From: Pedobacter gandavensis | GTDB lineage: Bacteria > Bacteroidota > Bacteroidia > Sphingobacteriales > Sphingobacteriaceae | Direction: 5' to 3' | Length of the DNA: 64,000 bases | Assembly: GCF_014172405.1 (NCBI RefSeq) | Contig: NZ_WNXC01000001.1 | Location: 1,736,001-1,800,000 of the forward strand | Shown here: positions 1 through 64,000 of the stretch, in pieces | Layout of the letters: each line of letters begins with the position of its first letter | Position numbering within the stretch: the first letter of the stretch is position 1 | The notes under the pieces: model-generated | The model's database searches: none | Told to the model about the DNA's origin: nothing | Seen by the model: only the letters and a program-made list of their open reading frames with translations | Translations under genes and position numbers: made by a program

Positions 1-27
1 ATTGTTCCTACCTCAGGCTGATTATTA

Positions 28-35
28 TATCTTTG
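28..35 (+). promoter_or_regulatory. Bacteroidota -7 promoter element of the SRAP gene
   Basis: TATCTTTG matches the Bacteroidota -7 consensus TAnnTTTG exactly and sits 12 bases before the start codon at 48. Transcription would then start near base 42, leaving a very short leader. A convincing -33 TTTG at the right distance is not visible; a TTG at 2-4 is a little too far away. Confidence 0.5.
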
Positions 36-47
36 CCCCCTTAAATT

Positions 48-761
48 ATGTGTGCAAGATATACCCTAACAGCAGAAGAGAAAGAGATTCTAAAGAATAA
101 TCCATATCAACTTATTGGTGCTTATGAACCTGATGCCAATATTGCCATCACGGATGGTGGCCTGGTCATTACTTCCGATGAGCCCGATATCATTCAACAG
201 ATGTCATTTGGAATTGTCCCCCATACCGCCAGTACCAATGTACTGACTTATGACACCTGGAATATCCGTTCAGAGGAGGTCATGGAAAAGAAAACTTATG
301 CTCCTTTAATGAAACACAGGAAAACCTGCTTAATTATTGCAGATAGCTTCTATGAGTGGCAAAAGATTACTGATACCGATAAAAGACCTTATCGTTTTAC
401 CAATGAACGGAAAACTTTTTGTTTTGCAGGCTTATGGAGTCAATGGCTAGACCCTGAAACAGGCGAGAAACACAGAACTTTTGGGATCATGACCACTGTG
501 GCGAATAAAACTGTGGGAGAAATCCATGATAAACAGCGGATGCCTGTCATCTTACACAGAAATGAGGAACTCAGGTGGCTAAATAAGAAGCTGAGCATAG
601 AAGAATTGCTGGAAATGTGTAAACCTTACCCCGATCACATGATGACCAGGACTCAGGTGAGCAAAAAAGTGAATAAAGTTTCCACAAAAAAGACACCGAA
701 TAAGGGTATAGAACTGATTAAACCCTACAATGAGCTGACAACACCCACTCTTTTTGATTAA
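48..761 (+). CDS. SRAP-domain protein (YedK/HMCES family)
   Basis: This 237-residue protein is an SOS-response-associated peptidase-fold (SRAP) protein. The family forms a covalent thiazolidine bond with abasic sites in single-stranded DNA and so shields them during replication. The expected active-site residues can be seen: Cys2 directly after the initiator Met (MCARY), Asn72 in WNIRSEE, Glu103 in the FYEW motif, and His160 in front of RMPVIL. Length is normal for the family (about 220-240). There is a short insertion between His160 and RMPVIL compared with E. coli YedK. The gene stands alone, followed by tRNA-Ser on the same strand, and has its own -7 element. The start is fixed because Cys2 must become the N-terminal residue. 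Function is inferred from motifs; the assignment is secure. Confidence 0.93.
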   Translation: MCARYTLTAEEKEILKNNPYQLIGAYEPDANIAITDGGLVITSDEPDIIQQMSFGIVPHTASTNVLTYDTWNIRSEEVMEKKTYAPLMKHRKTCLIIADSFYEWQKITDTDKRPYRFTNERKTFCFAGLWSQWLDPETGEKHRTFGIMTTVANKTVGEIHDKQRMPVILHRNEELRWLNKKLSIEELLEMCKPYPDHMMTRTQVSKKVNKVSTKKTPNKGIELIKPYNELTTPTLFD

Positions 762-838
762 AATTGACAAGAGATGAAAAATAAAACTACTCAGTTTTAG
801 TTCGTTATAAAGATTTCATTAAATAATGGTAATCATAA

Positions 839-869
839 TTTGCAGAACCGGGTTGAGTTCGTACTTTTG
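839..869 (+). promoter_or_regulatory. Promoter of tRNA-Ser (TTTG-N19-TACTTTTG)
   Basis: TTTG at 839-842, a 19-base spacer, and TACTTTTG at 862-869 form a textbook Bacteroidota promoter (-33 TTTG, -7 TAnnTTTG). The tRNA begins at 874, so the predicted start of transcription lies almost at the mature 5' end. Confidence 0.75.
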
Positions 870-873
870 TGCC

Positions 874-960
874 GGAGAGTTGGCAGAGTGGTCGATTGCG
901 GCAGTCTTGAAAACTGTTGACTTGTCAAAGGGTCCGCGGGTTCGAATCCCCCACTCTCCG
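874..960 (+). tRNA. tRNA-Ser (anticodon UGA)
   Basis: A class II tRNA of 87 bases. The acceptor stem is GGAGAGT (874-880) paired with ACTCTCC (953-959), with discriminator G960. The anticodon loop is CTTGAAA with TGA at 908-910. The long variable arm pairs TGAC with GTCA, which is diagnostic of serine. The T-arm carries GGTTCGAATCC. No encoded CCA follows. The gene reads serine UCN codons, chiefly UCA. It is directly followed by a terminator and then by the repeat-bounded island. Confidence 0.96.
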
Positions 961-983
961 CTAAATGGTCATCAAAACCATAC

Positions 984-1021
984 AAAAAGCCTTTGAATCA
1001 TAGATTCGAAGGCTTTTTTGT
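984..1021 (+). terminator. Rho-independent terminator of tRNA-Ser
   Basis: AAAAGCCTTTGAATC pairs with GATTCGAAGGCTTTT around a short loop (one mismatch), followed by T residues. It ends the tRNA-Ser transcript. Confidence 0.8.
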
Positions 1022-1059
1022 TTTAAACAATTACCAAAATCATCACCATTTCTGATATA

Positions 1060-1082
1060 ATCGGTGAGTCATTCGGTGAGTA
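1060..1082 (+). repeat. 23-bp direct repeat, left copy (plus inverted half at 1103-1113)
   Basis: The sequence ATCGGTGAGTCATTCGGTGAGTA recurs at 4840-4862 with a single difference (C1070 versus G4850), 3.78 kb away. Each copy is itself a tandem pair of TCGGTGAGT spaced 12 bases apart. An inverted half, ACTCACCGAAT, lies at 1103-1113. Their place just after a tRNA gene suggests integrase-binding or attachment-site remnants. This is inference, because no integrase gene is present. Confidence 0.6.
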
Positions 1083-1273
1083 GTTGAAGGTATTTCGTAG
1101 GGACTCACCGAATAGGCCATACTTCACTCAAAATTAACAAGTTACAAAAACACATAACTTAGAGAAATCGTTTCTTCAATACTTAAAGAAATTAGAGGAA
1201 TAGCAAATGGTTCACTAATTTCGGCGATCATGGTTAACACCCTGTAATGAAAAATCGTTAGATTTGTTTTAAT

Positions 1274-2296
1274 ATGAGTCATGAAAACCAGCTAACAAAT
1301 ATTAACAAAGTTCTTTTCGAAGCCATTAAATCAATAGTTAATGATTCACGTAAACGTGTTTACCAAAACATTAATCGTGACCTCATAACAACCTACTGGA
1401 AGATTGGTGAAGAGATTGGAAATGCAGAGCATCAAAATAAGATTGATAGCCAAACCTCAAGGCAAATTATTCTTAATCTTTCAAAGATCCTTACTAAGGA
1501 GATTGGAAGAGGCTTTTCCAGATCCAACCTTTTCAATATGAGAAAATTTCATACAGAATATCCTAATGTCCAGACGCTGTCTGGACAACTCAGCTGGTCG
1601 CATATTTGTGAATTATTAATCATAGAGAACAAAGAGAAAAGAAGTTTTTATGAAAAAGAAACCGTCAATTCTGCCTGGTCCATCCGGGAAATGAAAAGAC
1701 AGATTGATAGTTCATTATATGAAAGGCTATTACTTTCATCAGGAAAAGTAAACAAAGAAAAAGTATTGGAATTAGCGCAAAAGGGGCAGGAAATTTCTAA
1801 GGCTGAAGACTTGTTGAAAAATCCATATGTTTTTGAATTCCTCGGATTGCCTGAAAACAAACCCCTGCTAGAAAAAGATTTAGAATCAAAACTCATCCGA
1901 CATATAGAAGACTTTTTATTAGAACTTGGAAAAGGATTTATGTTTGTAGGCTCTCAACAACGAATAACTATAAATAATACTCATTACTATGTAGATATGG
2001 TTTTTTACAATAAAATACTCAGGAGTTACATCCTCATAGAGCTCAAAACTACTAAACTTAACATTTCAGATGCAGGACAATTGAATACCTATCTTAATTA
2101 CTATAAGGCAGAAATTAATGATGAAAATGATAATCCACCAATTGGAATCATCCTATGTGCAGAAAAAGATGAAATTACCGCTGAATATATTCTAGGTGGC
2201 TTTGACAACACGGTTTTTGCATCAAAATACACAACCATATTACCAAATAAACAACAATTAATAGAAGAAGTTGAAAATGTTCTAAATGAGAGTTAA
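1274..2296 (+). CDS. PDDEXK nuclease of the YhcG/DUF1016 family
   Basis: The 340-residue protein has two parts. Residues about 15-160 form the DUF1016 N-terminal domain with a winged-helix-like stretch (SRSNLFNMRKF) and the typical SWSH motif at 107-110. Residues about 180-335 form the YhcG-type PDDEXK nuclease domain. The catalytic pattern is visible: Asp241 (YVDMVFYN), Glu256-x-Lys258 (IELKTTK) and Gln269. Proteins of this family often travel with restriction and defence islands or on mobile elements, but their substrate is poorly known. The gene is clearly more AT-rich than its neighbours and stands alone between the two 23-bp direct repeats, which fits horizontal acquisition. The catalytic residues are intact, so it is probably an active nuclease. 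Confidence 0.88.
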   Translation: MSHENQLTNINKVLFEAIKSIVNDSRKRVYQNINRDLITTYWKIGEEIGNAEHQNKIDSQTSRQIILNLSKILTKEIGRGFSRSNLFNMRKFHTEYPNVQTLSGQLSWSHICELLIIENKEKRSFYEKETVNSAWSIREMKRQIDSSLYERLLLSSGKVNKEKVLELAQKGQEISKAEDLLKNPYVFEFLGLPENKPLLEKDLESKLIRHIEDFLLELGKGFMFVGSQQRITINNTHYYVDMVFYNKILRSYILIELKTTKLNISDAGQLNTYLNYYKAEINDENDNPPIGIILCAEKDEITAEYILGGFDNTVFASKYTTILPNKQQLIEEVENVLNES

Positions 2297-2377
2297 CACC
2301 ATTTAAAACCTACAGAAAAACAGACCAAAGTAAGAACACATCCGTTGGAATGATTTTTACAGCCCCATCTTATTCGC

Positions 2378-4564
2378 TTATTTTAGATACTTGTACACTC
2401 CGTTTTCTTTGAATAACACATATTTACTCCAGAATTGTTCATCATCTAAAGTATCATATGAGTAGTTCCACTTGGTAATTGTTTCAAGATTCTCCATAAT
2501 TCCATTCTCAGCACTCCCTTTTTTCTTAGTAAATGCAGGAAAGTAGTTCCATTCATATACATTTCCAGAAGTCCGGAGAAATACAAAATAACGCACAGTA
2601 ATCATGCCCGTATCATCCTTAATTTCCAAAGGATTAATGACTACATTTTTATCAGCATTGTAAATCAGTAGAAAATCTTTCAAAACAGACTCATAACCTG
2701 AAATTTTGTATTTCTTTGATTTAATCGCGGCATCGTAAAATGGCTTAAAAACATGGTTTGCAATACTATCCTTAAAATCATCCTCAGCTGCTTGCTTTTC
2801 TTCTTTCAACCGATCTGCAACCAATTTGTACATGCCTATATAATTTCTATTTTCCCGTTCCTCAGATTCCCACATCTCATTGTATTCTTCCCAGTCAGGA
2901 TGTTTGCGTTTGTCTTCTATTTTCTTAAAAAGCTTTCCTTCCCAAAACCCAGGATCAATTGCAATGAGGTTATCGTTAAAATAGCCCCAATCCTGAAGCT
3001 TATTAAGGTACGCTAACTTACCTTCATTCTCATTTTCGGCCTCAAAATAAGTGACCATATCTTTTTTATAATACCATTTTCCTTTGCTTGAAACACCCTT
3101 AACGATATAAGCATAGTTCTGTGGAACATCCAGAAAGTTTTTATCTTTTATAGAAGCTCCAGATAAAATCTTCACATTATGATCCTTTTTGCTTTCCGAA
3201 AGGCCTTTCAGCCCCTGCTTATCTACTTTACGAAAGAAGAAGCCAATAAACTTACTTTTATCATCACTATAAAAAGTCTGGTACAGATCGGAAAAGTTGA
3301 CCGTACTATCCGACTGATTAACAACAGATTTGATTAATGACAAGTCATTATTCTTCGGGAATATTTCACTTTTAATGAAATCAAATCTTTTCCTGGCTAA
3401 TATCTGTTCCGCCTTCAGCGTTTTGTTATTTAATGCAATTTGGTGAATAACATCAGCCAAAGCACCAGACAAAGCATTGTTAATAGTGCATTGGATAGAA
3501 CCATCGCATGAAAACTCAAAACCTGGATTGGTCTGATCACCTTTATATTCTTTGTCCAGGACTAAAGAATTACTTTCGGCTTCATACAATTGAACTTTGA
3601 GCTGGAGTACAAAGTGTCCCTTTTCTTTTGCTATATGTGCTGATGGAAAACTCAATACATAGGGTATATTTTCATCTCTTGCAATCTTTGCCAAATCAGT
3701 TAAGCCATTTTCTGCAGTTATATCTTTTAAAAGTACAAGTGTATTTGGAAATCGTTCTATGAACCGATAGGTTAGGTAATTCTGAGAAAGCATAGAAATT
3801 TGATTGAAAAAATTAAGCTTTTCAGCGTAAGCTATGGCACTTTGCATCATCAACCGGCTGTTTTCTTCTTTAACTTTTGACAGATCCATTTGTTCAGGAT
3901 TGCTGATCTCTTGCTTTAACTTCTTATTTTTTTCTTCAATAGACTTGATTGCAGTAGGATCAAAACTAATCCCTCCCACTGAAAGAATCAACAACTCAGG
4001 TTCAAATTTACTTTGCTTAACTTCTTGTCGTACTGGTTCAGCTTTAACCTTTGTTTTAATAAGCACCCCATACCGCTTATCTGTAACCTTATAGGCTTTA
4101 AGCTCTTCCGCACTAACAATGTTTATATCAATAAATGTACTATCTGCAATGCTTGCAAGATCGCCCTCATAATCTTTGTTTAAGACTTTTTCGTTTAAAA
4201 TGTACTGGATATTTTGGTCATCAGAATTATCCCCAAGTAACATCTTGTACTTAGCCGATTTTGTAGACAAGTACCGCTGAAAACGTTTCCTGGAGTAAAC
4301 TTTTGTTTCAATTAATATGATTCCATTTTTACCCTTTTCGCCGTATTTTTTATAAGCATCTTCCTTTAGCACGGTTACCATTGCGATATCATTAGGGTTA
4401 ACATTCGCCATTTCGGATTTGAGCATTTCTTTTCCATCAATGAAAAATAGAGGGTCTCCATTGATTTTTTTTTCTGGTATCTGAGCCAAAAGATTAACGG
4501 AATAAAGCAGAAAAAAGAAAATAACAAAAGTGAATGATCGAAGTGTATTTTGAAATAGGAGCAT
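2378..4564 (-). CDS. Secreted protein of unknown function with TonB-plug-like repeats
   Basis: I do not recognise the whole 728-residue protein. Residues 1-28 form a signal peptide ending in LLAQ. Residues about 38-88 closely resemble the plug segment of SusC-type receptors, with the pattern FFIDGKEM, then VTVLKEDAYKKYG, then GIILIETK. A second, weaker version follows at about 105-170 (YILNEKVL ... GVLIKTK). No beta-barrel follows, so it is not a receptor. The middle (about 270-400) could be a periplasmic alpha/beta domain, and the C-terminal half contains an acidic, Trp-rich region. It lies inside the repeat-bounded island, on the opposite strand to the nuclease gene and convergent with it. 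It may have recruited plug modules as a partner-binding or structural unit; that is speculation. Confidence 0.8.
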   Translation of the reverse strand: MLLFQNTLRSFTFVIFFFLLYSVNLLAQIPEKKINGDPLFFIDGKEMLKSEMANVNPNDIAMVTVLKEDAYKKYGEKGKNGIILIETKVYSRKRFQRYLSTKSAKYKMLLGDNSDDQNIQYILNEKVLNKDYEGDLASIADSTFIDINIVSAEELKAYKVTDKRYGVLIKTKVKAEPVRQEVKQSKFEPELLILSVGGISFDPTAIKSIEEKNKKLKQEISNPEQMDLSKVKEENSRLMMQSAIAYAEKLNFFNQISMLSQNYLTYRFIERFPNTLVLLKDITAENGLTDLAKIARDENIPYVLSFPSAHIAKEKGHFVLQLKVQLYEAESNSLVLDKEYKGDQTNPGFEFSCDGSIQCTINNALSGALADVIHQIALNNKTLKAEQILARKRFDFIKSEIFPKNNDLSLIKSVVNQSDSTVNFSDLYQTFYSDDKSKFIGFFFRKVDKQGLKGLSESKKDHNVKILSGASIKDKNFLDVPQNYAYIVKGVSSKGKWYYKKDMVTYFEAENENEGKLAYLNKLQDWGYFNDNLIAIDPGFWEGKLFKKIEDKRKHPDWEEYNEMWESEERENRNYIGMYKLVADRLKEEKQAAEDDFKDSIANHVFKPFYDAAIKSKKYKISGYESVLKDFLLIYNADKNVVINPLEIKDDTGMITVRYFVFLRTSGNVYEWNYFPAFTKKKGSAENGIMENLETITKWNYSYDTLDDEQFWSKYVLFKENGVYKYLK

Positions 4565-4839
4565 ATTTGAAAGCTTAATTTATGGTCAGATAATTCAGGA
4601 GAATTAGTAAAAGCAATGATAATGAAAAGATTTTAAACGGGGATGCACTGATTTTTTTGCAAGTTAGAAACAATCACTACTTAGATAAAATATTATAAAT
4701 TAACAAAAAACCACACATAAAAACCTCGGTTAAAGTATTTGATCAGTATCAAAGGATGAAGTCGAACCGAATTCATAGCATAATTAAAATCTATTCTGTA
4801 AATTAGGGTCATAGCATTTGCAACTACAAAAGAAACAAG
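4565..4839. other. AT-rich intergenic stretch, no gene seen
   Basis: No supported reading frame or RNA is visible here. It holds the upstream region of the minus-strand gene that starts at 4564 and leads into the right-hand direct repeat. Confidence 0.5.
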
Positions 4840-4862
4840 ATCGGTGAGTGATTCGGTGAGTA
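4840..4862 (+). repeat. 23-bp direct repeat, right copy
   Basis: This copy matches 1060-1082 with one difference and marks the right edge of the AT-rich insert. It contains the same tandem TCGGTGAGT pair. The bases after position 4862 diverge from those after 1082, so the repeat has a defined edge. Confidence 0.6.
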
Positions 4863-4890
4863 TTTAAATCCAACTCCATAAAAAGCCATC

Positions 4891-4935
4891 AAAACAGAAG
4901 AGCCTGAAATCTTAAGATTCAGGCTCTTCTGTTTT
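4891..4935 (-). terminator. Terminator of the ABC-F gene
   Basis: Perfect 18-base arms (4891-4908 and 4918-4935, starting AAAACAGAAG) enclose a nine-base loop. The A and T runs at both ends make it work on either strand. It follows the minus-strand ABC-F gene by 60 bases. Confidence 0.85.
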
Positions 4936-4994
4936 ACCAGACATCAGACTCTATTAATAAAGATATCTGTATCAATATTAGGAAAGGGTAACTT

Positions 4995-6629
4995 TTAGCT
5001 TTGTTCGATTTCCTTTAAGCTATCCATTTTCTTATAGGCCAGGAATCCCTTGATATCTTCAAAGTGCTCTCTAACGCGTTTATTACCAAACTCGAATACC
5101 TTTTCTGCCAGTCCATCTAAGAAATCCCGATCGTGGGATACCAGAATCAAAGTACCATCAAAATCCTTAAGCGCATCCTTGATAATATCTTTGGTCTTCA
5201 TATCCAAATGGTTGGTTGGCTCATCCAGGATCAACACATTTACAGGTTCTAACAGCAATTTGATCATTGCTAAACGAGTTTTCTCTCCACCGGAAAGTAC
5301 CTTAACTTTTTTTGTGGTATCATCACCACTGAACATAAAGGCACCTAAAAGGTCTTTAATTTTTAGACTACCATTACTTAATGGAATCTGGTCAATCGTT
5401 TCGAATACCGTTAAATTCTCGTCGAGCAATGCGGCCTGGTTTTGGGCAAAATATCCAATCTTAGCATTGTGACCTACTTTCAACTCGCCTTCAAAATCAA
5501 TCTCGCTCATGATGGCTTTGATCATGGTCGACTTACCTTCACCATTTTTACCGACAAAAGCTACTTTTTCTCCGCGTTCGATCACCATAGATGCTTTTTC
5601 GAACACTACATGATCGCCATAAGCTTTAGTCAGCTCTTCTACAATGACCGGATACTGACCGGAACGTGGTGATGGTGGAAATTTCAAGCGTAATGCTGAA
5701 GTATCTACTTCATCGATCTCAATAACTTCTAGCTTTTCAAGCATCTTTACGCGCGATTGCACTTGTAAAGTTTTAGAGTATGTTCCTCTAAATCTGTCTA
5801 TAAATTCCTGGTTATCTGCAATGAAACGTTGTTGTTCCTCGTAAGCTTTCAATTGGTGCACACGGCGGTCTGCACGCAACTGAAGATAATGGGTGTATTT
5901 AGCTTTGTAATCGTATATTCTTCCCATCGTCACCTCAATGGTGCGATTAGTAATGTTATCTACAAAAGCACGATCATGGGAAATTACCATAACTGCTTTT
6001 GCGGAGTTGATCAAGAAATCTTCTAACCACTGTATACTTTCGATATCCATGTGGTTGGTAGGCTCATCTAGCAAGATAAGATCAGGTTTCTTTAACAGGA
6101 TTTTGGCCAGCTCGATACGCATGCGCCATCCGCCCGAAAACTCAGAAGTTTTGCGCGTAAAGTCCTTACGTTCAAAACCCAGGCCTTTTAGCACCTTTTC
6201 TACCTCTGCATCATAATTGATCTCTTCGATCGAATAAAATTTCTCACTCAGTTCCGATACACGTTCGATCAGCTTCATGTAGTCATCAGTTTCGTAATCG
6301 GTACGAATTGTAAGCTGTTCATTTAGCTCATCGAGCTCTTTTTGCATCTGGTTTACCTCTTCAAAAGCTTTCATTGTTTCTTCGAAAACAGTAGCATCAT
6401 CCTGGGTAAGGAAATGCTGTGGTAAATATGCAATTACCGCGTCTTTTGGACCGGTTACATTACCAGAAGTAGGTTTAGCCGCATTGGCAATGATCTTTAG
6501 AATGGTGGACTTACCTGCGCCATTCTTACCCATCAGGGCAATCTTATCGTTCTCGTTTATCGAAAAGGTAACGTCGCTAAACAGGGTGGTTCCGCCAAAT
6601 GAAACGGAGATGTTATTTACATTAATCAC
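4995..6629 (-). CDS. ABC-F family ATP-binding protein
   Basis: This is a duplicated ABC ATPase without membrane segments, typical of ABC-F proteins that act on ribosomes (translation factors or antibiotic-protection proteins). Each half has a Walker A (GKNGAGKST and GKNGEGKST), a signature motif (FSGGW and LSGGE) and a Walker B (LILLDEPTNHMD and VLILDEPTNHLD). The linker carries the charged arm and coiled coil of the family. I place the start at the GTG at 6627-6629, giving 544 residues beginning INVNNISVSFGG, because family members begin at this point. The in-frame TTG at 6656 would add nine residues unlike the family. The gene follows the DUF2931 gene by 50 bases and may be cotranscribed with it. 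Which ABC-F subgroup it belongs to cannot be decided by eye. Confidence 0.92.
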   Translation of the reverse strand: MINVNNISVSFGGTTLFSDVTFSINENDKIALMGKNGAGKSTILKIIANAAKPTSGNVTGPKDAVIAYLPQHFLTQDDATVFEETMKAFEEVNQMQKELDELNEQLTIRTDYETDDYMKLIERVSELSEKFYSIEEINYDAEVEKVLKGLGFERKDFTRKTSEFSGGWRMRIELAKILLKKPDLILLDEPTNHMDIESIQWLEDFLINSAKAVMVISHDRAFVDNITNRTIEVTMGRIYDYKAKYTHYLQLRADRRVHQLKAYEEQQRFIADNQEFIDRFRGTYSKTLQVQSRVKMLEKLEVIEIDEVDTSALRLKFPPSPRSGQYPVIVEELTKAYGDHVVFEKASMVIERGEKVAFVGKNGEGKSTMIKAIMSEIDFEGELKVGHNAKIGYFAQNQAALLDENLTVFETIDQIPLSNGSLKIKDLLGAFMFSGDDTTKKVKVLSGGEKTRLAMIKLLLEPVNVLILDEPTNHLDMKTKDIIKDALKDFDGTLILVSHDRDFLDGLAEKVFEFGNKRVREHFEDIKGFLAYKKMDSLKEIEQS

Positions 6630-6679
6630 AGTATGGGAATATTGAGTTGTTGGCAAAGATAAGAGAAAGACCTTAATCC

Positions 6680-8212
6680 TTAGTACTTCTTCCCATATTC
6701 TACAATTTCAGTCTCCAAAAGCAGCACCTTATTCCCGCCATTTTTTAGTGTGGCAGTTGCCTTTTTAGTTTTTTGGTCGATGTTAAATTCAATCTCCCCG
6801 GACGCGTTTTTCTGTTGATTAAAAAAGACATCAAACTTTTTAAAAGTCTGGTCTTCGTTAAAGTCAAAGTCTGCTGCACAGCGATTGCCATTTTTATCAT
6901 ACCATTTGAGGTATACATTTTCTGGAATACCACGTTTCTCGTACTCATTACTTTGTAAACTTTCATCGAAAAACACAAAACGTTCTGCATTATAAAAGCT
7001 AAAATCAGCATCATGGATTTTTATTTCCGCTGATACAACAAACGTTGGACGCCAGTTGTAGGTGGCTCGCAATTTATCCCAATAACCATAAGGAATGGGC
7101 TTGTTCTTTGTCAATTGCTGTATTTTTGAGGGCACAACCATCGTATCCGTCAATACTTTTTTTCGCCACTCTCGATTAAATAAATCTTCATATTTTAATT
7201 CCCCCGTGTTAGAAACCGGTGTACTTATGATTACTTTTTCGGCTTGATAACGTCCAATCTCTACTTGACGACGCCCAGTGCTACCTGCCCAAATCACCAT
7301 TACACCACCAGGTGCAAAGCCCATAATAATGCTGTCATAGTTTTCATCAAAAAACCTGGAAACTCTTTTATCAGTAAAAGACTTACTAAAAAGTCCCCTC
7401 AGTTTCTGATAATCGACAAGGCTATTCACCCGGTAAAAGGTATCTTCAGCAAAAGAAAACCAGGTAACATCTATTGCTTTCGGCAATGACTTCACTTCTC
7501 TATAAGTTCCCCCTCCATCTTCTCCCCATTTTGCTTTGTAATTTACCGTATTACCTTCACTAAAAGTAAATTCAGACTTTTCATCCTTAGGAAAGGTAAA
7601 ATAGCCCTTGTACAATTGCACAGGGTAAGCCGTTGGATTGCTCATTGCACCATGCCATTCATACCTACCTTCCTTTATATTATCGGCGATATTTTCCGCC
7701 TTTTCTTTTGCTTTATGATAATCACGGCTAACTTCAGCAAAACTATAGATCAATGGTACTAAAATAGTATAGCCAACCAGAACAAGAATTAGTGTTTTAT
7801 ACGACTTTATGGCCCATCCTATGATTATGGCACTGAAAATCGTCAGAAAAACACTCAAGATTAAAAATAAAGGGAGCATTTCTGAAATTATACTACCTAA
7901 ATCCTCATAAATCTTGTGCTCGTAATTGTCCCCAATTGTGCCGACGAATAATAACACCGGAAAAAGCATACACCCAGCAAGGTAAAACACAAAACCATAT
8001 GCAAGTTCGACCAGAACGTTTGGCCTTTGGAGCAGATTGAGTTTTCTACGAAAATAGTTGAAATGGAAATAAAAAATCGCCATTAAAATCACATAAGGAG
8101 AACTGCAGAATGCAGCATACATTAAGTTTAAATCGTCCTTTTGCGTACCTAGCATACACAACAAAGCCAATATGGCAACTAAAATGGCGGAGATAACAGA
8201 TTTGAACGTCAT
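6680..8212 (-). CDS. DUF2931-like membrane protein
   Basis: The 510-residue protein begins with about five hydrophobic membrane helices (residues about 5-155). A long extracytoplasmic region follows, resembling DUF2931 proteins, with the run VTWFSFAEDTFYRV and the segment GFAPGGVMVIWAG. The C-terminal 130 residues are beta-rich. DUF2931 proteins are common in Bacteroidota and their function is unknown; here the domain is fused to a multi-spanning membrane anchor instead of a lipoprotein signal. It lies 19 bases after the FGE-like gene in the same run of minus-strand genes. Family assignment is by remembered pattern and should be taken as probable. Confidence 0.78.
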   Translation of the reverse strand: MTFKSVISAILVAILALLCMLGTQKDDLNLMYAAFCSSPYVILMAIFYFHFNYFRRKLNLLQRPNVLVELAYGFVFYLAGCMLFPVLLFVGTIGDNYEHKIYEDLGSIISEMLPLFLILSVFLTIFSAIIIGWAIKSYKTLILVLVGYTILVPLIYSFAEVSRDYHKAKEKAENIADNIKEGRYEWHGAMSNPTAYPVQLYKGYFTFPKDEKSEFTFSEGNTVNYKAKWGEDGGGTYREVKSLPKAIDVTWFSFAEDTFYRVNSLVDYQKLRGLFSKSFTDKRVSRFFDENYDSIIMGFAPGGVMVIWAGSTGRRQVEIGRYQAEKVIISTPVSNTGELKYEDLFNREWRKKVLTDTMVVPSKIQQLTKNKPIPYGYWDKLRATYNWRPTFVVSAEIKIHDADFSFYNAERFVFFDESLQSNEYEKRGIPENVYLKWYDKNGNRCAADFDFNEDQTFKKFDVFFNQQKNASGEIEFNIDQKTKKATATLKNGGNKVLLLETEIVEYGKKY

Positions 8213-8231
8213 GTATTTAAAATTTTTAAAT

Positions 8232-9077
8232 CTATTTAGTTTGGTTTTTCAATACCCTAAAACCCTGGTTGCTAAAAGAAGCACGTGGATTAACCCTTCC
8301 GACATCCAAAGAGTTGAAAAAACCACAGGCATAATTACTGCACCACCAGGAGCCCCCCCTGGCATGTACAACCCTCCTGTTCTTAGGATCAGTTTTTAAA
8401 GTTCCTTCACAGAATTCAAATACATTACCATACATATCGTACAAGCCAAAAGCATTGGGTTTAAAACTAGCTACAGGAGCTGTATACATATAACCATCTG
8501 ATAAATCAGGACTCAGATGATCACGTCCATGCCAGATATTGGCATACTCCGCGATCTGATCCATATTATCGCCCCAAAAATAGGTGGTTTTGGCTCCTGC
8601 TCGCGATGCAATTTCCCATTCATCTAGTGATGGCAGCCTGACTTTTGCCCATTTACAATAAGCTTCTGCATCTGTATAACTGATACAGGTTACCGGATGG
8701 TTCATTTTATTTTCAATTCCACCTCTGCTAATTCCATTTGGAAACCTCCAATAAGCCGTACTATCACTCAGCCATTTGAATTCCGCAAGCCCGGGTTCAA
8801 ATACCATCGCATTTTTGAAACGCTCTGCATCGGTTTTATAATTGGTTGCTAAAATAAACTTTTCAAACAAGCGGTTGGTCAGCTCTGTGGCAGCCAGGTC
8901 AAAACCAGCTGTACTGACCTTTCTCAGCGGATTAAGCTGATGTATGCGACCACCTAGCCAGTATTCTCCTTTTGGGATGTGCACAAAACCAGTATCAGAT
9001 TGCGCGACTGTTTGCTGGACAAATAAGCATGACGACAACAGCAGAAATACCCAAATGACCTTACTTTTTACGTCCAT
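8232..9077 (-). CDS. Formylglycine-generating enzyme (SUMF1) family protein
   Basis: A signal peptide (residues 1-26) precedes a full FGE-sulfatase domain (about 30-278). The domain begins with FVHIPKGEYWLGG and has the TELTNRLFEKF, HPVTCISYTDAEAYCKW, RLPSLDEWE and DMYGNVFEFC landmarks. Most bacterial relatives (for example GldJ/GldK-type and serine/threonine-kinase-associated ones) lack the enzyme's cysteines. Here RGGSWWCSNYAC keeps Cys246 and Cys251 with the Cys-x4-Cys spacing of the copper-binding active site of true FGE, and NQGFRV follows as expected. A true enzyme would oxidise a target Cys to formylglycine. No sulfatase is encoded in this window. The gene overlaps the end of the upstream gene by 17 bases, so the two are cotranscribed. 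Secretion to the periplasm is inferred. Confidence 0.88.
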   Translation of the reverse strand: MDVKSKVIWVFLLLSSCLFVQQTVAQSDTGFVHIPKGEYWLGGRIHQLNPLRKVSTAGFDLAATELTNRLFEKFILATNYKTDAERFKNAMVFEPGLAEFKWLSDSTAYWRFPNGISRGGIENKMNHPVTCISYTDAEAYCKWAKVRLPSLDEWEIASRAGAKTTYFWGDNMDQIAEYANIWHGRDHLSPDLSDGYMYTAPVASFKPNAFGLYDMYGNVFEFCEGTLKTDPKNRRVVHARGGSWWCSNYACGFFNSLDVGRVNPRASFSNQGFRVLKNQTK

Positions 9078-9834
9078 TATAGAAAGCTTCTGCCCTACTG
9101 ATGATCAGGTCTTCATTGGCCTGGTTATGGTTAATGAAACTGGTGTACGTACTATTATTGCCATAAAGCTTAACATAAGAAGCCGAAGTCATGAAAGGTT
9201 GATAATCATTTTTCTTCATCAACTGTATCAGTACAGTAAGGATATCATGATCCTTATGGTCAATTTTGTAGGTCTTGATCAATAACGGGATGATTTCCCA
9301 ACCATTGATATGTTCAATTGCTGTTTTGTAATTCAAACCTACTTTTTTACTCCTGTTTACTGATTCTGAGATCAGCGCAAGTACAGAATCCCGGTTGCTA
9401 ATTAGGAAATTCAACTGCCTTTCACTCCAATTCGCTTCATCAAAGGTATCAGGTAAAGTCCCAAAGATCTTCAGATTTTCTTCTAAAATTGGAGTAGGAA
9501 CATCACAGTTTTGGCTTGAAACTTCAGGATGAATCATATGATAAGTAAACTTTTCCGGAAGTGACAGGCTCTGGTAGTTTTTAGGACTCAATACCCTAAA
9601 ATAAATGTCGCTATCGCCACCAGTGGCTTTTATGCCGGCAATCATAGCCTTTACTTTAACCAGTCCATAGGGAGGTGTGGTATTTTTAAAACGATTGGCA
9701 TGATACGCCTGACTAGCAGGACTGGCTTCTACCCAACCTTCCTGGGCAAAAACAGGAACTGTTGTAAATATTCCGAAAGCTAAAAATAGAAACCGAATGT
9801 AATTTTTCAGGATAATCATCATTGTGTTAAACAT
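9061..9834 (-). CDS. Exported protein of unknown function
   Basis: I do not recognise this 257-residue protein. It has an N-terminal signal peptide ending near VFAQ (residues about 15-31). The mature part has one Cys and a helical C-terminal half, including a repeat-like run (WEIIPLLIKTYKIDHKDHDILTVL as a helical pair) that suggests a HEAT- or TPR-like fold. It overlaps the FGE-like gene by 17 bases, so the two products may work together. No CxPxR formylglycine motif is present. An in-frame ATG 12 bases downstream (9822) is an equally good start. Confidence 0.75.
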   Translation of the reverse strand: MFNTMMIILKNYIRFLFLAFGIFTTVPVFAQEGWVEASPASQAYHANRFKNTTPPYGLVKVKAMIAGIKATGGDSDIYFRVLSPKNYQSLSLPEKFTYHMIHPEVSSQNCDVPTPILEENLKIFGTLPDTFDEANWSERQLNFLISNRDSVLALISESVNRSKKVGLNYKTAIEHINGWEIIPLLIKTYKIDHKDHDILTVLIQLMKKNDYQPFMTSASYVKLYGNNSTYTSFINHNQANEDLIISRAEAFYNGRKK

Positions 9835-9889
9835 AGGTTAACCAAAGTTAATGTTTTATGGTATTAGAATAAGCACGCGACAGCACTTG

Positions 9890-10762
9890 CTAACCTTCGA
9901 ATAAAAAGACATCTGGAATTTTATAAGAGTTGTGATAAGGAAGCACAATCTCTTTGACTTTTTTATTTTTATCACTCAGGCGATTGAATCTGGTGATCTT
10001 TAAATCATACATTGCCCGACCATTAGGAATGAACTTAAATTCATTTTCATCGCATACCAAGGTTTTGAAATCATCCCCAACTCCTTCACCATAGTCATGA
10101 TGGGTATCAATTGTGGTGATTCTTTGAAGCTTACCTTGATTTAAACCGATCACGTTCTCGTGGTAATTTCCCCCCATATGTTCCTGGCCTCCCCTCAATA
10201 TAATTCCCACCGTTTGATTACCAATCAACTCTAGTCGACGGAATTCTCCAGGATTGCCATACATCCCTCCACCGCCCGCATTGAGCATAAAATCACTGAG
10301 CTTCCATTCATTTTTTTCCTTTACAAAGGAGAATACATCACACCAACCAACAGAAACGCCATAGAATGGCCCCCGGTTTTCTACAACCACAACAGCATGA
10401 AGTACATCATCGGCACTAAAGAAAACAAGATCACTAAATTCACGCCCAATAGTATCCCCCTCCATATCCCCTTGCTTGTCAACAGTTAGGGTATCATAAA
10501 TTGATTTGGTTAATCTTTCCGCATCATCCAGTGTAAAATCGACAACTTTTGGCGTCCAATGGTACACTGATTTGGGTACTTCAGGATTATGATCAACGGA
10601 ATCTTTTTTAAGGGGCTGAATTGCCTCTTTCTTTACGATTGCAGTAGTTTTAGGAGAATCGGTTTTCAGTTCGGCACTGGCACTGTACCAATAATAACAC
10701 AGTATGATTAGTATGCTAAGCACAACAACACCTGAAAGAATATAGAGCGGCTTATTTTTCAT
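9890..10762 (-). CDS. Membrane-anchored protein of unknown function
   Basis: The 290-residue protein has one N-terminal membrane helix (residues about 6-26, LYILSGVVVLSILIILCYYW), a charged linker rich in Lys and Ser, and a globular C-terminal region from about residue 70. That region contains Gly-rich turns (GGGGMYGNPGEF and GGQEHMGGNYHE) and resembles other beta-propeller- or FG-GAP-like fragments only loosely. It is the first gene of the minus-strand run leading to the FGE-like and DUF2931 genes. A good promoter lies directly upstream at 10791-10822. No function can be assigned. Confidence 0.75.
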   Translation of the reverse strand: MKNKPLYILSGVVVLSILIILCYYWYSASAELKTDSPKTTAIVKKEAIQPLKKDSVDHNPEVPKSVYHWTPKVVDFTLDDAERLTKSIYDTLTVDKQGDMEGDTIGREFSDLVFFSADDVLHAVVVVENRGPFYGVSVGWCDVFSFVKEKNEWKLSDFMLNAGGGGMYGNPGEFRRLELIGNQTVGIILRGGQEHMGGNYHENVIGLNQGKLQRITTIDTHHDYGEGVGDDFKTLVCDENEFKFIPNGRAMYDLKITRFNRLSDKNKKVKEIVLPYHNSYKIPDVFLFEG

Positions 10763-10790
10763 GTTTTACGAATGATCATGGCCCTCACCG

Positions 10791-10822
10791 CAAAATTACC
10801 GCCAGTTATTCCTAACCATCAA
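10791..10822 (-). promoter_or_regulatory. Promoter of the 10762-8212 gene run
   Basis: On the minus strand TTG (10822-10820), a 21-base spacer and TAATTTTG (10798-10791) match the Bacteroidota promoter pattern. The predicted transcription start is about 22 bases ahead of the ATG at 10762. Confidence 0.6.
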
Positions 10823-10825
10823 CAA

Positions 10826-10860
10826 AAAATCCTTATCTGTTTTATTCAGATAAGGATTTT
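10826..10860 (-). terminator. Terminator of the small lipoprotein gene
   Basis: Fourteen-base perfect arms, AAAATCCTTATCTG and CAGATAAGGATTTT, enclose a seven-base loop. On the minus strand they are followed by a T run. The hairpin starts six bases after the stop codon of the 53-residue lipoprotein gene. Confidence 0.85.
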
Positions 10861-10865
10861 CATGG

Positions 10866-11027
10866 TCAATTACCCTGGTAATGATTCCCCTCATTACCTC
10901 GATTATCATGATGGTCTCTGCCATCATATCTGTCCCTGTCATGTCTTGGACGCTGAACGGAACAACTCGACAATGCTAACGAGGCAATTAATAGCATCAT
11001 TAACATCTTAATCCTATTATTTTTCAT
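10866..11027 (-). CDS. Small lipoprotein, 53 residues
   Basis: An ATG at 11027 opens a 53-codon frame ending in TGA at 10866. Residues 1-22 form a lipoprotein signal ending LIASLALSSC, with the lipobox Cys at position 22. The mature part is only about 31 residues, very hydrophilic and rich in Arg, Asp, His and Asn (RPRHDRDRYDGRDHH). The frame is followed six bases later by a strong terminator, which is good evidence for a real short gene. Similar short His/Asp/Arg-rich lipoproteins occur in Sphingobacteriaceae. A metal-binding or surface-charge role can only be guessed. Confidence 0.72.
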   Translation of the reverse strand: MKNNRIKMLMMLLIASLALSSCSVQRPRHDRDRYDGRDHHDNRGNEGNHYQGN

Positions 11028-11363
11028 AATAAAGGTTTTAAGCTACCGCTAGAAATAACAATTAGAAATTAAGAATGTTCTGATTTCTGAGGAAGGAATA
11101 CTGTTTTTTAAGCGCCATAGTTACCATACTGTTTCGCTTTTGTTCTACCATAAGAGTCATAGAATTACTTTATAATAGAGCACGAAGTTCCTTGAAGACA
11201 TGTTTTTCCATAAAGGAATCATAACCGAATTTAAAAAAATAACAGGTATAATAATTTAACAATAAATTACTTTATATTTAGGTTAAACAACAATACAAGA
11301 CGCACACACCTACAACATACCATATTTTATGTTCTCCTCATCGCAATTCTAATTAAACAATTC
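11028..11363. other. Intergenic region without a recognised gene
   Basis: AT-rich sequence between the small lipoprotein gene (minus) and the relic at 11364 (plus). It must hold both promoters. A weak -7-like TATATTTA lies near 11272. No RNA or reading frame is supported. Confidence 0.4.
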
Positions 11364-11462
11364 ATGGAAAGAAAAACAACGTATCTCCTCTTGTTATTTG
11401 AAATTATAACCCGTGTTTTAAAGAAAAAAACAATAATTCTAAAAGGTTAATTGATAAAAACA
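11364..11462 (+). pseudogene. Relic of a tlpA-like paralogue with its body deleted
   Basis: The first bases read MERKTTYLLLL, a close copy of the MKKATTYIFLLL start of the gene at 11503. This runs directly into sequence matching the last codons and 3' flank of that same gene: TTATTTGAAATT, then TAACCCGT, then TTTTAAAGAA, with two differences over 30 bases (compare 12908-12940). The two ends are joined out of frame. The simplest reading is a tandem paralogue that lost about 1.4 kb from its middle and left only its two ends. Confidence 0.5.
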
Positions 11463-11502
11463 GAATGGTGATAGAAAATTCAAATCATATAGAATTCAAC
11501 TT

Positions 11503-12921
11503 ATGAAAAAAGCAACTACATACATCTTCCTGTTACTAATCGTTTCTTCAACATCTATTTTTGCTAAAAGTAATGTTTCAGATTCAATCAGCTTTACAGT
11601 ACACTTAAAAGCAAAAGAGACGATCAGGCTAAACTACCTAAATGAATATCTTATACCGGTAGCATTGTCCTTTAAAAATCATTCCATTAGAGATTCGACT
11701 TTTTCAAAAAAAATAGGCTCTACAAAACCAATAGAATTTCGTTATAGCTTACTAGATATAGATCACAACAAACGTTACTATTACAATTTCATTTTAAGCC
11801 CAGGAGATGACATTTCATTAAAACTTCAAGACAATTTTGAACTCATTTCTGACCAAAATAATAAACTGATTTTTGCTAACAAGGTGCTAAACTTGTATAA
11901 TGTTTTCGACGAGAAACAAAGTGAGTATACAGGGCAAATAATCAATTCTGGTATAGAAAAATATGATTCGTATCTTAATGGTGTCTATACAGCTAATGTA
12001 AGAAGAATAGATAGCCTAGTTAAACTTGACCTAATTACCAACAAAACGGAAAAAACTTGGAGAAATATCATTTTAACAGATTACTATAGACAATTATTCT
12101 ATCCAATCTATATCACCCATTCCTCCGCTAAAAAAGCCATTGAGTTCAAGAAAAAAACATTAGATGCTAAAGAGCACATCCAACAATTACAGAAAGTCAA
12201 TAGCTATGGATTTAAAGATTTGTTAAATAGTCTTATAAGATACGAGATGTTGCTCTTAGGTAAAACAAAAAATGACTTAGATTTCTATACGCAATATCTT
12301 TTCAAGTCAAATTATTCATCAGATATAATCTTAGGCTCACTGATTGAAAAATTTAATACTTATCCAGAGAAAAACTCAGTTGCATTCATGAAGGCTTTTG
12401 ATGAATTCAAAAACTTCTGCAAGAAAAATGGGAAAGAAGAAATAGCAAGTCAATTGTCTTCTAAATACTACCCATCGAATGCTGTTTACGACAAAATACT
12501 TCTAGTCAATGCCGCTGGCAAGTCATCAACACTTAACGAAATTCTAAAAAAAGAAAAGGGTAAGATTATATTCATTGACCTATGGGCAAGTTGGTGTAAA
12601 CCATGTCGAGCTGAAATACCTGTATTAGAAAAAATAAAGAAAAAATTCCCGGCTCAGCATATAGAATTTATTTCCATTAGTTTGGATAAAAACGCAGCCA
12701 CAAAAGCATGGGAAATGGCAATGAAACAAGAAAACCTAACAGATCCTCATCAGTATAGAATGCTGGATGTAAGTAATCTGGATTTATCCAAAGCTTTCCA
12801 AGTCAAAAGCATTCCCCGCTATTTAGTTTTTGATCGCAATGGGAATACATTAAATGATAACTTCCCAAGACCTTCAGATGGAAAATTTGAAACTCAACTT
12901 CAGAATTATTTGAAATTGTAA
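11503..12921 (+). CDS. TlpA-like thioredoxin-domain protein
   Basis: The 472-residue exported protein has a signal peptide (residues 1-21, ending SIFAK). A long lineage-specific helical region follows (about 30-340), and then a C-terminal thioredoxin fold (about 345-470) with the active-site motif WCKPC in LWASWCKPCRAEIP and the cis-Pro segment SIPRY. The layout is that of Bacteroidota TlpA/ResA-like disulfide reductases with a DUF4369-like N-terminal half. They reduce disulfides in the periplasm. The gene is AT-rich compared with the following loci and has the remains of a paralogue directly upstream, so it belongs to an unstable, perhaps recently acquired, gene pair. A weak hairpin at 12971-13001 may end its transcript. 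Confidence 0.85.
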   Translation: MKKATTYIFLLLIVSSTSIFAKSNVSDSISFTVHLKAKETIRLNYLNEYLIPVALSFKNHSIRDSTFSKKIGSTKPIEFRYSLLDIDHNKRYYYNFILSPGDDISLKLQDNFELISDQNNKLIFANKVLNLYNVFDEKQSEYTGQIINSGIEKYDSYLNGVYTANVRRIDSLVKLDLITNKTEKTWRNIILTDYYRQLFYPIYITHSSAKKAIEFKKKTLDAKEHIQQLQKVNSYGFKDLLNSLIRYEMLLLGKTKNDLDFYTQYLFKSNYSSDIILGSLIEKFNTYPEKNSVAFMKAFDEFKNFCKKNGKEEIASQLSSKYYPSNAVYDKILLVNAAGKSSTLNEILKKEKGKIIFIDLWASWCKPCRAEIPVLEKIKKKFPAQHIEFISISLDKNAATKAWEMAMKQENLTDPHQYRMLDVSNLDLSKAFQVKSIPRYLVFDRNGNTLNDNFPRPSDGKFETQLQNYLKL

Positions 12922-12972
12922 CCCGTATTTTAAAGAAGAAGAAATTCCAGGAGTTGACCAATAAATAAACTT
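12908..12972 (+). repeat. Imperfect direct repeat of 11394-11462
   Basis: The last codons and the 3' flank of the TlpA-like gene are repeated upstream of it, in the relic at 11364-11462. Identity is highest over the first 30 bases and fades afterwards. It shows a former tandem gene duplication. Confidence 0.5.
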
Positions 12973-13069
12973 CTACTGCTATCCTATTGATGGCAGTAGA
13001 AATTCAAAACTCAATACAAAGAAATATCACTCCTCAACATATGTACATGTTTTAAAAAACAAGCCTCAA

Positions 13070-13077
13070 TACCTTTG
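13070..13077 (+). promoter_or_regulatory. -7 promoter element of the esterase gene
   Basis: TACCTTTG matches TAnnTTTG exactly and lies 26 bases before the ATG at 13104, so the leader would be about 20 bases. The -33 region is weak (TGTTTT). Confidence 0.5.
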
Positions 13078-13103
13078 CTTGTAACAATTAAAACAAGTAT
13101 AAA

Positions 13104-13901
13104 ATGAGAATATTACTCAGTACCCTATCCTTACTCTGTATTGGATTCCAGTCCTTTTCCCAAAAAGTTGATTCCTTAAACATCTATAGCCCTTCCATGG
13201 AGAAGGAAGTCAAAACATTGGTGATTCGTCCCGCCACTCCCACTAAAAAGAAAACACCAACAGTTTACATTCTGCATGGTTACAGTGGCTATCCAAAAAG
13301 AACAATAACCCAAGACATTCCTGCTTTGTTAAAACTTAGCAAAGACCTGAAAATGACCTTTGTTTTACCGGATGGAAATTACGACAGCTGGTATGTGGAC
13401 GGTGAACTTAAAAATTCAAAGTATGAAACATTTATTGCCAATGAACTGGTGAGTTACATTCAAAACCACTACAAATCAGATCCATTAAAAACAGCAATCA
13501 TGGGATGGAGTATGGGTGGTCACGGTGCATTGTATATTGGATCCAGGCACAAAAACACCTTTAAGGCCATTGGAAGTTTATGTGGCGTAATGGACTTTAC
13601 TCCTTATGGAAAGCACTATGGTGTTCCAAAAACACTCGGAGACAACCCGGAAAACTGGACAAAATACACCGTGATGTCTCAAATAGAAAAATTGAAAAAC
13701 ACGCCACAACAAATCCTGATCAGCTGTGGAACAGAAGATCCACTAATCGGACAAAACAGAAAATTACATCAGGAACTGATCACATTAGGTATTCCTCACA
13801 TCTATGAGGAACGACCTGGAGCACACAACGCAGCATACTGGTCTGAAGCGGCAATTACCCAACTACTCCAATTAAATCAATTCTTTGCAGATCATGAATA
13901 G
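13104..13901 (+). CDS. Secreted esterase-D-like alpha/beta hydrolase
   Basis: The 265-residue protein has a signal peptide (residues 1-20, ending SFSQ) and one esterase (PF00756-type) alpha/beta-hydrolase domain. The landmarks are VYILHGYSG (oxyanion region, about 54-62), the nucleophile elbow GWSMGGHG with Ser136, the acid Asp212 in CGTEDPL, and His241 in RPGAHN. These form a complete catalytic triad. Relatives hydrolyse short acyl, acetyl or feruloyl esters or S-formylglutathione. The signal peptide argues for a periplasmic or exported carboxylesterase. The gene stands alone, with its own -7 element and a strong terminator. Confidence 0.88.
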   Translation: MRILLSTLSLLCIGFQSFSQKVDSLNIYSPSMEKEVKTLVIRPATPTKKKTPTVYILHGYSGYPKRTITQDIPALLKLSKDLKMTFVLPDGNYDSWYVDGELKNSKYETFIANELVSYIQNHYKSDPLKTAIMGWSMGGHGALYIGSRHKNTFKAIGSLCGVMDFTPYGKHYGVPKTLGDNPENWTKYTVMSQIEKLKNTPQQILISCGTEDPLIGQNRKLHQELITLGIPHIYEERPGAHNAAYWSEAAITQLLQLNQFFADHE

Positions 13902-13962
13902 TACTAAAAGTATTTTCAGATTAGCACTAAATGACATACTGGTAGAAGGAGCATAAATTGAA

Positions 13963-14002
13963 ACAGCCGTTCAACTGAGCAAAAACTCAATTGAACGGCT
14001 GT
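13963..14002. terminator. Bidirectional terminator between the esterase and EEP genes
   Basis: ACAGCCGTTCAA..TGAG pairs with CTCA..TTGAACGGCTGT around an A-rich loop. It lies between two convergent genes and can serve both. Confidence 0.75.
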
Positions 14003-14041
14003 AATTTACCAGCAATCAATATTGATTGCTAGCTTTAAATA

Positions 14042-14884
14042 CTATTTCAACATCACATCAACCAACACCGGGAAATGATCTGAAGGATATTTTCCATGGT
14101 AAGTGTCCGTTAAAATACCCCACCTGCTTGCTGTAAAACCCTTCGTTACAAACACATGATCAATCACACCAAAGCCCTTCACATTTGCACCAAAAGAATT
14201 GAAAGAAGAATTGTTTTCATAGGGATGTTCAACCTGGCTATAAGTATCCTTTAACAAGTCAGATTTAGCCAATATCAGGTAACTATCACTGTTGTGATCT
14301 CCATTTAAATCTCCAGTAAATATTGCAGGAGAAGTTCCTGCGATTTCCTTCATTTTCGCCAAAATCAACTTGCTGCTCTCTACCCTTGCAATTACCCCCT
14401 GATGGTCAAAATGCGCATTAAAATAATAGAACTTCTTGCCACTTCTTAAATCCTGTAGGTATACCCAGGTACAGATCCTGTTGCAGCAAGTAGCATCCCA
14501 ACCCAAACCTGGTTGACCAGGATGTTCTGACAACCAGAAATCGCCTTTTTTCAATAACTTAAATTTATCCTTTCTATAGAATATAGAAGAATGTTCTCCA
14601 CCTTCTTTACCGTCGTCACGCCCAAGACCGTAATGTTCAAATTCCGGTAAAGATTTAGACAGATCATCCAGCTGGTTTTTAAAACCCTCTTGAATCCCGA
14701 AAATATCATACTGATGGAATCTCAGTAAATTAGCGACAACGGGTGCCCGCTGCTCCCATAAATTCCCCACATCACCCCTGTTGTCATTTCGTAAATTATA
14801 AGTTCCAACCACCATTTTTTGAGCGAACAACGGACTAACCGCAAGTAAAAGAAGCACTGCGATGATATTAATTTTTTTCATCAT
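14042..14884 (-). CDS. Secreted endonuclease/exonuclease/phosphatase-family protein
   Basis: The 280-residue protein has a signal peptide (residues 1-22, ending LFAQ) and a complete EEP (DNase I-like) metallophosphoesterase domain. Visible active-site elements are Asn30 (TYNLR), Glu66 (GIQEG), His158 (NAHFDH), Asp192 and Asn194 (GDLNGD) and the C-terminal SDHFP with Asp269-His270. The family cleaves phosphodiesters or phosphomonoesters in nucleic acids, sphingomyelin, inositol phosphates and similar compounds. The gene follows susD by 30 bases and is the last gene of the uptake locus, so it should act on the imported ligand or release it. Its substrate cannot be read from the sequence. Confidence 0.9.
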   Translation of the reverse strand: MMKKINIIAVLLLLAVSPLFAQKMVVGTYNLRNDNRGDVGNLWEQRAPVVANLLRFHQYDIFGIQEGFKNQLDDLSKSLPEFEHYGLGRDDGKEGGEHSSIFYRKDKFKLLKKGDFWLSEHPGQPGLGWDATCCNRICTWVYLQDLRSGKKFYYFNAHFDHQGVIARVESSKLILAKMKEIAGTSPAIFTGDLNGDHNSDSYLILAKSDLLKDTYSQVEHPYENNSSFNSFGANVKGFGVIDHVFVTKGFTASRWGILTDTYHGKYPSDHFPVLVDVMLK

Positions 14885-14914
14885 GTTATATATTTTAAAA
14901 GATCATTCAATAAT

Positions 14915-16696
14915 TTACCAACCCAGGTTTTGTCCCAATTTAGGATTCACAATCCGATCCGATTCTGGGATAGGATATAAGTAATTTTTATCCTCAAAGA
15001 CTCTTGTTACCGTCGTTAACCAGGTCAGTTCACCTGAAGTATCATTACTTAAGCGTTGAGGGTTTACACCAGCATTTGTAGTTGGCGCTACGTTGATATA
15101 ATTCACACCGGCAACAGGATTTGCAGGCATCACTTTGTAAAAACATACATCCATTTTACCATCACCATTTAAATCCATCGGAACATCTAATGCCGGAACA
15201 TAAAATCCATTCCAAACTTTAGTCATCAGTTCCCCATGTTTCCACCTCACGATATCATCAAACCTAAGTCCTTCCAGTGCCAGTTCTATCCCTCTTTCCC
15301 TTCTAATTTCCATTAGCGCAGCATCATTAACATCAGGAAAATAATTCTGCTTCATGTAAGCATCTAAAACAGTCGGTTTTGCGTTTAAGCCACCTTTAAT
15401 TCCAGCACGCTGTCTCAAAGCACCAATGGTCTTGGTCCAGTCGGCATCCGTAAAAGTGCCCAATTCCGTCTTTGCCTCTGCATAATTCAACAACACTTCG
15501 GCATACCTTAAAATACTTATGGAATTCACATTTAGAGAACCACCATCATATTTGGTATCATCCAGCGTCCATTTTATGGGCTGATAACCGGTATAAGTAT
15601 AAGAAAAAATTGGAGGAGCTGCTTCTGGTGTGCCACCATTAATCCTTTTATAATCACCCATTCTAATGGTTTGCTGCAAACGTTTATCGCGACCTTTTAC
15701 CTCTTCTACAAATGGCAGCATTTGATACCCTGGCTTACTGGTAAATGGCGTACCATCAATATTCAGGTAAGTATTTACGAAAGTACGCGTAAAGCTTAAT
15801 CTGCTGCCGTAAGTAGCGCTGGTCCAATACCAATTGGCATCATTATAAATAGCAAGATTGGGATCAGCAACCACAGAAAGCATAATTTCTGTACCTACTG
15901 GTGCAGTACTGGTAAACAACTGGCGGTAAGAAAGATCTTCACCACCACTGGTATTCAGGCTAAAGCCCGAAGTCTGCATTGTTTTTTCCGCAGCCGTTGC
16001 AGCCTCATTTAACCACTTATCTGCTGTACCTGTTAAATTCTTTTCCGCATGATATTTCCTGTAAGTCCCCTCGTATAAACAAACCCTTGATTTAAATGCC
16101 ATCGCAACGGATTTAGTGATCAAGGTTTTAGAATTATCACTGGAACGGCTGATATTGGCGATCGCATAATCAAGATCCGCCAATACTGAATCCATTACCA
16201 AAGCACGTGAATCACGTCCACTGTACAATGCAGGATCGTCTACTTTTAGTGTCCTGTTGATCCAAGGTACATCACCATATCTTTTCACCTTCTGAAAATA
16301 GAAGAAGGCACGGAAAAATCTGGCAAGTCCTTGATATTGACTTCTGACCGAGGCACTAACCTTCTGATCAACATTATTTTCAATAAAATAATTAATGTTC
16401 CTCAGTTTCTTCCAATCCCAGCCCTTTTCTCCCTGGGAAGTTCTGGAATTATAAGCACCGGCAACCAGAAAATCCGGCGACTGGCTTCTTGCGCCATAAT
16501 CAGACATTTCATCTCCCCGATGTGTATCATTTGCAGTAGGTAATACTTCATAAAAGGAATTGGCATACAACTCAAGCCCTTTCTCATTGCTAAAAACTGA
16601 AGTCCGGATTGCACTATCTTCAGGTGTCTGATCCAGCTTTTTACAGCCTGCCATAAACACAGCAGAAAAAGCGAACCATAAACAGAATCTTTTCAT
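14915..16696 (-). CDS. SusD/RagB-family outer-membrane lipoprotein
   Basis: The 593-residue protein begins with a lipoprotein signal (residues 1-18, ending VFMAGC, Cys18). It has the usual SusD layout: an N-terminal TPR-like helical part with LRNINYFIEN and GLARFFRAFFYFQKVKRYGDVPW, and a C-terminal part with SILRYAEVLLNYAEAKTELG and ALMEIRRERGIELALEGLRFDDIVRWKHGE. SusD proteins are surface lids that capture the ligand for the SusC channel. The gene follows susC by 32 bases. Ligand class is unknown. Confidence 0.95.
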   Translation of the reverse strand: MKRFCLWFAFSAVFMAGCKKLDQTPEDSAIRTSVFSNEKGLELYANSFYEVLPTANDTHRGDEMSDYGARSQSPDFLVAGAYNSRTSQGEKGWDWKKLRNINYFIENNVDQKVSASVRSQYQGLARFFRAFFYFQKVKRYGDVPWINRTLKVDDPALYSGRDSRALVMDSVLADLDYAIANISRSSDNSKTLITKSVAMAFKSRVCLYEGTYRKYHAEKNLTGTADKWLNEAATAAEKTMQTSGFSLNTSGGEDLSYRQLFTSTAPVGTEIMLSVVADPNLAIYNDANWYWTSATYGSRLSFTRTFVNTYLNIDGTPFTSKPGYQMLPFVEEVKGRDKRLQQTIRMGDYKRINGGTPEAAPPIFSYTYTGYQPIKWTLDDTKYDGGSLNVNSISILRYAEVLLNYAEAKTELGTFTDADWTKTIGALRQRAGIKGGLNAKPTVLDAYMKQNYFPDVNDAALMEIRRERGIELALEGLRFDDIVRWKHGELMTKVWNGFYVPALDVPMDLNGDGKMDVCFYKVMPANPVAGVNYINVAPTTNAGVNPQRLSNDTSGELTWLTTVTRVFEDKNYLYPIPESDRIVNPKLGQNLGW

Positions 16697-16728
16697 ATTA
16701 TTATCTTTATGTATTTACTAGTTTTTAA

Positions 16729-19700
16729 TTAAAATGTGGCTGTAAAACCGATGCTATAGCTCTTTAACTGCGGATAGTTATTTCCATTTCCACCACCTTC
16801 AACATTCCCGATACTTTCCACGTCAATGTCTTTCGTGATTTTATATAGTGGTGAATAGGTCCAAATATTTTCTCCGGAAAGCACCAAACGCGCTGAACTT
16901 AAACCGACTCTTTTCACCAGGTTTACTGGAAGGTTATACCCTACCTGAAGGTTTTTAAGACGGATATAAGCCACATTCTGTATGTATTTAGATTGCGCTT
17001 GCAGCTCTCCTGAACCATTCTGCGCTACATAGCCACGGAGCCTTGGGAAATAAGCATCCGGATTGCTTTCTGACCACATTTTGTCTTGCATAGATTTAGG
17101 GATCTTATTGTAAGGGCGATTGTACTGTCCCCAGAAAAGACCATTATCAGCCCCTGGATACCAATCCATTTTACCTACACCCTGGAAAAAACTGCTGAAG
17201 AAGAAACTTTTCCATTGTGCACCTAAGGAAATACCATATGTATATCTAGGCGTAGAATTACCAATCACCTTTTTATCTCCAGGATTATCAACGGTATTAT
17301 CGCCGTCATTAATTACACCATCACCATTCAAATCTTTAAACTTGATGTCTCCAGGCAATAGTTTACCACTGTTTGATGCCTTAGTTAAGATCTGTTTTGC
17401 AGAGTTCGCAATGTCTTCCGCAGAAGTAAAATAACGATCCGTATCATATCCCCAGATCTCTCCGTAATTTTGTCCGGCATAGAAGTCTGTCAGCCTTTTC
17501 TGAGGATTATTGTATTTGGTGATTTTAGCATTATAATCTGCTAGTGTTAAGCGGATGTCGTAGGTTAAAGGACTTCCTGATACCGCAAACTGATCTCTCC
17601 AGGAAATGGTTGCTTCCCATCCTTTCGTAGTTAAATCAGCATAGTTACCTTTAGGCACATCTGTTCCAAAAACTGCAGGAAGGGTCATCCCTACGGTAAA
17701 CATATTTTTAGTCTTTCTAACGTAAGCATCTCCACTAAAATTCAGGCGGTTGTTCAGGAAAGCCAGGTCAAGACCAATGTTTGTGGTTTGAGAAGTTTCC
17801 CAGGTTAGACCATCAGGTAATACTCCCGGCTGACTCGTATACTGAGGTCTCACCCCATTCAATATCCTGCCAGATTGCTCAATTTTAAATTTCTCCTGAA
17901 AAGCATAAGAAGCGATACTTCCATTTCCTAATGATCCGTAAGAAGCCCTTAATTTCATGTCGCTGATGATATTCTTATTTACCTTCCAGAATGGCTCCTG
18001 GCTTACTCTCCAACCTGCAGAAAAAGAAGGGAAAAAGTCATAACGCTGATCCGAAGGGAATTTTGAAGAACCATCATACCTACCATTTGCTTCAAATAGA
18101 TAGCGATCTTTATAAGCATAATTTACGCGGTAAAAACCACCCAATACAGCCCATTGATCATAACCGCCAGCAGTAATAATAGACTGTCCAAGGGCAAGAT
18201 TAATGTCCTTAGCATCATCAAAAATCAACCCGTTACGCGAAGCCAGCAGGCGTTTATAAGTGGATTGCTCATAATTATATCCTGCCAATACTTTGACAAA
18301 ATGATCCTTGCTGAATTTAGGTTCATATTCGCCATAAATATTAGATGCCAAATATTGTGTAGTACGGTCAGTCTGTTGGAAATCATTTGTATTGCTTCCT
18401 ACGTATTCTATGACACCCGGTTTTCTGCTGTAAGCAACAGGTACGCGCACGCGGGTATCATCATTTGTGGTTTGCTGAAAAGTAAGGTCTCCTTTAACCC
18501 TGAATTTATCATTAAAAAACTGACTGCTGAAACCTGTGGTATTTCTGAATACTTTTTTATCAGAGGTTGTACCGTTTTTCGCGGTATAATAATCTCCAAC
18601 AGTATACGCAGCTGTGTAAGTTAATGTGCCATCAGGATTAAACATTGGCGCCACATTATGCCCTTCATCAGAAAGGTTTCTGAAAATTCCGCCACCCTCT
18701 CCAACATTCAATGGCGCATAATATTTAATTGCTGAATAATCCATGTTGTTATAAACTTTCAACCAGGAATACAGTTCAGTAGAGCCTTTTGCCCTTAGGT
18801 TATACATCGAATAATCATCAGAATTATACCTAAAAAGACCGGATTGCTTGTAAGACCTACCAGAAATGTAAAAATCAGATTTACCACTTCCACCAGATAT
18901 GGATACATTGTGTTCCATTGCATTGTTATGGTCCTTGAATAGTTCTTTATACCAATCCGTATTACCATAATAAACATACTCCCCATTGGCATTAACTTCT
19001 GTTTTCGGCAGACTTGGATCCGCATCATGACGTTGCAACTCAGCTAAATATTCTGGAGAGAATTTCACTGTCTTATTGATGTTCTGTGGCGTTTGGGAAT
19101 AGTCATTCCAGGCAGACCATGCTTCATTGAAACCTTTTGCAAACTCATAACCATTGGTGACTAAGTTTGGAATGCTGGTTGGTGATTTAATCGCCCCTAA
19201 AAATGAATAAGTGATCGAAGTTTTATCTTTCTGTGGATTTTTTGTCGTGATTAAAACCACACCGAAAGCAGCCCTGGCACCATAAATCGCCGCTGATGAG
19301 GCATCTTTCAATACCGTTACCGTAGCCACATCGTTTGGATTAATCCTTGAAGGATCCCCTTCCACACCATCAATTAAGACCAAGGCACTACCACCTTGTC
19401 CGATTGAGGTGGTACCCCTAAGGTTATAAGAAGGACTTTGGTTTGGCCTGCCATCTGAAAGGGAGATGTTTAAATTAGGAATCACCCCTTGTAATCCTTG
19501 AGAAAGATTCGCAATAGGTCTGTTCTCAAAAACCTTTGAAGTGACCTGATCTACAGCACCCGTCAGGTTTTCTCTTTTTTGTGTACCATATCCAACAACC
19601 AACACCTCGTTCAGCGTCCCCGTTTCGGCAACTAAAGAAATATTCAGTTTAGTCATTTCTCCTGGTTTCACCACAACTTTACTATAGGTTGCGCTGGTAA

Positions 19701-20229
19701 AAGAAATAAAACTGGCCACTAAGGTATAAGTACCCGGTGCCGCAGAAATGGAATAAGAACCATCAGGATTACTCTGAACGCCTCTGTTCAATTCAAGAAT
19801 TTTAATACTTGCACCAGGCAAAGGATCACCCTTTTCATCCAAAACTTTACCAGTGATTTTTCCAGGTTCCTGGTTTTTCATCAAGGTAATTACGCCTGGT
19901 ACTTCTTCAGAGAAGATTAGTGAGGTGTTGGACAATAAGGAGGTCAAGATATCAGCGATCTTATCATTGGAATAATCGATCTCCTCCACCCTGATATTTT
20001 TTAACTTTAAATAGGCCGGATCATAAGCAAAGTCGACGCCACTCAAGCGCTCGAGCTTTTGAACAGCGGTCAGTAAGCTCTCGTTTTTAAAAGAAATGTT
20101 AATACGCCGGTTTAAAATCTGACCGCTGGTATTTCCTGCTAACAACACCTGTGTACTGGTGAGGATAAGGACATAGACAATGAGGGTATAACGCATAATT
20201 TTCTGCAGCAGCAGTAAATGTTTTTTCAT
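16729..20229 (-). CDS. SusC/RagA-family TonB-linked outer-membrane transporter
   Basis: The 1166-residue protein has a signal sequence (about 1-32). An STN (secretin/TonB short N-terminal) domain follows at about 45-120 (FKNESLLTAVQKLERLSGV). Next come a carboxypeptidase-regulatory-like domain at about 125-205, a plug (about 215-330) with VLVVGYGTQKRENLTGAV and VTVLKDASSAAIYGARAAFGVVLITTK, and a large beta-barrel. The STN domain shows that the transporter also signals to a FecR anti-sigma factor, which is encoded just upstream. I start at ATG 20227-20229 (MKKHLLLL); the in-frame TTG at 20247 adds six residues with no support. SusC imports the ligand captured by SusD, powered by TonB. Confidence 0.95.
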   Translation of the reverse strand: MKKHLLLLQKIMRYTLIVYVLILTSTQVLLAGNTSGQILNRRINISFKNESLLTAVQKLERLSGVDFAYDPAYLKLKNIRVEEIDYSNDKIADILTSLLSNTSLIFSEEVPGVITLMKNQEPGKITGKVLDEKGDPLPGASIKILELNRGVQSNPDGSYSISAAPGTYTLVASFISFTSATYSKVVVKPGEMTKLNISLVAETGTLNEVLVVGYGTQKRENLTGAVDQVTSKVFENRPIANLSQGLQGVIPNLNISLSDGRPNQSPSYNLRGTTSIGQGGSALVLIDGVEGDPSRINPNDVATVTVLKDASSAAIYGARAAFGVVLITTKNPQKDKTSITYSFLGAIKSPTSIPNLVTNGYEFAKGFNEAWSAWNDYSQTPQNINKTVKFSPEYLAELQRHDADPSLPKTEVNANGEYVYYGNTDWYKELFKDHNNAMEHNVSISGGSGKSDFYISGRSYKQSGLFRYNSDDYSMYNLRAKGSTELYSWLKVYNNMDYSAIKYYAPLNVGEGGGIFRNLSDEGHNVAPMFNPDGTLTYTAAYTVGDYYTAKNGTTSDKKVFRNTTGFSSQFFNDKFRVKGDLTFQQTTNDDTRVRVPVAYSRKPGVIEYVGSNTNDFQQTDRTTQYLASNIYGEYEPKFSKDHFVKVLAGYNYEQSTYKRLLASRNGLIFDDAKDINLALGQSIITAGGYDQWAVLGGFYRVNYAYKDRYLFEANGRYDGSSKFPSDQRYDFFPSFSAGWRVSQEPFWKVNKNIISDMKLRASYGSLGNGSIASYAFQEKFKIEQSGRILNGVRPQYTSQPGVLPDGLTWETSQTTNIGLDLAFLNNRLNFSGDAYVRKTKNMFTVGMTLPAVFGTDVPKGNYADLTTKGWEATISWRDQFAVSGSPLTYDIRLTLADYNAKITKYNNPQKRLTDFYAGQNYGEIWGYDTDRYFTSAEDIANSAKQILTKASNSGKLLPGDIKFKDLNGDGVINDGDNTVDNPGDKKVIGNSTPRYTYGISLGAQWKSFFFSSFFQGVGKMDWYPGADNGLFWGQYNRPYNKIPKSMQDKMWSESNPDAYFPRLRGYVAQNGSGELQAQSKYIQNVAYIRLKNLQVGYNLPVNLVKRVGLSSARLVLSGENIWTYSPLYKITKDIDVESIGNVEGGGNGNNYPQLKSYSIGFTATF

Positions 20230-20286
20230 TTGTATTTTAATTTTCAAAGCCCGGGAACCAGCATATAAAATGCCCTTTAGAGTTCC

Positions 20287-20294
20287 TATCTTTG
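20287..20294 (+). promoter_or_regulatory. -7 element for an antisense RNA in the susC leader
   Basis: TATCTTTG on the plus strand matches TAnnTTTG exactly. It points away from susC and toward the terminator at 20361-20390. No plus-strand gene exists that it could serve. The -33 element is not convincing. Confidence 0.45.
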
Positions 20295-20299
20295 ATCAT

Positions 20300-20390
20300 G
20301 AACAAAAAATAATTGTTTTGCAATTGCCAAGGGCTCAATCTATGCAATTGCTTAGTACAGGCCGGTTCTGCTTCAGAACCGGCTTTTTTT
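20300..20390 (+). ncRNA. Predicted antisense small RNA opposite the susC leader
   Basis: The interval between a perfect -7 element (20287-20294) and a strong plus-strand terminator (20361-20390) would give an RNA of about 90 bases. Its 5' part contains two copies of the palindrome GCAATTGC (20320-20327 and 20344-20351) that can pair into a hairpin. Its 3' end is a GC-rich hairpin plus seven T. It is transcribed opposite the untranslated leader of susC and contains no reading frame. Small RNAs at this exact place, between the anti-sigma gene and susC, are known in Bacteroides (DonS type), where they repress the locus. Existence and role here are prediction. Confidence 0.5.
20361..20390 (+). 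terminator. Rho-independent terminator in the fecR-susC gap (plus strand)
   Basis: GCCGGTTCT (20361-20369) pairs with AGAACCGGC (20375-20383) around a five-base loop, followed by seven T on the plus strand. The neighbouring genes are both on the minus strand, where the hairpin has no T run after it. It therefore ends a plus-strand transcript rather than fecR. Confidence 0.75.
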
Positions 20391-20397
20391 CCTTTGC

Positions 20398-21366
20398 TTA
20401 GTAAATGATTATACCATTTTCGGTCCTCCTGTATTTTTTGTGGTGTATAGAACAGATAATTTTCAAGGTTTGGGAAAGCGTATGCGTCGAACGCATCTGA
20501 ATATTATATTGATAACTGGCTACATTGGGATCCTTGCTGCTTAGAGAAACTCCATAATAAAGCTTGACGATCCGGGCGACCTCTTCAAAGCTTCCCTGAT
20601 TGAGCTCTGTGCTGAGCTCATGCCACTGGCTATTTTCAGCCAGACCAAAATCTGCCTGCTTCCAGGCATGGGAACGAAGATTATAGTTTAACTTTTTTCC
20701 AGGCAGCAACTGAGCCAACACATTTTTCTGTGTTGCAACCTGTACTTTACCTTCAGTTACACTTACCTCTATTGCGGCAGCTCCCTTTGTAGCGGTATAA
20801 TTGCTGACTTTAAATTTAGTCCCCAGTACTTTCGTGACGATTTCCCCGGAATACACTAAAAAAGGACGTCCAGGATCTTTAGCGACTTCAAAAAAGGCTG
20901 TTCCTTTTTTTAAAAATACAGTCCTCGAAGCCTGCTTATCGAAGCGCTTCGCAATTCTAAATTCACTGGATGGACTTAGGTGTACGATAGATCCGTCTGT
21001 CAGGGTGAGTTTTTTACTTTCTGAAGCCTTGGTGGAATACAAAACATAGCTTGGTAAATCCTTAGTCTTATCTCCGATTTCCTTTGCTTTGAATAAAACC
21101 CCAACAGTAATCAGCAACACCGCAGCAGCGGCATATGAAATTATTTTGCGCCAGTTTGCCAAACGATGCAACGCTGTCTCTTGCTCAGGAGCAATTACCG
21201 CAAACATCTCGGCTTTAATCCGATTGGCATCTGCCTCGTCCTGGAAACCACTGAATTCCTCTGCATCGTAAGATTCATACCATCTCTCCAAATTCAACTT
21301 TTCAGCTGATGTCAGTTTATTTTCACTGAACCGTTTTAGTATATCTTTAAATTCTTGTGATTCCAA
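20398..21366 (-). CDS. FecR-family anti-sigma factor
   Basis: The 322-residue protein has a cytoplasmic N-terminal sigma-binding part (residues about 1-85), one membrane helix (about 92-110, IISYAAAAVLLITVGVLF), a periplasmic FecR domain (about 118-220) with SKKLTLTDGSIVHLSPSSEF and FFEVAKDPGRPF, and a C-terminal DUF4974 domain (about 250-320) that meets the STN domain of the transporter. It holds the ECF sigma factor inactive until SusC is occupied by ligand. It lies 68 bases after the sigma gene and 168 bases before susC, the usual order for this signalling system. Confidence 0.94.
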   Translation of the reverse strand: MESQEFKDILKRFSENKLTSAEKLNLERWYESYDAEEFSGFQDEADANRIKAEMFAVIAPEQETALHRLANWRKIISYAAAAVLLITVGVLFKAKEIGDKTKDLPSYVLYSTKASESKKLTLTDGSIVHLSPSSEFRIAKRFDKQASRTVFLKKGTAFFEVAKDPGRPFLVYSGEIVTKVLGTKFKVSNYTATKGAAAIEVSVTEGKVQVATQKNVLAQLLPGKKLNYNLRSHAWKQADFGLAENSQWHELSTELNQGSFEEVARIVKLYYGVSLSSKDPNVASYQYNIQMRSTHTLSQTLKIICSIHHKKYRRTENGIIIY

Positions 21367-21434
21367 TCTATTGCCCTTTTTAGATAAGTAGCTTGGAAAG
21401 GCAGGATTTACTTATAGAAATCGTTAAGTGTTTG

Positions 21435-22037
21435 TTAAGAAATTATGAACCAGTTCAGTTCTATAACGAAAAATGCCAGGATTACCCATTCCGGATATTT
21501 TGAACCTAATTTAACGCGGATTCTGCGCAGGGCTTCGGATAGATGATTAGAAACCGTCTGTTCTTTTAAGTTTAACTTTTGTGCAATTTCTGCAGTAGAA
21601 TGCTGTGCCGCTTTTAACAGATAGGCTTCTTTCATCTTGTCGGGAAGCAAGGCTACTTCTCCGGCGATTATTTTTTCCAGCTCAAAATAACCATCAAGGT
21701 TATTTATAGTTGTCATTTCTTCAAAACGCTGGATGGTACTTTCCAACACTTTATCTTTTATCTTCTCTGACCTGAAATAATTAAACACCTGAAACCTAAC
21801 CGCTCCATTTAAATAATGTTCGATTTCTGTATGAATCCTAATCGTTTCACGTCTCTGCCAGATGTTAATGAAAACATTCTGAATAATATCTTTTGCCGCG
21901 GCTTCATCTTTAACCCTTTTATAAGCATGGATGTATAAGCTCCGCCAAAATTTTTCATATAGGGTAGCATATGCAGCATGATCACCGCTTTGGAGCGCGC
22001 TAATTAATGCTGATTCATTTAATACTGTCATTGGCAT
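21435..22037 (-). CDS. ECF-family RNA polymerase sigma factor
   Basis: The 200-residue protein has sigma region 2 (about 28-85, with YKRVKDEAAAKDIIQNVFINIWQ as the core signature) and region 4 (about 125-182, with HSTAEIAQKLNLKEQTVSNHLSEALRRIR as helix-turn-helix). A hydrophobic tail of about 16 residues follows (WVILAFFVIELNWFIIS), as in many FecR-partnered sigma factors of Sphingobacteriaceae. It should direct transcription of the susC locus when released by the FecR protein. A perfect -7 element lies only four bases before the ATG at 22037, so the mRNA may be leaderless or use the second ATG (22031). Confidence 0.94.
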   Translation of the reverse strand: MPMTVLNESALISALQSGDHAAYATLYEKFWRSLYIHAYKRVKDEAAAKDIIQNVFINIWQRRETIRIHTEIEHYLNGAVRFQVFNYFRSEKIKDKVLESTIQRFEEMTTINNLDGYFELEKIIAGEVALLPDKMKEAYLLKAAQHSTAEIAQKLNLKEQTVSNHLSEALRRIRVKLGSKYPEWVILAFFVIELNWFIIS

Positions 22038-22041
22038 CCCC

Positions 22042-22049
22042 CAAAAATA
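22042..22049 (-). promoter_or_regulatory. -7 promoter element of the sigma-factor gene
   Basis: On the minus strand TATTTTTG matches TAnnTTTG exactly. Its distance to the ATG (four bases) would place the transcription start on or just inside the coding sequence, suggesting a leaderless mRNA. No clear -33 TTTG is seen. Confidence 0.4.
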
Positions 22050-22210
22050 GGGCGCCCATATAAAGGAATGATTAAGTTAATGTGAACAACCGGGGAATCA
22101 ACAATGCGGAGGTATTTCTTGCTATAGGATGAAATTTGGGCAAAATTCTTTCTTTAACATGCTAAAAAACAGGTTTCACATGATTTCTCCGTCAGAATAT
22201 CCTATTGATT

Positions 22211-23047
22211 TCAGGAAGGTTTCCCCGGCAGGTGCTTCAGTTTCTCTTTTAAAACCTGATATTCTTTTTCGAGGTAACGGAATGCTTTGGTTTCAATGAC
22301 TCCCTCCGCGTAGTCCATTTTTTTATGCTCATATTCCGTTGCAACCTGATCAAAACGGGCTTTTATAACCTTGTAATGTTCTTTTTCTGCTTTTTCCAAA
22401 GAACTTTCCGGAAGGCCATTCACATTTCCTACATAGGCACTGTCGGAGATTAACTGCTCATTGGCAGATTTTAAGCAGACATAAACTTCCATTTGCGCTG
22501 TCATCATCCATTCCCTATCCAGCGGGACAAAACAGCTCCCATCTCCCCTTTTAGCAGCATTCAGAAAAAGACTTGCGCGTTTTTTTGTCGGATGACTGAC
22601 CGCTACCATCAGGATATCATCCTCAACTCCATTTTCCGCTATACTGGAGTTCCAGCTTAAATTGAGGCCATCTGTTCCTTTGCTGACTTTCAGATCTGCG
22701 GCCATTTCCAATGTGCCCTTACTAAGAATCACTTTACTATAATCTATAGTAATATTAGGGTAGTCTCCCGTTAAAGCCTGTTTTTTGTTGTAGGACGTCG
22801 CCAGATTATGAGGGTTTTTCACCGAACCTTCAGATTCCCGCTTAAAACTGACATTGATAAAATCCTTCATCGGTTTCAGTAGATCCATTGCCACCGCCAT
22901 TGCCTGGCGATTCGCCAGTTGCTTTAGGCTTGGTTTCCCCGGTTTACCCTTGCTACGGCATACCGGTTGTCCATTTAACATATAAAAAACCATATTTCCT
23001 ATTTTTCCGGAGGGATGCCCAAATGGGCCTACTTTGCATATTGCCAT
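22211..23047 (-). CDS. DUF6266-family protein
   Basis: The 278-residue protein begins MAICKVGPFGHPSGKIGN, the hallmark opening of the DUF6266 family, and continues with PVCRSKGKPGKPSLKQLANRQ and a beta-rich region with WNSS and VYVCLKS. It has no signal peptide. The family is frequent and often multicopy in Pedobacter and relatives; its function is unknown. I use the ATG at 23047. An upstream TTG (23101) would add 18 unsupported residues. A Lys/Glu-rich helix (about 235-278) ends the protein. Confidence 0.85.
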   Translation of the reverse strand: MAICKVGPFGHPSGKIGNMVFYMLNGQPVCRSKGKPGKPSLKQLANRQAMAVAMDLLKPMKDFINVSFKRESEGSVKNPHNLATSYNKKQALTGDYPNITIDYSKVILSKGTLEMAADLKVSKGTDGLNLSWNSSIAENGVEDDILMVAVSHPTKKRASLFLNAAKRGDGSCFVPLDREWMMTAQMEVYVCLKSANEQLISDSAYVGNVNGLPESSLEKAEKEHYKVIKARFDQVATEYEHKKMDYAEGVIETKAFRYLEKEYQVLKEKLKHLPGKPS

Positions 23048-23142
23048 GATAAAATTGATTAATTCGTCTGAATTGACGAAGACCAAGCTAGAGATAAACA
23101 ACCGGATATCCTATGAAACCACTATAATAATACTAATTATTT

Positions 23143-23217
23143 TAGCAACCCCTTAGCAACCTACATAAGGGAAATCTCAGCGTTTTCAGGCAATTTTAGC
23201 AAGCATGGCCCTAGCAA
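23143..23217 (+). repeat. Four TAGCAA repeats upstream of the DUF6266 gene
   Basis: TAGCAA occurs at 23143, 23154, 23197 and 23212, mostly as TAGCAAC and in two close pairs 11 and 15 bases apart. They lie about 100-170 bases upstream of the DUF6266 start, in the 418-base gap before the gene at 23466. They could be binding sites; chance is not excluded. Nothing else is recognised in this gap. Confidence 0.35.
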
Positions 23218-23465
23218 CTACCCCTTAAAACTCCAATAAAAATCACAAAATTGTAATCTCATTTAAGCAGCTATATATCCGCTGTCCAGTACAGGTTGGT
23301 ATTAAATCACACCAAATTTGTTACATAAAAACAACACCCCAAATTCCTTCACTTAAACCCTTTTCATTATTTTTAGAAAGTAGTTAATTATTTCTATGAA
23401 ATAAAATAATGACATTTCCCGACACAATTAATAAAAGCTGACAGCGTTTATGGGGGAAAGAACAT

Positions 23466-23768
23466 ATGAGAAGAATCCGATTCAATGACACATTAAATCA
23501 TAATTCAATGAAAAAACTGAGGTCAAAAGTAGTAAAAGCACTAAAAAGAGAATTCACTTTCGAATGTACCATTTCAGCAAGAATGAACCAGGTGATCTTA
23601 AACGTTAAAAACATCGTTTTTGAAGAACATCTTGGCCAGGTAATTCAGCAAACGCAGCTGATTATCGACAAATATTTCCCTCAAAGAGAAGAACACCTTT
23701 GTTTGGTGGTTAGAGAAATCGGAGGAAACAATCAAAACACCTTTAAAATCTGGAAGTCTATTCAATAG
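23466..23768 (+). CDS. Small basic protein of unknown function
   Basis: A frame of 100 residues opens at ATG 23466; a second ATG at 23508 (MKKLRSKVVKALKREF) would give 86 residues and may be the true start. The protein is basic at its N-terminus and predicted mixed alpha/beta, with no signal peptide or membrane helix. A good terminator follows 42 bases after the stop, which supports a real gene. I do not recognise a family. Confidence 0.65.
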   Translation: MRRIRFNDTLNHNSMKKLRSKVVKALKREFTFECTISARMNQVILNVKNIVFEEHLGQVIQQTQLIIDKYFPQREEHLCLVVREIGGNNQNTFKIWKSIQ

Positions 23769-23810
23769 TCAATTATATTCATACCATAAATTGAGGACAA
23801 ATTTCTCTCT

Positions 23811-23848
23811 AAAAAAGCTTTCAAATCTTAGGATTTGGAAGCTTTTTT
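23811..23848 (+). terminator. Rho-independent terminator
   Basis: AAAAAAGCTT pairs with AAGCTTTTTT, with additional pairing inside (CAAAT with ATTTG), and ends in T residues. It follows the 23466-23768 gene. Confidence 0.8.
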
Positions 23849-23964
23849 ATTTTCATCCCCTTACCTTAGGCTATATTTCAGCCGAACCAAGTAAACTGTA
23901 AACGCATAAACAATATTAACCTTAAAGTTAGCCCTATCAATATTCAACCGAACATACAATCTCA

Positions 23965-24421
23965 ATGAAATACCTATTTTGCCTACTACTCTTCCTTTTC
24001 GCTATTGAAAAATCTAATGCACAGGTAGCTGTCCCTATAAAAATTGATACCACTCAAGGGAAAACAATGGAATTATACCAATTCATTAATTCCTATATGC
24101 AACAGGATACCATCAGTAATTAATTATGGCATCCAAAATATAAGTGGGAAATGCAATTTCGACAACCTATATGCCAGAGAAGTGAAAGCGCAATACAATA
24201 GCAACTTAACTTATACTTTCGCTGCTGCATTTTGCAAATATCTGATTGATCAATATGGCCTCGAGTATTTCTATAAGTTATATTACGACCAAGAAATTAC
24301 TACTGATAATTTTATGCAAAAGGTTACTGCAATTACTGGAAAAACTGAACAGCAAATTAAAAACGGAGTGGAAGGAATCATCTTGGGCAATACTCCTCAA
24401 ACCACAAAAAAAAGCCGTTAG
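23965..24421 (+). pseudogene. Broken secreted peptidase-like gene
   Basis: An ATG at 23965 starts a signal peptide (MKYLFCLLLFLFAIEKSNAQ) and 32 further residues before a stop at 24121. Downstream, another frame stays open to 24421 and encodes a piece (TYTFAAAFCKYLIDQYGLEYFYKLYY ... TGKTEQQIKNGVEG) that looks like the C-terminal end of a gluzincin/peptidase-MA-like protein. Neither part holds an HExxH motif. The catalytic middle appears deleted and the ends are in different frames, so the gene is most likely dead. Confidence 0.6.
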
Positions 24422-24459
24422 GAGATTAATCCCAACAGCTTTCCCATTTACATTAAGCC

Positions 24460-25749
24460 TTATTTTTCTGTTACCCGAATATCTATGCGTCTGTTTTGCG
24501 CCCTACCCTCTGGCGTTGCATTACTAGCAACCGGATGTTCCGGACCATATCCTTCTGCTTCCAATCGTTTTTGATCAACACCTAGTTTCACCAATTCATT
24601 TTTAGCTGTATTGGCGCGTTCAGTTGATATTTTCTTATTCACTTCTGCATTACCAGTACTATCTGTATAACCGCCCAATTTCAGCGTGACTACCGGATAA
24701 GCAACTAAAATCGCAGCAATATTATTCAATTGCTCCTGTGATTCCGGTTTTAACGTGCTTTTTCCAGGTTCAAAATATAGCCTATCGAAAGTAAACCAGG
24801 TGGTTTTATCGACAGGTTTGTTTTTATCTTCAATAAATCCAATCAGTCTGTTTTCTACGGAATTTTCTGCAACGCTGATTTCTTTTCCATCAGGCAATCT
24901 CTTAGTTATTTTCTCCCCTAGATTCTTAACAAAATCTCCGGCTTCATTTAATTTTCCTTCCACGGTACCCATAGTCGCATCAACTACACCACTCATTTTA
25001 CCGCCTACGGTGTCTATACTGGCCGATACCGAGTCTACGGTACTGGTGACTTCCGTTTGATTACAACCTTTTTTTCCCAACATCCACCATAATGCCACAA
25101 CAATAACGATAAGCGGAAGCAACCACTTGATAAAGCCGCCACCTGTATTTCTATCCGGAACGTTTACCGGTGGCATAGATACTTTAGGTGGGGTTACTTT
25201 AGGAATAGGTGGAACAGTTACTTTAGGTAGATCGATATTCCCGATCCCCAAAGAGCTGCTTAGTCCTGCCGGAAGTGCTGCGGCGATATCATTTTTACTT
25301 TCAAAAATTTTCCCTAATAAATCGGATACGCTCCAACCTTTTGCGGTCATCAGTTTTGAGATTAAACCAGTCACCATTGGAACAATCATAGCCAGCAAAC
25401 CCGCAGATTTACCATCAGAAAGTCCAGTAGCAGAAGCAACTGCCCCAGTTACCGAATTGGTATCATTTCCAAATAAACTGCCCAACATCGATTTCCCCTT
25501 TTCCAGCAAGGTATCTTCATGACCATTTAGTAAATCTTCAGGGGAAGCCGTTGCCGTAGTACCGGCTCCAGGTAGGATCTTATCCAGAAGGCCACCACCG
25601 GCTCCATTTTTGAGTATACCCGCTAAAACAGCAGGGATACCGGCAGAAAAGCCAGTTTTCACCTGATCTTCAGTCACGCCAGCTTTCTGGCTTAAAGAAG
25701 AGATCAGGTTTCCACTTACCTCATTCTTTAACATTTCAATTAAGTTCAT
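24460..25749 (-). CDS. DUF937-OmpA fusion protein
   Basis: The 429-residue protein joins three parts. Residues about 1-170 form a DUF937 (YidB-like) domain rich in Gly, Ala and Leu (VTEDQVKTGFSAGIPAVLAGILKNGA). A Pro-rich stretch and one membrane helix follow (about 205-228, FIKWLLPLIVIVVALWWMLG). Residues about 315-429 form an OmpA peptidoglycan-binding domain (LYFEPGKSTL ... GGYTDSTGN ... RRIDIRVTEK). There is no N-terminal signal peptide. The natural topology puts DUF937 inside and OmpA in the periplasm, linking the inner membrane to the cell wall. This arrangement is recurrent in Bacteroidota but its role is not established. Confidence 0.88.
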   Translation of the reverse strand: MNLIEMLKNEVSGNLISSLSQKAGVTEDQVKTGFSAGIPAVLAGILKNGAGGGLLDKILPGAGTTATASPEDLLNGHEDTLLEKGKSMLGSLFGNDTNSVTGAVASATGLSDGKSAGLLAMIVPMVTGLISKLMTAKGWSVSDLLGKIFESKNDIAAALPAGLSSSLGIGNIDLPKVTVPPIPKVTPPKVSMPPVNVPDRNTGGGFIKWLLPLIVIVVALWWMLGKKGCNQTEVTSTVDSVSASIDTVGGKMSGVVDATMGTVEGKLNEAGDFVKNLGEKITKRLPDGKEISVAENSVENRLIGFIEDKNKPVDKTTWFTFDRLYFEPGKSTLKPESQEQLNNIAAILVAYPVVTLKLGGYTDSTGNAEVNKKISTERANTAKNELVKLGVDQKRLEAEGYGPEHPVASNATPEGRAQNRRIDIRVTEK

Positions 25750-26078
25750 GCTTATAGTTTTATAGGTTAGAAATATTATATCATAAAGCGCCTTTAATCA
25801 CCAGACACCTTAAATTTTAAGATTCAAACAAATACTATACACCCGCAATTAATCTCCATCCGGCAAAAAACAATGCCTGCACTATATAAAAATAAGCATA
25901 ATCCCTTAATAACCATACAATAAAGAACTTAAATCGAAAATAAATCAAATCGCATTTTTTAGGGTGCTCCATAATTGTGAACTCACCATACGGTAGAAAA
26001 ATTTCGTATTTTAGTATTGCAGGTCCTGCTGCGCTCTGAAAAAAGCCAGGATCTATTTCATATTAAAAAAAACCTCCT
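25750..26078. other. Divergent intergenic region, no gene seen
   Basis: A 329-base AT-rich gap between two divergent genes. It must hold both promoters, but no convincing TAnnTTTG element or RNA structure stands out. Confidence 0.45.
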
Positions 26079-27476
26079 ATGAAAGCAAAAATTAATTCTT
26101 TTGAAGAACTCATCGCGGCAATTGATCAGGACTCCCCATTAAGTTTAGAAATCCAAACCTCCATCCTCTGTCCTTATGCGATTGTGCTACCAGTTGGCTT
26201 TAGTCTGGTTGGATTGGACAAAGAGAAATGTATCCTTAGTTTCAGCAATAGCGATGGTATCGGTTTAACTGCCAACAACCAAATTACAAACCTCAATATT
26301 CAAACAAACCCAGGGAACAGGGCAATCTATTTAATAAGCAACCAGGCAGATCTCGGAACTTTCAGTTTAACGAACTTAACCATTACCGGACAAGTTCAAC
26401 TGTTAACCCGGGCAGGCAGCCTTAAAACCAAAGTCATTGCCGAAAACATTGACATCGTAAGTTGTGATTCCAGACGATATTCTGAACAACCACAGAAATA
26501 CGGAGTGAATGTATACCAGGGGGCATTTACCATTTACAACTACAACAGTAATCCAGATAGTGTCATCGAGGCTACGCTAAGCAATATTAGTTTAGGCAGA
26601 AAAGGCGCTCCGGTTATTGGAACGGGACTGTTTATTGGAGGTTTTGGCGACAATGGTGGTTGGGTACTTGCAGATCAGGTTAGCACGGGAGACATTTACA
26701 CCAATGGAATGATCCCTTATGGACAACCAAATATCATCACCGCAGCGGTTTTTATCCTGAATGGTGCGAAAGTCAAAAAACTCAGCAACAAAGGTAGTGT
26801 AACCACGTATGGTGTGAATGATATGGTTTTGGATGCCTGGGGGCAAGTGGACCGTTGGATCGCCGAAAAACCAATCACTTCTTACGGCCCAAGTGGTATT
26901 GGCTTTGTCAACTTCGGAGTGGTCGATTATTTCGAGGCAAAAGATAAAATAGAAACCTTTGGTCTCGGTGCCAGAGGCTTTAATCAGTATGATGGCACTG
27001 TAAACCAAGCCGTATTTCAGGCGATTGAAACCCATGGAAATGGCTCTATTGGTATTCAGGTGAGTAAACCTGTTGGCAGTATCACGATAAAAACCGACCT
27101 CATCACCCATGGCGTTGTTGGCCAAACACTGGTAAAAGGAGTGATCGTTTCCTTACCTGCTGATGGATTCAGCATCAAACCAGGTGGAGAAGTAAAACAA
27201 TTAGAGATTGCCGGAAGTATCATTACTCATGGTAGTGGCGTCCACTCTTTCAATGTAGAAGGTGGCACCGTCAAAGAACTAGCTATCAAAGGGGAAGTCC
27301 TGGCAGAAGGAAGAAATTCCGTGGCCGTATCCGTTACACAAAATGGAAAAACGTCCTTAAACCAAGTGAATGCAATCTCTAAATTAGGAATCGCTGTTTT
27401 AATTGAAAAAGGAATTGTGACAGACCGTACCGGTTTAAAAGCCACAGGCAATAAAGGAGATATCGTGGAAGAATAG
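26079..27476 (+). CDS. Predicted right-handed beta-helix protein of unknown function
   Basis: The 465-residue protein consists of many short, regular beta-strand repeats with Asn and Gly at turns (ITNLNIQTN, SLTNLTITG, VKKLSNKGSVTTYG, VKQLEIAGSIITHG, VKELAIKGEVLAEG), the pattern of a right-handed parallel beta-helix. The strand spacing is about 20-24 residues. It has no signal peptide or anchor. No catalytic signature of pectate lyases or glycosidases is evident. Similar cytosolic helix proteins occur in several bacteria with unknown function. It shares a terminator with the convergent metzincin gene. Confidence 0.78.
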   Translation: MKAKINSFEELIAAIDQDSPLSLEIQTSILCPYAIVLPVGFSLVGLDKEKCILSFSNSDGIGLTANNQITNLNIQTNPGNRAIYLISNQADLGTFSLTNLTITGQVQLLTRAGSLKTKVIAENIDIVSCDSRRYSEQPQKYGVNVYQGAFTIYNYNSNPDSVIEATLSNISLGRKGAPVIGTGLFIGGFGDNGGWVLADQVSTGDIYTNGMIPYGQPNIITAAVFILNGAKVKKLSNKGSVTTYGVNDMVLDAWGQVDRWIAEKPITSYGPSGIGFVNFGVVDYFEAKDKIETFGLGARGFNQYDGTVNQAVFQAIETHGNGSIGIQVSKPVGSITIKTDLITHGVVGQTLVKGVIVSLPADGFSIKPGGEVKQLEIAGSIITHGSGVHSFNVEGGTVKELAIKGEVLAEGRNSVAVSVTQNGKTSLNQVNAISKLGIAVLIEKGIVTDRTGLKATGNKGDIVEE

Positions 27477-27487
27477 ATGAGTTAAGC

Positions 27488-27515
27488 AAAACAGCCGGCA
27501 ATTACCGGCTGTTTT
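27488..27515. terminator. Bidirectional terminator
   Basis: AAAACAGCCGG and CCGGCTGTTTT form perfect 11-base arms around a six-base loop. It lies between two convergent genes and serves both. Confidence 0.85.
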
Positions 27516-27539
27516 GATCATTATAAATTCCTGTTACTT

Positions 27540-28598
27540 TTAGTAGTCGTATTTGGTTGCATTGTGTCTGCTGCCATCAGGATTCTTTCCTTCGCGTAAG
27601 TAATCACCAGTCATATCGATATACTTGTTATACGTATTCAACATCCTGTAATCCCAGTAAGGATACTCACGATCGGCCAGTAATTTATTAACTAAAGGTC
27701 TCATTGCTAAATGAAAAGCCTTACTACTTGAGGCATAAGTCATGTTACTGCTATGGCCAAAACCAAGCGCATGACCCAACTCATGAACAATCACTTCTTC
27801 AGCATTCTTATTGTAATGGCGCATCAACACATATTCCGCACCTGCAACCAGGTTTCCCCCACCCAAACCACTCACGTTTCTAACCAAGCCAGTTTCGATA
27901 TTTGCTCTGGTCAGGATATCCTGATATACTGCTTCTTTCTTCTCTTTGGTCAACAGTGTTGTTCCATCATTTTCCGTTAACCCTTCATAGGCCATGAAAG
28001 CTTCCTGAGTAGCTGGCTGTGAAAATAAATAAGCTAAATTGGTAAACATCACCAGGCTTTCTCTCGCATGTAATGGATTCATACGGTACCAATTTCCTAC
28101 ATCTTCCTGCGATTTTCTAAAGCTCAGCTTCCATGGAATTTTCATCGCATTCAGTCTTTTGTAAAACGGATCATCTACCACTACGCTAAATACCGCTTTT
28201 GAAAAATCAGTCATTTGCAGTTCCTTATCGACGATCGATAAAGGCAATTTAAAAGTCACCAATGGCGTAATTGAATCAATTTTAAACAACTCGACACTTT
28301 CTGCATCAGCGGTCAGTTTTGCAAAAACATGAACGTCTTTGATGGTTTTCAAAGTAAAATTGATCAGTTTTACTTCCTTCGTACCACTAAGTTCAATTTT
28401 AAGCGGATCGCGTAAAACAATGCTTCTGGTTACCATGACGGCAGTAGGCTCCGTATCAGCCAATAAATTTTCTACGCCGGTAATGGATTTAAAGTTTACA
28501 ATTTTTGCCGGAGCGACAGTTTCAAGGGGTTCTTTTTCAGACTTTTTACAAGAAAAAAGCAGGAGAATAAAAGAACAAATTAATAAAGAATACTTCAT
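27540..28598 (-). CDS. Metzincin-like zinc metalloprotease lipoprotein
   Basis: The 352-residue protein starts with a lipoprotein signal (residues 1-17, ending LLLFSC). A beta-rich N-terminal region (about 35-165) precedes a protease region with the full metzincin zinc-binding motif HELGHALGFGH (272-282; His272, His276, His282 as ligands and Glu273 as base). Met286 follows closely and may act as the Met-turn, although it is nearer than usual. It is likely a surface- or periplasm-anchored zinc protease. The single-gene unit is convergent with the beta-helix gene. Confidence 0.85.
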   Translation of the reverse strand: MKYSLLICSFILLLFSCKKSEKEPLETVAPAKIVNFKSITGVENLLADTEPTAVMVTRSIVLRDPLKIELSGTKEVKLINFTLKTIKDVHVFAKLTADAESVELFKIDSITPLVTFKLPLSIVDKELQMTDFSKAVFSVVVDDPFYKRLNAMKIPWKLSFRKSQEDVGNWYRMNPLHARESLVMFTNLAYLFSQPATQEAFMAYEGLTENDGTTLLTKEKKEAVYQDILTRANIETGLVRNVSGLGGGNLVAGAEYVLMRHYNKNAEEVIVHELGHALGFGHSSNMTYASSSKAFHLAMRPLVNKLLADREYPYWDYRMLNTYNKYIDMTGDYLREGKNPDGSRHNATKYDY

Positions 28599-28774
28599 AA
28601 TAGGGGTTAAATATGATTTACCCCAATGATAACTATTAATTTCATTTTATGTCATACATATTATGAAAATCCCTATTTAAAGGCTATCTATTTATGCCTT
28701 CGATCTGGTTCGTTGTGACGTCATTGTAAATCAGGTGATGAAAGAACTCTAAAATATTGTTAATTTCAGCCTTT

Positions 28775-28804
28775 ATTGGCCATATCCCAACAGATATGGC
28801 CAAT
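28775..28804 (+). promoter_or_regulatory. Hairpin in the leader of cobT
   Basis: ATTGGCCATATC pairs perfectly with GATATGGCCAAT around a six-base loop, 30 bases before cobT. It has no T run, so it is not a classic terminator. It may be an mRNA leader structure or an operator. No B12-box or cobalamin-riboswitch core is present in this leader. Confidence 0.4.
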
Positions 28805-28834
28805 ATTTATTAAAAAACAAGGCGATATCAGCAT

Positions 28835-29839
28835 ATGAAGGAAGAACTTCAACAGAAAATAGATTTAAAAACTAAGCCTCAGGGTGCACTAGGCAAATTA
28901 GAACAACTTGCTTTGCAAATCGGAACCGTTCAGAACACCCTTAGCCCGGTATTGACGAAACCGGCAATTGTTGTATTCGCAGGTGACCACGGTATTGCCA
29001 AATCAGGTGTTAGTGCCTACCCACAAGAAGTTACTTATCAAATGGTATTGAATTTCCTGAATGAGGGTGCGGCGATTAATGTATTTTGCAAACAACATCA
29101 GATCAATTTGCTCATCGCTGATACTGGTGTAAATTTCAGTTTTAAACCCCATGAAAAACTGATCCGTGCAAAAGTGGAAAAAGGCACCAGAAACTTTCTG
29201 GAAGAACCGGCGATGAACATTCATGAGCTGGAAAACTGTTTAACACAATCAGAGAAGATTGTGAACGACCTTCATGCTGGCGGATGTAACATTATTGGTT
29301 TCGGAGAAATGGGCATTGGCAATACTTCTGCAGCAACCATGATCATGAGCAATCTTTGTGGTCTACCGATAGAAAGCTGCGTTGGCAGAGGAACCGCATT
29401 AAACGACGAACAATTTGCCCATAAAATCAGTATCCTGAAGCAATGTGAATTGCGCCATGGCCGATCAAAAGACCCTGTAGCCGTATTACAAACTTATGGC
29501 GGCTTTGAAATTGCACACATTACCGGAGCGATGTTAGCTGCATATGAAAACAATATGCTGATCATGGTGGATGGATTTATTGCTACAGCAGCTTACCTTG
29601 CTGCCTTGATGATCAATCCATTGCTGCAAAACAACGCCATATTTTGTCATTTATCCGACGAAAGCGGTCACCGTCAATTGCTGAAATACTTAGGTGTGGA
29701 GCCAATATTAAGCTTAAATATGCGCCTTGGTGAAGGTACCGGATGTGCAGTTGCCTACCCGATCATCCAAAGTGCAGTAGCCTTTCTAAATGAAATGGCC
29801 AGTTTCGAAAACGCTGGTGTTTCTACTAAAGCATCCTAA
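28835..29839 (+). CDS. cobT: Nicotinate-nucleotide--dimethylbenzimidazole phosphoribosyltransferase
   Basis: The 334-residue enzyme makes alpha-ribazole phosphate from dimethylbenzimidazole and nicotinate mononucleotide for the lower ligand of vitamin B12. Diagnostic segments are TKPQGALGKLE, VVFAGDHGIAKSGVSAYPQEVT, GFGEMGIGNTSAATM and LGEGTGCAV with the catalytic Glu300. Length is as in other CobT (about 340-350). The stop codon TAA is directly followed by the ATG of cobS with no gap, so the genes are translated together. A strong hairpin lies in the short leader. Confidence 0.96.
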   Translation: MKEELQQKIDLKTKPQGALGKLEQLALQIGTVQNTLSPVLTKPAIVVFAGDHGIAKSGVSAYPQEVTYQMVLNFLNEGAAINVFCKQHQINLLIADTGVNFSFKPHEKLIRAKVEKGTRNFLEEPAMNIHELENCLTQSEKIVNDLHAGGCNIIGFGEMGIGNTSAATMIMSNLCGLPIESCVGRGTALNDEQFAHKISILKQCELRHGRSKDPVAVLQTYGGFEIAHITGAMLAAYENNMLIMVDGFIATAAYLAALMINPLLQNNAIFCHLSDESGHRQLLKYLGVEPILSLNMRLGEGTGCAVAYPIIQSAVAFLNEMASFENAGVSTKAS

Positions 29840-30625
29840 ATGAAGGAAGAGATTCGTATATTTTTTACGGCAATGATGTTTTATACCCAATTGCCTTGTC
29901 CGAAATGGGTAGACCACAATCCGGAACACCTGAACAAATCCACGCGGTATTTTCCTTTGATCGGCTGGATTGTTGGCGGACTTTCCTTCCTGGCATTCTG
30001 GATCAGCAACAATTTATTTGGTGCTGATATCGCCGTATTATTATCGATTGCGGTAGGCGTATACCTCACGGGCTCTTTCCATGAAGATGGCTTTGCTGAT
30101 GTGTTTGATGGATTTGGAGGTGGCTGGACCAAGGCTAAAATCCTGGACATCATGAAAGACAGTCGACTGGGCACTTATGGTGTAGTTGCCCTGATCTTTA
30201 TGTTTGGCCTGAAGTATCTGGCCCTGCATAAACTGCTAAGTTTTGAAACCTTCCCCGCTTACATTATCCTCCTGTTTTTTATCAGCTACCACTCCCTGGC
30301 CCGGTTAACCGCCATACAAATCACCTTTACCTCCAAATATTCCAGAGAGGATGAAAGCAGTAAATCCAAGCCGATTGCCAAAGCCTACACTTATAAAGAA
30401 GTCCTGGGCGCCTATGTATTTGGCCTGGTTCCGCTTTTAACATTAGCTTACTTTTATTGGCAGGTTGTCTTTGTTTTACTGCCTTTGCTCCTACTTTATT
30501 TAACGAGTCAACGGTACTTCAACAAATGGTTAGATGGCTATACCGGCGATTGTTTGGGCGCTGTAGAGCAGTTTGCAGAAGTCATCACACTTTTAACATT
30601 CCTGGTACTATGGAAGTTTATGTAA
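29840..30625 (+). CDS. cobS: Adenosylcobinamide-GDP ribazoletransferase (cobalamin synthase)
   Basis: The 261-residue membrane enzyme joins adenosylcobinamide-GDP to alpha-ribazole (or its phosphate), giving adenosylcobalamin (phosphate). It shows several membrane helices and the conserved motif FHEDGFADVFDGFGGG (about 79-94), where the acidic residues bind metal, followed by KILDIMKDSRLGTYG, and a later GYTGDCLGAVEQ. Length matches the family (about 250). It is coupled to cobT and overlaps cobC by 16 bases. Confidence 0.95.
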   Translation: MKEEIRIFFTAMMFYTQLPCPKWVDHNPEHLNKSTRYFPLIGWIVGGLSFLAFWISNNLFGADIAVLLSIAVGVYLTGSFHEDGFADVFDGFGGGWTKAKILDIMKDSRLGTYGVVALIFMFGLKYLALHKLLSFETFPAYIILLFFISYHSLARLTAIQITFTSKYSREDESSKSKPIAKAYTYKEVLGAYVFGLVPLLTLAYFYWQVVFVLLPLLLLYLTSQRYFNKWLDGYTGDCLGAVEQFAEVITLLTFLVLWKFM

Positions 30626-31191
30626 TCCGTCATACCGCCGTAGCGGTAGAAAAGGGTGTCTGTTATGGGCAATCTGATGTATCCTTAGCAAACACGGCGA
30701 GCCAGGATATGAAGGCAGTCCTTGCTAAATTACCTGATGATTTTGATCAGGTATATAGCAGTCCCTCCAGTCGCTGTGCACGCCTTGCTAAGCAACTGAC
30801 CAGGAATTCAGCATTGGAAATTCGGCCAGATTTAATGGAGATGAACTTTGGCGACTGGGAGAACTGCAAATGGAACGACATCGATCAGATCTTACTTGGC
30901 AACTGGATGAATGATTTCGTCAGCACAAAAACCCCTTCCGGGGAAAGTCTGGAAATGCTTTATGAAAGGGTAAATGCGTTTATAGCGATGCTCAGAACCA
31001 AAGATCTGAATAAGGTCGCCATTGTTACCCATGCAGGCGTCATCCGTTGCATCTGGGCCATCATTTTAGACATTCCACTTCAGCATATTTTTAAAATCTC
31101 TGTAGATTACGGCTCAGGAATTAAGATTAATCTAAACAAAGACAGCGCATTAGATCAAATAAAACACTTTTCCTCCGATTCATCATCCTGA
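30610..31191 (+). CDS. cobC: Alpha-ribazole phosphatase-like histidine phosphatase
   Basis: The 193-residue protein belongs to the histidine-phosphatase (phosphoglycerate-mutase-like) fold. It begins MEVYVIRHTAV, where RHT replaces the usual RHG and His8 is the phospho-acceptor. SSPSSRCARLAKQL, a Glu in MNFGDWE and the second catalytic His in VTHAGVIR follow. Position after cobS indicates the CobC role, removing the phosphate from alpha-ribazole phosphate or cobalamin phosphate. I use ATG 30610; earlier in-frame starts run far into cobS and encode nothing conserved. The three genes close the cobalamin nucleotide loop; earlier corrin steps are not in this window. Confidence 0.88.
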   Translation: MEVYVIRHTAVAVEKGVCYGQSDVSLANTASQDMKAVLAKLPDDFDQVYSSPSSRCARLAKQLTRNSALEIRPDLMEMNFGDWENCKWNDIDQILLGNWMNDFVSTKTPSGESLEMLYERVNAFIAMLRTKDLNKVAIVTHAGVIRCIWAIILDIPLQHIFKISVDYGSGIKINLNKDSALDQIKHFSSDSSS

Positions 31192-31343
31192 TCGTCTATC
31201 CTTTCGACATTGATTTCTATTTGGTTTTCTTTTCTACTGGAAGGGGGTATCGGTATGCCTCCACCTACACCAATGCCAATTAAGGCCAGCGAAAGCAAGA
31301 GCACAAGACAAATCCCTCTCCATATCTTTTTAAAAGATTTCAT
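31155..31343 (-). CDS. Small membrane protein of unknown function
   Basis: The 62-residue frame encodes a basic start (MKSFKKIWRG), one hydrophobic helix (LVLLLSLALIGIGVGGG), and then a Pro turn (IPIPPSSRKEN) and an acidic tail (DDQDDESEE). Charge pattern suggests a single-pass inner-membrane or exported peptide. It overlaps the convergent cobC end by 37 bases. Codon pattern and topology make it plausible as a real gene; no family is recognised. Confidence 0.6.
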   Translation of the reverse strand: MKSFKKIWRGICLVLLLSLALIGIGVGGGIPIPPSSRKENQIEINVERIDDQDDESEEKCFI

Positions 31344-31384
31344 GGAATTTATTTAAGTAAAAAAAACAGGGTTAAAAAGAATAC

Positions 31385-31795
31385 TTAGCTGTCGATGCCC
31401 GGAGGGATAATTTTAGGGATAACAAAGAACCTGAAAGGCTCAAAAAGAGAGAGATGATGTTGATTGTGTTTAAAGCGAACGTTCACTGTGTTATTGTAAA
31501 ACCATAGAACAAGGGTGTATATCGCCTTAGGCCCTATTTCAATATTAACTTTTTGTGTGACCTGCTTTGTTCTATTGTAAGAATGTGAACTACTTACCCA
31601 CTGCTGAAAACCAATTACAGATTCTATTTGGGCTTTCTGGTTGAGTTGGGTAGAAAAGCCAGTGGGGCCCAACAGGCAAAAAAAGCTACCTACAAATGCC
31701 CATATCAACAGGTATTTTGCATAGCGATTTCTAAAACTTAAGGGCTTCTTTGTGTGCATCAAAAACAAAGTTAATGATTTTATAATCAACACCAT
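31385..31795 (-). CDS. Hypothetical protein with one membrane segment
   Basis: The frame gives 136 residues from ATG 31795 or 124 residues from ATG 31759 (MHTKKPLSFRNRYAKYLLIW). One hydrophobic segment (AKYLLIWAFVGSFFCLLGPTGF) is followed by a soluble beta-like region and the basic sequence VRFKHNQHHLSL. TAACTTTG, a perfect -7 element, lies just before the second ATG, which would make a leaderless mRNA and favours the shorter form. No family is recognised. Confidence 0.55.
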   Translation of the reverse strand: MVLIIKSLTLFLMHTKKPLSFRNRYAKYLLIWAFVGSFFCLLGPTGFSTQLNQKAQIESVIGFQQWVSSSHSYNRTKQVTQKVNIEIGPKAIYTLVLWFYNNTVNVRFKHNQHHLSLFEPFRFFVIPKIIPPGIDS

Positions 31796-31801
31796 AACCA
31801 A

Positions 31802-31837
31802 AAAAAAAGCAGCAGTAATTAAACTGCTGCTTTTTTT
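31802..31837 (-). terminator. Terminator of the GMC oxidoreductase operon
   Basis: AAAAAAAGCAGCAGT pairs perfectly with ACTGCTGCTTTTTTT around a six-base loop, 17 bases after the small-subunit gene. It functions on both strands and separates that operon from the hypothetical gene at 31795. Confidence 0.88.
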
Positions 31838-31854
31838 ATGAGGAAAATTAGTGC

Positions 31855-32478
31855 TTAGGTAGCGCTGTCAAATCCATATTGCTTCAATACGTCTGCAGGC
31901 ACACCTTCCCATTTATTAGGAACGTTACCTACATAACCGATATCTTTTATTCCCATTTCAGTGGTATAAAATCCTGAAGCGGTCAGACTTCTCATCAGGT
32001 TGAAAAAAGCAACACCTTGTTCCATTCCTGGTTTTGCTTTTTTAGGATAAGCAATTTGATCCACCATCTCAATTTTCTGCTCGTAGGAAATGTCTTTAAA
32101 AGGCTTCTCCCAACGATTCAGACATTGCAGGTCAAGCCACCTTAATCCACCTCTCATCGGTGTTTTATGGTCTGGCATATCTTTCACAATAAACTCAATA
32201 AACTCTGGCACCTTAGCCTCAGTAGCACTTCCGGATTTATCATCTTTAGGGATGATGATATCAGAAAGCACAGCGATAGTAGCCATCTCATGCGCTGAAA
32301 AGAACTTTTCCTCCATCAGCGTTTTATCTCTGAGTACTTCCCATTCTTCTCTTCCCGGATGATCACCTGCTTCAGGAGTTGCTGCAACTTTAGGTTCACC
32401 TGGTTTACAAGCGTCTAATAATACTGCGGAACTGATGGCGGTTAGTCCTAAGACTTTTAACGAATCACGTCTGTTCAT
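31855..32478 (-). CDS. Gluconate 2-dehydrogenase subunit 3-family protein (Tat substrate)
   Basis: The 207-residue protein begins MNRRDSLKVLGLTAISSAVLL, a twin-arginine signal, with a possible lipobox Cys24 (LLDAC). The remainder matches the small-subunit family of GMC-type dehydrogenases (FFSAHEMATIAVLSDIIIPKDD and FFNLMRSLTASGFYTTEMG). It is thought to help export or anchor the flavoprotein partner in the periplasm. It follows the GMC oxidoreductase gene by 24 bases, and the two form an operon ended by a strong terminator. Confidence 0.92.
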   Translation of the reverse strand: MNRRDSLKVLGLTAISSAVLLDACKPGEPKVAATPEAGDHPGREEWEVLRDKTLMEEKFFSAHEMATIAVLSDIIIPKDDKSGSATEAKVPEFIEFIVKDMPDHKTPMRGGLRWLDLQCLNRWEKPFKDISYEQKIEMVDQIAYPKKAKPGMEQGVAFFNLMRSLTASGFYTTEMGIKDIGYVGNVPNKWEGVPADVLKQYGFDSAT

Positions 32479-32502
32479 AATTTTTTCTTTGTCTTAAACA
32501 GA

Positions 32503-34239
32503 TTAAATATTTTGTTTTTTCTTTTCGTCCAGGATGTACTCCGCAGTTCTCATAGAAAGTGCAAGAATGGTCCAGGTTGCGTTTTTATCTCCTTGCTGAA
32601 CGAAAGGCGCCGCATCTACCACGAATAAGTTTTTACATTCATGTGCCTGACACCATTTATTCAATGCTGATTTTTTAGGATCATCACCCATTCTGATCGT
32701 ACCCACCTCATGGATGATCTTTCCTGGAGCCTCTAGGCCATAGTTCGTTTCCGGACCAGGGATATCAGAAGTAATGATGGCACCCATTGCATGCATCATA
32801 GACTGGAAGGTCTCCTGCATGTGTTTCGCTTGCTTGATTTCCTCATCAGCCCATTTATAATTGAACCTCAATACAGGAATACCATATTTGTCGACTACTT
32901 TAGGATCTATTTCGCAATAATTAGATTCTCTGGCAATGGCAGTTCCCCTGCCGGCCATACCTACCCCAGCACCGTAGAAACGTCTTATATCGTCTTTAAA
33001 ATCCGCACCGTAACCGCCTGCTTCTTTCATTTTACCGTCTCTTCCCGGTACCATACCATTTAATTTAGCAGTACCACCGCCAAATCCATAAGCTGGCATT
33101 CCCATACCACCCCAATATTCAATATGATAACCACGAGGGAAATCCAGTTTTTTATTGTCTAACCACCAAGGTGAATAAATGTGCACACTACCTACACCGT
33201 CTTCATTGTAACGCTTACGGTCCATCAGTTGAGGTAGGAAACCACTTAAACTAGCACCAGTAGAATCGTGCAGGTATTTACCTACAATCCCGCTACCATT
33301 GGCCAAGCCACCTGGGTGAGCAACAGATTTAGAGTTCAACAAGATACGTGCAGACTCACAGGCACTCGCGCCCAAAATCACTGTTTTCGCATTTACCTGG
33401 TATTCTAAACCGTCTTTTTTATTAATGTAAGAAACGCCTGTTGCCAATCCGTTTTTATCGGTTAACACTTCGCGAACCATCGCATCCGTAATTACCGTTA
33501 AATTTCCGGTCTTTACAGCAGGAATTACTAAACACGATGAAGAAGAGAAATCACCATATACCTTGCAACTACGTCCACATTGTCCGCAGTAAAAACAAGG
33601 TGCACGATCCTTATTACCTGGTAAGGCTTCTGTTAAAACAGATCCTCTACCTGGAATAACGGTCACCCCGGTCTTTTTTCCTGCCTTCTTAATGAACAGC
33701 TCATTTAGCCTTGGCTTTGGAGGCGGAAGGAAGATTCCATCTGGTTCATTTTCGATCCCTTCTACAGATCCGTAAACCCCAATAAGGCGGTCTACCTTGT
33801 CATAAAAAGGTTTTAGCTCATCATACGTAATAGGCCAGTCGTCGGTTAGTCCATCCTTACATTTAAAATCCAATGGACCCATTCTTAAGGAGATTCTACC
33901 CCAGTGGTTGGTTCTACCACCAAGCATTCTTGACCGGAACCAGGCAAATTCTGTTCCTGATTTTTGTGTATAAGGTTCGCCATCTAATTCCCAACCTCCA
34001 TATGAGGCGTCAAAATCGCCAAAAGGTCTGGTGGTACCTGCGCCACGTCTAGGAGATTCCCATGGCCATTTTAACTGTTGTGCGTCGATTCTTGGGTCGA
34101 AATAAGCACCAGCTTCAAGCATCAGTACTTTTTGACCGGCATGAGCCAATACGTATCCGGCCATACCTCCGCCTGCTCCAGACCCTACGATGACAACATC
34201 GTAGACGGTAGACGATTTTTTGATTTGAAATTCACTCAT
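32503..34239 (-). CDS. GMC-family FAD-dependent oxidoreductase
   Basis: The 578-residue flavoprotein has the FAD-binding GxGxxG motif at its start (VVIVGSGAGGGMAGYVL, about 15-31), the GMC N-terminal region with RSRMLGGRTNHWGRISLRM, a Cys-rich ferredoxin-like CFYCGQCGRSC (about 210-222), and the C-terminal HEVGTIRMGDDP with the family's His, followed by NLFVVDAAPF. It lacks a Tat signal of its own, so it is probably exported with the following subunit-3 protein. Such pairs oxidise sugars or sugar-like alcohols (gluconate, glucoside-3 or similar); which one cannot be told. Confidence 0.92.
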   Translation of the reverse strand: MSEFQIKKSSTVYDVVIVGSGAGGGMAGYVLAHAGQKVLMLEAGAYFDPRIDAQQLKWPWESPRRGAGTTRPFGDFDASYGGWELDGEPYTQKSGTEFAWFRSRMLGGRTNHWGRISLRMGPLDFKCKDGLTDDWPITYDELKPFYDKVDRLIGVYGSVEGIENEPDGIFLPPPKPRLNELFIKKAGKKTGVTVIPGRGSVLTEALPGNKDRAPCFYCGQCGRSCKVYGDFSSSSCLVIPAVKTGNLTVITDAMVREVLTDKNGLATGVSYINKKDGLEYQVNAKTVILGASACESARILLNSKSVAHPGGLANGSGIVGKYLHDSTGASLSGFLPQLMDRKRYNEDGVGSVHIYSPWWLDNKKLDFPRGYHIEYWGGMGMPAYGFGGGTAKLNGMVPGRDGKMKEAGGYGADFKDDIRRFYGAGVGMAGRGTAIARESNYCEIDPKVVDKYGIPVLRFNYKWADEEIKQAKHMQETFQSMMHAMGAIITSDIPGPETNYGLEAPGKIIHEVGTIRMGDDPKKSALNKWCQAHECKNLFVVDAAPFVQQGDKNATWTILALSMRTAEYILDEKKKQNI

Positions 34240-34364
34240 ATATTTGGTTGAATGGTTGATGATCTAATATTATAAAAATATCACTAAATATGCAAATAGC
34301 TGAATCAAGAATGAATCTTAATAAGCATCATCATCGATATGTAAACAAAAAAATACACGTGAAA

Positions 34365-34880
34365 TCAGGATTTGGGATCCCGATTAATTTCTTTTGGCTT
34401 GCTAATTTTAGCTGTTGGTTTTGCTTTTGGCGGTAGGCCAGCATTCGCTTTCAACTTATGATTCTTTACGGCTGCATCAATAGAATGTGATCGATGAATA
34501 TCCTGATCAGCTTCTGCTACATCTGATAACTTTTGATAAAACTTATGCAGTAAATCCAATTCGGCTTCCGTCAGGTCTTCAATATCCACCATCCGGTTGC
34601 TGGCATGTTTACTTGCTGCAATCAATTCATTTAATTTCAGCTGAATTGCCTTGGAGTCTTTGTTCTGGCTCTTTTGAATCAGGAATACCATTAAAAAAGT
34701 AATAATCGTGGTTCCGGTATTGATCACCAGTTGCCAGGTATCAGAGTAATCAAAGATAGGTCCGGAAAGCACCCATAAAATAACCACAAGAAAAGCAGTA
34801 CCAAAGGCTATAGGACTCCCGGTCCAGTTGGTGATGTTAGTGGACGCCACTTCGAAAAAATTCTTTTTGTTATTTTTCAT
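34365..34880 (-). CDS. Low-affinity iron permease-family protein
   Basis: The 171-residue protein has two membrane helices (about 19-40 and 50-67) in the conserved arrangement WTGSPIAFGTAFLVVILWVLSGPIF and TWQLVINTGTTIITFLMVFLIQKSQNKDSKAIQLKLNELI. This is the Fet4-related PF04120 signature. A helical region and a basic Pro/Lys-rich tail follow. Bacterial members are much shorter than yeast Fet4, and transport activity is not proven. I start at ATG 34880, because the base triplet before it (TTG) is not needed. Confidence 0.85.
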   Translation of the reverse strand: MKNNKKNFFEVASTNITNWTGSPIAFGTAFLVVILWVLSGPIFDYSDTWQLVINTGTTIITFLMVFLIQKSQNKDSKAIQLKLNELIAASKHASNRMVDIEDLTEAELDLLHKFYQKLSDVAEADQDIHRSHSIDAAVKNHKLKANAGLPPKAKPTAKISKPKEINRDPKS

Positions 34881-35050
34881 CAACTTATAATTATGTATGA
34901 ACCCAATTTGCTGCTAATAACACCCTGCTTATTAAAAAGTTTCCTATGGCCTGATGCGTAAGGTTAATCGCCCATTAATTTCTCAATTACTCAAAACATT
35001 TCAGTTCCAGATTTGTAATTACACTAATGCTAAACTATAAATCTATCACT

Positions 35051-35623
35051 ATGAAAAACAAACATTTACTGGCCATTTTCAGTCTGTTAGTGATCTCTTT
35101 TTCCGCTTGCCGGAATACCGACAAAATCAACGCAGCCACCACTGATTCCACCATTGCGGAGGTAATTCCAGATTCTGCGGATATAAACAGAGGCGGTACG
35201 ATGACGACATTCCTCCAGGAAGCAGCCACTGATGGCATGATGGAACTCGCCTTAGGAAAGCTTGCTGCTGAGAAATCCACCAATAAACTCATCAAAAAAT
35301 ATGCGGAAGGCATGGTTAAAGACCATACTAAAATTGCCTCAGAATTGAAGACATTGGCAGAGCGTAAAAAGGTTGCTTTACCGGCCAGACTTCCTGCGGC
35401 AGACCTTAAACACCTTGAAGAACTTAAAAACATGGATGTTGCAGCCTTTGAAAAACATTATATAGGTATGATGATTAAAGACAATGCGAAAGCAATCGAC
35501 CTTTACAAATCTGCGAGTGTAACTGGTGATTATAAAGTCAGGGGGTTTGCGACTAAAGCATTGCGTATGTCTGAGCGTCATTTCAAACGTGCAAATGAAA
35601 TTAATGCTGATGCAGGTTATTAA
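35051..35623 (+). CDS. DUF4142 ferritin-like lipoprotein
   Basis: The 190-residue protein has a lipoprotein signal (MKNKHLLAIFSLLVISFSAC) and a DUF4142 four-helix domain (about 50-185) with FLQEAATDGMMELALGKLAAEKSTNKLIKKYAEGMVKDHTKI, which is typical. The family is common in the envelope of Gram-negative bacteria and appears in stress-response loci. Its biochemical function is unknown. I use ATG 35051, where the signal peptide starts, not an upstream in-frame codon at 35027. A terminator follows. Confidence 0.9.
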   Translation: MKNKHLLAIFSLLVISFSACRNTDKINAATTDSTIAEVIPDSADINRGGTMTTFLQEAATDGMMELALGKLAAEKSTNKLIKKYAEGMVKDHTKIASELKTLAERKKVALPARLPAADLKHLEELKNMDVAAFEKHYIGMMIKDNAKAIDLYKSASVTGDYKVRGFATKALRMSERHFKRANEINADAGY

Positions 35624-35653
35624 TATTTAAATAAAATAGGCTTATCTCGTATT

Positions 35654-35686
35654 AATCCGTCATCCCTGGGGTGATGGATTTTTTTT
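35654..35686 (+). terminator. Terminator of the DUF4142 gene
   Basis: AATCCGTCATCC pairs with GGTGATGGATT (with G-T pairs), followed by eight T. It reaches the end of the convergent L,D-transpeptidase gene. Confidence 0.75.
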
Positions 35687-37217
35687 ATTCAGTGATCATT
35701 TGTCTTGATTTCATCTCGTTATACAACAAATTATCCAATCCATAAATGTCATTTCTGATTTGTAGCAAGCCTTTATCATCAACCCAAGCAGTGGTATAGG
35801 TCAGGTATACTGGAATTTTAACTGGCAAACCAATGTACTTTGCTCTTGGATACGACCGCTCCATGGCTGTTTTAATCTGATCAAAGGTCTTTCCAGGGCC
35901 AAATAAGGCCAGGGCAAGATCCATTGGTTTTTCTACCCGCACACAACCATGACTAATGGCCCTTACCTTTTTCTTGAACGCAGACCTTACCGGAGTATCA
36001 TGAAGGTAAACACTGCTGTTATTGTTAAAAATAAACTTGATCTTCCCCAGTGAATTTTGTTCACCAGGACGTTGTTTGAAGGTATATTGTGAAACATCGA
36101 CGATGGACCAATCTATATTTTTCGAAGAAATGCGTTTCCCATCCTGGTACACATCGATATCATTGTTGCTCAAATAATTAGGATTACGTGCTGCGTACCT
36201 GGAAATTTCTTTCCTTGCGATACTGGCCGGAATGTTCCATATCGGATTTACCTGAACACTATAAATCATACTGTTCAGCTGTGGCGTTTCCCTTGAACCT
36301 TCCGGATCGCTTTCTTTCCGCCCCTCTCCCACACAAACTTTCATTTGCAATGTTGACACCCCTTTTTCCATTACATCTAAAGTATAGTCTGGAATATTTA
36401 CCAATACATACTTCTGCGCATCCGGTTTGTTCTGCCAGCGCAGGCGTTCCAGATTCAATTTAATGGTCTGTGCAGCATCTTCCTTATTTCTGTTGATCGC
36501 GCCGGCATCTGCCTGCAAGGCCTTTTGTAAAGACCGATAAGCCTCAGATGAAGGCTGAATGCTATCTAGAAAAAACAATAAATCTGGCGCATTAAATACC
36601 CTCATGATCTTTGAACTGTCGGGAGCCTGTGTTTTGAGGAAGTAATTCTTATCGAGGCTGTCGGGAGCAATTAGCCCATATTGCATCGCCCTGCTGTATT
36701 TTAGGAGCGCCGCTGCCATTAACAATTCTAATTGTACCTTTTCCGGATATTTTAATGTTTCAGATTTAGCTTGTGCTTGTGACAATTCCAAGATTCTGGG
36801 TCCAATTTCATTCAGGTAGAAATAATTAGTATCCAACCCATGAAGCGTAGTTTTCCTCAAATGGTCAACTAATCCCCCAAAAGTCTGATCCTGCAAAAAG
36901 GGTCTGTAATCATGAAGCTTATACAAGCTATCCAACCACCGGGGATATTCGGAACGCGAAAGTGCTACCGATAAAAACTTTTTAAAAACCGTTATTGAAT
37001 CATTCCGGCCTTTGACCTTTTCGTTACGCTGCTCCTTCTTTTTACGTTGAAGGGCATCTATAACCTGGGGATCTGCCATCCCGATTGACTGCGGAGCATA
37101 ACTTTGCTGCACAACCGATTCTTTAGGACGTTTTATCGCACAAGAGGACAAAACCGCCACAAACATCAGTACAAAAATAGATCCTGCTCTTAATCCAAAA
37201 CCAACCCCCTTTAACAT
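35685..37217 (-). CDS. L,D-transpeptidase (YcbB/LdtD-like) lipoprotein
   Basis: The 510-residue protein begins with a lipoprotein-like signal (MLKGVGFGLRAGSIFVLMFVAVLSSC). A large helical region (about 50-290), including a peptidoglycan-binding-like part, leads into the YkuD catalytic domain (about 290-470). The nucleophile motif is intact, AISHGCVRVEKP, preceded by VYLHDTP. Size and layout resemble the YcbB group that forms 3-3 crosslinks in peptidoglycan. I start at ATG 37217; the upstream GTG at 37244 adds nine residues without support. Confidence 0.9.
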   Translation of the reverse strand: MLKGVGFGLRAGSIFVLMFVAVLSSCAIKRPKESVVQQSYAPQSIGMADPQVIDALQRKKKEQRNEKVKGRNDSITVFKKFLSVALSRSEYPRWLDSLYKLHDYRPFLQDQTFGGLVDHLRKTTLHGLDTNYFYLNEIGPRILELSQAQAKSETLKYPEKVQLELLMAAALLKYSRAMQYGLIAPDSLDKNYFLKTQAPDSSKIMRVFNAPDLLFFLDSIQPSSEAYRSLQKALQADAGAINRNKEDAAQTIKLNLERLRWQNKPDAQKYVLVNIPDYTLDVMEKGVSTLQMKVCVGEGRKESDPEGSRETPQLNSMIYSVQVNPIWNIPASIARKEISRYAARNPNYLSNNDIDVYQDGKRISSKNIDWSIVDVSQYTFKQRPGEQNSLGKIKFIFNNNSSVYLHDTPVRSAFKKKVRAISHGCVRVEKPMDLALALFGPGKTFDQIKTAMERSYPRAKYIGLPVKIPVYLTYTTAWVDDKGLLQIRNDIYGLDNLLYNEMKSRQMITE

Positions 37218-37272
37218 AGATAGATAGATGTAAATCTTTAACACCTGACCAATTCTATTGTTTGGAAATATG

Positions 37273-37779
37273 TTATATTGCAGCTGGATTTATAAAGTTC
37301 CTGGCAATCTCTGTCAGGTAAAAATCTAACCTTTTCTCATCCACCAGACATTCCTCAATCAATAACTTCACCTTTTGATGGTTTAATTCCACCGCTAAAG
37401 ACATCAGATTGCCATAGGAAGCAATTTTATAATGCTGAATCATCTGCACCAGGCAAATCAAAGCCACATCCCTTAGTGGAGAGCCTGTTTCCAAATCTCT
37501 GATCAGGTCTGAGGCCTGTTCCGTCAAGCAACCTACTATTTCGCATCTACCATTGGTTTCATCTCTGTTGAAACGTTCCATTATGGCTGATAAATGCCCG
37601 AGATGTTTTTGTGTTGTTCTTATATTGAGTACCAGAATTTCCTTTAACATGTCATGCCCTGCAGCAATTCCCAATGCAGCAAAGCACTTCATAAACCTTC
37701 TTTCTGCATCATAAATATCTGCTAATCTATTGAAGAAGAAATCTTCCAACCCAATTCTTTTCCTTATATCTTTCATCAT
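37273..37779 (-). CDS. DUF892 ferritin-like protein (YciE/YciF family)
   Basis: The 168-residue protein is an all-helical ferritin-like domain with the family opening LEDFFFNRLADIYDAERRF and later helices (MIQHYKIASYGNLMSLAVELN and LLIEECLVDEKRLDFYLTEIA). The YciF family forms iron- or metal-binding dimers and is induced by osmotic or oxidative stress in enterobacteria. Its function here is presumed similar. It starts upstream of the L,D-transpeptidase gene (55 bases) and may share its message. Confidence 0.88.
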   Translation of the reverse strand: MMKDIRKRIGLEDFFFNRLADIYDAERRFMKCFAALGIAAGHDMLKEILVLNIRTTQKHLGHLSAIMERFNRDETNGRCEIVGCLTEQASDLIRDLETGSPLRDVALICLVQMIQHYKIASYGNLMSLAVELNHQKVKLLIEECLVDEKRLDFYLTEIARNFINPAAI

Positions 37780-37821
37780 AAAGAAGCTGATTCCTTAAGT
37801 CACGAATACCCGCTATCTAAA

Positions 37822-37843
37822 TTTCGTCAAATAAACGACGAAA
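37822..37843. promoter_or_regulatory. Inverted repeat in the divergent DUF892/antiporter region
   Basis: TTTCGTC and GACGAAA form seven-base arms with an eight-base spacer, 43 bases upstream of the DUF892 gene. This is the geometry of a dimeric repressor site. Binding is not demonstrated. Confidence 0.35.
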
Positions 37844-38059
37844 CACAAGTAATCCATTGAATTTAAACCCTATACTGACAAATCACCCTTAATAAAAAAC
37901 CGACCATTTGTTGGATTGTTTTCATTAAAAAAATTAATATATTCAGATCATCGCCAAATATTCCAAAAAAGTCATTGGCCTTGGATAATCTGAAAACAGA
38001 AAATCAGAGGCAAAAGATAAAAGGAATGACCTCAGCGTTATAAAACTCAGGACCTGACT

Positions 38060-39661
38060 ATGATTATTGAACCCCTTTTGCTCGTCCTGATATTGCTCTT
38101 TGCAGTATTTATGTTGACCATGCTCGCTCAAAAGCTAAAAATCTCTTATCCCATATTCCTGGTGATCGCCGGATTGGGGATCAGTTTTATCCCAGGAATC
38201 CCAAAAATTGAAATCGAGCCAGAAATGGTTTTCCTGATTTTTCTTCCCCCATTACTTTATGAATCGGCCTGGTATACTTCCTGGAATGACTTTTGGAAAT
38301 GGCGAAGGCCAATAGCCATGCTGGCCTTTGGTCTCGTTTTCTTCACTTCAATTATTGTCGCCTTAGTCTCAACGGCCATGATCCCCGGTTTTACACTAGC
38401 CATGGGCTTTCTTTTAGGAGGAATCATCTCTCCGCCCGATGCTGTTGCAGCGAACTCCGTGTTGAAGCACATTAAAATCCCAAAAAGGCTAACCACCGTA
38501 TTGGAAGGGGAAAGCTTAATCAATGATGCATCCAGTTTAATTGTGTTCCGATTTGCCCTCGCGGCCATTTTATCAGGATATTTTTCCATGGAACAGGCCG
38601 TCGGACAATTTTTCCTGACTGCAGGAATGGGTGTAGTTATTGGTTTGGCCATTGCCCATATTGCTTACGTGGTTCATCGTTTCCTGCCCACTACCCCCAG
38701 CATTGATACTGCATTGACTTTAATGAGTCCCTATTTTATGTATATCGCAGCAGAACATTTCCATTATTCTGGTGTCATGGCGGTCGTTTCCGGCGGATTA
38801 TTTCTCTCTTACCGTTCGCATGAAATCTTATCCCATAGTGCTTCCAGAATTCAAGCCATCAGCGTATGGGCTACTTTAGCCTTTGTTTTAAATGGCCTGG
38901 TATTTATCCTCATTGGGCTCGAACTTCCAGTGATCGTGGAAAGCCTGGGTAATTACTCCATTAGGGAAGCCATTAACTACGGCCTGATCATCAGCATCAC
39001 CATCATCATCATCCGCTTATTATACACCTTATTGATTACCTACATCCCCTTCTGGCTGGGTAAACGAAAACACACAGACCCGGTAAATCCTTTATGGAAA
39101 GGTGCTGTAATCGTAGGTTGGGCAGGAATGAGAGGAGTCGTATCCCTGGCATCAGCGCTTTCTATTCCTTTATTTATACGCAGTGGCGAAGCTTTCCCAC
39201 ACCGCAGCCTCATCCTCTTTATCACTTTCATTGTGATCCTCATTACCCTGGTTTTTCAGGGACTGACCTTGCCAATGGTCATCAAATGGGTCGGAATCAA
39301 AGACATTAAAGATTTCCCTCCTGAGGGGGAACAAGAAGCAGGGATTCGGTTGCGATTGATGCAGGCCGCATTGAAGCGGCTCCATGACAAATTTGCCAAA
39401 GATGCTTCAGAGAATGAGCTGGTCGGCTTTTTAAAGAAACAATTGGAAAGTGACATCTCCATCGCCAATCAGCAGTTGGAATGTCTGGAATGTGACACGA
39501 CTAAAAAGCAGGAAATCAACAGGTACCATGCCGTATTAATGGACATTTACAGCATTCAACGTAAGGAATTATACCAGCTGCGGAAAGAAAAAGCATTCAG
39601 TGATGAGCAAATTCGTAAACAAGAAAACCAACTGGATTTAGATGAGGCTAGACTCAGTTAA
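38060..39661 (+). CDS. CPA1-family Na+/H+ antiporter
   Basis: The 533-residue protein has about 12 membrane helices and the CPA1 signatures. These are PPLLYESAW (about 56-64), GGIISPPDAVAANSVL, and GESLINDASSLIVFRFAL with the ion-binding Asp. GWAGMRGVVSLASALSIP is also present, as in NhaP/NHE antiporters. A cytoplasmic C-terminal tail of about 130 residues is predicted to be helical and rich in charge. It exports Na+ or K+ in exchange for protons. It is followed 90 bases later by cardiolipin synthase, which could be a separate unit. Confidence 0.93.
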   Translation: MIIEPLLLVLILLFAVFMLTMLAQKLKISYPIFLVIAGLGISFIPGIPKIEIEPEMVFLIFLPPLLYESAWYTSWNDFWKWRRPIAMLAFGLVFFTSIIVALVSTAMIPGFTLAMGFLLGGIISPPDAVAANSVLKHIKIPKRLTTVLEGESLINDASSLIVFRFALAAILSGYFSMEQAVGQFFLTAGMGVVIGLAIAHIAYVVHRFLPTTPSIDTALTLMSPYFMYIAAEHFHYSGVMAVVSGGLFLSYRSHEILSHSASRIQAISVWATLAFVLNGLVFILIGLELPVIVESLGNYSIREAINYGLIISITIIIIRLLYTLLITYIPFWLGKRKHTDPVNPLWKGAVIVGWAGMRGVVSLASALSIPLFIRSGEAFPHRSLILFITFIVILITLVFQGLTLPMVIKWVGIKDIKDFPPEGEQEAGIRLRLMQAALKRLHDKFAKDASENELVGFLKKQLESDISIANQQLECLECDTTKKQEINRYHAVLMDIYSIQRKELYQLRKEKAFSDEQIRKQENQLDLDEARLS

Positions 39662-39751
39662 TTCCAGAAAATGGTTAAATATCAAAGGTAATCTTCACTC
39701 AGACCAAACAAAATGAACATTTTAAGGTATGTAAAGTAAATTGCCCCTTTT

Positions 39752-41203
39752 ATGAAATGGATTCTCGTTTTTGAAATTGCTTACGTACTCTTCATTATTG
39801 CGGTTTGTCTTCGCATCATCTATGATACCCGTTCCGTAAGCAAGACCCTCGCCTACTTGTTACTTGCTGTTTTTTTACCCGTCGTAGGGGTCATCATCTA
39901 CTTTTCATTTGGTATCAATTACCGGGTTAGGAAGATCTACAATAAAAAAATCATCTCCGATGAGCGTCAGCTTGAAAGAGTGACTTCCAGAATCATGAAG
40001 AGTTCGGAAAAAACAGTCGAACAAATGAGTCCAGGCCTTCAAAAGTTTAAAAAACTAGCTCAGTTGTTATTAAACAGCAATACCAGTGGGTTAACCGGAA
40101 ATAATGAAGTGCAGCTACTGATTAATGGAGAGGAGAAATTTCCGGAAGTACTACAAGCGCTGCGTGAAGCAAAACACCACATCCATATTGAATATTACAT
40201 ATTTGAAGATGAAAAGATAGGCAATGAAATCAAAGAGATCTTAATTGAAAAAGCATTAGCAGGTGTCCAGGTACGTTTTATCTACGATGATTTCGGTAGT
40301 CGCTCGATTCGAAAAAAGCTGGTACCCGAACTTAGAAAAGCCGGCGTGCAGGCTTTTCCCTTTTACAAAGTGATCTTTATTGCATTGGCCAACCGGCTCA
40401 ATTATAGAAACCACAGAAAGATCATCATCATCGATGGAAACATCGGATTTACTGGCGGCATCAACATCAGCGACCGATACATTAATGACCCTAAATATAA
40501 TAAAACCCTGTTTTGGAGAGATACACACTTAAAAATCAAAGGAACTGGCGTGCATTACCTGCAACATCTTTTCATATCCGACTGGAATTTTTGTGCAGAA
40601 GAAGATTTAGCCATACAGCCCGAATTTTTCCATTTTGAGAAAAACCCATCAGGGAAAGTGGACTTACAAATCGCTGCCAGTGGCCCCGATTCAGATCATC
40701 CAACCATCCTGCTCAACCTGATTCAAGCCATCGGTATGGCAGATCGGGAAATATTAATCACCAGCCCATATTTTATCCCCGGCATCAGTTTACTGGATGC
40801 GCTATATGTAGCCGCACTGAGTGGAATTAGCATAAAGCTGTTGGTGCCTTATGAATCAGATTCCATTTGGGTAGCCGCAGCAGCACGCTCCTATTATCAG
40901 GAATTACTGGATGTGGGCGTAGAAATTTACCAATATCAGAAAGGCTTCATTCATGCAAAAACCATGGTGATTGACGAACAACTCTCTTTCATCGGAACGG
41001 CCAACATGGATGAACGTAGTTTTGAGCTTAACTTTGAAGTGAATACAATCGTTTATGATGAGGAGATTGCCAGGCAACTCAAAGCCGCATTTGAAGAGGA
41101 CCTACAGGTTTCCCAGCTCATCGATGCAGCGGTTTGGACAGCAAGATCTGCCTGGGTGCAGCTCCCGGAAAAAATAGCCCGTTTACTTTCGCCACTTTTA
41201 TAG
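39752..41203 (+). CDS. cls: Cardiolipin synthase
   Basis: The 483-residue membrane enzyme has two N-terminal helices (about 5-55) and two phospholipase-D active-site motifs: HRKIIIIDGNIGFTGG (about 224-239) and HAKTMVIDEQLSFIGTANMDERS (about 407-429). Both HxKxxxxD motifs are complete. It condenses two phosphatidylglycerol molecules to cardiolipin, or uses phosphatidylethanolamine. Length fits ClsA (about 480). The stop is followed by non-coding, decaying sequence. Confidence 0.95.
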   Translation: MKWILVFEIAYVLFIIAVCLRIIYDTRSVSKTLAYLLLAVFLPVVGVIIYFSFGINYRVRKIYNKKIISDERQLERVTSRIMKSSEKTVEQMSPGLQKFKKLAQLLLNSNTSGLTGNNEVQLLINGEEKFPEVLQALREAKHHIHIEYYIFEDEKIGNEIKEILIEKALAGVQVRFIYDDFGSRSIRKKLVPELRKAGVQAFPFYKVIFIALANRLNYRNHRKIIIIDGNIGFTGGINISDRYINDPKYNKTLFWRDTHLKIKGTGVHYLQHLFISDWNFCAEEDLAIQPEFFHFEKNPSGKVDLQIAASGPDSDHPTILLNLIQAIGMADREILITSPYFIPGISLLDALYVAALSGISIKLLVPYESDSIWVAAAARSYYQELLDVGVEIYQYQKGFIHAKTMVIDEQLSFIGTANMDERSFELNFEVNTIVYDEEIARQLKAAFEEDLQVSQLIDAAVWTARSAWVQLPEKIARLLSPLL

Positions 41204-41423
41204 GGTTAGGATTTTGACCATGATTCCCAGTCCAACGCTCCCATATGGAACACCGGTACAATCAAATTTGCAGCCACAGTGTTGACCGTCACATTAAGCG
41301 ACAACCCAAAATCAAGCGATCTGAGCGATTTTATCAGGCTAAGTGAACTTCGAGTAAACTTCAGTTACTGCAGCGCCTCCAGCGTGCCTGAACGGCGGGA
41401 TACGCAGTCAGCTCCAATGTTAT
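41204..41423. other. Decayed sequence between cls and the adaptor pseudogene
   Basis: Read on the minus strand, a short ELTAYP segment after the last adaptor frame fits the next piece of a CzcB-like protein, but frames are broken within a few codons. No intact gene is seen. Confidence 0.4.
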
Positions 41424-42147
41424 CTAATCTCCCTTATGGATAAAGCGAATGTCTTTTTCTTTCACCTGGGCAGCGACGTATACCTGGCTCAACTCGGCGA
41501 TTTTAACCAGAAGCCCAGCCTCCGTATTCAGATAATCACCAGTCACCAGATCATTCTGAATCACCTCTCCTTTAATCGGAGCACGAACGATCAATGGCTG
41601 TCCAATTTTCAATTGATCTGCAGCAACATGATAGACTTTAAGTCCTTCTACTAAATTCTTATACTCACTTAAAATCAGCTCATATGACTGTCTTACTTCT
41701 TCCATATCTTTAACTGAAGACAATCATTCTTAAAGAGGTCAGTTTGACGTTTTAAATCTAGGTTTGCTTTTTTCAACTGCGCTTTTGTACTAAAAAAGCG
41801 CTGCTGAATTTCAATAAATTCGGGGGAAGACAATTCGAAAAGAGGCATTCCGGCGCTCACTTTCATCCCTAGTTTCATAAAGACCCTAAGCAAGCGTCCA
41901 GAAAATGGGCTGGCTATTGTGGCATAGAAATTAGGAATAGCTTTTACCTTCCCTACGCTGTTGATTTCCATTTGATATGGGCTTCAGCAACCACATCCAA
42001 TTTTAATAACGCATTTAAATTTGAGCTTGCAGGGAGGACCAAAGTATCGCCCTGCATATGGTAATTTTCAACCGGTTCGGCCTCTTTTTTTTGGGCACAG
42101 GAAACCAAAAGCAGCAGTAAAGCTGCCAACAAAATCAGATCTTTCAT
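41424..42147 (-). pseudogene. Frameshifted CusB/CzcB-like RND efflux adaptor
   Basis: Three overlapping minus-strand frames spell one adaptor protein in order. 42147-41953 gives a lipoprotein signal (LLLLLVSCAQKK) and the N-terminus. 41971-41693 gives the beginning of the barrel-sandwich and coiled-coil part (FYATIASPFSGRLLRVFMKLGMKV ... QLKKANLDLKRQTDLF). 41723-41424 gives the return helix and lipoyl half (RAPIKGEVIQNDLVTGDYL ... KEKDIRFIHKGD). At least two frameshifts and a stop interrupt it, and the C-terminal third is missing. No RND pump is left beside it. The gene is dead. Confidence 0.82.
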
Positions 42148-42265
42148 TTTCTAGTTTTTAGTATTTATCTAAGGGGAATTTCCAACTCACAAATCAGCGA
42201 AACCGTTGTTTACAATGACTAAACAGTAAAATATTGAATTATTTACAATAAATATAATCAGACAC

Positions 42266-43906
42266 TTACAGCCATTGATTAAACTTTTTAATAAACAAAG
42301 TTTTCACATACTGTGTCAAAAGACAATAACTTATCAGGATCCCAAACAGCCAAGGAAGATAGGCAATTGGCAAGGGCATTAGCTTCATTACGGGAGCAAA
42401 AGGTGTAAAAGGAATCGCGATTCCGACCAACATCACGAGTGTGGTTAGCGCCACTACCAGCGCCGTTGCCCAGCTTTGAATAAAAGGAATCTTGCGGGTT
42501 CGGATCATATGAACAATCAGCGTTTGCGACAAGAGTCCTTCTACGAACCAACCGGTTTGAAACAAGGTTTGATATGCCGGGCTATTCGCCTTAAAAACAA
42601 AGAACATCAATGCAAAAGTTGCGTAATCAAAAATGGAACTAATGGGCCCGATGAAGACCATAAACCTGCTGATCCCTCCGGCGTCCCATTGCTGTGGTTT
42701 CTTTAAAAAATCTTCATCCATACGGTCCCATGGGATAGAAATCTGGGAAACATCATACAACAGATTTTGGATGAGTAAATGAATGGGTAACATGGGTAGA
42801 AATGGTAGAAAGGCACTTGCCCCCAGCATGGAGAACATGTTTCCAAAATTACTACTGGCTGTCATTTTGATGTATTTAATGATATTTCCAAAAGTCCGCC
42901 GTCCATAAATCACTCCTTTACGCAATACCATTAAGTCTTTCTCCAATAGAATGATATCCGCACTTTCTTTGGCAATATCGACTGCTGTATCTACAGAAAT
43001 TCCGACATCAGCAGCGTTTAACGCCGCTGCATCATTGATTCCATCTCCCATAAAACCAACCGTATGCCCTTGTTCTTGTAGCAATTTTACAATCCTCGAC
43101 TTCTGAACAGGGCTTAGTTTCGCAAAAATACTGGTAGTCTGCAACTTAGATTTCAGCTCCTCCTCCCCTATTTGATCCAGTTCTGGCCCAAGTAAAACTT
43201 GCTGGAAAGGAATCCCTACCTCTTTACAGATTTTTCTAGTCACAATATCATTGTCGCCAGTCAAAACTTTTACCGTGATTCCCAGTTCCTGAAGCCCTGC
43301 AATCGCTGGCCTGGCAGACGGTTTAGCCGGATCTAAAAAGCCGATAAACCCTGTTAAAATCAGTTTATTTTCATCTGAGACTCCATAATTTGAAGGCCTT
43401 GGTTCATATGCTCTAATGGCTACGAGCAATACCCTCAAGCCATCTTCATTGAGCTTTCTGGAAGTACGGAGTACAGTATTACGCATCTGCTCATCCATAA
43501 GCACCACCGCATCTTTTTCCAGGTGTAACTGATGGTTTTCTCCAGGTTCAAAGGCATGGGTACAAAGATCCAGCATCTCTTCCACCGCCCCTTTACAAAT
43601 CAGCAACTGCTTTCCATCCTGCTGTTCTAAAATGACACTCATTCTCCGCCGCTGAAAATCAAAAGGAATTTCATCCACCTTGTTATAATCTTCATTGACC
43701 TTCAGATAATCATGAAGTTCCACATGTTCTAAAACGGCCAGGTCCAGCAGGTTTTTTAGTCCGGTTTGGTGGAAGCTGTTCAAATATGCCCATTTTAAAA
43801 CCTCATCATCATCCGCCTCAAAAACATTTAAATGAAGCTTTTTTAAGCACAAATGCCGGTATTCCTGAAAATATTTCAGGAATACCGGCATCATAAAATT
43901 GGCCAT
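42266..43906 (-). pseudogene. Truncated magnesium-type P-type ATPase (MgtA-like C-terminal two-thirds)
   Basis: The open frame of 546 codons matches Mg2+-translocating P-type ATPases from just after the phosphorylation site: VLKWAYLNSFHQTGLKNLLD, KGAVEEMLDLC, VKVLTGDN, MGDGINDAAAL, and the last six membrane helices. A complete MgtA has about 870-900 residues. The first 330 or so, with helices 1-4 and the catalytic DKTGT aspartate, are missing. The first 18 or so codons of the frame lie inside a terminator-like hairpin, so they are not coding. Without the phosphorylated Asp it cannot pump. It may still be open only because the truncation is recent. Confidence 0.85.
43853..43891 (-). terminator. 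Long perfect hairpin, probable terminator of the alcohol-dehydrogenase gene
   Basis: ATGCCGGTATTCCTGAAA and its exact reverse complement (18-base arms) enclose a three-base loop. On the minus strand TTTGTGCTT follows. It comes 47 bases after the dehydrogenase stop and marks the left boundary of the mgtA remnant. Confidence 0.65.
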
Positions 43907-43937
43907 TACCTATGGCAGGATGGCCATTGAAAAAAGC

Positions 43938-45098
43938 TTAATAGCTCATTTCCACAATTTTCTCTACATCAGATGGAGAAAGGGTTTTATGCTCTCCTAA
44001 TCCCAGCCAGCCTCTTTCGGTAAAGCGTTTCGAGATTTTCTGTGCGGTTCCCTCGTAATCATCAGTATATTCAGAAAGAGCGGTATTTATCTCCATACTA
44101 TGGAAGAAATCTTCTGTTCTGGCAATTGCTGCATTGGCGATATCATCGATACTACCAGAAGTAATTCCCCATACACGCTGACCATATTGCGCCAATTTCT
44201 CTTTCTTTGCTTCAAAATTATAACGGTAATGACTTGGTGCAATGATCGCTAAGGTTCTTGCATGGTCAATGCCGAATAGGGCAGTTAACTCATGACCCAT
44301 TGCATGTACGGCCCAATCAGTAGGTACACCTTTTTGGATCAAGCCATTCAAGGCCATGGTGCAGCTCCACATAAAGTTGGCTGCAGCCTCATAATCTCCA
44401 GGATTTTCAATCACTTTTGGTCCCACTTCAATCAAAGTTTGCAGGATACTTTCTGCAAAACGATCTTGTAAATGAGCACCAGCAGGATAAGTCATGTATT
44501 GCTCTAAAACATGTGTAAAGGCATCTGTTACCCCATTCACCAATTGGCGTTTAGGGATAGACTTGATCACTTCCGGATCAAGAATAGAGAATTCAGGGAA
44601 CAAACCAGGACCGCCCATAGCTAATTTTTCCTGAGTTTCTTTACGGGTAATTACTGCACCAGAGTTCATTTCTGAACCTGTAGCAGGTAAAGTCAAGACT
44701 GAAGCAAAAGGCAAACCTTTCTCCGTTCTGATATTTTGCGTCAAAATATCCCATGGTTGATCACCATCGTACAATGCTGCTGCAGAAAGGAATTTCACCC
44801 CATCAATCACAGAACCACCGCCAACAGCCAACATATAAGTCACCTTTTCGTCCTTAATCACTTTTAGGGCTTGCATCAGCACTTCATATTCCGGGTTTGC
44901 TGGAATTCCAGAGAATTCCAATACTTCAAAACCTTTCAGTGCCTCCATTACCTGATCATACACGCCATTGGCTTTAATACTACCAGCACCATAAAGCACC
45001 AACACTTTAGCACCAGTAGGGATTTCTTTACTTACCTTTTTTATTTCCCCTTTTCCAAAAATGATCTTGGTAGGGTTTTTAAATTCAAAATTTAACAT
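43938..45098 (-). CDS. Iron-containing alcohol dehydrogenase, YqhD-like
   Basis: The 386-residue enzyme matches E. coli YqhD along its length: MLNFEFKNPTKIIFGKGEI, VLVLYGAGSIK, LAVGGGSVIDGVKF, LTLPATGSEMNSGAVITRK, LVNGVTDAFTHVLEQY and the metal-binding HAMGHELTALFGIDHARTLAI. Metal ligands Asp and three His are visible. YqhD is an NADPH-dependent aldehyde reductase that detoxifies short aldehydes from lipid peroxidation. Here the gene follows a second NADPH-linked reductase and a MarR regulator, which supports an electrophile-stress operon. The tight clusters of reductases suggest reactive-aldehyde control. Confidence 0.92.
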   Translation of the reverse strand: MLNFEFKNPTKIIFGKGEIKKVSKEIPTGAKVLVLYGAGSIKANGVYDQVMEALKGFEVLEFSGIPANPEYEVLMQALKVIKDEKVTYMLAVGGGSVIDGVKFLSAAALYDGDQPWDILTQNIRTEKGLPFASVLTLPATGSEMNSGAVITRKETQEKLAMGGPGLFPEFSILDPEVIKSIPKRQLVNGVTDAFTHVLEQYMTYPAGAHLQDRFAESILQTLIEVGPKVIENPGDYEAAANFMWSCTMALNGLIQKGVPTDWAVHAMGHELTALFGIDHARTLAIIAPSHYRYNFEAKKEKLAQYGQRVWGITSGSIDDIANAAIARTEDFFHSMEINTALSEYTDDYEGTAQKISKRFTERGWLGLGEHKTLSPSDVEKIVEMSY

Positions 45099-45128
45099 CT
45101 TGATTGGGTTGTTTTATAATTAATATTA

Positions 45129-45161
45129 CACAGCCATAATTCTAACAGGATTACGGCTGTG
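45129..45161 (-). terminator. Hairpin between the two reductase genes
   Basis: CACAGCC-TAAT pairs with ATTA-GGCTGTG, followed by an AT-rich stretch on the minus strand. It may attenuate rather than stop transcription between the reductases, since no strong T run follows. Confidence 0.45.
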
Positions 45162-45195
45162 ATTTCTTTTAATCTTTCGGTTAACAATTTAAGGT

Positions 45196-46197
45196 CTAAA
45201 CCTTAACGATCATTTTACCTTCATTTTTACCTTCGAAAAGGTCCATAAAGGCTTGGGGAATCTGATCAAATCCTTCTACTACCGTTTCCGCGTAACTCAA
45301 TTTACCTTCTTTCAACCAGGTACTCATTTGAGCAATGGCTTCCGGGAATTTAGCCGCAAATGCCGATACAATAAAGCCTTGCATTAACGCGCTTTTGATC
45401 ACCATAGTTGGCTGGATACGTGGTCCTAAATCCGGTGTTGTTGCATTATACAAGGATATTGCTCCGCAAACGGGAATACGCGCATATCTATTGATATTGG
45501 CCAGAACTGCGTCAGAAATCGCTGCACCCACATTATCAAAATACACATCTACACCAGTCGGGCAAGCTGCTTTTACGGCTGCTTTCAGGTCTGTGGTTGT
45601 TTTATAATTGATGGCTTCATCGAAGTGGAACTTAGATTTCAGCATTTCTACCTTCTCATCAGTACCTGCAATTCCAACGACTCTACAACCTAAAATCTTA
45701 CCAATCTGACCTACAACCGATCCAACAGCACCTGCTGCACCTGAAACCACAATGGTTTCTCCTGCTTTTGGTTTCCCGATTTCCATTAAACCACAATAAG
45801 CAGTTAAGCCAGTCATACCAAGTATTCCTAAGTAAGCACTTAAATCTGCCGCATTAGGATCAACTTTCATCAATCCCTGACCATTATGCGCCTGATATTC
45901 TTTCCAATCCAGAACCCCGGTCACAAAATCGCCTTTTTCAAAACCTGGTAATTTACTTTCTACCACTTCGGCTACCACACCGGAAGCCATTGGTTTATTC
46001 AACTCAAAAGGTGGAATATAAGATTCCGAATCATTCATTCTGCCCCTCAAATACGGGTCTACAGAAACATATTTTGTTTTCAACAATACCTGTCCTTCAT
46101 TAGCCACAGGCATTGCTTCTTCTATAAATTTAAAATCACTTGACACTGGTTTTCCCACCGGTCTTGCGTTCAACAGAATTACTTTATTCATAGCCAT
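45196..46197 (-). CDS. NADP-dependent enal/quinone-type oxidoreductase (MDR superfamily)
   Basis: The 333-residue protein is a zinc-free medium-chain dehydrogenase of the leukotriene B4 dehydrogenase / CurA group. Marks are VSVDPYLRGRMND at the start, MTGLTAYCGLMEIGKPKAGETIVVSGAAGAVGSVVGQIGK with the AxxGxxG nucleotide motif, and the end QIPQAFMDLFEGKNEGKMIVKV. Family members reduce alpha,beta-unsaturated aldehydes and ketones with NADPH. It follows the MarR gene by 13 bases, so the regulator probably controls it directly. Confidence 0.93.
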   Translation of the reverse strand: MAMNKVILLNARPVGKPVSSDFKFIEEAMPVANEGQVLLKTKYVSVDPYLRGRMNDSESYIPPFELNKPMASGVVAEVVESKLPGFEKGDFVTGVLDWKEYQAHNGQGLMKVDPNAADLSAYLGILGMTGLTAYCGLMEIGKPKAGETIVVSGAAGAVGSVVGQIGKILGCRVVGIAGTDEKVEMLKSKFHFDEAINYKTTTDLKAAVKAACPTGVDVYFDNVGAAISDAVLANINRYARIPVCGAISLYNATTPDLGPRIQPTMVIKSALMQGFIVSAFAAKFPEAIAQMSTWLKEGKLSYAETVVEGFDQIPQAFMDLFEGKNEGKMIVKV

Positions 46198-46210
46198 TTT
46201 CTTTACAATT

Positions 46211-46648
46211 TTACTTTCTTAATTTTTCCAGGAGATCATTCAACAGGTCAGCATCTTGACTACTAAGGTCAAGCACCCCCCGATCTATAATCTCTCTGGC
46301 CTCAATTTTCAGCTTTGCTCCTTCCGGGCTCAGTTTAACATAAACCACACGTTGATCGGATAAGTTTCGTTCTTTCACAATTAATCCCTTATCCATCAAC
46401 TTATTGAGCAACCTGGAGACATTTGGCATGCGGTCTATCAGCCGATCTTTGATCAGATTTACCGTTGCCGTTTGCCCCTCCTGTCCATATAAAATACTCA
46501 ACACATTAAATTGCTGTAGCGATAAACCTGTTGGTTTTAGTGCAGTTGCAATCTTATTGAGAATCCAGTTAGAAGTGAAAATGATATTTGTTGCTGCCCT
46601 TTGCTGGGGAGTCAAAAATTGATGTTTTAATTCTTCTTCTATCTTCAT
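46211..46648 (-). CDS. MarR-family transcriptional regulator
   Basis: The 145-residue protein has the winged helix-turn-helix of the MarR family (LSLQQFNVLSILYGQEG, then INVL/KDRLIDRMPNVSRLLNKLMDKGLIVKERNLSDQRVVYVKLSPEG). It is the first gene of the unit with the two NADPH-linked reductases. MarR proteins usually repress their own operon and release DNA on binding phenolics or after cysteine oxidation. There is no Cys in this protein, so ligand binding is more likely. Confidence 0.93.
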   Translation of the reverse strand: MKIEEELKHQFLTPQQRAATNIIFTSNWILNKIATALKPTGLSLQQFNVLSILYGQEGQTATVNLIKDRLIDRMPNVSRLLNKLMDKGLIVKERNLSDQRVVYVKLSPEGAKLKIEAREIIDRGVLDLSSQDADLLNDLLEKLRK

Positions 46649-46773
46649 GAGTATTAAATTTTAGAGGCGCCTTCAGGAGCGATTACAAAATTAACATCCA
46701 TGGATTATAATTCCAAGGAACATGAATAGAGAATTAACGAATGAATGTCATTTTAGATAGAACTGAATCGGCT

Positions 46774-47502
46774 TTAAAGCCATTTCTTGAGGTAAGAATT
46801 GAATGCTTCTTTATGTTGTTCAGAAAGGGAGATCATCCGTTCACCGATGTACAACGTGTTTTTTGTCACCGCTGTAATCTTCTCTAAGGAAACAATATAG
46901 GAACGATGAACGCGCATAAATGCTTTCGCAGAGAGCTTAGTTTCCAAATCTTTAAGTGTAGTTAAAGTGAGTATGGGCCTATCATTGTGCTCCAGATACA
47001 CTTTCACATAATCTTTCAATCCTTCAATATAAAGAATGTCTTTGATGGCGATCCGAACCAATTGATATTCCACTTTCAGGAAGATAAATGCTTCCCCTGT
47101 TTCCTCCTGAGTTTTAACCGGTACTTTCATTTCTGCATAGTTTCTGGCTTTGTTTGCCGCGGTTAGAAACTCTTCGTAATCAAAGGGCTTTAACAAATAA
47201 TCCAGGGCATCTACTTTATAACCATCCAGTGCAAAGTTATTAAATGCAGTAGTAAAGATCACCCTTGGCCCAGGCCCGCCAGGTTGATGGTCCAACAAAC
47301 GCGCCACCTGTATCCCGTTCAGATCAGGCATCTGAATGTCCATAAAGATGAGGTCTATTTCCTCCTGACGTACCACTTCCAATGCTTTTAAGCCACTGGA
47401 AAAAGAACCCTTCAGCTCCAAAAAGGGCGTCTGTTCTATAAAACTACACACCAACCCTAAGGCCAGCGGCTCATCATCAACTGCTATACATTTCAGTATC
47501 AT
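46774..47502 (-). CDS. LytTR-family response regulator
   Basis: The 242-residue protein has a receiver domain (about 4-120) with the phospho-acceptor Asp55 in LIFMDIQMPDLNG, the acidic pair in CIAVDDEP, and Lys in LLKPFDYEEF. A C-terminal LytTR DNA-binding domain follows (about 140-240, FMRVHRSYIVSLEKITAV). I start at ATG 47502, following a TTG that was considered and set aside. The gene overlaps the kinase gene by 26 bases. Its direct targets may be the divergent efflux operon. Confidence 0.94.
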   Translation of the reverse strand: MILKCIAVDDEPLALGLVCSFIEQTPFLELKGSFSSGLKALEVVRQEEIDLIFMDIQMPDLNGIQVARLLDHQPGGPGPRVIFTTAFNNFALDGYKVDALDYLLKPFDYEEFLTAANKARNYAEMKVPVKTQEETGEAFIFLKVEYQLVRIAIKDILYIEGLKDYVKVYLEHNDRPILTLTTLKDLETKLSAKAFMRVHRSYIVSLEKITAVTKNTLYIGERMISLSEQHKEAFNSYLKKWL

Positions 47503-48568
47503 CAAGAATTAGTGTTAAATGAACGATAAACGCATTGCCAGATTCAGTTTTCCCTGCTGAAAAGGTATATTTCCCTGGATACAACAAATCTAAACGTCTT
47601 TTTGTGTTGGTTAATCCAATTCCTCCGTAATGATCCACTAAAGCACCCTGCTCCTTAAAAACAGTGTTTTTAACTGTCATTTCTAACAGTTGCCCATTCA
47701 TTTTGATAACGATGCTAATCTCTGAAGGGGAAACTGTACTTACTCCATGTTTAAATGCATTTTCTACATAAGGAAGGAAAAGCATGGGGGCCAACATCAG
47801 AGAATCGCCCAAGGCTGGCTTTTCAAAAGTGATCTTTACGGCATCACTCAGACGGAGTCGCATCAATTCAATATAATCACTAATAAAGGACAGCTCTTTA
47901 CTTAAGGGCGTAATGCCCTGCTGCGTTTCATACAAAAGATAGCGCATCATTCTAGACAACTTATGGAGCGCTTTTCGGGAAGCTTCTACATCCACATGAG
48001 TGAGTGCATAAATGTTATTTAAGGTATTGAAAAAGAAATGGGGGTTAATCTGTGCCTTTAAAAAGGAAAGTTCAGAGCTGATCTTTTCCTTCTCCAGTAG
48101 TTCTCTAAGTTGTTTGTCTGTTTGCCATTTCTGGATCATTGTTAAACTGGTGCTGATTCCCACAATGAGCAGGATCATCATGATCAAAAAGAGATCCACC
48201 CCTTCCTCTCTTTTTGGCAGGCGGGGAATCCCCACTTTACGAACGGCTTGTTCCATCAATAGTGGCAGGTGCAGTATATTTTCAAGTCCTTTCACCAATG
48301 GTCCTGCAATTAGGGAAATGGCCAGAACAACTGTTATAAATAACAAGTTTTTGTTTCTAAGCAACAGGCGGGGCACCAAAACATAGCTATTCAGATAGAA
48401 AACTACCATTAAAATAACCAATACCAATCCTTGCTTAATCCAAAATTGTAATGGCAGACGAATATTCCAGGATAGCGGATGATAAAACAGTAAAATAAAA
48501 GCAAACAATCCCCAAAGCAGAAAATGCAGCAGCACGGTAATGTAAGAACGGCTTTTTAAAGAAATCAT
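47477..48568 (-). CDS. LytS-like sensor histidine kinase
   Basis: The 363-residue kinase has four membrane helices (about 8-145), a short coiled coil, and a His_kinase (PF06580) domain with the phospho-acceptor His177 in FLKAQINPHFFFNTLNNIY. A HATPase region with YVENAFKHGV and GGIGLTNTKRRLDLLYPG follows. There is no large sensor domain, so the membrane part probably senses membrane state or a partner. I use ATG 48568. An ATG at 48658 would add 30 residues but would place the start codon inside the inverted repeat at 48642-48664. Confidence 0.9.
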   Translation of the reverse strand: MISLKSRSYITVLLHFLLWGLFAFILLFYHPLSWNIRLPLQFWIKQGLVLVILMVVFYLNSYVLVPRLLLRNKNLLFITVVLAISLIAGPLVKGLENILHLPLLMEQAVRKVGIPRLPKREEGVDLFLIMMILLIVGISTSLTMIQKWQTDKQLRELLEKEKISSELSFLKAQINPHFFFNTLNNIYALTHVDVEASRKALHKLSRMMRYLLYETQQGITPLSKELSFISDYIELMRLRLSDAVKITFEKPALGDSLMLAPMLFLPYVENAFKHGVSTVSPSEISIVIKMNGQLLEMTVKNTVFKEQGALVDHYGGIGLTNTKRRLDLLYPGKYTFSAGKTESGNAFIVHLTLILDDTEMYSS

Positions 48569-48641
48569 CGATCTTAAGATTAGGTACAAATTCGATAGGA
48601 CAAGGTACTGAAAGGGCAAAAGAAAGTCCAAATATTGCCGT

Positions 48642-48664
48642 CGACGAATTCGCCCCATTCGTCG
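48642..48664. promoter_or_regulatory. Inverted repeat between the two-component and efflux operons
   Basis: CGACGAAT and ATTCGTCG form perfect eight-base arms with a seven-base spacer in the divergent promoter region, 74 bases upstream of the kinase start and 89 bases upstream of the TolC gene. This is a plausible site for a dimeric regulator. It does not resemble known LytTR tandem sites closely. Confidence 0.45.
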
Positions 48665-48752
48665 GCGTGTTTTAGCTCCCGGTCTATTCTGTTTTTTTTA
48701 ACGCGTAAAGAAGCGTTGATTTGACTAGTTATTAGCAGTTTAAACGCATCCT

Positions 48753-50105
48753 ATGTCACGATTCACTTTAAAAATCCTGCTCCTCTATGGTCTCGGCATT
48801 TCCAGCACCAATGGATACGGACAAGACCGCACAGGCCTTCAAGATACTGCGTTAAAAGTTATTCCGCCAGTATGGAATCTGGCCAGTTGTTTGCAGTATG
48901 CCAAAACGAACAACATCCAGATCAGAAGCCTGATCCTCAATAAAAAAAGTGCTGTAGAGGATCAATTGCAGGCTAAATCTGCATTACTCCCAAATCTAAG
49001 CGGCTCAGCATCTCAATCGTTCAACCATTATAATGTTACCCAGAATACTTCCAGCAATGTGATTAATACTTCTGGTTCTTACGGTTTGAATTCTTCCTGG
49101 ACCTTATATCGAGGTGGCTTTTTAAAAACCGATATTAAGCAAAAAGAACTTTCGGTACAGTCGGCCGGACTTAGCATTTTGGAAACTGAGAACGACATTA
49201 CACTACAGATTACACAGGCCTATCTTAGCATCCTGGTTGATAAGGAAAGTATTGTTTATAATAAAGACCTGGTGAAAACCTCCGAAGCACAACTGGCACA
49301 ATCCAAAGATCGCTTCAAAGTAGGCGCCGCAGCAAGAAAAGAAGTGGTACAGTTTGAAGCGCAATTGGCGACCGACAACTATAACCTGACTGCTTCACAG
49401 AATGCTGAGCGCCAGGACAAAATCACCTTAAAGCAATTGCTTCAGCTCCCTGAAACCAGGGATTTTGACATTGTAAAGCCAGATACCCTGATCACTACTC
49501 CAAATATTCCAGATCTGAATACCGTACAGGACTATGCACTTAAAAACCGCCCTGAGATCAAAAACGCAGAATTAGGCATCCAAATTTCAGACCTCAACCT
49601 GATTAAAGCCAAATCAGGGTTCAAGCCAACCCTCAGCTTAGGTGCAGCGATTGGCTCCAACTATGCAAATGATCCCAACTATAATTACTTTAAACAACTG
49701 AATAATAACTTCAATCAGCAAGCAGGGCTGACACTTTCCATACCTATTTTCACCAATAGAATAAACAAAACCAATGTCGCAAAAGCCCGGATTGATCTGC
49801 AACAATCCCAGTTAACCCTCGAAAACACAAAAACGACACTGGCATTAACAACAGAAAAAGCACTGATTACTGCACAAAACAGTCAAAATCAGCTCGTTTC
49901 TGCGACAGAGCAATTGAAGTACAATACAGAAGTTTTCCGCATTGCCAGTCAGGAATTAAAGATCGGCGCCGCTAACATCGTCGACTTTTACCAACAAAGG
50001 AACCTATATGTACAAGCGATGCAAGCTTACATCCAGGCAAAATACAATGCGATACTGGCGGCTAAAATCTATGAATTCTATCTTGGAACACCTATAAAAC
50101 TATAA
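48753..50105 (+). CDS. TolC-family outer-membrane efflux protein
   Basis: The 450-residue protein has a signal peptide (residues 1-23, ending NGYGQ) and two long alpha-helical repeats separated by beta strands, as in TolC: QAKSALLPNLSGSASQSF, ITLQITQAYLSILVDKESI, ARKEVVQFEAQLATDNYNL and a second repeat starting near residue 260. It forms the outer-membrane channel of a tripartite pump together with the next three genes. Spacing to the adaptor gene is two bases. Confidence 0.94.
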   Translation: MSRFTLKILLLYGLGISSTNGYGQDRTGLQDTALKVIPPVWNLASCLQYAKTNNIQIRSLILNKKSAVEDQLQAKSALLPNLSGSASQSFNHYNVTQNTSSNVINTSGSYGLNSSWTLYRGGFLKTDIKQKELSVQSAGLSILETENDITLQITQAYLSILVDKESIVYNKDLVKTSEAQLAQSKDRFKVGAAARKEVVQFEAQLATDNYNLTASQNAERQDKITLKQLLQLPETRDFDIVKPDTLITTPNIPDLNTVQDYALKNRPEIKNAELGIQISDLNLIKAKSGFKPTLSLGAAIGSNYANDPNYNYFKQLNNNFNQQAGLTLSIPIFTNRINKTNVAKARIDLQQSQLTLENTKTTLALTTEKALITAQNSQNQLVSATEQLKYNTEVFRIASQELKIGAANIVDFYQQRNLYVQAMQAYIQAKYNAILAAKIYEFYLGTPIKL

Positions 50106-50107
50106 CC

Positions 50108-51364
50108 ATGAAACCGAAAAAAATCTTTCTCATCCTCGCTTGCGTTATCGTGTTATTCGGTATCTGGTATTTCTTTTTAAGGAGCAAAGACCAAAAAGTG
50201 AGCCTCATTACAGAAAAGCCGGTAATTGGTGCCATATCGACCAGTGTTACTGCAACGGGTACCATTCAACCTGTGGATACGGTTACAGTTGGTACGCAGG
50301 TATCAGGAACCATTTCCGCGCTTTTTGCTGATTTTAACTCTACCGTTAAAAAGGGAGAATTACTTGCTGAGCTGGATAAAGTATTGATACAATCTACCGT
50401 AGACCAGGCAAAAGCAAATCTGGTACAAGCGCAGAGTAATCAAAATTATCAGGAGGCAAATTTCAACCGACAAAAACAACTATTCGAGACCGGATCCATT
50501 AGCAAAGCGGACTACGACCTTGCACTAAACACCTTACAAGTGGCGAAAGCCAATGTCAACAATGTAAAAGCACAACTGACGGCGGCGCAGCGAAACCTCT
50601 CTTTTACGCAGATTTACTCCCCAATAGATGGCGTGGTGCTCAGCAGAAGTGTAAATATTGGCCAAACAGTAGCGGCGAGTTTTAGTACACCTACCCTCTT
50701 TACTATTGCCAAGGACATCACGAAAATGCAGGTCCAGGCAAAAGTAGATGAAGCGGACATAGGTAGCGTCATGACTGGGCAACGCTCCACGTTTACCGTA
50801 GATGCTTTTATCAATGATACCTTCAATGGTACTGTGAAAGAGATTCGTTTACAACCTTCCATATCTTCCAATGTGGTGACTTATGCCACTTTAATTGATG
50901 CACCTAATGATGATAAAAAGCTAAAACCAGGGATGACCGCCAATATTATCATCTATACTAAAGAAGTAAATAATGCGCTACTCGTTTCCGCGCAAGCTTT
51001 AAAATTCCACCCGGATTCTTCCCTTTCCAAACAATATGAAATTGTTCCAGACCCAGGACATCATAAAGGGGGATCTGGGAAAGGCAGTGGAGGAAAAGGA
51101 AATCGCTCAGGTAAAGCCAACAAAGACAAATCTGTTAATGGAGATGTGGTGGCCAATCCTACCGCTTATGTATGGGTATTGGAGGGGAAGAAGTTGATTC
51201 AAAAGAAAATTAAGACTGGCCTAAATGACAATACAAAAGTACAGGTGTTGTCGGGGCTGAGCGAAAATGAGTTGGTAGTTACCGGAACAGAGGGCCTTAC
51301 TTCATCAGCGCCGGCAGCCGCAGCAACCAGTCCATTTATGCCAAAAAGAGGAGGTAGACGATGA
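50108..51364 (+). CDS. MacA-like periplasmic adaptor
   Basis: The 418-residue membrane-fusion protein has one N-terminal membrane helix (about 6-23, FLILACVIVLFGIWYFFL), a lipoyl/barrel-sandwich domain (TVGTQVSGTISALFADFNSTVKKGELLAELD), a helical hairpin (about 95-165, QAKANLVQAQSN ... KADYDLALNTLQVAKANVNNVKA), then beta-barrel and membrane-proximal parts. A Gly/Lys-rich linker (about 315-350) lies before the last domain and is unusual. It links the ABC permease to the TolC channel. It overlaps the next gene by four bases (ATGA). Confidence 0.94.
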   Translation: MKPKKIFLILACVIVLFGIWYFFLRSKDQKVSLITEKPVIGAISTSVTATGTIQPVDTVTVGTQVSGTISALFADFNSTVKKGELLAELDKVLIQSTVDQAKANLVQAQSNQNYQEANFNRQKQLFETGSISKADYDLALNTLQVAKANVNNVKAQLTAAQRNLSFTQIYSPIDGVVLSRSVNIGQTVAASFSTPTLFTIAKDITKMQVQAKVDEADIGSVMTGQRSTFTVDAFINDTFNGTVKEIRLQPSISSNVVTYATLIDAPNDDKKLKPGMTANIIIYTKEVNNALLVSAQALKFHPDSSLSKQYEIVPDPGHHKGGSGKGSGGKGNRSGKANKDKSVNGDVVANPTAYVWVLEGKKLIQKKIKTGLNDNTKVQVLSGLSENELVVTGTEGLTSSAPAAAATSPFMPKRGGRR

Positions 51365-52110
51365 CCGGCAAAAAAATCCTGGAAATCCAGAACGTAAAGC
51401 GGGAATTTGTCATGGGCGATCAAATCGTGCGTGCCCTTAAAGGAGTTTCCTTTGATGTGAATGCTGGAGAGTTCCTGACCATTATGGGCAGCAGTGGCTC
51501 TGGGAAAACTACGCTATTAAACATGCTCGGTTGCCTGGATAAACCTACTGAAGGCAGTTATATTTTAGATGGCGTAAATGTTAAAGAGCTGAGCAGAGAT
51601 CAACTGGCAAGAATGAGAAACACGAAAATTGGCTTTGTATTTCAGGCCTATAACCTTTTACCACGAACAACTGCGCTAGAAAATGTGGAGCTGCCGTTGT
51701 TATATAACCCAACTATTAGCACCAAGGAACGCAAGGAAAGAGCAATAGCAGCATTAAAGGCGGTAAAATTAGACGACCGTTTTGACCATACGCCCAATCA
51801 ACTTTCCGGCGGACAGCAGCAGAGGGTAGCCATAGCCAGAGCATTAGTGAATGAGCCAGTGATGATTCTAGCGGATGAGGCAACCGGAAACCTGGACACA
51901 CGGACTTCCTATGAGATCATGTCACTCATGCAAGAGCTCAATCAAAATGGTAAAACCATTATTTTTGTGACACATGAGCCAGATATCGCCTCATTTACCA
52001 ATCGCACAGTCATGTTAAAAGATGGCCGGGTATTAAAGGATACTGCCAACCCAAATCCACGTTCCGCAAAAACCGCTTTGGCCGAATTGCCTGTTTCCGA
52101 TGATTATTAA
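51361..52110 (+). CDS. MacB/LolD-type ABC transporter ATP-binding protein
   Basis: The 249-residue ATPase has Walker [10 protein letters not shown], the Q-loop in [11 protein letters not shown], the signature [15 protein letters not shown] and Walker [13 protein letters not shown] with the H-loop in FVTHEPD. It is a separate subunit, whereas E. coli MacB joins ATPase and permease in one chain. It drives the MacB-like permease. It is translationally coupled to the adaptor gene by overlap and followed 65 bases later by the permease gene. Confidence 0.95.
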
Positions 52111-52175
52111 ATGATAGGCTGATGAAACCCTTATAAACTTATGATAGCTTCATAACCATTGAAAAACATATCCTA

Positions 52176-53396
52176 ATGAAAATCTTAAATCTGATCAAAC
52201 TTGCCATAAGGGCTTTGCAACGTAATAAATTACGTGCCCTGCTCACCATGCTTGGCATCATCATAGGTGTCGCTTCTGTAATTACCATGATGTCTATCGG
52301 GGAAGGCTCTAAACAAAGTATCAATGCTTCTTTAGCCAGCATGGGTTCCAACATGATCACCATTCAACCTTACAGTAATGAGCCTGGTGGAGCAAGAATA
52401 ATGGGGAGTAGCCTTAAAACACTGACGATTAGAGATGTAGAAGCGATACAAAAAAACGCTCCTGATGTTGCCCTCATTTCTCCATTGGCTTCTTCAGGCG
52501 GACAATCGATCAATGGCGCAAATAATTGGCCGACTACCATTCAGGGCGTAAGTCCTGACTACCTGGAAATCAGAAAAGTAGTGGTAAAAGAAGGGATTAT
52601 GTTTTCAGATCAGGAGGTGAGGTCTTTCGCAAAAGTCTGTTTGCTAGGCAAAACGGTGGTAGACAACCTCTTTCCAAATGGAGATGACCCTATTGGAAAG
52701 GTCATCAGGTTTGGAAAAACTCCTTTCCAGGTTATTGGCGTTCTGGTACCAAAAGGAACCAGCAACTTCGGACAGGATCAGGATGACATCATTATCGCTC
52801 CTTATACTACCGTGCAAAAAAGAATACAATCCACCATATATTTTGGCAGCATCTATGCCTCAGCCATCACCGAAAGTGCTTCAGATGCTGCTGTTACCCA
52901 GATTTCGGCAATATTAAGAGATACGCATCACTTACGTGACAACCAGGACAATGATTTCCAGGTTCGTACCCAGGCAGAATTAATGACGATGATGAATTCT
53001 ACCAGCAGCATGATGACCGCCTTATTAACTGCAGTAGCCAGTATTTCCCTGTTAATTGGTGGAATTGGCATCATGAACATCATGTACGTATCTGTAACGG
53101 AACGCACCCGGGAAATTGGACTTAGAATGTCTATTGGCGCCCGAGGCATAGATATACTGCTTCAATTTTTAATTGAGGCGGTCATGATCAGCATCACGGG
53201 TGGCGTCATTGGGGTATTATTAGGCATCACCGCAGCCATTGTCATCCCATCTATGCTCAACTGGCCAACCGTAATTTCAGAATCATCGATAGTCATTTCA
53301 TTTATGGTTTGTGCGATAACCGGTATATTTTTCGGCTATTACCCGGCATTAAAGGCCTCCCGTTTAGATCCGATAGAAGCTTTACACTACGAATAA
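52176..53396 (+). CDS. MacB-type ABC transporter permease
   Basis: The 406-residue protein has the MacB/FtsX layout. One N-terminal helix (about 20-45, LRALLTMLGIIIGVASVITMMSIGEG) is followed by a large periplasmic domain (about 50-275) and three C-terminal helices (about 285-395) with MNIMYVSVTERTREIGLRMSIGA and GYYPALKASRLDPIEALHYE. With the ATPase, adaptor and TolC protein it completes a mechanotransmission-type efflux pump for antibiotics, peptides or lipids. Efflux substrate is unknown. The neighbouring LytS/LytR-like pair may regulate it. Confidence 0.94.
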   Translation: MKILNLIKLAIRALQRNKLRALLTMLGIIIGVASVITMMSIGEGSKQSINASLASMGSNMITIQPYSNEPGGARIMGSSLKTLTIRDVEAIQKNAPDVALISPLASSGGQSINGANNWPTTIQGVSPDYLEIRKVVVKEGIMFSDQEVRSFAKVCLLGKTVVDNLFPNGDDPIGKVIRFGKTPFQVIGVLVPKGTSNFGQDQDDIIIAPYTTVQKRIQSTIYFGSIYASAITESASDAAVTQISAILRDTHHLRDNQDNDFQVRTQAELMTMMNSTSSMMTALLTAVASISLLIGGIGIMNIMYVSVTERTREIGLRMSIGARGIDILLQFLIEAVMISITGGVIGVLLGITAAIVIPSMLNWPTVISESSIVISFMVCAITGIFFGYYPALKASRLDPIEALHYE

Positions 53397-53403
53397 AGTT
53401 TTT

Positions 53404-53895
53404 TTACAACAAGTGATGGGTATCTTTAATGGTATCCATCACAAAAATGCTCTTCGTTTGTGCAATTCCTGGGATTTCACTCAGCTTATTCATGGAGAAG
53501 GAATGGAAGCTTTCCATGCTTTCCGTTACAATCTTAAGCATAAAGTCAAAATCACCAGATATATTATAACATTCGGTCACCTCTTTAAACGCCAATACGG
53601 CATCGATAAATTCCTGAGCTGCCTTTTTATTGTGAACTTTCAGGGAGATCTGTACAATGACAATAATCCCTTTATTGATTTTCCGGTTATCCAATAAGGC
53701 CACATACTTTCTAATTACTCCTTCCCGCTCCATCCTTTTGATCCTTTCATGGGTGGGAGTTGGACTTAAATGTACCTTGGAAGCGATTTCGCGAATAGTG
53801 AGCTTCGCATTTTCCTGCAATAAGCGCATAATTTCATAATCCTTCTCATCTAAAACCAGTGCGGTCTGGCGGACTTGTTCTGTTTGGGGAGCCAT
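53404..53895 (-). CDS. Lrp/AsnC-family transcriptional regulator
   Basis: The 163-residue protein has an N-terminal helix-turn-helix (about 17-60, DYEIMRLLQENAKLTIREIASKVHLSPTPTHERIKRMEREGVI) and a C-terminal RAM ligand-binding domain (about 80-160, VIVQISLKVHNKKAAQEF ... YNISGDFDFMLKIV). Lrp proteins sense amino acids or small metabolites. It is divergent from the MFS gene, and the shared region holds repeats that could be its binding sites. The start is ATG 53895; an upstream TTG is ignored. Confidence 0.93.
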   Translation of the reverse strand: MAPQTEQVRQTALVLDEKDYEIMRLLQENAKLTIREIASKVHLSPTPTHERIKRMEREGVIRKYVALLDNRKINKGIIVIVQISLKVHNKKAAQEFIDAVLAFKEVTECYNISGDFDFMLKIVTESMESFHSFSMNKLSEIPGIAQTKSIFVMDTIKDTHHLL

Positions 53896-53913
53896 ATCTA
53901 AGATCAATAATAC

Positions 53914-53966
53914 TTTTGTTCTGTTAAATTAGGAAATAATAATCATTTGTTCTAAATAAGCAGAAC
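53914..53966. repeat. TTTGTTCT repeats in the Lrp/MFS divergent promoter region
   Basis: TTTTGTTCT lies at 53914-53922, ATTTGTTCT at 53945-53953 (31 bases away, about three helical turns) and the inverse AGAAC at 53962-53966. The last two form an inverted repeat. Phased sites near the regulator's own promoter fit an Lrp-like operator. This is inference. Confidence 0.4.
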
Positions 53967-53992
53967 TTATTTTTAGTCTGTGTTACGAAAGT

Positions 53993-54000
53993 TACCTTTG
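53993..54000 (+). promoter_or_regulatory. -7 promoter element of the MFS gene
   Basis: TACCTTTG matches TAnnTTTG exactly, 26 bases before the ATG at 54027. A TTTTTAG element lies about 20 bases upstream in place of TTTG. The leader would be about 20 bases. Confidence 0.55.
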
Positions 54001-54026
54001 TAAGGAAAATTTCCCCTTTACATTTT

Positions 54027-55421
54027 ATGACTCAAAGAAAGAATCTTATCCTTGCCATTGCTTCTATTGGTATTTTTATAGAAGCATTGGATATTGCCAT
54101 TGTCAATCTGGCCATCCCCTCTATACAATCAGACTATGGGCTCAGCAGTGATAAGGTACAATGGCTACAAACACTATATGTGTTGTTGTACGGAGGATTT
54201 TTAATCATTGGGGGAAAATTATCCGACCTTGTTGGAAAGAAAAACATTTTCCTGGCCGGCTGTGCAATATTCCTACTGACCTCTTTAGGAGCCGGGCTTT
54301 CTGGTTCTTTTGAAATGCTTGCCTTCTTCCGCGCCGCGCAGGGAATTGGTGCTGCATTGATCATGCCTTCCGCCTTCTCTATTGTTACTCATACTTTTAC
54401 AGAATCCCGTGAACGTGCAAAAGCCATTGGTATTTTCAGTTCATTTGCAGCCATCGGATCAGGTAGTGGCCTGGCTTTAGGTGGGATTATCACAACCTAT
54501 TGGGGCTGGCATTGGATTTTCTTTGTAAATGTCCCTGTTCTATTTATCATTATCGGCCTTGCCTGGTATTATCTGGCTCCGGATGAGTTAAAAAAATCTA
54601 AATCCAGACCAGACTTACTGTCTGGCGTTTTATTAGTTATCGTTTTATTAATGTTGAGTTATGGTGTCCATGAACTGGGTAGAATCCGCGAACATTACCT
54701 AATGCTCATTGGCTTAACCATTGCGGTTATTGCCGGTTTCAAAATCATTCAACACCGCTTAAAAGTTCAGGCAGAGCCTTTAATAGAGGTATCCCTGTTC
54801 CGTTCCAAAGCAACCACAACCGGGATTGGCGTATTCTTTTTACTAGGTGCGTATTTTACCGGATATATGTTTTTGCTGTCTTTATTGATTCAGAAAGACA
54901 TGAATTTCAGTGCGGCCAAAGCAGGCGTTACCCTGGTTCCATTTAGTATTATTTCTGCGCTGTTCGCAAAATTTGTACTTCCTCCTTTAATGAAAAGACT
55001 GAATGTATGGCAAACCGGTGTTTTTGGAATGTCATTAATGGTTGGTGGTGCAGGATTTTTATTGGCCTCCGTACTGATGGACCATAACTTTATTTTACTC
55101 TTGTGCTCTGCCGCTTGTGTTTCCGGGTTGGGAATGACGATCTGTTATACCAGTTTATCTGTAATTTCAGTACAAGGTATTCCGCCACAACATTATGGAC
55201 TAGCTTCCAGTCTGGCATCAACCTCCTATTTTCTAGGTGGTGGAATCGGATTGTCTATCCTGTCTTTATTTATCAGCACTCATGAAACTGGAAATTCGGT
55301 GAGTAACACCTCGATTCTGGTCTTATGCGTATATGCAATCGGCGCCTTGGTTTGGTTGGCTTCCTACACGAAGAGACATGTTGCAGTACAACGACCGAGC
55401 CTAGCCGCAGCCGCTAAATAA
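54027..55421 (+). CDS. MFS drug-efflux transporter (EmrB/QacA-like)
   Basis: The 464-residue protein has about 14 membrane helices, as in the DHA2 group. Motif A is GGKLSDLVGKKNIF (about 62-75). Motif C-like GSGLALGGIITTYWGWHWIFFVNVP (about 145-170) follows, with LIMPSAFSIV before it. It probably exports toxic organic compounds by proton antiport. It has no EmrA-like adaptor next to it. It is divergent from the Lrp-like regulator, which may control it. Confidence 0.92.
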   Translation: MTQRKNLILAIASIGIFIEALDIAIVNLAIPSIQSDYGLSSDKVQWLQTLYVLLYGGFLIIGGKLSDLVGKKNIFLAGCAIFLLTSLGAGLSGSFEMLAFFRAAQGIGAALIMPSAFSIVTHTFTESRERAKAIGIFSSFAAIGSGSGLALGGIITTYWGWHWIFFVNVPVLFIIIGLAWYYLAPDELKKSKSRPDLLSGVLLVIVLLMLSYGVHELGRIREHYLMLIGLTIAVIAGFKIIQHRLKVQAEPLIEVSLFRSKATTTGIGVFFLLGAYFTGYMFLLSLLIQKDMNFSAAKAGVTLVPFSIISALFAKFVLPPLMKRLNVWQTGVFGMSLMVGGAGFLLASVLMDHNFILLLCSAACVSGLGMTICYTSLSVISVQGIPPQHYGLASSLASTSYFLGGGIGLSILSLFISTHETGNSVSNTSILVLCVYAIGALVWLASYTKRHVAVQRPSLAAAAK

Positions 55422-55426
55422 ATAAA

Positions 55427-57319
55427 CTATTGCCTATTGATCCAGTCCTCCGCAGACTGGATCTCTGCAAAAAACTGTATTTCAACATTGCCAAGCGCGA
55501 TACTTGCACTTTTTTCCGCAGAAAACCGACAAAAAATATCAGGGGAATTTATCCAGGAGAAATGTGTTAAGCCTGCTTTTTCAATCATAGGAAACCAGGT
55601 TTCTCCTACCCAATCTGACGCATCAGACCAGGTGCCCAATACTTCCCTGTTATCATTTAAGATCTTATGACATTCATTTGCCCTTAAAAGCGCCAGCATT
55701 ACCATTGCCCCATGCTGTACCGTTTCCTTGCTATTAAAACCCTTCCATTTCGCATCTAAGCGATGGTGTTCTTTATTGTAACTAACTGTTAGGCTATCAT
55801 CCTGATAAAAATGATGCCTTTCCACCGGACAGTCAACCGCAACATGCGCCTTTAAGGGAAGCCTAAAATAAAAAGTAGAACCAGCATCCAGCTCACTTTC
55901 AAGCCAAAAGCTTCCTTGATGTGCTTTCAATATTTCCGAACAGATGAAAAGTCCTAAACCCAGGCCTTCATACCGTAAATCTTCATTATCAACTCGGTAA
56001 TACCTTTCAAATAATCTTTTCATTTCAAAATCGGCAATACCTATACCAAAATCCTGCACTGAGATTACGATGTTGTCTGCTTGAATTTTTCCCTTCAGGA
56101 TTACTTTACCCCCATTTGGGGAATATTTGACTGCATTTGATAGGAAATTAACCAGTACCTGCTCAATTCTAAGCCGATCTCCATGATAAAGAATGGCTAT
56201 ACTGTGCTCCAGAAACAACTCGTGATCCGGGGAAACCGCCTGAACTGTATGCATCGCAGCTTCTATAATTTCATTAAAATTGAACGCTTCTTTATCAAAA
56301 CTCATACTTCCGGAATTGATCTTGGTTACGTCTAATAAATCGGCAATTAGCTGCTCCAAACGAAAGATATTACTGGCAGATTTCTCTACAAAACCATGTA
56401 ATTTTTCGGGATCATTCGTTTTCTTCATCAACTGATTGAAGGCCTTTATAGAAGTTAAAGGTGTTTTCAACTCATGACTGGCGATAGCAAGAAATTCATC
56501 CTTCCGCTGTTCATTTGACTTCTGAACATCGATATTGGTATTTGTCCCCATCCACATCTTCAACTCCCCACTTTCTATTAATGGAATGGCCTTCCCTAAA
56601 TACCATTTATATTGGCCATCGGCCATTTGAAGACGAAATTCCACACTATATTCAGAATTTTGACCTAGTGCATAACTCCAGGCCCGGATACAGGCAGGAA
56701 GGTCATCCGGATGGACAAAAGACTGCCAGCCTAGCCCTCTCAATTCTTCTACTGTTTTTCCAAAATCACGACAACAAATCTCATTCACATAATTGATAAT
56801 TCCATGAGCCGTTGCTGTCCACACCTGTTGAGGCATGGCATTTAACAAAAATTCCAGGTGCTTTTCACTGGCAGCAATCTTCTTTTCGCGTTGTTCTGAT
56901 TTCTTCCTTGCCGAAATTAGATTACTGACGTCAAAACTATATTGAATAATATACTGAATGGCACCATTTTCATCCAGAAAAGGGGTATGTGTAACATCCC
57001 AGTACTTGGAGATGGTTACTTCTTGATCACTAGGATCTGGAAGCTCTAATTTCAATAATGGTAGCTGATGGGGCTCTAGGGTATCTAAAACCCGCTGAAG
57101 AGAGGCTGAAAACCCCATTTCAAATGGAATTAGAGGATCTTGAGGAAATAGGTCTAAAAAGCTCCTGCCTTTCAGCTCCTCCCTGTTTAGGCCTTGTGCA
57201 GCTAAATAAGCATCACTGGCGGTAAGCACCATCAAATCAGGGGAAAGCACCAAATATAAACCTGGCACTGTTTCATACGTTTTTAAAAGGGCAGCGGGTA
57301 ATACAACTAATTGTTCCAT
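55427..57319 (-). CDS. PAS-domain histidine kinase with a C-terminal STAS-like domain
   Basis: The 630-residue kinase has no membrane segments. It contains two PAS domains (about 12-130 and 155-268), HisKA with His282 in AIASHELKTPLTS, and HATPase with N-box Asn395 (NFLSNAVKYSPNGG), G1 DFGIGI (423-428) and G2 GLGLGL (452-457). Residues about 508-630 form an extra domain (VSYNKEHHRLDAKWKGF ... KILNDNREVLGTWSDASDWVGETWFP), which resembles the SpoIIAA/STAS-like single-domain proteins of Bacteroidota. No receiver domain or partner response regulator is near. The fusion is unusual; the last domain may bind a ligand or a partner protein. The gene ends five bases from the MFS gene stop. Confidence 0.88.
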   Translation of the reverse strand: MEQLVVLPAALLKTYETVPGLYLVLSPDLMVLTASDAYLAAQGLNREELKGRSFLDLFPQDPLIPFEMGFSASLQRVLDTLEPHQLPLLKLELPDPSDQEVTISKYWDVTHTPFLDENGAIQYIIQYSFDVSNLISARKKSEQREKKIAASEKHLEFLLNAMPQQVWTATAHGIINYVNEICCRDFGKTVEELRGLGWQSFVHPDDLPACIRAWSYALGQNSEYSVEFRLQMADGQYKWYLGKAIPLIESGELKMWMGTNTNIDVQKSNEQRKDEFLAIASHELKTPLTSIKAFNQLMKKTNDPEKLHGFVEKSASNIFRLEQLIADLLDVTKINSGSMSFDKEAFNFNEIIEAAMHTVQAVSPDHELFLEHSIAILYHGDRLRIEQVLVNFLSNAVKYSPNGGKVILKGKIQADNIVISVQDFGIGIADFEMKRLFERYYRVDNEDLRYEGLGLGLFICSEILKAHQGSFWLESELDAGSTFYFRLPLKAHVAVDCPVERHHFYQDDSLTVSYNKEHHRLDAKWKGFNSKETVQHGAMVMLALLRANECHKILNDNREVLGTWSDASDWVGETWFPMIEKAGLTHFSWINSPDIFCRFSAEKSASIALGNVEIQFFAEIQSAEDWINRQ

Positions 57320-57442
57320 ATGCTAATATTTAAGCTGGTACAAGACTCATACCACGAATACTAAAGTCCAGCACAATTCAAAATCATTCCTGATAGCGCT
57401 ATTATTTTCTACATCATCAATTACTTTGCTTATTTTTAGGTA

Positions 57443-58765
57443 ATGATACCAGAAACCATCTCCCGCCTGATTAGCGGCTTACAAAAACTGGTCTATTTAC
57501 TCATTGGGCCAAGCGCGCAGTTTAAACCTGAAAACCAGGTTTTTAATGCCATATGTGTAGTTGCTATCCTCATCATGGGCTATGATGTGCCTTTCAATTA
57601 TTTCAATGGAATGGAAACCATTGCCGGTTTATTTTTCTTCTTATTCCTCGCCTTAACTTTCACCTATTACCTTTCCAGATTTAAAAAACAGTTCCAATAC
57701 AGTATTATTCTCTCTTCCCTATTGGTTTTGCTGGCTTTAGGATGTATCTATTTCTTAAACAATGGGATAAAAGGGCCATCGTTGCTCTCTTTTTCCATCG
57801 CTTTCTTTATGATTATGATCATTTCTCCCAGAAGTCAGTACTGGTTCTGGTCTATTCTTTGTCTGGCTACGGGGCTGGGGCTGCTCTTTTTTGAATACAA
57901 AAACCCAGGGTTTATTCAAGATACCTATAAAGGTAGAGCAGCTGTTTTTGCAGACATCGCCTCTACTTATATCATCACTATTTTGGTTACGTTTACGGGT
58001 TTATTTTATCTTAAAACTGCTTATTATAAAGAAAAGCAGAATGCAGAACTGAAAACAGCAGCATTAGAGCGAATGAATCATGAAAAGACGAAATTCTTCT
58101 CGATCATCGCCCACGATCTTCGTGCACCATTGGCTTCTATACAAAGCTATATGGAGCTTTTCCGAATGGATATTCTGAGTGCAGAGGAGAAGGAAATGAT
58201 GGATAAGAAGCTTAGCAATGCGATCATAGGTACACAGGAGATGTTGGACAACATGCTTTCCTGGTCTCGTGCGCAGCTAAATGAAGGAAAAGCAGTCATG
58301 GAAATTAATAAGCTCCACGAAGCCCTGGATTCTGTGATTATGATTCAAAAAGCAGCATCCCAAGAAAAGAAAATCACCTTAACAGCAGACATTGACCCTT
58401 CCCTGGAATTATTTTCCAATGTACACATGCTGCAACTGATTGTCAGGAACATCATTGGCAATGCAATCAAGTTTACCCCAGCTGATGGTCTAATCGAATT
58501 GAATGCCAGTAGGTATGGAAAAGATTGCCTGATTGCGATCAGGGATACAGGAAATGGCATTCCTGAAGAAAATAAATCAGAAATCTTTTCTCTTAAAGCA
58601 CAATCTACTTTTGGCACTGCCAATGAAAAAGGAATTGGCCTGGGACTATTTCTTTGTAAAGAATATACCCAGGCACAGGGCGGAAGAATATGGTTTGAAA
58701 GCCAAAAAGGTGAGGGAACTGTTTTCTATGTATCACTCCCACTATATATGAATGCTGAAAATTAA
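57443..58765 (+). CDS. Membrane-bound sensor histidine kinase
   Basis: The 440-residue kinase has about six membrane helices (about 33-192), HisKA with His224 in FFSIIAHDLRAPLASIQSYM, and HATPase with NIIGNAIKFTPADG, DTGNGIPEEN and GIGLGLFLCKEY. The membrane part resembles the 6- to 7-helix sensory modules of Bacteroidota kinases, without a periplasmic domain. No response regulator is adjacent. It is divergent from the PAS kinase gene and its stop overlaps the convergent VOC gene by four bases. Confidence 0.92.
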   Translation: MIPETISRLISGLQKLVYLLIGPSAQFKPENQVFNAICVVAILIMGYDVPFNYFNGMETIAGLFFFLFLALTFTYYLSRFKKQFQYSIILSSLLVLLALGCIYFLNNGIKGPSLLSFSIAFFMIMIISPRSQYWFWSILCLATGLGLLFFEYKNPGFIQDTYKGRAAVFADIASTYIITILVTFTGLFYLKTAYYKEKQNAELKTAALERMNHEKTKFFSIIAHDLRAPLASIQSYMELFRMDILSAEEKEMMDKKLSNAIIGTQEMLDNMLSWSRAQLNEGKAVMEINKLHEALDSVIMIQKAASQEKKITLTADIDPSLELFSNVHMLQLIVRNIIGNAIKFTPADGLIELNASRYGKDCLIAIRDTGNGIPEENKSEIFSLKAQSTFGTANEKGIGLGLFLCKEYTQAQGGRIWFESQKGEGTVFYVSLPLYMNAEN

Positions 58766-59418
58766 GAGATAGACAACTCCTGATCTTCTCCGCTACCATT
58801 GTTAAATATTAATTTTACAGGAAATGATTTCGCCTTTTGTGCAGTAGGATACCAATCTCTATCCTGATTGACCAGAATAAACAAACCGTTTTCATCACCG
58901 AGTACGGTAAAATTGTCATGTGCGGGCTGCTTTTCATAAATTTCCAGACCGTATTTGCTCATCAGTGTTTCTGCCAAAAATGGGACATCATCAGCGACTA
59001 AACCAATTTCAGAAATGGCTAATATGGAGGATCCATCAAATGGTTGCTCTGATTCATTCTCAAGGTCGCAACGGCAGATCAGTTCCAACAGATTTTTATT
59101 GTTGTCATGAAAATAGAAGGACTTTGCATTCCATAATTCAAAATTGGAAAAATTAGATTCTGGTGTTACCGGAAGGATAACCGTTCTTAATTTTAGCCAT
59201 TCGTAAGCTTCCACAAGTTTGTTTTTTGGGATGTCAAAAGCAATATGGTAAACTGGCTGATCGGCTGTTGCCCCTACAAATGAGAGCTTAGTCCTTCCAA
59301 CCTGAAAAGAGACCTCATTCTCCGTTCTATCAAGGGTAGCCATATTTAATATTTGATTATAAAACCTTTCCGTTTCTTCCAGTTGATTCGTAATAATTTG
59401 TAATTCTTTAATCTCCAT
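58762..59418 (-). CDS. VOC-fold (glyoxalase-like) protein
   Basis: The 218-residue protein has two halves of the VOC fold: MEIKELQIITNQLEETERFYNQILNM and VSFQVGRTKLSFV, then a second repeat with ISEIGLVADDVPFLAETLMSKYGLEIY. The metal-binding His/Glu set of glyoxalase I is only partly visible (HIAFDI; NLLELIC). Function cannot be specified. A promoter (TAACTTTG) lies close before the gene. I start at ATG 59418; an upstream TTG is ignored. Confidence 0.8.
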   Translation of the reverse strand: MEIKELQIITNQLEETERFYNQILNMATLDRTENEVSFQVGRTKLSFVGATADQPVYHIAFDIPKNKLVEAYEWLKLRTVILPVTPESNFSNFELWNAKSFYFHDNNKNLLELICRCDLENESEQPFDGSSILAISEIGLVADDVPFLAETLMSKYGLEIYEKQPAHDNFTVLGDENGLFILVNQDRDWYPTAQKAKSFPVKLIFNNGSGEDQELSIS

Positions 59419-59442
59419 AACACGTTGCTTTTTGGTACAGAA

Positions 59443-59450
59443 CAAAGTTA
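59443..59450 (-). promoter_or_regulatory. -7 promoter element of the minus-strand VOC gene
   Basis: TAACTTTG on the minus strand matches TAnnTTTG exactly, 24 bases before the ATG at 59418. A short leader of about 18 bases is predicted. Confidence 0.5.
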
Positions 59451-59565
59451 AGGCTTAATGGTTGGGAAATTCCGAACAATAATTATAGCTCAGATAATTG
59501 ATCGATTCCAATTATTCTATTACCTTAAAGGAATGATCTGTTAACCAGTTAAAAAGGAGAAATTT

Positions 59566-60003
59566 ATGTCAAATGAGACCAATTCAGTAAAACCGATAAA
59601 AATACAGGGATTTACACCTTTACTTTCGGTTTTCAATATGCCCACATCAGTACGCTTTTACCGGGATCTGCTCGGTTTTGACCTGGTCGAAACCTCCGAG
59701 GCGCCAGAAAGACCGGACAATTACAAATGGGCTCGACTAAGCCTGAACGGGACCGAATTACTGCTAGAACCCAGAGGAGAAAAAGCTTGTCCAAAGCCTG
59801 CAACCGCCCATGATTGGTTGGAACGCCACGATATGTCCATCCATTTTGGTTGTCCGGAATTGGACCATGTTTATGCTTATCTGCAATCCAATGGTGTAGA
59901 TGTAACCATACCAACCAGCACTTCTTATGGCTATAAAGCTTTATATGTTAGAGATCCTGATGGATTCCCATTGGTATTTCATTGGCCGGAAGGATCGGTT
60001 TAA
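59566..60003 (+). CDS. VOC-family protein (bleomycin-resistance/glyoxalase-like)
   Basis: The 145-residue protein is a single VOC module pair: FTPLLSVFNMPTSVRFYRDLLGFDLVE, LNGTELLLEPRGE, MSIHFGCPELDHVYAYLQSNGVDV and the typical closing ALYVRDPDGFPLVFHWPE. Probable metal ligands are a His in SIHFGC and a Glu near the end. Such proteins sequester or isomerise small molecules. The gene has a clear Shine-Dalgarno sequence (AAAGGAG) 9 bases before the ATG, which is rare in this phylum. It is divergent from the other VOC gene. Confidence 0.85.
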   Translation: MSNETNSVKPIKIQGFTPLLSVFNMPTSVRFYRDLLGFDLVETSEAPERPDNYKWARLSLNGTELLLEPRGEKACPKPATAHDWLERHDMSIHFGCPELDHVYAYLQSNGVDVTIPTSTSYGYKALYVRDPDGFPLVFHWPEGSV

Positions 60004-60073
60004 TAAATTTTGCTGCAATGATGAAACAAGCAGAAAGATCTGCTGTTATGGGTATATACTTAAACATCCAATT

Positions 60074-60310
60074 ATGGCTATCCCAAAAAACCCTGAGGAC
60101 AATGTTCCAATAGATGATGCTCTAAATTCAGAAGCAGATGATCAACAAAGTCAGAAAGACGTACATTCTAATGGCTTCGATGAAAATTTTGACAAACCGG
60201 AAGGAATCGAACTACCAGAAGTAGATCTGCTCAAACAAGCATTTGATGCTTCAGAAGCATCTTTCACCTTAGATGTAGATAAAGGAATTGCCCCGAAAAA
60301 AGGAAATTAG
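60074..60310 (+). CDS. Small acidic protein of unknown function
   Basis: The 78-residue frame is very acidic and polar (MAIPKNPEDNVPIDDALNSEADD ... LPEVDLLKQAFDASEASFTLDVDKGIAPKKGN). It has no signal peptide or membrane helix and looks largely unstructured apart from one helix near residues 45-60. It follows the VOC gene by 70 bases on the same strand. I use ATG 60074; the upstream in-frame starts at 59927 and after run through the VOC gene. No family is recognised, but similar small acidic proteins exist in Sphingobacteriaceae. Confidence 0.6.
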   Translation: MAIPKNPEDNVPIDDALNSEADDQQSQKDVHSNGFDENFDKPEGIELPEVDLLKQAFDASEASFTLDVDKGIAPKKGN

Positions 60311-60380
60311 CACGAGAAAATATAAATTTAACTCCTTGTACAGTATTATACTTCACAGGGAGTTTTTCATTATTTCTCCC

Positions 60381-60710
60381 CTATTTACTATGCTGCCAGC
60401 AATAGTCTTCGTCCTTAACCACCCTTTTACACCGGACTCCTTTCTTGGTTATTCCTTTACATGTCGCACTCGCGAAAGTGACGCGCTTAAAACTCTTTTT
60501 TTCCGGAAGCGTATTTTTAGTATTGCTACCGCTGCAGACACTACAAGATCCTCCTGCATTACAATGCTTACAATAATTACAGGTTTTGCAAGCCCTGCAA
60601 TTGCCATTCGCATTACAAGTTGCACAATGCTCCCCTTTCCAAATAGCAGCCGAAGTTTGAGGCAAATACCCCATACTACAAAACAGTAGCATCCAGTAAA
60701 AATGTTTCAT
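60381..60710 (-). CDS. Cysteine-rich secreted protein with DUF5763-like end
   Basis: The 109-residue protein has a signal peptide (residues 1-22, ending TSAA). A dense Cys cluster follows (nine Cys between 29 and 59: C29, C32, C38, C41, C44, C47, C50, C56, C59), spaced CxxC as in metal-binding knuckles. The C-terminal end (84-107, CKGITKKGVRCKRVVKDEDYCWQH) is the DUF5763 pattern: three Cys and a His at zinc-site spacing. Both parts suggest metal binding in the periplasm or outside. Its stop lies close to the end of the small acidic gene on the other strand. Confidence 0.78.
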   Translation of the reverse strand: MKHFYWMLLFCSMGYLPQTSAAIWKGEHCATCNANGNCRACKTCNYCKHCNAGGSCSVCSGSNTKNTLPEKKSFKRVTFASATCKGITKKGVRCKRVVKDEDYCWQHSK

Positions 60711-60854
60711 TGATTTGATTGCGTTAAACCATCAGCATCTATATAATGCGGAGGATGTTCTATTCAAATCTATTATTTTATTTCATCAATTTTAAGATTC
60801 ATTCAGAGAACTTTATAGCAGAACAAATAAATTGTATAGCCTATTTAGGTGATA

Positions 60855-61003
60855 GTATACTAAGGGTATAATCAGGGCTTGCCATATACTTTCTATATAG
60901 TTGCTATGTAGTTGGTATATTCAGGAACATATCAACTACGTCTCAATATCATCTCAGCTATATTTCAATAACATGCCAAGCCCTGATTATACCCTGACTA
61001 TAC
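60855..61003. repeat. 150-bp imperfect palindrome with 19-bp perfect core arms
   Basis: The left half and the reverse complement of the right half align over nearly their whole length. Outer arms are GTATACT and AGTATAG-like. The core, AGGGTATAATCAGGGCTTG (60863-60881), is exactly repeated in inverse at 60977-60995, and inner arms TAGTTGGTATATTC and its inverse lie near the centre. There is no reading frame and no poly-T end. It looks like a palindromic intergenic repeat or a small MITE-like element. It lies between the DUF5763 gene and alaS. Confidence 0.65.
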
Positions 61004-61056
61004 AGCTGCTATATTCTGGTTAAACCAGACCTACTTCGGGAAGAGACATCATAAAA

Positions 61057-61086
61057 AAAGGAGCTCTCTTTTCAGACAGCTCCTTT
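61057..61086 (-). terminator. Terminator of alaS
   Basis: AAAGGAGCT pairs with AGCTCCTTT around a loop of twelve bases, and on the minus strand a run of seven T follows. It starts 35 bases after the alaS stop. Confidence 0.8.
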
Positions 61087-61121
61087 GTGAATATACATCT
61101 TGCCTCCTGGCAAATGTTAAT

Positions 61122-63824
61122 TTATGCTGGTACTAACGCTTCTACTTTAGTTAAAACAGTAGCTAAGCCATCCTTATTCTTACCACCTGCGGTAGCATAG
61201 AATGGTTGGCCACCGCCACCACCCTGGATATCTTTAGCCAGTTCTCTAACGATGTTTGAAGCATTCAACCCTTTGCTTTTAATCAGGTTATCTGAAAGCA
61301 TCACGGTAATACCTGGTTTATCATCGATTAAAGTCGTGAATACTAAAAACAGGTCGTCTACTAAATCTTTCACGGAGAAAGCTAGATTTTTCACGGCATC
61401 TGCATTTGGAAGGTCAACATGAGTTGCAATCACATTTACTCCATGAATGGTTTTAAGGTGGTGCACAATTTCATGTTTTAGGTTCGCACTTTGCTCTCCA
61501 ACCGCTTTTTCTGCCTCTTTTTTCAGCTTAGCATTCTCCTCTAATAAAGAAGAAACCGCTGCTTTAAGGTCTTTATTCCCTTTTAACAGGGCCCTCAATT
61601 CATTCAGTTCTCTATTTTGATCTAAAATAAATGCTTCCGCTTTATCCGCTGTAATCGCTTCAATACGCCTCACACCTGCTGCTACAGCACTTTCAGAAAT
61701 GATCTTAAAATAGCCGATCTGTCCGGTAGCCTTTACGTGTGTTCCACCACAAAGTTCTTTTGAATAATGGTCATCAAAAGTAATGACCCGTACAAAATCA
61801 CCATATTTCTCTCCGAACAAAGCGGTAACGCCACTAGAAATTGCCTGGTCGTAAGGGACATCTCTTTGTTCTTTCAACGGGATATTTTCTCTGATCTTTT
61901 GATTCACCAAATGCTCCACCTGTGCCAGATCTTCTTCGCTGATCTTCGCAAAATGCGAAAAATCGAAGCGTAAATAATCAGGATTTACCAGGGAACCTTT
62001 TTGATTCACATGACTTCCCAACACTTTCTTCAAGGCAGCATGTAGCAAGTGTGTAGCCGTATGGTTATCCTGCGATAACAGACGCTTGTCTTCATCTATA
62101 ACTGCCCAGAAAAGTCCATCTAAATCTTCTGGTAGTGTATCTGTATAATGAACGATCACTCCATTCTCTTTCTTCGTATCAGTTACTTCTACAAAGAACA
62201 TCCTGCTGTGGTCTTCTATTCTACCAGTATCACCAACTTGTCCACCGCTTTCTGCATAGAAAGGAGTTTTACTCAATACAATCTGGTATTGCTCCTTACC
62301 TTTCGCACTAACTTTACGGTATTTTATAATTTTCGTTTCTACTTCAAAATCATCATATCCTACGAACTCAGTTTCCAGATCAGCATTCACCATGATCCAA
62401 TCGCCGGTGTCTACTGCGGTTGCTGCTCTTGATCTTTCTTTCTGTAAGGTTAAGGCTTTATTATATTCCTCCATATCAACGGTCCAGCGTTTCTCTCTGG
62501 CCATCAATTCGGTTAAATCGATAGGAAATCCATAAGTATCATTCAGCTCGAAAGCAAACTCTCCTGAGATGACCATCTGGTCTTTCAAAATGCTGTACAC
62601 CCAATTGTCATCAAATGATTTCTCGATATCAATGGCATTTTCAGACATCAACAATTCACCTTGTTTCTTAGTATAAGCTTCAAAACGCTGAATTCCCGTA
62701 GCCAAAGTTCTCAGAAAGGAAACTTCTTCCTCCAATACTACTTTTTGTACAAAATCCTGCTGCAAAGAAAGTTCTTCGAAAACACCTTTAAACTGATCGG
62801 CTAAAATTGGCACCAACTGGTTTAAAAATGGTTCTTTCAAATTCAGGAAAGTATAAGCATACCTTACTGCGCGACGAAGAATCCTACGGATTACATAACC
62901 TGCCTTATTATTAGAAGGCAATTGACCATCTGCAATCACAAATGATATTGCACGGATATGGTCTGCCATTACGCGCATTGCGATATCTGTTTTCTCCTCA
63001 GCACCATATACTACGCCCGCATGTTTGGCGATAAACTGAATCATCGGTTGGAATACATCGGTATCGTAGTTAGAAGATTTCTCTTGTAACACCCGTACCA
63101 AACGTTCAAATCCCATTCCTGTATCTACATGTTGAGCTGGTAAAGGCTGCAATGAACCATCTTTAAGACGGTTAAACTGCATAAATACATTGTTCCAAAT
63201 CTCAATTACCTGAGGATGGTCTGCATTAACCAGGTCTTTTCCGCTTACCGCTGCGCGTTCTTCTGCTGATCGGCAATCCACATGGATCTCTGAACAAGGA
63301 CCGCAAGGTCCCATATCGCCCATTTCCCAGAAATTGTCTTTTTTATTTCCTAATATGATGCGGTCTTCCGGAACAAACTGTTTCCAAAGTTCATAAGCTT
63401 CCGTATCTCTCGGCAATCCTTCTTTTTCATCTCCTTCGAAGATGGACACATATAATTTATCTTTAGGGATTTTGTAAACCTCTGTTAAAAGCTCCCAGCT
63501 CCAGGAAATGGCTTCTTTCTTAAAGTAATCTCCAAAGCTCCAGTTTCCCAACATCTCAAACATGGTATGGTGATAGGTATCAATCCCCACCTCTTCCAGG
63601 TCATTGTGTTTACCAGAAACGCGTAAACAACGCTGTGTATCTGTTACACGTGGATATTTGATGGGTGCTTCACCCAGGAACAAATCCTTAAACTGGTTCA
63701 TTCCCGCATTGGTGAACATCAATGTAGGGTCATTCTTTACTACAATTGGTGCAGATGGAACAATATGATGTTGTTTTGATTCAAAAAATTTTAAGTATGC
63801 CTGTCTGATTTCCTTAGCTGTCAT
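61122..63824 (-). CDS. alaS: Alanine--tRNA ligase
   Basis: The 900-residue enzyme charges tRNA-Ala. The N-terminal catalytic domain has class II motifs: [31 protein letters not shown] and [19 protein letters not shown]. The editing domain has [16 protein letters not shown] and the zinc/editing motif [15 protein letters not shown]. The C-Ala domain ends with [16 protein letters not shown]. Length is a little above E. coli (876). It is the essential housekeeping gene of this end of the window, with its own promoter and terminator. Confidence 0.98.
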
Positions 63825-63846
63825 CCTTCTCTATATTAGTGGTGAA

Positions 63847-63854
63847 CAAAATTA
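63847..63854 (-). promoter_or_regulatory. -7 promoter element of alaS
   Basis: TAATTTTG on the minus strand matches TAnnTTTG exactly, 22 bases before the ATG at 63824. The leader would be about 16 bases. A TTTTAG element lies at about the -33 distance. Confidence 0.55.
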
Positions 63855-63942
63855 AAATTTTATTGCGGTATTCTACTAAAATCCCTTTACATTTGAACAC
63901 TTTATATAAATGCCGTAAACCACTAATAATCAAGATCAAACT

Positions 63943-64000
63943 ATGCCTTACAAAGAACGGGAAATTAATAAAATGTATTATACGATGGGCGAAGTGACCG
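63943..64000 (+). CDS. MerR-family regulator, first 19 codons (cut by the window edge)
   Basis: ATG at 63943 opens a frame to the end of the window that reads MPYKEREINKMYYTMGEVT. This is the typical opening of the MerR-type regulators of Bacteroidota, in which (Y)YTMGEVA begins the helix-turn-helix. The rest lies beyond the window. It is divergent from alaS. Confidence 0.75.
   Translation, partial: MPYKEREINKMYYTMGEVT

Follow-up and report, generated by a model that had tools for sequence, protein, structure and literature searches.

Known and predicted antisense RNAs opposite susC genes

The closest described systems are the DonS-like antisense RNAs of Bacteroides, which are 78-128 nt long and are encoded opposite susC homologues (PMC7366714). 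They are known at 15 PULs in B. fragilis (cited in PMC9723704) and as 32 RNAs in B. thetaiotaomicron (PMC10994844). DonS was reported to repress its own locus in B. fragilis, and its mechanism is described as unknown (PMC11697453). Canonical -7 promoters were assigned to 52% of the cis-antisense candidates of B. thetaiotaomicron (PMC7366714); the -7 element TAnnTTTG is common in the DonS type but not strictly defining. Host-glycan PULs are typically under the control of ECF sigma and anti-sigma factors (PMC11697453). Both positive and negative correlations were reported for pairs of antisense RNA and PUL in Bacteroides, and the authors ask for a functional characterisation of the class (PMC10994844). 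In B. thetaiotaomicron, which has the small RNAs FopS and GibS, FopS-10 binds several susC mRNAs in their 5' regions, and the translation of one of them is blocked. A transcript map of Flavobacterium psychrophilum contains 287 antisense transcripts, which may include susC-linked RNAs. In the literature searched (titles and beginnings of abstracts) no report of a susC-linked antisense RNA outside Bacteroides was recognised.

The window analysed here is a 64,000-nucleotide stretch of Pedobacter gandavensis (contig NZ_WNXC01000001.1, positions 1,736,001 to 1,800,000), a host from another family of the phylum than Bacteroides. In its fecR-susC gap a short folded antisense RNA is very probably made. 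The best explanation is a DonS-type cis-antisense RNA that acts as a brake on susC, a reading given a probability of about 0.75 from sequence comparison and from analogy with the Bacteroides RNAs. The place fits this type, as the initial annotation had proposed, and so does the size: the RNA would lie antisense to the 5' end of a susC homologue, and its predicted ends give about 90 nt, within the range of 78-128 nt, with a median of 99 nt predicted for relatives. Unlike the DonS type, the window RNA is predicted to start about 70 bases upstream of the susC ATG, so that just the distal leader is covered. The RNA is a member of a family, defined by sequence and structure and known from sequence alone, in which a loop is conserved; it is likened to DonS by place and length. 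The same architecture was also found within the order of Bacteroides, in gaps of Parabacteroides gordonii and other Bacteroidales.

FopS and GibS resemble the window RNA in being small and terminator-ended (as predicted here). FopS works by a shared 5' seed and has a single-stranded 5' part ahead of its terminator hairpin, whereas two hairpins are predicted for the window RNA, which unlike FopS is encoded opposite its presumed target. Neither FopS nor GibS was among the 17 Rfam matches (E up to 10) in positions 20200-20420, in a library which may lack both.

The locus and its plus-strand unit

The homologues of ECF sigma factor, fecR, susC and susD all lie on the minus strand (Pfam, NCBIfam; Table 1). 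The 168-base length given earlier for the fecR-susC gap was recovered from the fecR stop at 20398 to the first susC ATG at 20229; the susC frame in the ORF list begins at a TTG at 20247 and not at this ATG. The susC product carries about 130 residues ahead of its CarboxypepD domain, which look STN-like by eye, and the Pfam search reported no match to STN for it. The next gene after susD on the minus strand (14042-14884) encodes an endonuclease/exonuclease/phosphatase family protein (PF03372) and no glycoside hydrolase, which hints at a substrate other than a plain polysaccharide.

Table 1. Positions, in the window, of the genes at the locus and of the parts of the predicted antisense unit.
Feature	Position	Strand	Evidence and remarks
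ECF-type sigma factor	21435..22037	-	PF04542, PF08281 and TIGR02937 above cut-offs
fecR-type anti-sigma factor	20398..21366	-	PF04773 and PF16344 above cut-offs
susC homologue (TonB-dependent receptor)	16729..20229	-	TIGR04056, 790.7 bits; Plug and CarboxypepD_reg; likely cis target
susD homologue	14915..16696	-	PF07980, 132.3 bits
-7 promoter box TATCTTTG, TAnnTTTG type	20287..20294	+	pattern match; TAnnTTTG also in 12 of 12 congeneric gaps examined
Predicted antisense RNA, about 90 nt	20300..20390	+	conserved unit; start inferred from the -7 box
First hairpin, GCAATTGC (20320-20327) paired with GCAATTGC (20344-20351)	20320..20351	+	fold and covariation
Conserved apical-loop sequence GGGCTCAA	20331..20338	+	kept or nearly kept in 5 genera, with changing stem sequence
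Intrinsic terminator, hairpin 20359-20385 overlapping T run 20384-20390	20359..20390	+	fold; compensatory and GU changes

The unit was found as first described. The putative promoter box TATCTTTG is present on the plus strand at the coordinates given in the initial annotation and lies 58 bases away from the susC ATG; a -33 motif is not evident. The stretch behind it, said to lack a reading frame, lies in a gap without any ORF of at least 60 aa, which argues against a coding unit. Two plus-strand ATGs were seen by eye. One of them opens a frame of four codons; the frame of the second (in CTATGCAATT) continues into the terminator, and the nearest relative does not have it. The plus-strand terminator is as strong as described, with 12 pairs, 7 of them G-C, a loop of 3 and the T's that follow, and it has the most pairs among the four terminators found in 19000-22000. 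Likewise, it does not appear to serve fecR, given that the minus-strand continuation after the hairpin holds no T run. The two copies of GCAATTGC had been noted as palindromes; both exist, and to that description it is now added that they pair with each other to form the first hairpin.

Neither the box nor the fold would identify the unit by itself. With 62 occurrences in the window, TAnnTTTG is slightly rarer than in shuffles, where 76 are expected, so the -7 box alone is uninformative. The z score of the folded gap stretch is -4.6 on the plus and -4.0 on the minus strand; folding energy alone therefore cannot pick the strand, and it is comparison that decides.

Conservation and covariation

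The gap together with the end of fecR was searched as DNA and matched at 15 places in 14 of the 145 genomes of the genus, the own genome included, with no DNA match at E 0.001 in the other 131. Two places with matches of just 25 and 55 bases (L022 and L023) were set aside, and the remaining 13, the window and 12 congeners, were used as orthologous gaps. All 13 share one order of TAnnTTTG, hairpin, terminator and T run. The initial annotation would have taken the RNA as refuted if close relatives had lost the -7 box and the terminator; both are kept in all 12 congeneric gaps, and the alignment of these gaps shows box, hairpin and terminator conserved. The commonest stem of the first hairpin is CAACAG/CTGTTG with the loop AGGGTCTCAA, and the terminator apex is CTGCTTCAG or CTGCTGCAG. 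The -7 box falls on the susC start codon itself (CATATATTTG) in 10 of the 13 gaps (10 of 12 congeners). The remaining three, those of the window and of the congeners G114 and G086, have the box TATCTTTG, which stands 58 or more bases from the susC ATG.

A covariance model, R1, was built from the 13 orthologous gaps. It matched 23 of the family's 399 genomes, spread over 5 of 25 genera; ten of these 23 matches are training sequences, and the list of matches lacks three of the 13 training genomes, which were not drawn or did not pass the stricter filters. Among the 13 non-training matches (L074-L086), 11 lie between FecR and SusC homologues and 2 have a SusC homologue only. Across 27 aligned sequences (24 distinct, 5 genera), standard pairs fill 96.8% of pair cells and 13 of 17 pairs show two-sided changes, figures to be read with the alignment having been fitted to the plus-strand structure of R1, which favours standard pairs, and GU over AC. 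When partners were slid by 1-3 columns, pairing fell to 20-39% of cells. All six modelled pairs of the first helix have two-sided changes in some sequence, with 95.1% of cells paired. In the MAFFT alignment of the 13 gaps, two-sided changes are seen in 4 of 17 pairs.

The strand was assigned from wobble pairs. On the plus strand the large alignment holds 25 GU against 1 AC and the small one (13 sequences) 15 GU against 0 AC, both counted on the structure predicted for the plus strand. This GU excess, together with the T run, assigns the RNA to the plus strand, and the reading of the unit as an RNA gene antisense to the susC leader is supported by these comparisons.

The family of the window unit matched no Rfam family at the gathering score, and the sole match at that score in the window is a tRNA, which leaves no known riboswitch, leader or sRNA there. 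The best sub-threshold match in 20200-20420 is NsiR4, with 21.6 bits against a gathering score of 40. Copies of the gap elsewhere in the own genome were also sought, and merely matches of 14 to 37 bases were obtained; six of them were inspected and look unrelated, two being other terminators. A further short match is the 55-base one in the congener G114 (L023, contig C46, 1501-1555). It has 82% identity to the window's -7 region and overlaps a long, unrelated minus-strand ORF at that ORF's 3' end.

Antisense terminators in fecR-susC gaps

Further comparison was extended to fecR-susC pairs in general. A terminator was called from at least 5 pairs and a T-rich tail at -12 kcal/mol or better, in gaps of at least 40 bases, a rule which misses some terminators and passes weak tails. 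The first ATG of the ORF was taken as the start codon throughout. The own genome has 31 FecR_C matches, of which 28 were examined; two matches inside ORFs of more than 1100 aa (L062, L063) and one match without a locus were left out. One of the 28 loci has no next ORF and at four the next ORF is not SusC-like, which gives 23 pairs; the gap measures 40 bases or more in 22 of these. A named set of relatives, selected by similarity to the window FecR, comprised 80 loci kept of the 576 that encode a relative, with 78 pairs and 72 gaps of at least 40 bases. From four genomes mostly the best-scoring FecR_C matches were taken: 20 of 57 in Parabacteroides gordonii, 20 of 67 in Chitinophaga solisilvae, 11 of 14 in Flavobacterium pectinovorum and 9 of 28 in Runella zeae. 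Of these 60, 56 were counted and 4 dropped (no next ORF, a next ORF that is not SusC-like, or a gap below 40 bases). The search of 41 Bacteroidales genomes yielded 28 loci, of which 24 were given, 18 were SusC-like and 10 had a gap of at least 40 bases; the gap is below 40 bases in 8 of these 18 pairs. Since several of the counts include related genes, they do not represent independent events, and the sets may overlap.

Antisense terminators were found in 16 of the 22 gaps of the own genome, where sense terminators number 0 and 0.1 would be expected from shuffles. One of the 16 (L040) has a tail with just 5 T in 8, after CG. Among the named relatives across the phylum, 45 of 72 gaps have an antisense terminator and 2 a sense one, with 0.5 expected. 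By the same rule, 6 of 22 and 27 of 72 gaps, respectively, have no antisense terminator. The antisense count is 14 of 20 gaps in P. gordonii (sense 0), 17 of 19 in C. solisilvae (sense 0), 6 of 9 in F. pectinovorum (sense 0), 7 of 8 in R. zeae (sense 1) and 6 of 10 in the other Bacteroidales (sense 1).

As a control, 78 co-directional gaps of 60-350 bases from 464 kb of the own genome were used, with 7 antisense and 15 sense terminators. Antisense-only terminators occur in 2 of these 78 gaps, this locus included, hence in 1 of the other 77. A second control consisted of susC genes without fecR in the own genome: loci were available for 30 of 74 SusC matches, and 22 of these have no fecR, although one of the 22 (L192) resembles a fecR-linked paralogue. 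An antisense terminator was found for 1 of the 22 when the 300 bases upstream of susC were examined. For antisense-only terminators in the own genome Fisher's test gave p ~1e-12, with paralogues taken as independent. By these comparisons, antisense terminators are tied to fecR-linked susC genes, and signs of the antisense arrangement were found at most such pairs sampled in Bacteroidota. The initial annotation knew of no antisense RNA at this locus; the locus is by no means singular, since most sampled fecR-susC gaps have an antisense terminator. The other antisense-only control gap (12921-13103) holds a minus-strand hairpin of 17 pairs followed by T's, between the plus-strand genes 11503-12921 and 13104-13901.

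A putative promoter on the susC start codon

At many of these loci the antisense -7 box coincides with the start codon of susC, in the form CATAnnTTTG. An exact overlap of TAnnTTTG with the susC start codon was found in 11 of 22 gaps of the own genome and in 17 of 72 named gaps. The corresponding counts are 14 of 20 in P. gordonii, 9 of 19 in C. solisilvae, 4 of 9 in F. pectinovorum, 5 of 8 in R. zeae and 5 of 10 in the other Bacteroidales. Among controls the box lies on 2 of 332 gene starts of the own genome and on 0 of 22 starts of susC genes without fecR; Fisher's test of the box against gene starts in the own genome gave p ~2e-13 (paralogues again taken as independent). With the usual spacing from -7 to start, a box on the start codon would place the RNA start about 12 bases upstream of that codon. 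At such loci the RNA would run through the whole susC leader.

In the 55 gaps with both signals the predicted RNA has a median length of 99 nt (quartiles 86 and 113, range 41-258). The part ahead of the terminator folds at z < -2 in 34 of 49 bodies, drawn from the own, named and four-genome sets, and at z > 1 in none. A 5' seed shared among paralogous RNAs, as in FopS, was looked for and rejected: the commonest 7-mer occurs in 6 of 22 own leaders against 7 of 332 controls. RNA leaders of other genomes share other words, mostly AT-rich. Neither the start-codon promoter nor a spread beyond Bacteroides was found in the papers searched, and the phylum-wide link to fecR, the start-codon promoter and the covarying family with its conserved loop are here taken as new.

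An antisense -7 box (CATATATTTG) also lies on the plus strand at 34239-34246, exactly on the start codon of the minus-strand gene 32502-34239. No terminator was seen by eye after this box, and the N-terminus encoded by the gene resembles an oxidoreductase.

Relatives without fecR

Two relatives, G057 (same genus) and G184, have kept the RNA and its loop with no FecR upstream of the susC homologue. The antisense RNA family is thus present at loci (L075 and L077, the latter in G184) whose SusC homologues have a short N-terminus, with about 40-46 residues before CarboxypepD where the window homologue has about 130. Next upstream, G057 has a divergent gene whose sequence resembles malic enzyme, and in G184 a Trans_reg_C regulator stands in FecR's place. 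The best matches to the window FecR reach E 4e-25 in G057 and E 5e-17 in G184, compared with E 1e-55 and 1.5e-52 for the FecR at the locus in G434 and G223. Because G057 and G184 have kept the RNA, it is not a mere by-product of the fecR arrangement, and the retained loop is hard to explain as a cognate ECF promoter. In both genomes a sigma factor encoded elsewhere may exist.

Proposed action and alternatives

The comparisons demonstrate a conserved plus-strand unit and a link of such units to fecR-linked susC genes; how it would act is a matter of analogy. The main sigma factor would read the plus-strand promoter, and the product would be a non-coding transcript of about 90 nt from between fecR and susC, with a free 5' part, one structured hairpin bearing the conserved loop, and the terminator hairpin. 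The susC mRNA would carry the complementary sequence in its leader. As long as FecR holds the ECF sigma factor, antisense transcription, together with pairing to susC mRNA that arises through leakiness or read-through, could keep the transporter low; once the substrate frees the sigma factor, strong sense transcription would override the antisense brake. Action could be by pairing, by transcriptional interference or by both. Pairing with the susC leader, as first proposed, would apply to the distal leader, to which the RNA is antisense, but not to the start codon, which it leaves uncovered. With a start about 70 bases upstream of the ATG, blocking of the start codon is unlikely at this locus; convergent polymerases may interfere with each other, or the RNA may pair with the distal leader, and either fits better. 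Repression is not certain either, since some antisense-PUL pairs in Bacteroides correlate positively (PMC10994844).

Several other readings were weighed against a cis-acting RNA. A chance arrangement of a -7-like box and a hairpin agrees with the box alone being as frequent as expected, but it is already contradicted by the conservation and covariation at orthologous gaps and by the Fisher test on antisense-only terminators in this genome (p ~1e-12 with paralogues counted as independent), and can be practically dismissed. It is also conceivable, although unlikely, that antisense transcription itself lowers susC through convergent transcription or promoter occlusion, with a terminator that merely shields fecR from read-through. 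The frequent -7 box on the susC start codon suits such interference, as does the mechanism of DonS being described as unknown (PMC11697453). Against it stand the compensatory changes that the first hairpin shows ahead of the terminator, and the folding at z < -2 of 34 of 49 RNA bodies without their terminator, which together suggest that the RNA structure itself is under selection.

Conservation of the loop raises the question of a mainly trans-acting RNA, in which the GGGCTCAA loop or the 5' end would bind another RNA or a protein in the manner of FopS. Complementarity in cis needs no conserved letters, yet the loop is kept while the stems diverge, and it is kept in G057 and G184, with neither a fecR at the locus nor a close homologue of the window fecR. 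The weakness of any 5' seed shared among paralogous RNAs speaks against this reading, which is regarded as quite improbable. Alternatively, the conserved letters could belong to the sense strand, as an attenuator, a stabiliser or a cognate ECF promoter of the fecR-susC mRNA; in the promoter version the loop (sense TTGAGCCC) would be the -35 box and CTNAG the -10. In its favour, TTGAGCCCT-N11-13-CTTAG occurs once in each of 5 of the 10 genomes tested and always inside the R1 match. The ratio of GU to AC of 25 to 1 on the plus strand, the T run on that strand only and a loop that is kept where no close homologue of the window fecR was found all oppose a sense element, making it very improbable.

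The preferred reading, a DonS-type brake in cis, can be extended, albeit tentatively and with more doubt than confidence. The antisense RNA may be a phylum-wide fourth part of ECF sigma-FecR-SusC modules, with a main-sigma promoter placed in the susC start codon at many loci; silencing by the main sigma factor and activation by the cognate ECF factor would then issue from a single DNA stretch. In the family of the window the GGGCTCAA loop would have an extra function that persists without fecR. If the pattern is right, antisense RNAs are common to fecR-linked susC loci across Bacteroidota and not a speciality of Bacteroides. Single genomes could then hold many natural variants (22 gaps here, 57 FecR_C matches in P. 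gordonii). The mechanism would thereby become testable, through comparison of loci with a start-codon promoter, with a displaced promoter and with the RNA but no fecR.

A cognate ECF promoter inside the RNA gene was also considered on its own. The motif is absent from the window in the tested form and single-copy in the genomes that have it, which decides neither for nor against such a promoter. In many R1 members outside Pedobacter (L080 and L086, for example) the sense loop TTGAGCCC is followed by CTNAG about 12-14 bases on, a spacing that would suit an ECF-type susC promoter inside the antisense gene. A sense promoter and an antisense RNA could share one stretch of DNA.
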